Source of the DNA: an uncultured Spirochaetaceae bacterium | GTDB lineage: Bacteria; Spirochaetota; Spirochaetia; Sphaerochaetales; Sphaerochaetaceae | Reading direction: 5' to 3' | Length of the DNA stretch: 32,644 nt | NCBI GenBank assembly: GCA_944392975.1 | Contig: CALXYN010000022.1 | Span: 1 to 32,644 of the forward strand | Notes under the pieces: model-generated | Told to the model about the DNA's origin: nothing | Database searches by the model: none | The model's input: the letters and a program-made list of their open reading frames with translations, nothing else | Shown here: in pieces, positions 1 to 32,644 of the stretch | Layout: the number at the start of each line of letters is the position of its first letter | How positions within the stretch are numbered: the stretch's first letter is position 1 | Position numbers and translations under genes: made by a program

Positions 1-261
1 CTTTTGTCAACCATTTGATTGGATATTGCTGTTTTTATTCCCATTCTTGACTTACGGGCTCAAATAAAGCAGGACCGGAGTCCTGCTCTGTAGTTGATTA
101 ATGAATACTGCCGATTCTTAAAATTGATTTATGCGACAGCCCCTTTTTCTTTAAAATAGAATACTGCTTGAAAAACTGAGATATCTATTATTTTATCAAT
201 TAAAAATTAATGTATTCTGAATAAATAAAAACATATATTTCCTCTTTTGCATTAAAAATAT
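1..261. other. non-coding AT-rich left end
   Basis: No supported gene is seen here or in the rest of the 373 bases before the first CDS. The stretch is AT-rich, especially from about 180 to 260, and is interrupted by one clear hairpin at 68-87. No tRNA, repeat array or riboswitch consensus was recognised. The short reading frames that cross it have no ribosome binding site. Confidence 0.6.
68..87 (-). terminator. hairpin, probable terminator (minus-strand U tail)
   Basis: Perfect 8-bp stem (AGCAGGAC with GTCCTGCT) closed by a CGGA loop. Read on the minus strand it is followed by TTATTTG, a U-rich tail; on the plus strand the tail is CTGTAG. It therefore looks like a minus-strand terminator, although no minus-strand gene is visible just to its right. 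It could also end a plus-strand gene lying left of the window. Confidence 0.45.
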
Positions 262-290
262 TTGCGCGATGTGAGATATGCCCATATACT
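262..290 (+). promoter_or_regulatory. putative sigma-70 promoter for the purine permease
   Basis: TTGCGC at 262-267 and TATACT at 285-290 (5 of 6 to TATAAT) are separated by 17 bases. Transcription would start near 297, leaving a leader of about 77 bases that contains the hairpin at 303-355. The -35 is weak, so this is a candidate only. Confidence 0.35.
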
Positions 291-302
291 GATATCGGTT
301 AC

Positions 303-355
303 TGTGGAAGCGGAAGAATCTCTACATAGCTTGGAATTCTTGTCCGGCCTTCACA
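303..355 (+). promoter_or_regulatory. structured mRNA leader upstream of the purine permease
   Basis: The leader can fold into a long, bulged hairpin. TGTG (303-306) pairs with CACA (352-355), AAG (308-310) with CTT (349-351), CGG (311-313) with CCG (344-346), and AAGAAT (314-319) with ATTCTT (336-341). A 16-base loop remains. It ends about 10 bases before the Shine-Dalgarno AAAGGAGG. The conserved junction bases of the purine riboswitch are not present. It may be a cis-regulatory element or a chance fold. Confidence 0.3.
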
Positions 356-373
356 TCTGATAAAGGAGGAGAT

Positions 374-1741
374 ATGAAGGATTTCTTTTGTCTCGCTGAA
401 AAAAACACCAATGTAAAGACCGAGGTCCTTGCTGGCTTTACGACGTTCTTTACAATGGCCTACATCATTTTCGTTAACCCGAATATGCTTGCAGAGACCG
501 GCATGAGCTGGCATGGCGTCTTTGTCGCCACCTGTCTTGCTGCCGCTGTTGGAACACTCATCATGGCACTCGTTGCAAATGTTCCGTATGCAGTAGCCCC
601 GGGAATGGGTCTTAACGCGCTTTTCACCTATACAATATGTCTCGCGGGAGGCTTTGTATGGCAGGAAGCGCTTGCAATGGTTTTCATCTGTGGTCTTATA
701 AACATCATCATAACCGTAACCAAACTCAGGAAAGCAATTGTTAAATCCATTCCAGAAGGTCTCCAGAATGCTATCGGAGGTGGTATTGGTCTTTTTATCG
801 CATATCTTGGTATGAATAATGCAGGTCTTGTCTCCTTCACAGGAGCTTATCCAAGCGTGACACCTGGTATGCAGCCATTTAATGCACCACATCTTGTTCT
901 TGCAGTAATCGGTCTTCTCATCATCGTTATCCTGATGGTCATGCAGGTTAAGGGAGCAATACTTATTGGTATTGTAGCTACTACAATTATCGGTATTCCA
1001 ATGGGCGTTACACAGATTCCTGAGACAATTTTCTCTGGAAGCGAGACTCTCCAGGGCTTCAAGGATGTTGCATTCAGCTTCTTTGGAAAACCTGGCCTCG
1101 GATCTCTTTTCTCGAATGCTTCCAAGATTCCATTCGTGCTTGTAACAATCTTCTCAATGTGTCTTTCTGATACATTCGATTCTATCGGTACATTCATCGG
1201 AACAGGCCGCAAGAGCCATATATTCGATGCGGAAGATGAGAAAGCACTTGAAGGTTCTGGATTCAAGAGCCGTCTTGATAAAGCTCTTGTAGCAGACAGC
1301 TTCGCAACAAGCGTCGGCGCTCTCTTCGGAACAAGCAACGCAACGACATTCGTAGAAAGCTCTGCTGGTATTGCAGCAGGTGGACGCACAGGTCTTACCA
1401 GCCTTGTGACAGCATTGATGTTCATCGTATGTCTGCCATTCTCTGGACTTATTGGCATGGTTCCATCAGCAGCAACATCTCCGGCTCTTATCGTTGTCGG
1501 TATCCTGATGGTTGAGCCATTTGCTGAAATCAACTGGAAAGATCTCAAGGAAGCAGTTCCTGCATTCTTCACAGTTGCTGTCATGAGCTTTACATATGGT
1601 ATCACCAATGGTATTGCAGCAGGTTTCATCATGTACTGCATTACAAAGATCTTCACAAAGAAAGCAAGAGAGATCCACCCGATTATCGCTGTGGCAGCTG
1701 TACTCTTCGTGATTGATTTCATTCTCAAGGCAACAGCATAA
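374..1741 (+). CDS. NCS2-family purine permease, AzgA/PbuG type
   Basis: Polytopic membrane protein of 455 residues, full length for the AzgA (COG2252) branch of nucleobase:cation symporters, which import guanine, hypoxanthine or adenine. The N-terminal stretch with 'TEVLAGFTTFFTMAYIIFVNP' character, the 'APGMGLNALFTY' loop (residues about 76-87) and 'DTFDSIGTFIGTGRK' (about 272-286) are typical of this branch. The start is set by a strong AAAGGAGG Shine-Dalgarno. The gene ends at its own intrinsic terminator, so it is probably a single-gene unit that only borders the pectin genes. The substrate cannot be told from sequence alone; purine rather than xanthine/uracil is inferred from the AzgA-like motifs. 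Confidence 0.88.
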   Translation: MKDFFCLAEKNTNVKTEVLAGFTTFFTMAYIIFVNPNMLAETGMSWHGVFVATCLAAAVGTLIMALVANVPYAVAPGMGLNALFTYTICLAGGFVWQEALAMVFICGLINIIITVTKLRKAIVKSIPEGLQNAIGGGIGLFIAYLGMNNAGLVSFTGAYPSVTPGMQPFNAPHLVLAVIGLLIIVILMVMQVKGAILIGIVATTIIGIPMGVTQIPETIFSGSETLQGFKDVAFSFFGKPGLGSLFSNASKIPFVLVTIFSMCLSDTFDSIGTFIGTGRKSHIFDAEDEKALEGSGFKSRLDKALVADSFATSVGALFGTSNATTFVESSAGIAAGGRTGLTSLVTALMFIVCLPFSGLIGMVPSAATSPALIVVGILMVEPFAEINWKDLKEAVPAFFTVAVMSFTYGITNGIAAGFIMYCITKIFTKKAREIHPIIAVAAVLFVIDFILKATA

Positions 1742-1761
1742 AGCTTTTACCTGCTCATATG

Positions 1762-1788
1762 GCCCGGAGCATTGTCTCCGGGCTTTTT
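1762..1788 (+). terminator. intrinsic terminator after the purine permease
   Basis: Perfect 8-bp stem GCCCGGAG / CTCCGGGC with a 6-base loop, followed by TTTTT. It lies 20 bases after the permease stop and 9 bases before the next ATG, so expression of the acetylesterase depends on readthrough or on a promoter not recognised here. Confidence 0.88.
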
Positions 1789-1797
1789 CGAGGTCAT

Positions 1798-2463
1798 ATG
1801 CATACAGTTTTTATTTTCGGAGATTCCACTGCCGCGCCTAAAAAGGAGTTTATCCGTCCTGAAACAGGATGGGGTGAAAAGTTTTCAGGATATCTTAAGG
1901 CTGGCTATCAGCTCGATAACAGAGCAATAAACGGCAGGTCGACAAAGGATGCAATATCAAGAGGAGAGTTTTCTGATGCTCTTCTTTCTGCCAAGGCTGG
2001 TGATATCGCCCTGATTCAATACGGACATAATGATGAGAAGCTTGAAGATGAAAGCCGGGGAACCAGACCTTGGCTTGAATTTGTGGATAATCTTCTCTAT
2101 ATGGCTGATGAGCTGAAGAAGAAAGGTGTGAAAGTGGTTTTCATCACTTCGATTGCCAGACGCCGTTTTGTATCAGGAAAACTTCAGGATACCCATGGAG
2201 ACTGGACTGCTGCCATGAAGTATGCAGCTTGGAAAGCTGGAGTACCATGCATAGATATGACAATCCCCACGATGGTCGGAATCGCGATGATGGGAGATGA
2301 GGAATCAAAAAGATACTTCATGAATTTTGGCCCGGGACGGTATGCAAATTATCCAGAAGGCAAAGAGGATGACACGCATCTTTCTCCAGAAGGTGCTGAA
2401 TGGATTGCAAAGCTTGTTGCAGAAAGGCTTATGGATGTGGAGGATTGCTGTGAATCTTATTGA
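1798..2463 (+). CDS. SGNH/GDSL hydrolase, rhamnogalacturonan acetylesterase-like (CE12)
   Basis: Protein of 221 residues. The start at 1798 is chosen because the longer frame from 1759 runs through the terminator hairpin, whereas 1798 has GAGG five bases upstream and places the GDS block at the N-terminus. Motifs: GDST with nucleophile Ser10, 'INGRSTKD' (block II), 'QYGHND' (block III Asn) and D191-D-T-H194 (catalytic Asp and His). This matches CE12 enzymes such as YesT/YesY, which remove acetyl groups from the rhamnogalacturonan backbone. No signal peptide is seen, so it probably acts in the cytoplasm on imported oligosaccharides. It fits the GH105 and uronate genes further on. Its end overlaps the next gene by 14 bases. 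Confidence 0.85.
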   Translation: MHTVFIFGDSTAAPKKEFIRPETGWGEKFSGYLKAGYQLDNRAINGRSTKDAISRGEFSDALLSAKAGDIALIQYGHNDEKLEDESRGTRPWLEFVDNLLYMADELKKKGVKVVFITSIARRRFVSGKLQDTHGDWTAAMKYAAWKAGVPCIDMTIPTMVGIAMMGDEESKRYFMNFGPGRYANYPEGKEDDTHLSPEGAEWIAKLVAERLMDVEDCCESY

Positions 2464-3100
2464 GACCTTGTTTGAGAGCGGACATACAATTGCCTGGGAT
2501 TACATCTCTTCGTTCCAGTTCCTGCCGGATGCACTTCTAGGTATCGGGGATTTCATCCGCGGAATTCTGAAAACGGGATACGATGAGATTAGAGAAGGCG
2601 TATGGGCCTCTCCTTCGGCCTTAATTGCAGAAAGTGCATGCATTCTTCCTCCTTGCATAATAGGTGCAAATACAGAGATAAGACACTCTGCTTTTATCAG
2701 GGGAAATGCTGTCATCGGAAACAATGTCGTGATAGGCAATTCTGTCGAGATCAAGAATGCCATCATCTCGGACTGTTCAGAAGTTCCGCATTTCAATTAC
2801 GTTGGGGACAGCATTCTTGGGTTCAAGGCACATATGGGAGCAGGGGCCATCACATCGAATGTGCGTTCAGATAAGAAGAATGTCATTCTTCATCTTCCTG
2901 ATGAGGATATAGATACAAAGAGAATGAAAGTAGGTGCATTTCTCGGGGACAGGTCAGAGATTGGCTGTAATTCGGTGCTGAATCCTGGGACTGTCATAGG
3001 GCATGACGCAATTGTCTATCCGCTCTCGTCTGTCAGAGGGTATGTACCCCCATCTTCGATTTACAAAGGATTTGGGAATATCATAGAGAGAGTGTATTGA
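2450..3100 (+). CDS. left-handed beta-helix (hexapeptide) protein, nucleotidyl/acyltransferase-like
   Basis: Protein of 216 residues. A GTG start at 2450 is preferred because GGAGG lies at 2439-2443 with good spacing; upstream in-frame ATGs fall inside the acetylesterase gene and lack a site. The middle and C-terminus carry hexapeptide repeats of the [LIV]-G-x-x-x-x kind ('IIGANTEIRHSAFIRGNAVI', then 'GAFLGDRSEIGCNSVLNPG'), similar to the C-terminal beta-helix of GlmU. The N-terminal pyrophosphorylase domain is absent. Such stand-alone proteins are often annotated as UDP-GlcNAc pyrophosphorylase, but only an acyltransferase-like fold can be supported. The overlapping start suggests translational coupling to the acetylesterase. 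Confidence 0.72.
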   Translation: MNLIETLFESGHTIAWDYISSFQFLPDALLGIGDFIRGILKTGYDEIREGVWASPSALIAESACILPPCIIGANTEIRHSAFIRGNAVIGNNVVIGNSVEIKNAIISDCSEVPHFNYVGDSILGFKAHMGAGAITSNVRSDKKNVILHLPDEDIDTKRMKVGAFLGDRSEIGCNSVLNPGTVIGHDAIVYPLSSVRGYVPPSSIYKGFGNIIERVY

Positions 3101-3110
3101 GGAGGATATT

Positions 3111-3563
3111 ATGTTCTGCACAAAGATTGGGAATGAGTACAAATATGATTTATCTGCAGAGAAATTCAGAATTGCTTTTGACTTTCTGAAACGCAAAGAC
3201 CTTGCATCTCTTCCTGTCGGTTGGATAGAGCTTGGCAATGGCGTCCGGGCATCTGTCCAGCATTATCAGAGTCTTGATGAATGTGAGGCATTCTTTGAAA
3301 CACATGATAAGTATTTTGATGTCCAATATGTCGTTGAGGGACAGGAACTGTGTGGTGTCTGTTCCCGCTCAGGTCTTACAGTTAAGACCCCTTACAGTGT
3401 TTCTGATGACATCACGTTCTATGAGAATCCGGATGTATATGGAAACGTTCTCCTCTCTGCTGGAGACTTCATCCTGCTCACGCCGGAAGATGCTCATAGA
3501 CCTCGTATCACAGCTTCTGAGAAGAGGAATATAAAGAAAATCGTCATAAAAGTTCCTGTTTGA
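3111..3563 (+). CDS. YhcH/YjgK/YiaL family protein
   Basis: Small cytoplasmic protein of 150 residues, the normal size for the YhcH/YjgK/YiaL (DUF386) family, a cupin-like fold that includes EbgC, the small subunit of evolved beta-galactosidase, and YiaL. Typical features are 'FDVQYVVEGQE' at about residues 64-74, the 'SAGDFILLTPEDAHRP' stretch near 116-131 and the basic 'KKIVIKV' end. It starts 10 bases after the beta-helix gene with a GAGGAGG site, so it belongs to the same transcript. Members sit in many sugar and sugar-acid loci; the exact reaction is generally unclear. A role in sugar-acid handling is inferred from context. Confidence 0.82.
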   Translation: MFCTKIGNEYKYDLSAEKFRIAFDFLKRKDLASLPVGWIELGNGVRASVQHYQSLDECEAFFETHDKYFDVQYVVEGQELCGVCSRSGLTVKTPYSVSDDITFYENPDVYGNVLLSAGDFILLTPEDAHRPRITASEKRNIKKIVIKVPV

Positions 3564-3611
3564 TTATTATTCTTTATTGTAAAAAGAGATAGGTAGAAAA
3601 TCGGAAATTTT

Positions 3612-3625
3612 TGAAATCGATTGCA
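3612..3625. promoter_or_regulatory. LacI-type palindromic operator
   Basis: TGAAATCGATTGCA fits the general LacI-family operator TGNAANCGNTTNCA at every fixed position. It lies 10 bases upstream of the putative -35 at 3635. The downstream operon ends with a LacI-family gene, so control by that protein, including of its own gene, is the simplest reading. Confidence 0.6.
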
Positions 3626-3634
3626 AAATTTTTC

Positions 3635-3663
3635 TTTACAATTCTTCTTACTGGTAATAACAT
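3635..3663 (+). promoter_or_regulatory. putative promoter of the cyclase-dehydrogenase-LacI operon
   Basis: TTTACA (5 of 6 to TTGACA) at 3635-3640 and TAACAT (4 of 6) at 3658-3663, with 17-base spacing. The start site would be near 3670, some 45 bases before the first ATG. The LacI-type palindrome lies directly upstream. Confidence 0.5.
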
Positions 3664-3715
3664 GATTCTGGAACTTAGCTTTTCGCACCATGTGTGCATT
3701 TGAAAGGAGAATGAA

Positions 3716-4405
3716 ATGGATTGTGTTTACAAAATGGGCAATCTGAGAATCGTGGATCTTACAAAGACCCTTGACCCTGCTACTGAGACCAGAAGATGTC
3801 ATCTCTATCGTTTCAATACAGGTGGACCAATCCCTGATTTTCACACGATCATGGACCTCACAAGCCATCTTGGAACTCATTGCGAGTGTCCGTATCATCA
3901 TGATGACAACTGGCCAAGCGTTGCAGAGCTTCCTCTGACAACATTCTTTGGACGTGCAATATATGTGACAATCCCAGATGCTGCTCCTAACAGCCATATC
4001 ACAAAGGAGATGCTTGACAAGTACTGCCTTCCGAAGATGAAGGATGATTCAATTGTCATTATCGATAGCCCTTACAAGCTCACACCTTTTACTCCTAAGA
4101 CAAACACCGCAGAAGACAAGAGACTCTTTGTAAACGGGGAGACTGCTGAGTGGTTCAAGGAACATAAGGCAAAATGTGTAGGATTCGGCGATGGCGTTTC
4201 CATTGAGAACTGCAATGAGGATGTAAAGCCATTCCATGACATTCTTCTTGCTGAAAACATCGTATTCCTTGAAGTTTTGAAGAATCTCGACAAGCTTGAG
4301 AAGGATGTATTCTTCATGAGCTATGCACCGCTTCCGATACTCGGTCTTGATTCCTGCCCTGTAAGAGCATATGCAATTGAAGGTCTTGCAGAGTTCGATA
4401 ACTGA
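3716..4405 (+). CDS. cyclase-family metal-dependent hydrolase (COG1878, kynurenine formamidase-like fold)
   Basis: Protein of 229 residues with the family signature 'HLGTHCECPYHH' (residues about 56-67), matching HxGTHxDxPxH, whose His and acidic residues bind metal in kynurenine formamidase and relatives. In place of the usual Asp after GTH there is Cys-Glu-Cys, a possible ligand change. The start follows AAAGGAG. It is the first gene of an operon with a PanE-like dehydrogenase and a LacI regulator. Family members open cyclic amides, lactones or act on isatin and N-formylkynurenine; a lactone or sugar-acid derivative would fit the context, but the substrate is unknown. Confidence 0.8.
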   Translation: MDCVYKMGNLRIVDLTKTLDPATETRRCHLYRFNTGGPIPDFHTIMDLTSHLGTHCECPYHHDDNWPSVAELPLTTFFGRAIYVTIPDAAPNSHITKEMLDKYCLPKMKDDSIVIIDSPYKLTPFTPKTNTAEDKRLFVNGETAEWFKEHKAKCVGFGDGVSIENCNEDVKPFHDILLAENIVFLEVLKNLDKLEKDVFFMSYAPLPILGLDSCPVRAYAIEGLAEFDN

Positions 4406-4415
4406 GAGGTTTTAA

Positions 4416-5333
4416 GTGAACATTGTTGTTATCGGGGCTGGAGCAATGGGATCAATCTATGGTGGCCGGCTGAGTCAGCATAATGATGTCACGCTTCTGG
4501 ATACCAATTCAGCCCTGGTGGAGAAAATCAGAGAGGATGGAATAATCCTTGAAGAGGGAGGGGTGGAAAAATGTTTCCATCCCTATGCTACTGCAGATGC
4601 GGCAACTCTGAAAAAGGCAGATCTCATCATTCTTTTCACGAAATCGCTCTACTCCTGTTCAGCTCTTGAAAGCGTAAAGAACATTATAGGAGACAATACT
4701 TATCTCATGACGCTTCAGAATGGAGCTGGACATGATAAGCTTCTTTCGTCTTTCGCGGATTCTAGCCGTGTGATTATAGGTACAACTGAAGATAATGGCG
4801 CAGTCCTTTCTCTAGGAAAAGTCCATCACGGAGGAAAAGGCGTGACGAATATCGGAAAGACTGGAAATGGAGACAGGCAGATTTTACAGGATATAAAGAC
4901 AGCTTTTGATTCCTGTGGATTTGATGTGAGAATCCATGATGATATCCAGCGCCTTATCTGGGATAAGCTGATGACTAATGTCTCTCTTTCCGCTCTTACA
5001 GCAATACTTCAATGTGATATGTCATATATCGCAGAGAATGAATATGCTTTCTCGCTATGTAAAAGTCTTATTCATGAAGCTGTTGAGGTTGCAGCGGCTA
5101 TGGATATTCCCTTTGATGAGAATGTTGTGATAGAGAGAGTCAGGAAGACATCTGAGAACAACAAGGGTGGTTATACATCCATCATGATGGATATCAGAAA
5201 TGGCAGGAAGACAGAAGTGGATACAATCAGTGGAGCTGTAGTTGATAAAGCAAAGGAACTTGGAATTCCTGTTCCACATCATGAGACTGTCGTTAAGCTG
5301 ATTCATGCTCTGGAAGGTGTGAAGCGAGGATAG
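4416..5333 (+). CDS. ketopantoate reductase-family (PanE/ApbA) dehydrogenase
   Basis: Protein of 305 residues starting at GTG 4416, with a weak GAGAGG site and a 10-base gap from the cyclase gene. The N-terminal Rossmann motif 'GAGAMG' (residues about 7-12) binds NAD(P)H. Lys184 in 'WDKLMTN' corresponds to the catalytic lysine, and Glu267 in 'KTEVD' to the conserved C-terminal glutamate of the family. All key residues are therefore kept. The family reduces 2-oxo acids, classically 2-dehydropantoate. Because it sits between a hydrolase and a sugar-type LacI regulator rather than with pan genes, another branched or sugar-derived 2-oxo acid is a real possibility. Confidence 0.82.
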   Translation: MNIVVIGAGAMGSIYGGRLSQHNDVTLLDTNSALVEKIREDGIILEEGGVEKCFHPYATADAATLKKADLIILFTKSLYSCSALESVKNIIGDNTYLMTLQNGAGHDKLLSSFADSSRVIIGTTEDNGAVLSLGKVHHGGKGVTNIGKTGNGDRQILQDIKTAFDSCGFDVRIHDDIQRLIWDKLMTNVSLSALTAILQCDMSYIAENEYAFSLCKSLIHEAVEVAAAMDIPFDENVVIERVRKTSENNKGGYTSIMMDIRNGRKTEVDTISGAVVDKAKELGIPVPHHETVVKLIHALEGVKRG

Positions 5334-5334
5334 A

Positions 5335-6321
5335 ATGGGGCTCACGATCTATGATATCGCGAAAGAAGCTGGGGTATCTGCAAGTACGGTAAGTCGTGTT
5401 ATCAATGCCCGGCCGGGAATAAAGAAAAGCACCAGGGAAAGGGTGGAGAAAATACTCCGCGACTCCAATTTCTCTGTCAGTGAAGCTGCCCGTGGTCTTG
5501 TCAACCAGACTAGCCGCATGCTGGGAATCCTTGTTTCGGATATCAGAAATCAGCACCATATTGAAGGCGCATATATGATAGAGCAGCATTTCATGAAAAA
5601 GGGATATTGTTCCCTGATTCTCAATGCTGGTGATACAGATGAGAGCCGCGCAGAATATATACGTATTCTCTCATCCCGCAGGGTGGAAGCCGCTGTCCTG
5701 ATAGGTTCTGTTTTCCAGAGCGAGAAAGTTAGAAAGGCAATTATTGATTATATGCCAACAACGCCTATTGTCTTTCAGAATGGCGAGTTTGATCTTTCCA
5801 ATGTCTCATCAGTCGTTGCAGATGAGACGGAAGGAACTGCTGAGGCTGTAAGATATCTTTATAATCAGGGCAGACGCAATATTGCATATATAAACAGCAA
5901 TGACACGCCATCGAACAGAAAGAAGATTGCAGGATATGACAAGGCCTGTGCTGAGCTTGGCCTTGAGAGTATTCTCTCCGTTTCCGGAGATTCTGCTGAG
6001 GAGAGTGCGGATACGACAGAGCATCTCCTTTCCGAACATCCGGAACTTGATGCCATAATTTATGCTGTCGATCTTCTCTGTGTCGGAGGTGCAAGACGCC
6101 TTCTCGATTTGGGAAAGAGCATACCCAAGGATATAGCTTTGATAGGTACGGATAATTCGCCGTTCTCAATACTTGCAAATCCAAGACTGTCCACAATAGA
6201 TACCAAGCTTTTCGAGCTTTCTTCTGCCTGCTCTGATATTCTCGAGAAAGCAATAGAGAATCCCTCATATACAGAACATGTAGTAATCAGGCCATCTCTT
6301 GTTCTACGTGAAACAACCTGA
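5335..6321 (+). CDS. LacI-family transcriptional regulator
   Basis: Protein of 328 residues, standard LacI length. The N-terminal HTH and hinge ('TIYDIAKEAGVSASTVSRV', residues 4-22, then 'RERVEKILRDSNF') are followed by a periplasmic-binding-protein-like sensor domain. It begins one base after the dehydrogenase stop, so the three genes form one transcript. The likely target is the palindrome at 3612-3625 in front of the operon. The effector is unknown and is expected to be the substrate or a product of the two enzymes. It converges on the AraC gene, whose stop lies only a few bases away, and no strong terminator is visible between them. Confidence 0.9.
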   Translation: MGLTIYDIAKEAGVSASTVSRVINARPGIKKSTRERVEKILRDSNFSVSEAARGLVNQTSRMLGILVSDIRNQHHIEGAYMIEQHFMKKGYCSLILNAGDTDESRAEYIRILSSRRVEAAVLIGSVFQSEKVRKAIIDYMPTTPIVFQNGEFDLSNVSSVVADETEGTAEAVRYLYNQGRRNIAYINSNDTPSNRKKIAGYDKACAELGLESILSVSGDSAEESADTTEHLLSEHPELDAIIYAVDLLCVGGARRLLDLGKSIPKDIALIGTDNSPFSILANPRLSTIDTKLFELSSACSDILEKAIENPSYTEHVVIRPSLVLRETT

Positions 6322-6324
6322 GTT

Positions 6325-7269
6325 TCATTGGTTCTGAATAAGCTTCTTTTTGCCAATATCCAAAGGAAGGGACGCCGGTATTTCCGTTTTCAAGGCAAGG
6401 GTTCCCAGTGTGTAGAGCTTTGTATCAGAAGAGACTTCTGTTTTCCTGTATTCTTTCGGTGTTTTCCCGTAATACTCCCGGAAACGCCTGCAGAAATAGC
6501 TGATTGATTCAAAACCGCATTCTGCTGCTATATCCATCATTGCCTTGTTTGTCGTAATCATTTCGTGGGCAGCTGCTTCCAGCCTGATTGTATTGATTAT
6601 TTCAGTGGGAGTTTTCCCAAGATACTTCCTGCATGACCTTGAAAGATGTTCTGGAGTTTTTCCCGAAAGTTTGTACATGACAGAAAGACCCCTAGAGAAG
6701 TTTTCCTTTTTCGTCATTTCAAGAATCAGCCAGTTCATCCATTGAGGAATCGAAACCGATGATTCTTCCAGACCTGTATTCCCGAAATACTTTGTGATGA
6801 TTCTGAATATGAGGCTCTTGTATCTTGCATCTGACTTGTCTTTCATTATTCTTTTTGAAAGTACAAGCTGCTGTAATTCCCTTATGAGGGCTATCAGATC
6901 AGTATAATCTAGAGTGATGGATGGCGGAAATTCTGAATCTAGAAGTTTCGTTCTCAGCTTCTCATCATCGAGATAGTTCATCAAAGCATTAATGGTTTTC
7001 GTATCGATTATGATATTGATGATACGGAAATTGTCAGAGGCAGAATCATAGTAGTGAATATCATCAGGACGTGTGAAAAACAGCATTCCCGTAGAGATTT
7101 CCTCAGCCTTTCCGTTAACATGATGCATAGCATATCCCTGATCCACCAGAAACACTTCATAGTAGTCGTGATAATGACAGACTTTCAGCTGCTGCTTGTC
7201 TGAGATATAGGAAGCATAACTGTTTCCTGCTTCCATGTACGGTGTTGCATATAGTTTGACCACGTTCAT
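6325..7269 (-). CDS. AraC-family regulator of the glycyl radical enzyme operon
   Basis: Protein of 314 residues. The N-terminal half is a cupin-like ligand domain ('HYHDYYEVFLVDQGYAMHHV', about residues 32-51). The C-terminal half holds the double HTH with the AraC signature ending '...CGFESISYFCRRFREYYGKTPKEYRK' around residues 245-273. It is divergent from the GRE operon and separated from it by 133 bases, the usual arrangement for a local activator. The architecture resembles ChbR/MelR-type sugar sensors. A C-terminal tail of about 35 residues after the HTH is somewhat longer than usual. The ligand is probably the sugar imported by the adjacent ABC system (inference). Confidence 0.86.
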   Translation of the reverse strand: MNVVKLYATPYMEAGNSYASYISDKQQLKVCHYHDYYEVFLVDQGYAMHHVNGKAEEISTGMLFFTRPDDIHYYDSASDNFRIINIIIDTKTINALMNYLDDEKLRTKLLDSEFPPSITLDYTDLIALIRELQQLVLSKRIMKDKSDARYKSLIFRIITKYFGNTGLEESSVSIPQWMNWLILEMTKKENFSRGLSVMYKLSGKTPEHLSRSCRKYLGKTPTEIINTIRLEAAAHEMITTNKAMMDIAAECGFESISYFCRRFREYYGKTPKEYRKTEVSSDTKLYTLGTLALKTEIPASLPLDIGKKKLIQNQ

Positions 7270-7402
7270 GCTGTTGATTGTATCATGATATCTTTTTACC
7301 GTAAAATATCAAAATATAGCAATTATTCTGTTAATTGAGGGCAAGAAGGCTCTGATTATGGCTCTTATACTGTGGCTGATACCCGGTAAGGAGAGGGTCA
7401 AT
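7270..7402. promoter_or_regulatory. divergent control region between araC-like gene and GRE operon
   Basis: These 133 AT-rich bases separate two divergent genes. The TATC motif recurs four times between about 7280 and 7312, including a TATCATGATATC block, which could be part of AraC-type half-sites. TATACT at 7366-7371 is a plausible -10 for the GRE transcript, but no matching -35 is present, as expected for an activator-dependent promoter. The Shine-Dalgarno AAGGAGAG lies just before the ATG at 7403. Confidence 0.35.
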
Positions 7403-9664
7403 ATGAATCACTGGAAAGTAAAGAATCCACGTCCTGATCTCAGTTTTGAGATTGCATTCACAGCTGCATACCGCAAGGCAAAGAAGAAGTATAATCATCC
7501 GGCTCAGATTGAGCTTGCCTGTCTTCAGGCACAGTACCCGGCAGTATTGATGCCGATTGAGGATAATGATGTTCTTGCAGGGCGCATCCAGTTTGGACTC
7601 GTCGGTTATGGTATCCAGGGGCAAACTGGAGGAACAGGGTATTACATTGATGAGCCAAGGGTCACGCAAGCCCTTGAGAGGCAGGCAGGAAATGCGAAAT
7701 ACAGGGAAGATCTTCATGACCTGCTCACATTCTGGAAATCCAGAAATACATATGGACAGGTTTTCAGAAATACTCCCAAAGAGATTTCCGAGATAATTCC
7801 TTCTGATAAATGGGAAACGCAGCCTGTTGCGGCTTCTCCTATTATCAGAATGGCAGGTGCTTATATCGATTTCGACAAGCTTGTACATATCGGTATCTGC
7901 GGACTTGAGGATGAGGTTAGGGCAGCTCTTGATACAGCCGCTGAGAGAGGAAAGGATCCTGTTATATATGAATGCATGCTTGGTGCTTTGCAGGTACTGA
8001 GGAATTGCTGTGCATTTTATCAGGAAGAGGCCACGGCAAAGGCTGCCGTCGCACCAACTGCAGAGAGAAAGAAAGAGATGGAGGATCTTGCCAGAGCTCT
8101 CGATGGTATCCAGAAACATGCGCCAGAAAGCATGCTTGAAGGACTTCAGCTCTGCTGGCTTTATGGCCTTATGTGTCCACTTGTAGAATTCGGCCGCATG
8201 GATGTCTACATTGGTGACCTTTATGTTCATGATATCGACAACGGAATCATAACTGAGCAGGAAGCTCTGAAGATGGTGCAGTCATACTTCTATCTCATTG
8301 ATAGTCTTGATGATGAGACGGACGGTCGTGTAATAGTCGGTGGTTATGGCAGAAGGAATCCTGAGAACGCAGATAGGTTCTGCCTCGTTGCCTGTGAAGC
8401 CTGTCGCACAGTGAAAGAGATTCTTCCTCAGTTCACACTTCGCTTCAACAAACATACTCCTGAAAATGTCTGGAAGGCTGCAATGAGATGTATAGGAGAG
8501 GGAAGGACATATCCGCTTCTTTACAACGATGATGTCCTTGTTCCTGCTGTCATGAATGCTTTCGACGTCGACAGGGAAAGAGCAGAAACCTATATGCCGC
8601 TTGGCTGTGGAGAAATTGAATTCGATCATTACAGTTTCGGTTCTCCAAACGGTTCGCTTGGAACACTGAAGATACTTGAGCTGGCAATTCATGGAGGATA
8701 TGATCCGGTTTCTGATACATATCTGTCATTCAAATCAAAGCGTCTTGATGAATGCTCTTCATATGACGAGTTTGTTGATATTTACAAAAAGCATCTTGAA
8801 CGTTTCATAGAGTGCCAGGCCAAATATGAGCGCTATATCTATGATTCAATCGGATCGATGCATCCTTTTATGATGGTGACGATGCTCTACGATGGTTGTA
8901 TCGAGAGAGGAAAAGGTATTTTCAACGGTGGTTGTGAGTATCTTGCAGGAACGCTTGAGTTGTATGGCAATGTCAATGTTGCAAACAGCCTTGCAGCTAT
9001 AAAGAAGCTGGTTTTTGAAGAAAAGAGCCTCTCTGCCAAGACACTTATCGATGCTCTGGATGCTAACTTCTTCGGATATGACAAAGAGCGCAGGATGATG
9101 CTGGATGCTCCGAAATACGGAAACGATCTGCCATATGTTGATGACATCCTTGTGGATCTGCACAACTATCTTTGTCAGAAAGTCCGCGAGCAGGCACCGA
9201 AAGTCGGATTGAAGAGCTATCTTTGCGTGAATATAAACAATGCTCAGAATACGACGCTTGCACGCTGGGTTGGAGCATCTCCTGATGGACGCAAGTCCGG
9301 AACTCCTATGGCTAATGCAAATAACCCGTCTTCGGGCTCTGATAAGAACGGATTGACAGCAATGCTCAATTCAATCGTGAAACCATCTCATGCGAATATG
9401 GCTGGAATGGTCCAGAACATGAGATTCACGAAGGAAACCTGGAACGATGCCGATGGCAAGGTGCAGTATCTTCTTGTCGATTACTTCCAGAGAGGAGGGG
9501 CTCAGTCAATGATTACTGTTGTCGGAAAGGATGATCTGTACAACGCCATGCAGCATCCAGAGGATTATAAGGATCTGATTGTCCGTATTGGCGGTCTCAG
9601 TGCCAGATTCGTTGATTTGAAGAAGGATGTACAGCAGGAAATCTATGACAGGACAAGCTACTGA
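7403..9664 (+). CDS. glycyl radical enzyme, dehydratase-like, unknown substrate
   Basis: Protein of 753 residues. ATG 7403 is chosen over the frame opening at 7358 because AAGGAGAG precedes it at proper spacing. The PFL-like domain holds 'LGCGEIEFD' with the thiyl Cys402 and, two residues on, Glu404. This C-x-E pair is kept in GRE eliminases (glycerol and propanediol dehydratases, choline lyase CutC) and absent in pyruvate formate-lyase, which has Cys-Cys. The C-terminal 'RIGGLSARF' places the radical glycine at Gly731, 22 residues from the end. The middle residue is Gly where well-known eliminases have Val (GCVE). The operon partners are an activase, a sugar ABC importer and GH42, so a sugar or sugar-derived polyol substrate is inferred. 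No known subfamily can be assigned. Confidence 0.9.
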   Translation: MNHWKVKNPRPDLSFEIAFTAAYRKAKKKYNHPAQIELACLQAQYPAVLMPIEDNDVLAGRIQFGLVGYGIQGQTGGTGYYIDEPRVTQALERQAGNAKYREDLHDLLTFWKSRNTYGQVFRNTPKEISEIIPSDKWETQPVAASPIIRMAGAYIDFDKLVHIGICGLEDEVRAALDTAAERGKDPVIYECMLGALQVLRNCCAFYQEEATAKAAVAPTAERKKEMEDLARALDGIQKHAPESMLEGLQLCWLYGLMCPLVEFGRMDVYIGDLYVHDIDNGIITEQEALKMVQSYFYLIDSLDDETDGRVIVGGYGRRNPENADRFCLVACEACRTVKEILPQFTLRFNKHTPENVWKAAMRCIGEGRTYPLLYNDDVLVPAVMNAFDVDRERAETYMPLGCGEIEFDHYSFGSPNGSLGTLKILELAIHGGYDPVSDTYLSFKSKRLDECSSYDEFVDIYKKHLERFIECQAKYERYIYDSIGSMHPFMMVTMLYDGCIERGKGIFNGGCEYLAGTLELYGNVNVANSLAAIKKLVFEEKSLSAKTLIDALDANFFGYDKERRMMLDAPKYGNDLPYVDDILVDLHNYLCQKVREQAPKVGLKSYLCVNINNAQNTTLARWVGASPDGRKSGTPMANANNPSSGSDKNGLTAMLNSIVKPSHANMAGMVQNMRFTKETWNDADGKVQYLLVDYFQRGGAQSMITVVGKDDLYNAMQHPEDYKDLIVRIGGLSARFVDLKKDVQQEIYDRTSY

Positions 9665-10592
9665 GCTGATGGCTCCCGTTTTCGATGTGCAAGGGTTCTC
9701 TCTCAATGATGGCCCTGGCATCCGTACGGTTGTTTTCTTCAAGGGTTGTCCGCTTTCATGCAAATGGTGCCATAATCCGGAATCACACACAGGGCGCAGG
9801 GAACTGATGTTCCATAAGCGCCTCTGCGTGGGGTGCATGGAGTGCGTGAAGGTCTGCAAGCATGGTGTTCATGAAACAGTCCTGGAAAATGGAGTTTATG
9901 TTCACCATGTACATCCTGAGAGATGTGCAGGTTGTGGCGAATGCCTGAAGGTCTGCTGTTATGATGCACTTTCCTTGGTCGGAGACGAATACACTATTGA
10001 TATGCTTTACAGGCGCATAGAGCATGATCTCAGGTATTACGATATCAGTACTAGGGATGGTAAGAAAGGAGGCGTTACCTTTTCCGGCGGAGAACCTTTA
10101 TTGTATATGGACTTCATTGAGAGTTTTCTTGGAAAGATTCCAGGTGTCCATACTGCAATTGAAACATCCGGCTTTGCTTCGGAATCGGTTATAAAGAAGG
10201 CTGCGAAATGTATTGATCTATTCCTTTATGATTATAAAGTAACAGATCCAATCAGACATAAACAGCTTTGTGGTGTTGATAATTCAACGATTTTTAAAAA
10301 TTTAGAGTACCTTTATGAGATGAACAAGGATATTATTATCAGGTTGCCATTGATACCTGGTATTAATGATACTCCGGATCATCTCGATGGGATTGCTTCG
10401 CTTTTGAAGACTCATCCGCGAATAGAGCGGGCTGAGATCATGCCGTATCACACTTTCGGTATTGGAAAGAGTGAGGAGCTTGGAAAGGAGCCGGATAAGG
10501 ACATGCCTTCTTCCGGAGCGACGGAGGAAGATGTTTCCAGATGGCTTGATGAACTTCATGAGCGGGGAGTCATGAATGTTTTCAGATCCTGA
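9645..10592 (+). CDS. glycyl radical enzyme activase (radical SAM)
   Basis: Protein of 315 residues from ATG 9645, where AGGA sits five bases upstream; ATGs at 9627 and 9669 are alternatives. It overlaps the GRE gene by 20 bases. 'FSLNDGPGIRT' and CxxxCxxC (Cys35, Cys39, Cys42) form the radical-SAM cluster site. Two further Cys-rich motifs, 'CVGCMECVKVC' and 'CAGCGECLKVC', form a ferredoxin-like insert for two extra [4Fe-4S] clusters, and 'FSGGEPLL' follows. The insert is typical of activases of eliminase-type GREs rather than of PflA, which supports the dehydratase reading of its partner. It makes the glycyl radical at Gly731 using SAM, and works only without oxygen. Confidence 0.93.
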   Translation: MTGQATELMAPVFDVQGFSLNDGPGIRTVVFFKGCPLSCKWCHNPESHTGRRELMFHKRLCVGCMECVKVCKHGVHETVLENGVYVHHVHPERCAGCGECLKVCCYDALSLVGDEYTIDMLYRRIEHDLRYYDISTRDGKKGGVTFSGGEPLLYMDFIESFLGKIPGVHTAIETSGFASESVIKKAAKCIDLFLYDYKVTDPIRHKQLCGVDNSTIFKNLEYLYEMNKDIIIRLPLIPGINDTPDHLDGIASLLKTHPRIERAEIMPYHTFGIGKSEELGKEPDKDMPSSGATEEDVSRWLDELHERGVMNVFRS

Positions 10593-10621
10593 AATGGATT
10601 CGGAAATAAAAGGAGGAAAAG

Positions 10622-11869
10622 ATGAAAAAGGTCATCAGTATTGCAATGGTTATGATGCTGGCTGTCGCTACGCTCTTTGCTGGAGGTACAGGAGAAGCAA
10701 CTGCAGCTAATAGTGGAAAGAACCTTCTGGTTTCCGTATGGGCAGGCCCACATGCTGATTTGCAGAAGCAGGTCGTAGCGGACTATCCGGATGCAAATGT
10801 GACTATTGATGATGTCGATTATGGTAACCTCAAAGCCAAACAGCTTACATCTTTCCAGGCTGCTCCAGGCTCTGGAAATTACGATGTAGTATGGGTCAAC
10901 AGTCTTTGGATGAAAGAATATACCGATGCAGGTTACATTCTTCCTCTCAATGATTACATCGAAGCTTCTGGCCTTGATACTTCCATGTATTCAAAAGGTC
11001 TTCTTGATGGATGCACATTCGATGGACAGATTTACGGATTCCCGACATATGCTCAGACAATGATTCTTGTATATGACAAGGCAGCATTTGAGGAAGAAGG
11101 TCTTGAAGTCCCGACAACGGCAGATGAACTTATAGCTGTTGCAAAGCATTTCAAGGAAAAGGGAACAGGAATCGCATTCCCAGAGAAGCAGGGTAGTGGC
11201 GATACGCTTTTCTCACAGCTCCTTTTCTCCGAAGGTGGTTCATATTTCGATGAGAACGGAAGACCAGCAATGGATAGCCCAGAGGCCATCAGAGCTGCCA
11301 CAATAATCGATGAACTTGGAAAATATGCTATCGATGGATGTCTTGCATGGCATCATGACGAGTGTGCAGAAGCTGTAAGAATGAAGGATGCACCTATTGC
11401 AATCGTTATGTCTGCTCTTTGCAACCAGAACCATGATCCGGAAAAGTCTCTCATCGTTGATACAGTAGGTTATGCACCAATGCCGGGAACAACAGGACTG
11501 GCAGCAGCTACAAATACATTCTGGGTATGGGCAGTTGCAAGCAACGCTACAGATCCTCAGGCAGCTTATGATCTCTGTGAATGGCTGGCAAGTCCGGAAG
11601 TGGAGAAGAGACAGACTATTGCAGATCAGCAGATCAGTGCAATTGAGACAATCAGCTCGGATCCTGAAGTTCTTGAAAAAGCACCATTCATTCCTGTTGT
11701 CATGGAACAGCTTGCTAATGGAAAGACAGAACCATCTCTCGTAAGTTTCGCAGCTTATAAGACGGAACTTCAGACAGCTCTTTCTGAAATTGCAACAACT
11801 GACGAGGATCCTGCAGTCATCATGCAGAATCTCCAGGCAAAACTCGAGACTATGGATTTCAGCTATTAA
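10622..11869 (+). CDS. ABC sugar transporter, solute-binding protein (family 1)
   Basis: Exported protein of 415 residues with a typical SBP_bac_1 size and fold-type sequence. The signal peptide (residues 1-21) ends '...TLFAGG' and has no lipobox cysteine, so it is probably cleaved by signal peptidase I and held in the periplasm. A strong AAAGGAGG site marks the start. It lies 29 bases after the activase and ahead of two permease genes. Binding proteins of this class bring mono- and oligosaccharides to MalF/MalG-like permeases. The GH42 gene in the same operon suggests galactosides as ligand. No ATPase gene is nearby. Confidence 0.9.
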   Translation: MKKVISIAMVMMLAVATLFAGGTGEATAANSGKNLLVSVWAGPHADLQKQVVADYPDANVTIDDVDYGNLKAKQLTSFQAAPGSGNYDVVWVNSLWMKEYTDAGYILPLNDYIEASGLDTSMYSKGLLDGCTFDGQIYGFPTYAQTMILVYDKAAFEEEGLEVPTTADELIAVAKHFKEKGTGIAFPEKQGSGDTLFSQLLFSEGGSYFDENGRPAMDSPEAIRAATIIDELGKYAIDGCLAWHHDECAEAVRMKDAPIAIVMSALCNQNHDPEKSLIVDTVGYAPMPGTTGLAAATNTFWVWAVASNATDPQAAYDLCEWLASPEVEKRQTIADQQISAIETISSDPEVLEKAPFIPVVMEQLANGKTEPSLVSFAAYKTELQTALSEIATTDEDPAVIMQNLQAKLETMDFSY

Positions 11870-11902
11870 TGATTCTGAATAAGTGAAAAAAGGAGGAACA
11901 GT

Positions 11903-12808
11903 ATGAAGCATCGAACGTTTGAATTGTCATTGGAAAGAGGAGATCTGCTTCCTCTTCTCCTGATGATGCCTACTTTGATAATAATCCTGTGCATCATGAT
12001 TGTTCCTCTGATTTACGGTTTTGTCCTTACCTTCTTCAATGCCGGGTTTGGCAATTCCGGTTCTCCGGCCTTTGCCGGATTTGACAACTGGGTAAGGTTC
12101 TTCAAGGATGAGACAAGCCGCAAAGCTGTACTGAACACAGTCTGCTTTTCGCTAGGAGCCACAGCTGGTGACTTAGTTCTTGGAACAATCTGTGCTCTGC
12201 TCCTTGTAAAGCTTCCGAGGATTGTCTCCTCCATTTTCCGCCCGATTGTCACGATGCCTCTTCTTGTATCTCCTGTTGTAGTTGGTCTTATATGGAGATA
12301 CATCTATGACCCTCGCGGTATTCTTTACTGGATACTTGGCCAGTTCGGGATTACTATCGAGGATTTCCCTGGCGTTACGATGCCATCAACAGCGCTGCTT
12401 TCCACAATTATTGCCCATTGGTGGCAGGTTACACCGTTTGTTGTGATTGTCCTTACAGCAGGGCTGCTTTCAATTCCTGATGAGTATTATGAGGCTGCAA
12501 GGATAGATGGAGCTGGTGCTTTCAACACATTCTTCAGAATCACTCTTCCACAGCTCAGGAATGTTTACATGACAGTTCTCATCATAAGCGGTGTTGATAC
12601 AATCAAGATTTTTGACATTATCTATGCACTCACTGGTGGTGGTCCGAACAATTCAACCATCTCTCTCAGTATATATGGATATAATCAGGCATTCGTTCAG
12701 TCCAACCTGAGCTATGCAATGGTTATTTCGGTGATGACAATGGTGCTTTCTTTCCTGATTTTCGGAATCCCATTCGTACGTAACAACATTGCAAGCAACA
12801 AGAGGTGA
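11903..12808 (+). CDS. ABC sugar transporter permease (MalF/UgpA type)
   Basis: Inner-membrane protein of 301 residues with about six membrane segments. The EAA loop that docks the ATPase is visible as 'YYEAARIDGAGAFNTFF' around residues 195-211, followed by 'ITLPQL'. The start has AAAGGAGG. It is the first of two permeases that form the heterodimeric channel; the second begins four bases after its stop. The expected ATPase partner must be encoded elsewhere. Confidence 0.92.
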   Translation: MKHRTFELSLERGDLLPLLLMMPTLIIILCIMIVPLIYGFVLTFFNAGFGNSGSPAFAGFDNWVRFFKDETSRKAVLNTVCFSLGATAGDLVLGTICALLLVKLPRIVSSIFRPIVTMPLLVSPVVVGLIWRYIYDPRGILYWILGQFGITIEDFPGVTMPSTALLSTIIAHWWQVTPFVVIVLTAGLLSIPDEYYEAARIDGAGAFNTFFRITLPQLRNVYMTVLIISGVDTIKIFDIIYALTGGGPNNSTISLSIYGYNQAFVQSNLSYAMVISVMTMVLSFLIFGIPFVRNNIASNKR

Positions 12809-12811
12809 GAT

Positions 12812-13657
12812 ATGAGTTTACGAACTAGTTATAAGGCTCGCAGGATAGCTTTGAGAATTTTCATGTTGCTGATTCTTGCCATTTTCATTGTATGGACAGT
12901 GACTCCGATTTATATAATCGTCAGCAATTCATTCAGGAAAACAATCGAGATGAAGGTAATGCCTCCAAAGTTCATTTTCGAACCTACATTCACGCATTAT
13001 GAGAAGATTCTTACCCTGGACAGGTTCGGTGTATTTTTCAGGAATTCCATAATAATCTCCTGTTTCTCGACTTTCCTCTGTATAATGCTCGGCTCTCTTG
13101 CTGCTTATGGCCTGAAGCTTTTCAAGTCGAAAATCGGGCAGAGAATCTCCAATGTCATGCTTCTTGGAAAGATGGTTCCGTCGATAGCTCTGCTCATCCC
13201 ACTTTTCATCATGATGAACAGAGTGCACCTTACTGGAACATATGCTGCCCCGATTCTCACTAACTGTTGTCTGAATCTGCCTTTTGTTACATGGCTGATG
13301 GTAGGTTTCATGCATGATATTCCAGATGAGCTGATTGAATCCGCAAGTCTTTCAGGATGCTCGAGGGTATCAATCTTCGGAAAGATTATCTTTCCTCTTC
13401 TGAAACCGGCAATAGCATCTGCTGTAATTCTTGTTATGCAGAGTTCCTGGAATGAGCTTATGTTCTCACTCCAGCTCACAAACCTCAACACTTATCCTCT
13501 GACTGTTGGTATTGCAAGATATGTTGGAGCTGTCTCAGTTGACTGGGGTAAATCAAGTGCAGCAGCCACTATAACAATGGCGCCAATCATAATAATCGGA
13601 TTCTTCCTGCAGAAATATCTTGTAAGCGGTATGACAGCAGGTGCTGTAAAGGGGTGA
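12812..13657 (+). CDS. ABC sugar transporter permease (MalG/UgpE type)
   Basis: Inner-membrane protein of 281 residues with six predicted helices and the EAA-like loop 'LIESASLSGCSRVSIF' followed by 'PLLKPAIAS'. It pairs with the preceding permease and ends with the usual 'KG' of MalG-type subunits. The stop lies two bases before the GH42 start at 13660, so importer and glycosidase are tightly coupled. Confidence 0.92.
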   Translation: MSLRTSYKARRIALRIFMLLILAIFIVWTVTPIYIIVSNSFRKTIEMKVMPPKFIFEPTFTHYEKILTLDRFGVFFRNSIIISCFSTFLCIMLGSLAAYGLKLFKSKIGQRISNVMLLGKMVPSIALLIPLFIMMNRVHLTGTYAAPILTNCCLNLPFVTWLMVGFMHDIPDELIESASLSGCSRVSIFGKIIFPLLKPAIASAVILVMQSSWNELMFSLQLTNLNTYPLTVGIARYVGAVSVDWGKSSAAATITMAPIIIIGFFLQKYLVSGMTAGAVKG

Positions 13658-13659
13658 AC

Positions 13660-15720
13660 ATGTACTACGGAGCACAATATTTCAGGCCACCGTTCCCTGC
13701 AAAGGAATGCTGGCAGAGAGATTTGGATAATATGAAGGCCCTGGGTTTCAATTACATCAAACTCTGGGCAGTATGGAACTGGATTGAACCGGAAAGGGGA
13801 CAGTTTGATTTCTCAGAGCTCGATGAACTTGTTCGTGAATCGGGTAAAAGAGGTCTTCAGGTTGTAATCAATTTCATCCCGGAAGGTGCTCCGTTCTGGA
13901 CGGATACGGATGAGGATGGATTGTACCGGACTGCAGATGACCAGAAAATACGTTATGGTGGTCCTGCGAATATTCCCAGTGCCGGATGGCCTGGAAGATG
14001 CATGCATGATCCGGAATTCAGAGGGTATGTTGAGACATTCATAGAAACAACAGCAAGACATTTCAGCCAATACGATGAGGTTGTCGCATATGATGTATGG
14101 AATGAGCCGCATCTTGAGCCGATGTACGATTACAGAAGCAACATGCTCTGTTATTGTCCTCACTCAATACAGGCTTTCCGTTCATGGCTGAAAAAGAAAT
14201 ACGGTACAGTCGAGAAACTGGGGAAAGCTTGGTACAGGAAATACACAAGCTGGGAAGAAGTTAATCCGCCAAGACGTTTTGGTACCTGGGCCGATATGAT
14301 TGACTGGAGAAGATTCTGGCTCGAAGAATTACGGTCATGGCTTCGTATCCGTGTTGCAGCTGCAAGAAGAGGAGCTCCTGAAAAACCTGTACAGACCCAT
14401 GTTGCTTACAGCGGCATTCTTGGAAACAAGATGGAGGGAGGCCTTGCCAATGAGCTTGGCGACGAATTCCTTCTTGCCCCTGAGGTTGATATATTCGGTC
14501 TTTCAAGTTTCCCGATCTGGCTTATGGGAAGGGAACATATGTTCCGGCATTTCATAACCAATGAGATTGTTGCAGCTTCATCCAGAGGTAAGGTGTTTTA
14601 CCAGGTTGAGCTTCAGGGAGGAGGTGGAAAACCCGGCCTTCTGGGAGGATGTGTGCCTGCAGCCGATGATGTGAGGGTGTGGAACTACAACACAGTCGCA
14701 GCTGGAGGAAAAGGGTCTGTCTACTGGCAGTATGCCCCGGAACCGGCAGGCGTGGAATCTCCTGGTTTTGGTCTTACTGGTTTCGAGGGAGAAAATACTC
14801 CAAGAAGCATCGAAGCCGGCAGATGCGCCAGAGAACTCGACAACGCTCTTCTTGATTCTGCTTCAATTGTTCCATCGGTTAATGCCATTTATATTTCCAG
14901 GGACACAGATCTTCTGACATTCTCTTCAGAGCGCAGGGAATGGATGTATTCTGGCAGTCTTTCCGGTGCATTTGAAGCGCTATACAGAAAATCCATCCCG
15001 GTAAGATTCTTCCATCAGGATGATGTGGATAAGATTCTGGAAAGCGGGATAAAGGTGTTGTATTTGCCAATGCCTCTGGTCCTTTCAGATGATGAAGCTG
15101 AGAAGTTCGCTTCTTTTGTAGAACAGGGAGGAATGCTTATCTCTGAAGCCTGTCCGGGACTTTATCATACAGATGGTCTTTTACGTCAGAATCAGAGTGT
15201 GATTACCCGCCTTTTCGGTGTTCGCCACAGAGAGGTTCAGGGTATTGAGGGCTGGGGAGACACAGATATTGTGCTTTCAGAAAGCAAGGTTCTTACTGGA
15301 CGTTTCTACAGAGAACTTGTTGATGTGATGGCAGAAGATGTCTCTGTGTTGGGAAGATTCAGAGATGGAGAGGTTGCGATAACCGAGTACAGAAAGGGAA
15401 AGGGTCGAGCCATTCTGATCGGTTCGTATATCTCATCGCATGAAGAGGGCGTTGTACATCCTGAGAATATCGGCTTCCTTTCTGATCTTGCAGTTTCTTC
15501 AGGATATGATGAGGTGTCGTCACTTAAAGTAATCGGAGGAGATCCTTTCACTTCTGTTCCTTCTTCAGCAGTCATAAGACTTCTCAAGAACGGAGAGCGC
15601 TACATTGCAGTTGCCGTGAACCATGGAAACGATACAGTTCATATCAGTGCTGAGCTGAAAAACGGAAAGACTTGCAATATTGAGCTTCCATCTCGTGATG
15701 GAAAATACGTAGAACTTTGA
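13660..15720 (+). CDS. beta-galactosidase, glycoside hydrolase family 42
   Basis: Protein of 686 residues, the usual GH42 size; ATG 13660 follows AAAGGGG, and an upstream GTG at 13654 is less likely. The N-terminus 'MYYGAQYFRPPFP' and the (beta/alpha)8 barrel fit the family. Glu149 in 'WNEP' is the acid/base and Glu317 in 'YQVELQGG' the nucleophile, close to their positions in Thermus A4 beta-galactosidase (E141, E312). Cys114, Cys164 and Cys166 correspond to part of the family's zinc site, but the last cysteine appears to be Ser169. No signal peptide is present, so it cleaves imported oligosaccharides. Beta-1,4-galactan pieces from pectin side chains are the likely substrate, though alpha-L-arabinopyranosides are also known in GH42. 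Confidence 0.9.
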   Translation: MYYGAQYFRPPFPAKECWQRDLDNMKALGFNYIKLWAVWNWIEPERGQFDFSELDELVRESGKRGLQVVINFIPEGAPFWTDTDEDGLYRTADDQKIRYGGPANIPSAGWPGRCMHDPEFRGYVETFIETTARHFSQYDEVVAYDVWNEPHLEPMYDYRSNMLCYCPHSIQAFRSWLKKKYGTVEKLGKAWYRKYTSWEEVNPPRRFGTWADMIDWRRFWLEELRSWLRIRVAAARRGAPEKPVQTHVAYSGILGNKMEGGLANELGDEFLLAPEVDIFGLSSFPIWLMGREHMFRHFITNEIVAASSRGKVFYQVELQGGGGKPGLLGGCVPAADDVRVWNYNTVAAGGKGSVYWQYAPEPAGVESPGFGLTGFEGENTPRSIEAGRCARELDNALLDSASIVPSVNAIYISRDTDLLTFSSERREWMYSGSLSGAFEALYRKSIPVRFFHQDDVDKILESGIKVLYLPMPLVLSDDEAEKFASFVEQGGMLISEACPGLYHTDGLLRQNQSVITRLFGVRHREVQGIEGWGDTDIVLSESKVLTGRFYRELVDVMAEDVSVLGRFRDGEVAITEYRKGKGRAILIGSYISSHEEGVVHPENIGFLSDLAVSSGYDEVSSLKVIGGDPFTSVPSSAVIRLLKNGERYIAVAVNHGNDTVHISAELKNGKTCNIELPSRDGKYVEL

Positions 15721-15729
15721 CTTGATTCC

Positions 15730-15760
15730 ACTGGCCTGCTTAAAAGGCAGGTCAGTTTGG
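15730..15760. terminator. hairpin between convergent GH42 and iclR genes
   Basis: A 10-bp stem (ACTGGCCTGC with GCAGGTCAGT, one G-T pair) and a 7-base loop lie between the two convergent stop codons and overlap the last bases of the regulator gene. The plus-strand tail is only TTTGGG and the minus-strand tail is not U-rich, so it may be a weak bidirectional terminator or mRNA-end stabiliser. Confidence 0.5.
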
Positions 15761-16528
15761 GATATATCCGAGAACCTTGGACAGCGCTTCAGCTGTATCT
15801 ACAATCTTTTTCGCTATCCCCTGAAAACTATCCTGATTGAATCTGAATACGGGCCATGATACGGACATTGCGGCAATTATATGCCCTGTGTAGTCTCTTA
15901 CTGGAACGCCAATGCAGAACACTTTCTCCTCATGCTCTTCATCGTCAATCGAGAAACCTCGTACCCTTGTCCTTTCCAATTCTTCGATGAGCGCATGGTG
16001 TGTTCTGATTGATTTCGGCGTATACGGTTTGAGTGGAACCTCCCTGAAATAATTCTCGATCTCTTGCTCATTCATGTCAGAGAGGAATATCTTCCCGATA
16101 GCCGTGCAGTATAGTGGAATTACCTTGCCAACCCGTGAGTACATCCTCAGCGTATAGCTTGATTCTTCCTTCAGTACATATACTGCACTGTTGCCTTCGA
16201 GAATACCCATATGCACGGTCTCTCCCAGTTCCTGACAGAGTTCCTTTGCAAATGGTTTTGCTGTGTTTATGAGATCCATATGCCTCAATGAGCGGGAACC
16301 GACTGAGAACATCTTCAATGTAAGATGATACATGTCGGCCCCATCTCTGTAGACATAGCCAAGGCTTATGAGAGTGGAGAGAAAACGGAGAAGCGTAGCT
16401 TTCGGAAGCTCTGTTACCTTCGAGAGGTTCTCAAGGTTTGTACCTTCCACTTCGGAAAGCGCTTCAAGTATTGATATCGTGCGCATTACTGCGCTCATCT
16501 GCTTCTCGTCATCTCTTCCTTTTTCCAT
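15752..16528 (-). CDS. IclR-family regulator (KdgR-like) of the uxa operon
   Basis: Protein of 258 residues. The winged HTH lies at residues about 12-72 ('AVMRTISILEALSE', 'ATLLRFLSTLISLGYVYR'), followed by the GAF-like IclR effector domain with 'YCTAIGKIFLSDM' and a C-terminal 'GVPVRDYTGHIIAAMSVS'. It starts one base after the uxaC stop, so it is the last gene of the uxaBAC transcript. IclR regulators of hexuronate pathways (KdgR) commonly respond to 2-keto-3-deoxygluconate, the product of this operon. A candidate operator is the inverted repeat at 20977-20995, which would make it self-controlling (inference). Confidence 0.88.
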   Translation of the reverse strand: MEKGRDDEKQMSAVMRTISILEALSEVEGTNLENLSKVTELPKATLLRFLSTLISLGYVYRDGADMYHLTLKMFSVGSRSLRHMDLINTAKPFAKELCQELGETVHMGILEGNSAVYVLKEESSYTLRMYSRVGKVIPLYCTAIGKIFLSDMNEQEIENYFREVPLKPYTPKSIRTHHALIEELERTRVRGFSIDDEEHEEKVFCIGVPVRDYTGHIIAAMSVSWPVFRFNQDSFQGIAKKIVDTAEALSKVLGYIPN

Positions 16529-16529
16529 C

Positions 16530-17933
16530 TCAGCCCTCGAAGTATCTCTGTGCGTTGTTGAAGGAGATGTTGCTTACGATTTCTCCAAGCATCTCCGGAT
16601 CTGCTGGAATCTCACCGTTGTCTGCCCAGCCTCCGATGACGTTGCAGAGTATCCTTCTGAAATACTCGTGTCTCGGGTAGGAGAGGAATGACCTTGAGTC
16701 TGTGAGCATTCCGATGAAAAGTGGAAGTGAACCAAGGTTTGCAAGAGTCTTGATCTGCTCCTCCATTCCATCTCTGTGATCGCAGAACCACCATGCTGAA
16801 CCAAGCTGGATTCTTCCTCTGACACCACCACCCTGATAGCAGCCCATCAATGTTCCGAGAGAGTAGTAATCCTTAGGATTGAGTGAGTAAAGTACTGTCT
16901 TCGGGACATCATTTGTGTCTGTAAGTGCAGAGAAGAATGCTGCAACGCCTGCAGAAAGCTCGCTGTCATATACAGCATCGTATCCTGTATCAGGTCCAAG
17001 TGCCTTGTACATCATTCCATTGTTGTCTCTGATAGCTGCGAAGTGAAGCTGCATAGCGACATTGTTCTTCTTATAAGCTCTTGCAAGAGCAGAGAGTACG
17101 AATGTCCTGTATGCATCGATTTCTATAGCTGTGAGATCTCCGCCATTCATCTTCTTCTGGAATACCTCATTGACCTTTCCTGTCTCCCAGAATGTGTGTG
17201 GACATGTCATGAGAGCATGGTCAGAAGCGCGGCATCCCATCTCTACGAAGAATACAAGTCTCTTTTCAAGAGCTGCAACAACATCCTCTGCACTCTTGAT
17301 TTCGATTCCTGCAGCCTTTCCAAGCTTATCGATATAATCTGCAAAATCCGGCTTATCGATATTGATAGCTTTGTCTGGACGGAAAGATGGAATGACCTTT
17401 GCCGGGCACTTTCCTTCATCTCTGATGATCTTGTGATACTTAAGGTCGTCTGCAGGGTCATCCGTTGTTCCTACAGCATAAACCTTGAATTTCTTCATGA
17501 TTCCGAAAACAGAGAGTTCAGGATTGGAAGCAAACTGCTCATTTGCCTCATCATAGATCTTCTTCGCATTCTTTCTGCAGAATACATCCTTGATTCCGAA
17601 GTATCTCTGCAATTCAAGGTGTGTCCAGTGGTAGAGAGGGTTGCCGATGAGATTTTCCATTGTCTCAGCCCATGCAAGGAACTTGTCATATGGATCAGCA
17701 TCTCCTGTGATGAGCTTCTCATCGAATCCGCATGTCCTCATCTGTCTCCACTTGTAGTGGTCACCACCAAGCCATGCATCTGTGATAGTAGTGAATCTTT
17801 TGTCCTCTGCAATCTGCTGAGGAATAAGATGGCAGTGATAGTCGAAAATAGGCATATCTGCTGCATACTCATGATAAAGCGTCTTTGCCATTCCGCTTTC
17901 AAGCAGGAAGTCCTTTCCCATGAATTCGTTCAT
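16530..17933 (-). CDS. uxaC: glucuronate/galacturonate isomerase
   Basis: Protein of 467 residues, full length for UxaC. It converts D-galacturonate to D-tagaturonate, and D-glucuronate to D-fructuronate. Recognisable blocks are 'IFDYHCHLIPQQIAEDKRF' (residues about 29-47, with the two metal-binding histidines), 'GTTDDPADDLKYHK', 'SFRPDKAINID' and 'GMLTDSRSFLSYPRHEYFRR' near the C-terminus. The ATG overlaps the uxaA stop in an ATGA, so the two are translationally coupled. It supplies the first step of galacturonate breakdown and would take up the sugar released by the GH105 reaction chain. Confidence 0.96.
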   Translation of the reverse strand: MNEFMGKDFLLESGMAKTLYHEYAADMPIFDYHCHLIPQQIAEDKRFTTITDAWLGGDHYKWRQMRTCGFDEKLITGDADPYDKFLAWAETMENLIGNPLYHWTHLELQRYFGIKDVFCRKNAKKIYDEANEQFASNPELSVFGIMKKFKVYAVGTTDDPADDLKYHKIIRDEGKCPAKVIPSFRPDKAINIDKPDFADYIDKLGKAAGIEIKSAEDVVAALEKRLVFFVEMGCRASDHALMTCPHTFWETGKVNEVFQKKMNGGDLTAIEIDAYRTFVLSALARAYKKNNVAMQLHFAAIRDNNGMMYKALGPDTGYDAVYDSELSAGVAAFFSALTDTNDVPKTVLYSLNPKDYYSLGTLMGCYQGGGVRGRIQLGSAWWFCDHRDGMEEQIKTLANLGSLPLFIGMLTDSRSFLSYPRHEYFRRILCNVIGGWADNGEIPADPEMLGEIVSNISFNNAQRYFEG

Positions 17934-19444
17934 AATACAACTCCATCCTTAAAGATTGAAATCTCTGAGTATCCATTGATTTCATTTTTAGTGCGGGTCT
18001 CACCATTTGCTATGGAAATGATGAGCGTAATCAGTTTTTCCGTGACTTTTCTCGGGTCCTCATCGAGCATCGGGGATGCATCGAAATCAATCCAGTCCTT
18101 CTTGTGCAGTGCAAGATCATGGTTTGTGGCAATCTTTACTGTCGGCACAGGCGCTCCAAGTGGCGTTCCGCGACCTGTTGTGAAGAGAATCATATGTGCT
18201 CCTGCTGCACTCTGGGCTGTTGTGGATACAATATCGTTACCAGGCCCTGAGAGCAGGTTAAGTCCCGGTGTTGTGACCCTATCGCCATAACTGAGGACTG
18301 CAGTGACTGGAGCCCTTCCTCCTTTCTGCACACATCCAAGGCTCTTATCCTCAAGTGTTGAGATACCACCAGCCTTGTTTCCCGGAGATGGGTTCTCGTA
18401 GACAACCTGTCCATGGGATGTGAAGTAATGCTTGAAATCCTGGATGAGCTTTACAGTCTCGTTATATACCTCTTCGTTGACACAGCGGTTCATGAGAACC
18501 TGCTCGGCACCGAACATCTCAGGAACCTCTGTGAGGATACCTGTTCCGCCCATTGCTGTGAGCTCATTGCAGAAACGGCCTACGAGAGGATTTGCAGTGA
18601 TTCCTGAAAGGCCATCGGATCCACCGCATTTGAAGCCAACAATAAGACGGGACATGGGGACTGCCTCTCTCTTGTCATTCTTCATTACGGAAGCGATTTC
18701 CTCTAAGAGATGCTTTCCTTCTGCAACTTCATCCTCAGCTTCCTGGCAGACAAGGAATTTCACTCTTTTCTCATCAACTTCTCCAACCAGTTCCTTGAAA
18801 GAGTCCATGGTGTTGTTTTCGCATCCGAGTCCTATTACAAGAACACCGCCTGCATTTGGATGATGAACCAGATCTGCAAGAATCTTCCTTGTATTCTCGT
18901 GGTCTCCTCCAAGCTGTGAACAGCCAAAAGGATGAGTGTAGGCATGTACGCCATCCTCAAGTCCAAGCGTCTCATTGCCCCAGCTTTCAAGCTGCATCGA
19001 GATTCTGTTCACACAGCCGACAGTCGGGATGATCCAGATAGCGTTGCGGATACCGATTTTTCCGTTCTTACGTACATAGGCATTGATTGTGGGAGTATGA
19101 TCCTTCCACCTCAGCTTGTCCGCTTCTGCTTCTCTCTTTGCTTCTTCTGCACTTTCCTTGTCGTAGTGATACTCAGCATCCTCGTTAAGCAGTGTGTGGA
19201 TATTGAAGGCATGAACATGGCTGCCTTTCTTGATATCCTCTTTTGCTGCTCCGATAGGATAGCCATATTTTATGACATCCTCGTCTTTTTTGATGTCACA
19301 AAGTGCTACTTTATGTCCTGCGGGAATGTCGGAGAAGACGGTGAATGTATCACCGTCAACTGTTACGACATCACCTTTCATCAGACCTTTGATAGCTACT
19401 GCAACGTTATCGCGTGTATTGATTCTGATTAGGTTACTAGACAT
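17930..19444 (-). CDS. uxaA: altronate dehydratase
   Basis: Protein of 504 residues. It dehydrates D-altronate to 2-keto-3-deoxygluconate. The N-terminal SAF-like domain (about 1-95, 'VAVAIKGLMKGDVV') is followed by the large C-terminal GD_AH domain with 'GVHAYTHPFGCSQLGGDHEN', 'LVIGLGCENN', 'GFKCGGSDGLSGITANP' and 'TTGRGTPLGAPVPTVKI'. The conserved cysteines likely bind the iron needed by the family. The length equals single-chain UxaA enzymes, not the split form. The start has a GAGGAG site inside the end of uxaB. It is the third chemical step of the operon. Confidence 0.96.
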   Translation of the reverse strand: MSSNLIRINTRDNVAVAIKGLMKGDVVTVDGDTFTVFSDIPAGHKVALCDIKKDEDVIKYGYPIGAAKEDIKKGSHVHAFNIHTLLNEDAEYHYDKESAEEAKREAEADKLRWKDHTPTINAYVRKNGKIGIRNAIWIIPTVGCVNRISMQLESWGNETLGLEDGVHAYTHPFGCSQLGGDHENTRKILADLVHHPNAGGVLVIGLGCENNTMDSFKELVGEVDEKRVKFLVCQEAEDEVAEGKHLLEEIASVMKNDKREAVPMSRLIVGFKCGGSDGLSGITANPLVGRFCNELTAMGGTGILTEVPEMFGAEQVLMNRCVNEEVYNETVKLIQDFKHYFTSHGQVVYENPSPGNKAGGISTLEDKSLGCVQKGGRAPVTAVLSYGDRVTTPGLNLLSGPGNDIVSTTAQSAAGAHMILFTTGRGTPLGAPVPTVKIATNHDLALHKKDWIDFDASPMLDEDPRKVTEKLITLIISIANGETRTKNEINGYSEISIFKDGVVL

Positions 19445-19451
19445 TTGCTCC

Positions 19452-20930
19452 TCAGATTTTCTCGATTGCCTTTGTCATTCCATCTGTCCAGATGGATTCA
19501 AGGTATTTGCAGACCTTCTCCTCAAGGCCTGGTACTGCTGTGAGATCCTCTCCCCACCATGCACTCTCGGAGAGCACGCTCTTTGAAATGGCAGCTGCTT
19601 TCTCGTTTACGCTGCTGTATGAAGCAGAGTAGAGCTGCTGGAATTTCTCAAGCACTTCCGGGCTGTCCTGGATAAGGTATTTCTCTCCGTTTCTGGAACC
19701 TTTGAGTGCAGTTCCCTCATACTCTGTACCTTCGTAGAAGGAAATGAGAGCTGCAAGAGAGAATGTGAGGACATCTGGCAGTTTACCTTCTTTCTTGTAG
19801 TAACCGAGAAGGGAAGGAAGGTCGCGTGTCTTGAATTTGGAAACGCTATTGAGGGAGATAGAAAGAAGGAGGTGTACGATATACGGATTTGCAAAGCGTT
19901 CAAGAACATCTCCTGCATATTCCTCAAGCTGTTTCTTGTCGCCATCCATAGAGGGGATGATTTCCTCGAAAAGGCCTTTCTTTGCGAATGGGAAGATAAG
20001 AGGGCTCTTGATGCATTCCTCAACAGTGTTAAGTCCTGTCTGATATGCAGCAAGCACCATCATCGTGTGGGTGCCGTTGAGGATTCTTACCTTTCTTGTG
20101 CGGTAGAAGGACATATCATCAGTCCAGATGACATTGACTCCCGCCTTGTCTGTAGGAAGCTCATCCTCGTGAGTCTTTCCATGGCATTCAATGACCCAGA
20201 GAAGGAAAATCTCTGCACTATCGAGGAGATTATCCTGATAACCGAGTCTTTCACAGATTTTCTCTGCTTCAGCTCTAGGATATCCTGGGACGATTCTGTC
20301 AACGAGGCTGTTGCAGAAATCACAGGCTGTATCGAGCCAGTTGATGAAGCCCTCTTCAAGCTTCCATTCCTCAGCATACTGCTTGACGATTCTCTTGAGG
20401 TTGTCTCCATTCTTGTCAATCAGCTCACAAGGAATAGCAATGATGCCCTTGTCCTGTGCTCCGTTGAATGCTTTGTAGCGGTGATAGAGGAATGCGCAGA
20501 CCTTGCCAGGATAGGAAATCTGAGGCTTGTCCTCGAGCTTGTCCCCTTCATGATATGCAATACCTGCTTCAGTTGTGTTAGATATGATGAATCTCAGGTC
20601 AGGATTCTCTGCCTGCTTCATGTACTCGTCATACTGTGTGAATGGATTGATGCATCCCTTGACGCTTGTGATGGTTCTGAACTCCTCAACAGGCTTTCCA
20701 TTCTGTACGCCGCGGAGGACTGTTGTATAAACACCGTTCTGAGCGTTGATCATATCGCCCATACCATTCTTCAGAGGCTGGATCATCATAACATCGCCGT
20801 TGAAGTCTCCCTTTTCGTTGAGAAGATCTACAATCCAGTCAACAAATGCGCGGAGGAAGTTCCCCTCTCCGAACTGGAGGATCTTCACAGGGCGTTCTGG
20901 TTTCATGACAGTTTCACTGACATTCTTCAT
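19452..20930 (-). CDS. uxaB: tagaturonate reductase
   Basis: Protein of 492 residues of the polyol-specific long-chain dehydrogenase family. It reduces D-tagaturonate to D-altronate with NADH. The N-terminal nucleotide-binding region 'KILQFGEGNFLRAFVDW' (residues about 15-31) and the motif 'RKVRILNGTHTMMVLAAYQ' (about 281-299) with its catalytic-region Lys/Asn/His are typical of UxaB/UxuB. Tagaturonate is preferred over fructuronate because the gene sits with uxaA and uxaC and no uxuA is present. It is the first gene of the minus-strand uxaB-uxaA-uxaC-iclR operon and has a strong AAAAGGAG site. Confidence 0.93.
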   Translation of the reverse strand: MKNVSETVMKPERPVKILQFGEGNFLRAFVDWIVDLLNEKGDFNGDVMMIQPLKNGMGDMINAQNGVYTTVLRGVQNGKPVEEFRTITSVKGCINPFTQYDEYMKQAENPDLRFIISNTTEAGIAYHEGDKLEDKPQISYPGKVCAFLYHRYKAFNGAQDKGIIAIPCELIDKNGDNLKRIVKQYAEEWKLEEGFINWLDTACDFCNSLVDRIVPGYPRAEAEKICERLGYQDNLLDSAEIFLLWVIECHGKTHEDELPTDKAGVNVIWTDDMSFYRTRKVRILNGTHTMMVLAAYQTGLNTVEECIKSPLIFPFAKKGLFEEIIPSMDGDKKQLEEYAGDVLERFANPYIVHLLLSISLNSVSKFKTRDLPSLLGYYKKEGKLPDVLTFSLAALISFYEGTEYEGTALKGSRNGEKYLIQDSPEVLEKFQQLYSASYSSVNEKAAAISKSVLSESAWWGEDLTAVPGLEEKVCKYLESIWTDGMTKAIEKI

Positions 20931-20976
20931 ATCTGCACACTCCTTTTAATAAAGACTATTTAATGTATTCAAACTA

Positions 20977-20995
20977 GAAAACGGAACACGGTTTC
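20977..20995. promoter_or_regulatory. inverted repeat, candidate operator of the uxa operon
   Basis: The 19-base sequence GAAAACGGAACACGGTTTC is an imperfect palindrome with 7-base arms (6 of 7 paired) around a 5-base centre. It lies immediately downstream of the putative minus-strand -10 and covers the expected start of uxaB transcription, a position suited to repression. The GAAAC...GTTTC arms loosely recall KdgR/IclR sites, but with a longer spacer. It could serve the IclR protein at the end of the operon or the large divergent regulator. Confidence 0.4.
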
Positions 20996-21023
20996 AGTTT
21001 ACACGTCATTCGTGATATGTCAA
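20996..21023 (-). promoter_or_regulatory. putative promoter of the uxaB-uxaA-uxaC-iclR operon
   Basis: On the minus strand, a perfect TTGACA (plus-strand 21018-21023) is followed after 16 bases by TAAACT (20996-21001, 4 of 6 to TATAAT). The start would be near 20989, giving a leader of about 60 bases to the uxaB ATG. Confidence 0.5.
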
Positions 21024-21071
21024 ACAGAATAGCCTTATGATATGACCAAGATGCGTGATATCATATGAAAT

Positions 21072-24000
21072 ATGGGCAGAAAAACAGGGCTACTGCTTGC
21101 AAATGTTTATCAAGGGGCAAGCCGGGCGATGTGGAGATACGCTTCCGAGCTATCAAGGCATCATGAAGATGATGCTCTGATAATCATCCCGGGAGGCCGT
21201 CTTGGCTTTCTTGGATCGAGCGAATATCTGAGAAACAGTATCTATGAACTTGCCGGAAGTGCTTCCCTCGATGGAGCGATGATATGGTCCTCTTCCCTGA
21301 CAGGAGCTGAGGGTGTTGAAGCTGTCTCCTCCTTCGTCAAAGGTATTGCAGAGCAGCTTCCTGTCGTATCAATGTGCATGACAATTCCGGGAATACCTTC
21401 CGTGGATTTCGATGCCTATACAGGCATATACAGTGCAGTGAAGCACTTTATAACAATCCATTCAAAAACGAAGATTGCGTTTATCAGAGGGCCTAGAAAT
21501 CATAAAAGTGCGGAAGCTCGATACAAAGCATATCTCGATGCCCTCAGCGATTCCGGTATACCGATAAATGAGGAGTTAATCACCACCCCTCGTTCCTGGA
21601 GTGATGGTGCTGCAGCTGCACGAGAGCTTATTCTTGAGCGGAAACTCAAAGCCGGAGAGGACTTTGAGGCAGTCGTTGCTGCATCTGACCTGCTTTTACT
21701 TGGAGCTGATTCCATTTTCCGGGAAAATGATATCTCTATCCCTGAGGATATCGGGATAGCCGGGTTTAATGACAATGAGGAGAATCAGCTTCTTGATGTC
21801 GAACTGACAACAGTGAGAATGCCTATCCGGAAAATTCTTGAGACCTCATTCCTGATGCTTTCTGGAATCAGTATGGATAATTCCACCCAGCCTCCATCGA
21901 TAGTTCTTCCTTCGGATTTCATTATCCGCCGTTCCTGCGGCTGTGTGGACAGTCTTGGCGGTATTGATAACGCCCGGCATGTAATAAAGGATGAAGACAG
22001 TCTTGATTCCTGGCTTAGAAATTATCTTGGTGATGATACTGCGTTCCTTTCATTGCAGAAGATGCTTGAGTACGTCTTTACAGATAATGCAGTTGATCCG
22101 AGAACCGTAACAGATGCTGTCTCCAGCTATTTTGACAGTGGTGCGGAGGCCTCCACGATACTTGAGGCAATGAGCTGGAGTGAGGAAATCCTTGGTAAAA
22201 AAGAAAGGGTTCCAGGACACCGCGATTACCTTTTCTCTCGCATCGCACATGGAAGCAGAAGACTTTATGCAAGAGAACAGCAGAGACTTGGAGAAGTCTC
22301 CCGTATCCTCGATACATTTAAAACGAGCCTTTTAGCTGCAAGATCCTATTCAGCACTGCCACTGATTATGCAGTCACTCTTTCCATCAATGGGTATAACA
22401 GGAGCATTATTGATGCTGTATGAGGATTTCCATTATACGAAGATGCTCGGGGGTTTCGCCGCTGACAGAATATATACAGACAGCATACGGTTTCCTCGTA
22501 ATCTCATTGTTCCTGAGTCCCTTTCTTCTTTTATAGATAAAGGAACATTCATCGTCGAGCCTCTGTTTTATGAGAATCAGGAACTTGGCTATATCCTCAT
22601 AGCCACAGCGTGGTGCGAAAGCCATGTGCTTGAGGATGTGAGGGCAGCACTCTCTTCAGCGATAAAAGGAATAAGCCTTACAGAAGTTGCTCAGAAAGCC
22701 GCTGAAAGCGCAGAAGAAGGAGAGAGAAAAGCAGGAGAGTTCTATGCCAGTGTCTCCGAAGCCTTGAGAGGTCCTCTTTCATCAATGCATAAAATGCTTT
22801 CATCAAAGGGTAGGGTTCCCCGGGAGAAGATGACGGAAGAAGTGAGAAAGGCTGAACAGATGCTCTCCCTCTCGCTTGCTGAATTCGGCGAACTCGATAT
22901 CGAGAAGGCCCTTGTGCCGCTAAAGAGTTTTGCAGAAAGTCTCGAGTCATCACTTTCTGCAGTTGTCACAAAACCGGAGGAGCTGCCATCAATCGAGATG
23001 GATGAGGAGAGAATCTCAGAACTTGTCACATTGATATCCTCTGTCATCTCTCCTGATTCTCCACCATGCATTTCATTTAGTCTTGCTGAAGACGGTGTTG
23101 TCATTGAAATAAAAGGCAATGCGGAAAAACTTTCAGAGAATCCTGCGTGGAAGCTTGTTGCGCGTATATCCGTGCATCATGGTTTTGAAGTATACACATC
23201 TGAAAATTCTGCATCCTTCAAGCTTCCTTATCCCACTGTTTCAGGACGGGCAGGGAAGGCTGATAGCGGTCCAGCTGTATGGCTTTCCGATGAGGATGTG
23301 CCGGTATCGATAAAGCATCTTGCTCCTAAGCAGATTGCTCTTTCTGATGCAGAGGAGATTTTCCGCATGGATAAACTCCCTTCTGTGATAGCCTGTTCTC
23401 AACCAGAGCTTTCACGTTCCGGGGCTGCTGCTTTGAGGGTAATGAAAAAACATCGTTCATCACGCCAGCTTTCATTCATGCTATTTTCTGCAGAAATAGC
23501 TTCTTCTCTGTCTTCTTCACTGGAATATATACGTTCAGCCTCTGATGACGCCATCATTTATATGGCTTACTTCAATCCTGTACTGGAGAAGATGCTCATG
23601 GATTTCGGGCGTGTAGAAGAGAAATCTCCAGAAGATATACTTGTAAGCACAGAGGGAAAAACTCGCTTCATTGTACTTTCTTCTGTTGAAATAATTCCGT
23701 CTCTTCGCCGTGTGAAACGCTTTTCTTCTGTTCCTGTCCTTGTTGTGAAAGACTCCTTTACAGAAGAGGATATTGCTGCAATTGAAGATGTTCCAGGTGT
23801 CATTATTGCAAATACAGAGATACTCGAGGCCCCTGCATTCACAGAACGTCTCGTTTCCATACTTGCAGGAAGCGGTATCCTGCCTCCTCTGACAGGCTCT
23901 CTTGTAAAACATGCAATTGCTTTCCTGAACAGAAGGCTTTCAAAACCGATTTCACGCTGGCAGATTGCCGAGAGCGTGAATATCAGCGAGGATTATCTGA

Positions 24001-24209
24001 CAAGAATCTTCAGGCGTGAAATGGGCCTTTCTCCATGGGATTATCTCACAAGATGCAGAGTGGGTGTGGCATCGGATCTTCTCAGAAGAACAGGTGCCCC
24101 TCTTTCTGAAATAGCTCAGGCCTCCGGCTTCCAGGATCAGGCATATTTCAATCGTGTCTTCAGAAGAATCAAAGGATGCACACCAGGACACTACAGGCAA
24201 TCTGTATAA
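21072..24209 (+). CDS. large chimeric regulator: LacI-type sensor, degenerate histidine kinase, AraC HTH
   Basis: Soluble protein of 1045 residues without an N-terminal HTH, signal peptide or membrane segment. Residues 1 to about 285 form a LacI/periplasmic-binding-like sensor that ends in 'RRSCGC' (Cys289, Cys291), a sign-off seen in other sensor fusions. A GAF-like stretch follows (about 395-550). Residues 557-569, 'FYASVSEALRGPL', align with the histidine-kinase H-box FxxxxSHExRTPL, but Glu563 replaces the phosphate-accepting His. 'NPAWKLVARISVHHGF' (690-705) recalls the end of a kinase ATPase domain without its glycines. Two receiver-like stretches follow, and an AraC double HTH at about 945-1043. 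It is divergent from uxaB and probably senses a pectin sugar. No clear Shine-Dalgarno marks the start. Confidence 0.82.
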   Translation: MGRKTGLLLANVYQGASRAMWRYASELSRHHEDDALIIIPGGRLGFLGSSEYLRNSIYELAGSASLDGAMIWSSSLTGAEGVEAVSSFVKGIAEQLPVVSMCMTIPGIPSVDFDAYTGIYSAVKHFITIHSKTKIAFIRGPRNHKSAEARYKAYLDALSDSGIPINEELITTPRSWSDGAAAARELILERKLKAGEDFEAVVAASDLLLLGADSIFRENDISIPEDIGIAGFNDNEENQLLDVELTTVRMPIRKILETSFLMLSGISMDNSTQPPSIVLPSDFIIRRSCGCVDSLGGIDNARHVIKDEDSLDSWLRNYLGDDTAFLSLQKMLEYVFTDNAVDPRTVTDAVSSYFDSGAEASTILEAMSWSEEILGKKERVPGHRDYLFSRIAHGSRRLYAREQQRLGEVSRILDTFKTSLLAARSYSALPLIMQSLFPSMGITGALLMLYEDFHYTKMLGGFAADRIYTDSIRFPRNLIVPESLSSFIDKGTFIVEPLFYENQELGYILIATAWCESHVLEDVRAALSSAIKGISLTEVAQKAAESAEEGERKAGEFYASVSEALRGPLSSMHKMLSSKGRVPREKMTEEVRKAEQMLSLSLAEFGELDIEKALVPLKSFAESLESSLSAVVTKPEELPSIEMDEERISELVTLISSVISPDSPPCISFSLAEDGVVIEIKGNAEKLSENPAWKLVARISVHHGFEVYTSENSASFKLPYPTVSGRAGKADSGPAVWLSDEDVPVSIKHLAPKQIALSDAEEIFRMDKLPSVIACSQPELSRSGAAALRVMKKHRSSRQLSFMLFSAEIASSLSSSLEYIRSASDDAIIYMAYFNPVLEKMLMDFGRVEEKSPEDILVSTEGKTRFIVLSSVEIIPSLRRVKRFSSVPVLVVKDSFTEEDIAAIEDVPGVIIANTEILEAPAFTERLVSILAGSGILPPLTGSLVKHAIAFLNRRLSKPISRWQIAESVNISEDYLTRIFRREMGLSPWDYLTRCRVGVASDLLRRTGAPLSEIAQASGFQDQAYFNRVFRRIKGCTPGHYRQSV

Positions 24210-24250
24210 AATCCTTTCCAAAATTTTTGCCCTCCCTATGAAATAATCCC

Positions 24251-24280
24251 TTGACAATTTTCTACTGGGGGGGGTAGAGT
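24251..24280 (+). promoter_or_regulatory. promoter with an eight-G tract in the spacer (possible phase-variation switch)
   Basis: A perfect -35 TTGACA (24251-24256) and a -10 TAGAGT (24275-24280, 4 of 6) are separated by 18 bases. Eight of these are an unbroken run of G (24267-24274) touching the -10. Loss of one G would give the optimal 17-base spacing; gain of one would give 19. Slipped-strand changes in such tracts switch surface-protein promoters in other bacteria, including poly-G tracts at tpr promoters of Treponema pallidum. The gene controlled is a large lipoprotein. Confidence 0.6.
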
Positions 24281-24312
24281 AGTTGCAGATAAACTAAGGA
24301 GAGGATTGAGAT

Positions 24313-26664
24313 ATGAGAAAGAAATCAATTCTTATGGTGTGCATTTCTGCACTCATAGCTCTTGCTGTGTTTGTGGGATGTGATAATGCACCGGTATATC
24401 CGGCATGGCCAACTGGTGGATATGTTTCACAGGTTGGAGATGTTCTCAATGGGCAGGCTTTCGATGCTTCAAAGTTCCAGGTAGTTGCTACATACCTTGA
24501 CAATAGCAAGAAGGTAATCGATGCTTCTGTTGTTTTTGAAGATGTCGACAAATCTGGAAATGTAACGGCAGGTGATACGGTTTCTTCTACAGTAGGAACA
24601 GACTATTATGGAAGCCTAGTTACTGCAACTGGAACTGTATCTGTATACAACATCGACAGTATTGATTTTACAGTTGCTGAAGGTGTTGATTACACTAGTC
24701 TTGAAGCAGGTGACTTGGCAGTAACTGCAAATTACTACAACGGAAAAGGTGAACTCGCAGCGATGCCACTTTCAAGCACAGAATATACAGTTTCTGTAAG
24801 TTCTGAGGCTGGTGAAGAAGATACAACAGTTTACACAATCACAGTCACAACAAGTGTTGGTGGAAACGTTAAGAGTTCTGAAAAAGTATCTGTTGCTAAT
24901 GAACCAGAAGTTCTTGGAACAATTGTTGGAATTACAACAATTACACCAAATAACTATTCTGTACCAGGATTCCTTTATGATGAGCTTCCTGCAATTGATG
25001 CTTCGAAGTTCAGAATTGGTGTTCTTCTTGAAGATGGAGATGCTACTTCTGGAACAGTTGACGGTGATACAATCGAAGGTCTTGAACTTGCATTTGTTGA
25101 TCAGACAACAGGTGCTGTTCTTGATAAGGCTCTTGATGAGTATGATTTCAGAAATGCAACTGACATTGGTGTAAGAGCTACATTCGAAGGCAAATCTATT
25201 TATACAGCAGATGCAATTACAGTCGATAAGGCAACTCTTACTGTTGAGTACAAGGGTGCTGGAATTGCAGAGAATGCAACACTTCCTGAGATTATTCCTG
25301 CAGATTACCGTGTTCTTCTTACTGTTGGTAGTAATAAGGCTGTTGACATCACAGAAGAAGCAAATCTTTACTATGCTGAGGGAGATTGGACAGCAACAAC
25401 TGACAAGACAATGACAGCAGATGGAATTTTTGTAGTTGCTTCTTACATGGGAATCCGCAATTCTACAAAGATTAAAGCAGGTGAGGCAGCCCCTGTAACT
25501 GTTGAATCTGTTGAGTTTACAATGGCAAAGGACTGGGCAGCTCCTGCAAAGCAGTACTACAAAGCACTTCCGCCAATTGAGGTATCTGATGTTGCTAATG
25601 TTGTTGTGACAAAGAGTGATGGAACTGTAAATGAATACTCATCAATTGTTGGTAACGATTCATTTGGTATTGCTTTCTATACAGCAGAAGGCGTAGAACT
25701 TACTGGCAAGTCAGGAGATAATGGTTTTGATACTCTTGTTAATGCGGATTCTATTCTTGTTGGTCTCCAGCTTGGTGATGAAGTATTCTATCAGGAATAT
25801 GACCTTACAACAGCTGTAGCAGAAGATGTTGAGCTGTATGCTGATTATGGTGACGTTGCATACTATGGAGCACCTGTAGACTGGACAATTAAGCTCGTAA
25901 ATAATGATGGCGTTGTTGATCCGGATTACCAGGGTGCATACACAGCATATGTTGTTGCAAATTCCAAGGCTACAAAGACGGATCTCCCTGCAACACTTTC
26001 TACTGAAGCTTCCTATAAGGTAGCAGTTGCTCTTAATGGTACTCTTAAAGAGTCTGACGATGTAACCCTTAAGGCTGGTAGCGAGTGGTATGAACTTGAT
26101 AGTAATTTTGCTGTAACATATACAGGCGATAAGATTTACATCGATGATGACCTTAACATTACTAAGACATCTTTTGATGTAACAGGTTATACATACCATG
26201 GAACAAAGACAGAAGAAGCGGCAAAACTTTCTGCTGATTCTGTAACCTTTGTTACAGGAGAGACAGTTTCTGCTACAAATACTGTATATGTAACTGTTAA
26301 ATATATTGGAAAAGATCTGGAGTCACACAGTGAAGTAGTTGCAGTGTCTGTTAATGGTACTTCTTGGGGTGAAGCACCAACGGCTACTCTTGTTTGGGCA
26401 GAAACAGAATCAAATGTAACTAGTATTCCAGCTGGAACCTATAATGTTTCTGACTTCATTGTAAAAGGATATGTAGAACATGGAGATTCTCCTGTAACCC
26501 TTATTGTAAAGCCACAGAATGGTTCTGAGGTTGCTGCAGGAACATTTACAGTCAATCAATACGAAACTGTAACATTCTCATATAGTTATGTTGGAAAGAG
26601 TGGAGAAGTTGGTCCTGTAACTTTGGAGACATTTACTGCAGCAGCACCAGCCGCAGCAAACTAA
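24313..26664 (+). CDS. large lipoprotein with tandem Ig-like modules
   Basis: Protein of 783 residues. The signal peptide has the loose spirochaete lipobox 'VFVGC', with lipidation expected at Cys23; Cys10 and Cys23 are the only cysteines. The mature chain is acidic, rich in Thr, Val and Ala, and reads as seven or eight divergent beta-sandwich modules of about 90-105 residues. Several start with a pattern like 'SIDFT' or 'SVEFT' and end in a 'V.V.Y.GK' type strand, as in bacterial Ig-like (Big) domains. No enzymatic motif is seen. Codon choice favours T or A endings more than the neighbours. A surface or adhesin-like role, perhaps glycan binding, is an inference. Expression may vary through the poly-G promoter. 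Confidence 0.75.
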   Translation: MRKKSILMVCISALIALAVFVGCDNAPVYPAWPTGGYVSQVGDVLNGQAFDASKFQVVATYLDNSKKVIDASVVFEDVDKSGNVTAGDTVSSTVGTDYYGSLVTATGTVSVYNIDSIDFTVAEGVDYTSLEAGDLAVTANYYNGKGELAAMPLSSTEYTVSVSSEAGEEDTTVYTITVTTSVGGNVKSSEKVSVANEPEVLGTIVGITTITPNNYSVPGFLYDELPAIDASKFRIGVLLEDGDATSGTVDGDTIEGLELAFVDQTTGAVLDKALDEYDFRNATDIGVRATFEGKSIYTADAITVDKATLTVEYKGAGIAENATLPEIIPADYRVLLTVGSNKAVDITEEANLYYAEGDWTATTDKTMTADGIFVVASYMGIRNSTKIKAGEAAPVTVESVEFTMAKDWAAPAKQYYKALPPIEVSDVANVVVTKSDGTVNEYSSIVGNDSFGIAFYTAEGVELTGKSGDNGFDTLVNADSILVGLQLGDEVFYQEYDLTTAVAEDVELYADYGDVAYYGAPVDWTIKLVNNDGVVDPDYQGAYTAYVVANSKATKTDLPATLSTEASYKVAVALNGTLKESDDVTLKAGSEWYELDSNFAVTYTGDKIYIDDDLNITKTSFDVTGYTYHGTKTEEAAKLSADSVTFVTGETVSATNTVYVTVKYIGKDLESHSEVVAVSVNGTSWGEAPTATLVWAETESNVTSIPAGTYNVSDFIVKGYVEHGDSPVTLIVKPQNGSEVAAGTFTVNQYETVTFSYSYVGKSGEVGPVTLETFTAAAPAAAN

Positions 26665-26672
26665 GGAACTCT

Positions 26673-26754
26673 CTTTCGAGGGAAAGCTGGGAAACCAGTA
26701 ATGTACTGTTCCGGATTCTTCTGGATCCGGGGCAGGTACTATCTTTCTAGGAGG
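26673..26754 (+). promoter_or_regulatory. structured leader with alternative pairings before a small HTH gene
   Basis: The space between the lipoprotein and the HTH gene folds well. CTGG-GAAA-CCAG (26687-26698) is a tetraloop hairpin. GTACTGTTCCGGAT (26703-26716) pairs with ATCCGGGGCAGGTAC (26725-26739) with one bulge. GGAAAG (26681-26686) can pair with CTTTCT (26743-26748), closing a three-way junction that ends exactly at the Shine-Dalgarno AGGAGG (26749-26754). It can pair instead with CTTTC upstream (26673-26677), which would open the junction. No known riboswitch consensus was recognised. The long stem could also act as a weak terminator for the lipoprotein gene. Confidence 0.45.
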
Positions 26755-26759
26755 ACACT

Positions 26760-26969
26760 ATGGAAGAAAGAGTCCAGTCCCTCCGGAAAAACAGGGTTCC
26801 AAATGAAAAGCGCCGAGAGTGCTTAGAGCTCTTTGAGCAGGGATACGGATACAAAAAGACGGCGCAACTTGCAGGACTGAATACGTATACAGTCCGAGAG
26901 TACAGGCGCAGGTTTGCACAGGGCGACAGGTCCTGGGCAGATCGGGGCGGGTCTATATCCGCTCGATGA
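26760..26969 (+). CDS. small orphan helix-turn-helix protein
   Basis: Basic protein of 69 residues with a strong AGGAGG site six bases before the ATG. Residues about 17-52 ('KRRECLELFEQGYGYKKTAQ', then 'LAGLNTYTVREYRRRF') form a predicted HTH of the transposase-N-terminus or HTH_23/IS3-OrfA kind. No catalytic part of a transposase follows: the downstream 180 bases contain hairpins and no DDE reading frame. No terminal inverted repeats were found. It may be a domesticated or truncated transposase HTH, or a genuine small regulator with its own leader and terminator. Real translation is likely, judging from the site and the tidy gene ends. Confidence 0.6.
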   Translation: MEERVQSLRKNRVPNEKRRECLELFEQGYGYKKTAQLAGLNTYTVREYRRRFAQGDRSWADRGGSISAR

Positions 26970-26977
26970 AATAGGTC

Positions 26978-26998
26978 GAAGAGAGAATAGATCTCTTC
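26978..26998. repeat. 7-bp inverted repeat after the HTH gene
   Basis: GAAGAGA (26978-26984) and TCTCTTC (26992-26998) form a perfect 7-bp stem with a 7-base loop, nine bases after the HTH stop codon. It is A/T-rich and has no proper U tract, so it is not a convincing terminator. It could be an operator for a dimeric regulator or an mRNA-end hairpin. Confidence 0.4.
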
Positions 26999-27017
26999 CA
27001 AAGTTTATTTATCTGTT

Positions 27018-27052
27018 GGTCTCGTCTGAAACATGGCGAGGCCTTCTTTTTG
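27018..27052 (+). terminator. intrinsic terminator after the HTH gene
   Basis: GGTCTCG (27018-27024) pairs with CGAGGCC (27037-27043) with one G-T pair around a 12-base loop, and TTCTTTTT follows. It separates the small HTH gene from the transporter operon starting at 27148, which therefore needs its own promoter in the intervening 95 bases; none was confidently recognised there. Confidence 0.75.
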
Positions 27053-27147
27053 AATCTTTTACTAATATATTTGAAGTCTGAATTGTACAATGACTGGTTT
27101 GGATTGTTCTTATTTCTGCCCTTAGACTGAAAATACGAGGTAGACAC

Positions 27148-28101
27148 ATGGAAAAAGGACAGACAACGGCTGTTACTGCTGAAAAGAAAAAGCAGAAGAG
27201 CAAGCTGTCTCGTGAAATTGCGAGACATCGCTCAGTTTATCTATTAGCTCTCATTCCTATGATTTACTACATCATCTTCAAGTATGTTCCAATCTGGAAC
27301 GCACAGATTGCTTTTAAGGACTTCAAGGCTGTGCAGGGTGTTGTAGGTTCAGCATGGATCGGATTTGAGAACTTCAAAGAATTCTTCAATTCATTCTATT
27401 TCTGGTCCCTTCTGAGAAATACGATAATGTATTCTGTTGGAAAGCTTTTGATATCACTGCCGCTTTCCATTCTTCTTGCTATTGCTATTTATGAATGTAC
27501 ACGTCCTGTGTTGAGGAAAATCGTTCAGACTCTTGCATATCTTCCACACTTCCTCTCCTGGGTTATCATGTATGGTATCCTTCTTACGCTTCTGGCACCT
27601 GGTGATGGTGTTTTCAACGACATTCTCAAGATGTTTGGAGGAAATTCAATCGACTTCCTTTCAAATACAAAAGCATTCCCTTGGGTTGTTCTTTTTTCTG
27701 ATGCCTGGAAGGAAATGGGATGGTCTGCAATCATCTTCATCGCTGCTCTGATGGGAATTGACGTATCTCTTTTCGAAGCTGCAATGGTTGAAGGTGCAAA
27801 CAGCTGGCAGAGAGTAAGATATATAACGCTTCCTTCCATTCTGCCTGTTATCGTCACTGTTCTCATTCTTAAGCTCGGAACAATCCTCGATGCAGGATTC
27901 AACCAGATCTTCATGCTCTATTCGCCTCAGGTTTATTCCGTTGCGGATATCATCGATACATGGGTATACAGACAAGGTCTTCTGGAGTTCAAGTTCGGTC
28001 TTGCTACTGCTGTTGGTCTTTTCAAAGGTGTATTCGGTATGATTCTCGTCCTCTTTGCCAACTGGATTTCCAAGAAGGTAACAGAGAGTGCGCTGTTCTG
28101 A
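27148..28101 (+). CDS. LplB/YteP-type ABC transporter permease
   Basis: Inner-membrane protein of 317 residues. A basic cytoplasmic N-terminus of about 27 residues precedes six membrane helices. The LplB family character is seen in 'MIYYIIFKYVPIWNAQIAFKDF' and in the EAA loop 'LFEAAMVEGANSWQRVRYIT' followed by 'LPSILP'. The start has only a weak GAGG site. With YtcP-type and large binding-protein genes directly downstream, it matches the yteP-ytcP-ytcQ importer that brings unsaturated rhamnogalacturonan disaccharides into Bacillus. The GH105 gene at the end supports the same cargo here. Confidence 0.92.
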   Translation: MEKGQTTAVTAEKKKQKSKLSREIARHRSVYLLALIPMIYYIIFKYVPIWNAQIAFKDFKAVQGVVGSAWIGFENFKEFFNSFYFWSLLRNTIMYSVGKLLISLPLSILLAIAIYECTRPVLRKIVQTLAYLPHFLSWVIMYGILLTLLAPGDGVFNDILKMFGGNSIDFLSNTKAFPWVVLFSDAWKEMGWSAIIFIAALMGIDVSLFEAAMVEGANSWQRVRYITLPSILPVIVTVLILKLGTILDAGFNQIFMLYSPQVYSVADIIDTWVYRQGLLEFKFGLATAVGLFKGVFGMILVLFANWISKKVTESALF

Positions 28102-28111
28102 GGAGGGGAGT

Positions 28112-29035
28112 ATGAAAAAGAAAGAAAAACAGCATCTCAAGCCGCAGATGCAGAATTCAAAAGTAAAACTTACAACGGCAGATCATACATTTAATATTAT
28201 TGTTGATATCTTCATGGTTATCATTCTCATCGCAATAGTTCTGCCTCTCTGGTCTACGATAACCCTCTCTTTCAGGCCAGTAGATTTCATCGGGTCAAAT
28301 CTCGATGGCATGTTCCTTGCGCCTTGGAAGTGGTCTACTGCTGCTTATGAATCGCTTCTTGGAAATGATGGATTCCTTCTGGCATTCATCAACAGTTTCA
28401 AGATTCTCATTGGTGGTGTTGTCTGTGCTCTCGTTCTTACAATACCAATGGCATATGTTCTTTCAGTAAACTCACTTCCTGGAAGAAAAATCATCAACAT
28501 GATTATTATCATTCCATATGTATTCAACGTTGGAATGATTCCTGCATACCTTCTTGTTAAGGATATTGGGCTCATCAATTCTCTGCCTGCTGTGTTCCTT
28601 CCTGGTGCTATTTCAACATACAACTTAATCATCATGAGACAGTTCTTCGTTGGAATCCCTGGAGAACTCAAGGAATCAGCGAGAATCGATGGCTGCTCGG
28701 AAATGCAGGTTCTCTTCAGAATAGTTCTGCCTCTTTCAAAGGCAATCGTAATGACAATCGGGCTTTATTATGGAGTTGCATTCTGGAATGACTTCTTCCA
28801 TGCAATGCTCTACCTCAATAATAGCTATCTCAACCCGCTCCCGATCCTTCTGAGAAACATTCTTATCGGATCTGGAATGAATGAGAACCTTGAGGTTACA
28901 GCATTCGCCAATGCACCTATTAATGCAATCAAGGCTGCATCTGTATTTATGAGTGCCATTCCGATGGTCATTGCATATCCGTTTATTCAGAAATACTTTA
29001 CAAAAGGTACTCTTCTTGGCTCTGTCAAAGGCTGA
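28112..29035 (+). CDS. YtcP-type ABC transporter permease
   Basis: Inner-membrane protein of 307 residues starting at ATG 28112, directly after AGGAGGGG; an upstream in-frame ATG at 28088 overlaps the previous gene and is not favoured. Six helices and the EAA loop 'ELKESARIDGCSEMQVLF' followed by 'PLSKAI' are present, and the C-terminus 'KGTLLGSVKG' is typical of the family. It forms the channel together with the LplB-type subunit. No ATPase gene accompanies the pair. Confidence 0.92.
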   Translation: MKKKEKQHLKPQMQNSKVKLTTADHTFNIIVDIFMVIILIAIVLPLWSTITLSFRPVDFIGSNLDGMFLAPWKWSTAAYESLLGNDGFLLAFINSFKILIGGVVCALVLTIPMAYVLSVNSLPGRKIINMIIIIPYVFNVGMIPAYLLVKDIGLINSLPAVFLPGAISTYNLIIMRQFFVGIPGELKESARIDGCSEMQVLFRIVLPLSKAIVMTIGLYYGVAFWNDFFHAMLYLNNSYLNPLPILLRNILIGSGMNENLEVTAFANAPINAIKAASVFMSAIPMVIAYPFIQKYFTKGTLLGSVKG

Positions 29036-29061
29036 GCCAGGTGAGATAAAAAGGAGGAAGT

Positions 29062-30645
29062 ATGAAAGCAAAGCGTATTATCGCTGTTTTTCTCATTGCT
29101 TTAATGGCAATTCCTATGTTTGCTAGCGGAAGCAGTGAAGCTAAAGCTACAGCAGCAGGTACACCAGAGGATCCAGTAACAATTGAACTGTGGTTTGGTG
29201 CAGCTATTACTGAGGCTGGTATGATTCCTGATGATTGGGTGGGGTATGAAATCATCCGCAATGAGCTTGGTATTGATCTCAAGCTTTCAATGCTTCCATC
29301 AAGTGAATCTGACCAGGATATGAGAATCCAGGCAACAGGTGCAGGAAACGCTCTTCCTGATATCTTCATGGTTCGCCGCCCTGTTCTTGTAAACCTTGTA
29401 AATCAGGGTCTTGTAGCACAGGTTGATGACTGCTTCGAGAAGATGCCTAATCGTACAGCTTTGATTTACGATGATGATGCAATCAGGAATGCAACAATCG
29501 ACGGACATGTTTATGGATTTGCTTCCCCTGGTGCTATCGCAAAGAATGAAGGTCTCCTGATCAGAAAAGACTGGCTCGATAACCTCGGACTTGAAATTCC
29601 TACAACAACAGATGAGCTTCTTGAAGTTCTTCGCGCATTCACATTCGATGATCCGGATGGAAATGGCCTCAATGATACATATGGATATGGCGCATTCGTG
29701 GAAACAGATGCAACACTCAAGGGCTATCCGGGATCACGCCTCTGGCCAATCATGGGCGCATTCGGAGTTGAAGGACTTTGGTGCTTCGATGCTCCAAATC
29801 AGGGCCTGAGCATCTACAAGCCGGAATTCTATGACTTCATGGTATTCCTCAAGGGTATGTGCGATGAAGGTATCATTGATCCTAACTGGCTTTCCTACAA
29901 GAAGGATGATTTCCGCGCCGCATGGAAGCAGGGAAGATTCGGTGTCATGTATGAGCAGAACGCTGCATATGCTGCAGAAGCTAACTATGCTCCATTCGAT
30001 TCAAACTTCCCAGATGGCGAATGGGTCATCATCGATGCAATAACAGGACCAGATGGACATGCATCAATTGGTGCATATGATATGAACTACAGAATCTATG
30101 CTGTTTCTCAGAGAGCAGCAGATGCTGGCAAGCTTGATAAGATCTGTGAACTCCTTGAATGGATGAGCTCTGATGAAGGCTATTACCTCCTCGGCTGGGG
30201 ACAGGAAGGCGTGAACTATGTATTCGACGAGAATGGTGTTCCTGTAGCTGGCGACCTTGGTGACAATGCTTACACAGGATCGAAGGGACAGGTCTATACA
30301 CAGCTCAGAAACCTCGTATTCTACAACAGCGATGTCGAGCTTACATCCCGCTATCCGACCTATACATGTGCTGTTTCTGGTAAGGAAATGTCTGCTCTTG
30401 TCGCTCTTCGTGAAATGCAGAGCAAGAAGTGGACAAATGCAGTTGGTTCAAGCACACTGCCGACACCAAGTGCTGACGTTCAGAGATTCTATGATCAGAG
30501 CCTCGCAGAATTCCTTTCTGGAGCTAAAGAGCTTACACCGGAGAACTGGGCAGCATTCATCGATCAGTTTAACAAGATTGGTGGAGAAGCTTGGAATGCT
30601 GAAGGTGTGGCAGCAATGGAAGCCGACGGGCTTGTGCGTGAATAA
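29062..30645 (+). CDS. large ABC solute-binding protein, LipO/YtcQ type
   Basis: Exported protein of 527 residues, the long size expected for partners of LplB/YtcP permeases. The signal peptide ends 'MFASGSSEAKA' without a lipobox Cys, as in the other binding protein of the window. A strong AAAAGGAGG site precedes the ATG. The mature N-terminus 'TIELWFG' and the 'ALPDIFMVRRP' and 'GRFGVMYEQNAAY' blocks agree with the family. The likely ligand is an oligosaccharide from rhamnogalacturonan. An intrinsic terminator follows immediately, so this abundant protein can be made in excess over the enzyme encoded after it. Confidence 0.9.
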   Translation: MKAKRIIAVFLIALMAIPMFASGSSEAKATAAGTPEDPVTIELWFGAAITEAGMIPDDWVGYEIIRNELGIDLKLSMLPSSESDQDMRIQATGAGNALPDIFMVRRPVLVNLVNQGLVAQVDDCFEKMPNRTALIYDDDAIRNATIDGHVYGFASPGAIAKNEGLLIRKDWLDNLGLEIPTTTDELLEVLRAFTFDDPDGNGLNDTYGYGAFVETDATLKGYPGSRLWPIMGAFGVEGLWCFDAPNQGLSIYKPEFYDFMVFLKGMCDEGIIDPNWLSYKKDDFRAAWKQGRFGVMYEQNAAYAAEANYAPFDSNFPDGEWVIIDAITGPDGHASIGAYDMNYRIYAVSQRAADAGKLDKICELLEWMSSDEGYYLLGWGQEGVNYVFDENGVPVAGDLGDNAYTGSKGQVYTQLRNLVFYNSDVELTSRYPTYTCAVSGKEMSALVALREMQSKKWTNAVGSSTLPTPSADVQRFYDQSLAEFLSGAKELTPENWAAFIDQFNKIGGEAWNAEGVAAMEADGLVRE

Positions 30646-30657
30646 CGCTTAATCAAA

Positions 30658-30685
30658 ACGGCTGCCTTCGGGTGGCCGTATTTTT
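30658..30685 (+). terminator. intrinsic terminator between binding protein and GH105 genes
   Basis: ACGGCTGCC and GGTGGCCGT form a 9-bp stem with two G-T pairs, closed by a stable TTCG loop and followed by ATTTTT. The Shine-Dalgarno CGGAGGAT of the GH105 gene starts directly at the end of the T tract. It is likely a partial terminator that lowers GH105 expression relative to the transporter. Confidence 0.85.
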
Positions 30686-30696
30686 CGGAGGATGAA

Positions 30697-31785
30697 ATGG
30701 ATTTACCGCTTTCGCTCAGGATGGCGAAGAGTGTTGAGAGCCGTTACAGGCCGGGCATGATGCTCTGGCATTATGAACATGGTCTTGTACTTTATGCGTC
30801 TCTCAGAAGTGCTGAGGTACATGGAGATGCTTCCGTCTATCCTTGGGTCTATTCGATGTATGATAAACTCATAGGGCAGGATGGCAGCATTGCGACATAC
30901 AGGGAAGGTGAATATAACCTCGATCAGATTAATGCAGGTAAGACTTTATTTGCACTTGCTGACAAAAGCGGAGAGGAAAGGTTTTCACTTGCCGCAGACA
31001 GATTGCATCATCAGCTTTTGAATCATCCTAGATGCAAATGCGGAGTTTTCTGGCACAAGGAAATCTATCCTTGGCAGATATGGCTTGATGGCCTTTATAT
31101 GGAAGGTCCTTTCTCAGCTGAGTATTATCTCCGCCACAATGATATTGTCGGTATTGAGGATATCGTTGAGCAGTTGAAGACTACATACAAGCTTCTTCGC
31201 GACCCTGAGACAGGTCTCCTTTATCATGCATATGATGAGTCCAGGGGAATGAAGTGGTCCAATGATGAGACAGGGTGTTCTCCTCATTTCTGGTCACGCG
31301 CGATGGGCTGGTATTTGATGGCTGTCCTTGATGTCCTGGATTATCTTCCTGAGAATCATCCGAAACGTGATGAGCTGATTGCAATTGCCATTGAGCTGTC
31401 AAATGCAGTTGCTCGTGTGCAGGATGAGAGTGGAATGTGGTGGCAGGTTACTGACGAGGGTTCAAGAAGTGGAAACTATCTTGAAACTTCCGGTTCTTCA
31501 ATGTTTGCTTATTCTTTCTTCAAAGGTGTCAGAAAAGGATATCTTGAGGCATCTTTCATTGAGAAAGCAGAAAAGGCATTGAATGGTATAAAAGAAAAGT
31601 ATCTGAGGGAGGATGAGAACGGCAATCTTCACCTTGGTGGAATTTGTTCTGTTGCCGGCCTTGGCGGCAATCCTTATCGCGATGGAAGTTTCAGGTATTA
31701 CATATCTGAAAGCATCCGAGTTGATGACTTCAAGGGAGTAGGGCCGTTCATCCTGGCTTGTGTTGAAGAGGAAATTCGCAAATAG
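30697..31785 (+). CDS. unsaturated rhamnogalacturonyl hydrolase, GH105 (YteR-like)
   Basis: Cytoplasmic (alpha/alpha)6-barrel enzyme of 362 residues, close to YteR in length. It hydrates and cleaves the unsaturated galacturonyl residue from rhamnogalacturonan lyase products, releasing 4-deoxy-keto-uronate and rhamnose. Asp131 in 'WLDGLYMEGPFSAEYY' corresponds to the catalytic Asp143 of Bacillus YteR; 'FWSRAMGWYLMAVLDVLDYLP' and 'ETSGSSMFAYSFFKGVRKGYL' are family blocks. It is the last gene of the importer operon, behind a partial terminator. No signal peptide is present, in keeping with action on imported disaccharides. Confidence 0.93.
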   Translation: MDLPLSLRMAKSVESRYRPGMMLWHYEHGLVLYASLRSAEVHGDASVYPWVYSMYDKLIGQDGSIATYREGEYNLDQINAGKTLFALADKSGEERFSLAADRLHHQLLNHPRCKCGVFWHKEIYPWQIWLDGLYMEGPFSAEYYLRHNDIVGIEDIVEQLKTTYKLLRDPETGLLYHAYDESRGMKWSNDETGCSPHFWSRAMGWYLMAVLDVLDYLPENHPKRDELIAIAIELSNAVARVQDESGMWWQVTDEGSRSGNYLETSGSSMFAYSFFKGVRKGYLEASFIEKAEKALNGIKEKYLREDENGNLHLGGICSVAGLGGNPYRDGSFRYYISESIRVDDFKGVGPFILACVEEEIRK

Positions 31786-31821
31786 AACCTCTTTGATGTC
31801 TACTTCGGAGCCTTTTGGCTC

Positions 31822-31847
31822 AGCGGGCTTCGGCCCGCTTTTGTTTT
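31822..31847 (+). terminator. strong intrinsic terminator after GH105
   Basis: AGCGGGC and GCCCGCT form a perfect 7-bp GC-rich stem around TTCG, followed by TTTTGTTTT. A second small hairpin (GAGCC-TTTT-GGCTC) lies just upstream. It ends the transporter/GH105 operon and sits against the stop codon of the convergent membrane-protein gene; the minus-strand tail is not U-rich. Confidence 0.92.
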
Positions 31848-31849
31848 AA

Positions 31850-32500
31850 TCATTCTCCCTGGTTGCTGACCCATTTTCTGACAGGTGAAAGCAGTCTTGT
31901 GAATGTTCTTGAGACTGTTCCGACAAGAAGTGCGGCAGCTATTGTTCCTTCCCTTACACCTCCCCAGTTTTTTAGAAAGAGGAACGAAAGGAGCAGTGAC
32001 AGTGCCACAAGAGAACAGTCAACACAGACTTTCATTGTACTGAACTTTCTGCCTGTAGCCTCCTGAAGTGCAAGCGACAGCCCTTCTGCTGCGAGTGGAA
32101 TTGTTCCGGAAAGGACTTCAGCACTTACTCCTGCAGCGACAAGCAGTATGCCTATCAGGCAGTAAAACCATGATACGGCATAATTTGAAGGTGCAAGTGT
32201 GCTGAGCATCGCATTCGAAAGATCTGTCAGAAGGCCAAATGCGATTGCAAGTGGAAGTTGCAGAAGCTGAACAGGCTTATATTGTTTTCTTAGTATCAGA
32301 ATCTGCAGCAGAATTAAAATAACATGGAGTATGATTGTGGCACTGCCGACGGAAAGCGGTGTCAGCAAACTTAAAGTATATGGCAGACTAGAAATAGGGG
32401 ATGTGCCAAGACCTGCCGCTATTGAGAAGGCAATTCCCAATGACATTATCCAGAGCCCTGCTATAAGTATGACAATCCGACGTATCAGAGGATTTTTCAT
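31850..32500 (-). CDS. YczE/YyaS-like integral membrane protein
   Basis: Protein of 216 residues with about five or six membrane helices. ATG 32500 is chosen because 'MKNPLIRRIVILIAGLWIMS', followed by 'LGIAFSIAAGLGTSPISS', matches the usual N-terminus of the YczE (DUF6198-like) family. The frame is open further upstream to an ATG at 32596, which would add a hydrophobic 32-residue extension; neither start has a convincing Shine-Dalgarno. The function of the family is not established; members are probable small-molecule transporters. It is convergent to the GH105 gene and not obviously part of the pectin system. Confidence 0.72.
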   Translation of the reverse strand: MKNPLIRRIVILIAGLWIMSLGIAFSIAAGLGTSPISSLPYTLSLLTPLSVGSATIILHVILILLQILILRKQYKPVQLLQLPLAIAFGLLTDLSNAMLSTLAPSNYAVSWFYCLIGILLVAAGVSAEVLSGTIPLAAEGLSLALQEATGRKFSTMKVCVDCSLVALSLLLSFLFLKNWGGVREGTIAAALLVGTVSRTFTRLLSPVRKWVSNQGE

Positions 32501-32644
32501 AGCTGTGCTGTATAACAAAACAGCCCAAAAAACAATACTCCATATTGTTCCAACAGTGCTTAGTGTATTTATCAAAAAATATCGAGAAGACTCCATATCT
32601 CTATAGAATGGAGATGAATCGTATGGTATACTTCAATTAGCTGC

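Follow-up and report, generated by a model that had tools for sequence, protein, structure and literature searches.

Can a run of eight guanines, set between the -35 and -10 boxes of a large lipoprotein gene, switch that gene up and down? The window in which the run lies, by which we mean the whole stretch of 32,644 nucleotides analysed here, is contig C22 of a fragmented MAG of 2.07 Mb in 109 contigs. On its forward strand a -35 element TTGACA (24251-24256; 6/6 match) is followed by the fixed part of the spacer, the 10-nt ATTTTCTACT (24257-24266), for which 90 upstream contexts give the genus consensus AAWNNNWACC/T. Then come the G8 tract, which forms the variable part (24267-24274), and the -10 element TAGAGT (24275-24280), a box of the TAnnnT class for which the genus consensus is TAGnCT. 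The full spacer is ATTTTCTACT plus GGGGGGGG, now 18 nt (24257-24274), and direct reading agrees to the base with the boxes and spacer given in the preliminary description. Transcription is predicted to start at the A at 24287, since an A lies exactly 7 nt past the -10 box at 66% of the sites; a ribosome binding site, AAGGAGAGG, occupies 24296-24304, and the ATG at 24313 opens the gene (24313-26664) for a 783-aa protein. Its signal peptide ends in LAVFVGC, with the lipobox cysteine at Cys23, so its earlier designation as a lipoprotein holds. The promoter scored 10/12 in a consensus scan and was the top site of the region, but the scan returned 6 sites in the region against 13.8 expected from shuffles, that is, no excess. 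The promoter match alone is thus no evidence, and it is comparison that carries the weight.

The window's own genome contains just 14 G or C runs of at least 8, each of which was read individually. Ten of them lie between a TTGAC(A/T) and a TAnnnT box; the site in the window is not a lone case. The spacer tracts are poly-G on contigs C3, C17, C18, C22, C31, C35, C76, C80 and C86, and poly-C on C10, where a C9 run sits in a 17-bp spacer. A lipoprotein ORF is found downstream of nine of the ten, and the tenth, on C18, precedes a matching lipoprotein start that is cut by the contig end. Elsewhere, C14 carries ACGGGGGGGGTAAAGT, half of the motif, before an exported-protein gene and without a recognisable -35 at the proper distance, and C24 has a G9 after a rubredoxin-like ORF. 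The G runs of at least 7 in this genome (n = 20) have lengths of 7 (six), 8 (three), 9 (eight), 10 (two) and 11 (one). Runs of at least 9 make up 11 of these 20, against about 5% expected from base composition (p ~ 4e-10), and TTGACW stands at one of 11 upstream offsets in 9 of the 14 long runs (chance ~7e-18). The TTGACA hexamer, which was not part of the query, precedes most of the long G tracts. Some G7 runs were rejected as candidates: those on C54 are, by the look of the sequence, in tRNA genes, and those on C4, C21 and C98 lie outside any promoter of the switch type.

The same arrangement was searched for as TTGACA-N4-16-G6+-TAnnnT, with the reversed pattern as control, in 48 genomes of the genus, which is that of Candidatus Ornithospirochaeta and includes Candidatus Ornithospirochaeta stercoravium, stercoripullorum and other uncultured Spirochaetales and Spirochaetaceae MAGs. 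The module was present at 226 sites in 33 of the 48 genomes and absent from 15, while the reversed control gave 0 sites; it recurs in independent MAGs of different projects. A few G6 matches among the 226 are probably due to chance. Chance on a larger scale, a G run that happens to fall next to a fortuitous consensus match or an artefact of assembly, would suit a fragmented MAG and a region in which promoter-consensus matches do not rise above shuffles, but it is refuted by these 226 sites against 0 and their recurrence, by the run-length and offset statistics, and by the lipoprotein targeting described below; we give it practically no credence.

Tract length ranges from 6 to 12 over the 226 sites, with a mode of 9 (123 sites), and a spacer leader of 10 nt is commonest (123/226). 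The modal spacer is 19 (101/226), followed by 18 (52/226), and not 17. Two positions of the -10 box that the query did not impose are biased, position 3 being G in 155 and position 5 being C in 138 of the 226. Further features shared beyond the query are an A/T-rich stretch covering positions -9 to -4 before the -35 box with a C at -1, (T/A)AC(C/G) before the tract, TAGnCT as the -10 box, an A at +1, a ribosome site rich in purines and a start codon that in most cases falls 29-37 nt past the -10 box. The mirror arrangement, with poly-C in the spacer, is rare (6 sites in the 48 genomes, against 226 with poly-G), though either strand would alter the spacing equally; common descent and a requirement that the G run lie on the non-template strand are candidate reasons for this bias.

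The genes behind the module are of one kind. Where enough sequence was available to judge by a strict lipobox (n = 82), a lipobox protein was encoded at 78 of the 82 readable sites of the genus, against 17 of 181 other ORFs of the same stretches (p = 2e-44). When 77 target proteins are aligned, near-invariance is confined to Met1 and the lipobox Cys. Most are domain-free; the domains found, a few of each, are Big_3 (4 of the 77), GLUG, LRR_5, pectate-lyase-like adhesive, F5/8 type C and carbohydrate-binding domains. From the signal peptide and lipobox read in the sequences, the products are presumed to be surface-exposed.

Tract length was then compared in other copies of the module, between promoters of the same genome and between orthologues of sister species. 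Of 42 promoter pairs from the same genome that agree in every base from -35 to -10 outside the tract, 24 differ in the number of G. Between the genomes G019 and G032, four orthologous promoters with upstream flanks 85-99.6% identical carry G10/9, 9/10, 8/10 and 9/10, one further pair keeps G9 with a spacer of 17/18, and a G6 tract, which serves as a control, is unchanged; in all, 5 of 6 orthologous long tracts are altered in G number or in spacer length. As G019 and G032 belong to two species, the comparison is no proof of variation within a population. Two loci of G032 with an identical 250-bp upstream flank carry G9 and G11, and a pair from G026 and G062 likewise has G9 and G11. The supposition that the tract varies in length is thus borne out at the comparative level, in paralogous and orthologous copies with near-identical flanks. 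In short-read assemblies, one-G differences could be partly technical; technical error is unlikely to be the main cause, given that differences of 8/10, 9/11 and 9/12 also occur and the G6 tract is unchanged. Loss of mismatch repair was considered as the cause of tract instability and rejected, MutS being present in 47 of the 48 genomes of the genus, which gives no sign of a hypermutator background.

Two further long runs of the window's genome lie inside genes, both within signal-peptide codons. The tract on C16 (L012, G9 at 4007) is in frame at G8 and G11 and was assembled at G9; that on C46 (L018, G11 at 2073) is in frame at G9 and G12 and was assembled at G11. The genes encode a lipoprotein and an outer-membrane-type protein, and both reading frames end prematurely at the lengths assembled. 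Read from the codons, these tracts are probable cases of translational phase variation.

These observations bear on whether the G tract could instead be a fixed structural or operator element, recognised by a regulator or acting through the DNA shape of the G run, with changes in length as noise of little effect on expression. The concentration of tract lengths at 9 and the near-constant placing of G on the non-template strand would be expected of such an element; in T. pallidum a CRP homologue binds the tprE, tprG and tprJ promoters alongside poly-G (PMC7864442), and an unrelated viral promoter holds G7 in every copy on six contigs. Against it, long tracts differ between orthologues where the G6 tract and the flanks are conserved, a tract inside the spacer cannot change by 1 bp without altering the spacing and phase of the boxes, and the two coding tracts can act only by frame. 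We consider a fixed element improbable; judged from the sequences, the observed differences fit slippage.

Taken together, the data make it highly probable that the G8 run of the window acts, in the promoter of this surface-type lipoprotein gene, as a switch for phase variation by strand slippage and that it is one of a genus-wide set, and the best-supported reading of the sequence remains the one first proposed, namely that tract length sets the -35/-10 spacing. Single-base changes of the spacer are an established means of tuning sigma-70 promoters. Replication slippage would add or remove G's in the tract, and the distance between the boxes would move with them, in the window to 17, 18 or 19 bp with G7, G8 or G9. 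With RNA polymerase working best near 17 bp, each tract length would have its own level of expression, and a clonal population would become a mixture of expression states. The same stereotyped promoter module, at times with shared signal-peptide sequence, would serve many unrelated lipoproteins in this manner, a few genes using a coding tract instead, and the benefit may be that antigens or adhesins on the surface, or contacts with glycans, vary in the host gut. Both the switching within populations and the effect of length on transcription are to be understood as inferred. On this scale the window, at G8 and 18 bp, would be in an intermediate state, with G7 stronger and G9 weaker. Less favourable to this reading, the -10 boxes of the module match TATAAT poorly, and spacers of 19 and 18 bp prevail in the genus, either because the state captured in most of the consensus genomes is a weak one or because the optimum differs.

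A parallel with the poly-G tracts near the tpr promoters of T. pallidum had been drawn in the preliminary description. The poly-G precedent stands, but the closest counterpart is tp0126, rather than the tpr genes in general: this OmpW homologue, an outer-membrane protein gene likewise of a spirochaete, has its poly-G between the -35 and -10 boxes and is transcribed best when the tract gives a spacing of 17 (PMC7864442). It differs in being a single gene with experimental proof, whereas the module described here, known from sequence, belongs to a different genus and family, has a spacing of mostly 18-19, and precedes several lipoprotein genes per genome and hundreds in the genus. The tprE, tprG and tprJ genes, which need at most 8 G, and tprL, whose tract has 7-11 G within isolates, mostly 9, and where 8G exceeded 10G in an E. 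coli reporter, resemble the module in the position of a G tract near the start of a surface-protein gene and, for tprL, in the modal length of 9 (PMC7864442). Their targets are porin-like OMPs and not lipoproteins, and the tprL tract overlaps the -10 region and leaves the spacing unaffected. The porA gene of N. meningitidis, as cited in PMC7864442, has a poly-G spacer switch of the same type that works best at 17; it is one gene, in an unrelated organism and with an unrelated target.

How did one promoter come to stand before so many unrelated genes? In paralogues of the genome G064 (L102-L110) the first 60 coding nucleotides are about 96% identical, and identity drops to about 32-49% right past the lipobox; many contigs break off 40-150 nt past the tract, within the shared promoter and signal-peptide segment. 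The pattern in G064 suggests, from the sequences, exchange or homogenisation of the promoter together with the signal peptide. Both observations would also be expected if recombination were the main process, with promoter and signal-peptide segments swapped among lipoprotein loci and tract differences as a by-product. Such a reading is left without an explanation for the excess of long G runs, their placement in the spacer and the coding tracts, and in the window's own genome most 5' coding segments are not near-identical (mean 34-48%); we hold it to be rather unlikely as the main explanation. Slippage in the spacer remains our preferred reading. Its extension, that poly-G promoter and signal peptide form a genus-wide exchangeable cassette, recombined before many unrelated lipoproteins so that about ten loci per genome switch randomly, is put forward tentatively, as a possibility to which we give somewhat less than even weight. 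If it is true, the surface of these gut commensals would be combinatorial and individually variable, being set by some ten loci that switch independently. A comparable system is that of the vlp genes of Mycoplasma hyorhinis, a multigene family of lipoproteins whose signal sequences are conserved and whose promoter spacers each contain a homopolymer. There the tract is poly-A and the genes form one local cluster in a wall-less organism, whereas here it is poly-G and the loci are dispersed over the genome.

Beyond the genus, 79 of 395 genomes of the class have a stricter pattern. These belong chiefly to the window's own family and to family f24, where G337 reaches 20 sites; of 125 genomes of the phylum from outside the class, no more than 2 carry it. 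In the other genera the lipoprotein-like share of the readable targets is smaller (17/30). Most spacers are of 15-16 in the Treponema-like genus g76 and also in g29 and g39; these and the 18-19 of the window's genus are both one or two slips off 17. One genome of genus g24 (G392) has spacer tracts of G12-17 with a near-perfect TATAAT and mixed targets, not mainly lipoproteins, and G442, from another class of the phylum, has five sites with the architecture of the module, for which contamination and an independent origin are candidate reasons. The fixed viral G7 tract, all that viral contigs yielded when a second strain of the window's species was looked for, is carried by IMG/VR contigs L206-L211, in a promoter, TTGACAGTTCGATACAGGGGGGGTATATT, with a spacer of 17 that is identical in eight copies on the six contigs; it is followed by GTATCGAAC, the inverse complement of GTTCGATAC. 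It looks like a phage promoter with its operator, unrelated to spirochaetes.

In a search confined to open-licence literature, no report of poly-G switching in Ornithospirochaeta or Sphaerochaeta came up, which is weak evidence of novelty. The mechanism itself is already known; a lipoprotein phasome that spans a genus of uncultured gut spirochaetes and rests on a single promoter module appears to be undescribed. Poly-G promoter switching in spirochaetes has so far been studied in the syphilis agent, which is hard to subject to genetic tests. Here the same logic would operate on a large, stereotyped scale in spirochaetes from the gut of poultry and other animals, with further genera of the class sharing it, and there it can be tested with reads and reporters. 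Surface phase variation may accordingly be an old trait among host-associated spirochaetes and not the specialisation of a single pathogen. For practical use, TTGACA-N7-10-G8-12-TAnnnT offers a simple signature by which candidate phase-variable lipoprotein genes can be picked out in MAGs.

As to the product of the gene in the window, its description as an Ig-like repeat protein is upheld at the level of fold only: a Pfam search of the 783-aa protein gave no domain hit and a sequence search of solved structures gave no match. An AlphaFold2 model (mean pLDDT 82.6) is all-beta and predicts, with fair confidence, a string of beta-sandwich, Ig-like domains. The model matched folds of LigA, S-layer/adhesin, invasin and immunoglobulin types (best Z 7.1), a likeness that, at a Z of about 7, is to be taken as predicted fold resemblance only. 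A homologue in G026 is 41% identical to the protein, and the paralogues in its own genome are weaker. The pectin genes said to lie nearby are only partly borne out, by the presence of a glucuronate isomerase (UxaC) and a GH42 glycosidase. At 21072-24209 the window also encodes a 1045-aa regulator, in which a LacI-type sugar-binding domain lies close to the N-terminus and an AraC helix-turn-helix forms the C-terminus, with a long Pfam-free stretch between the two.
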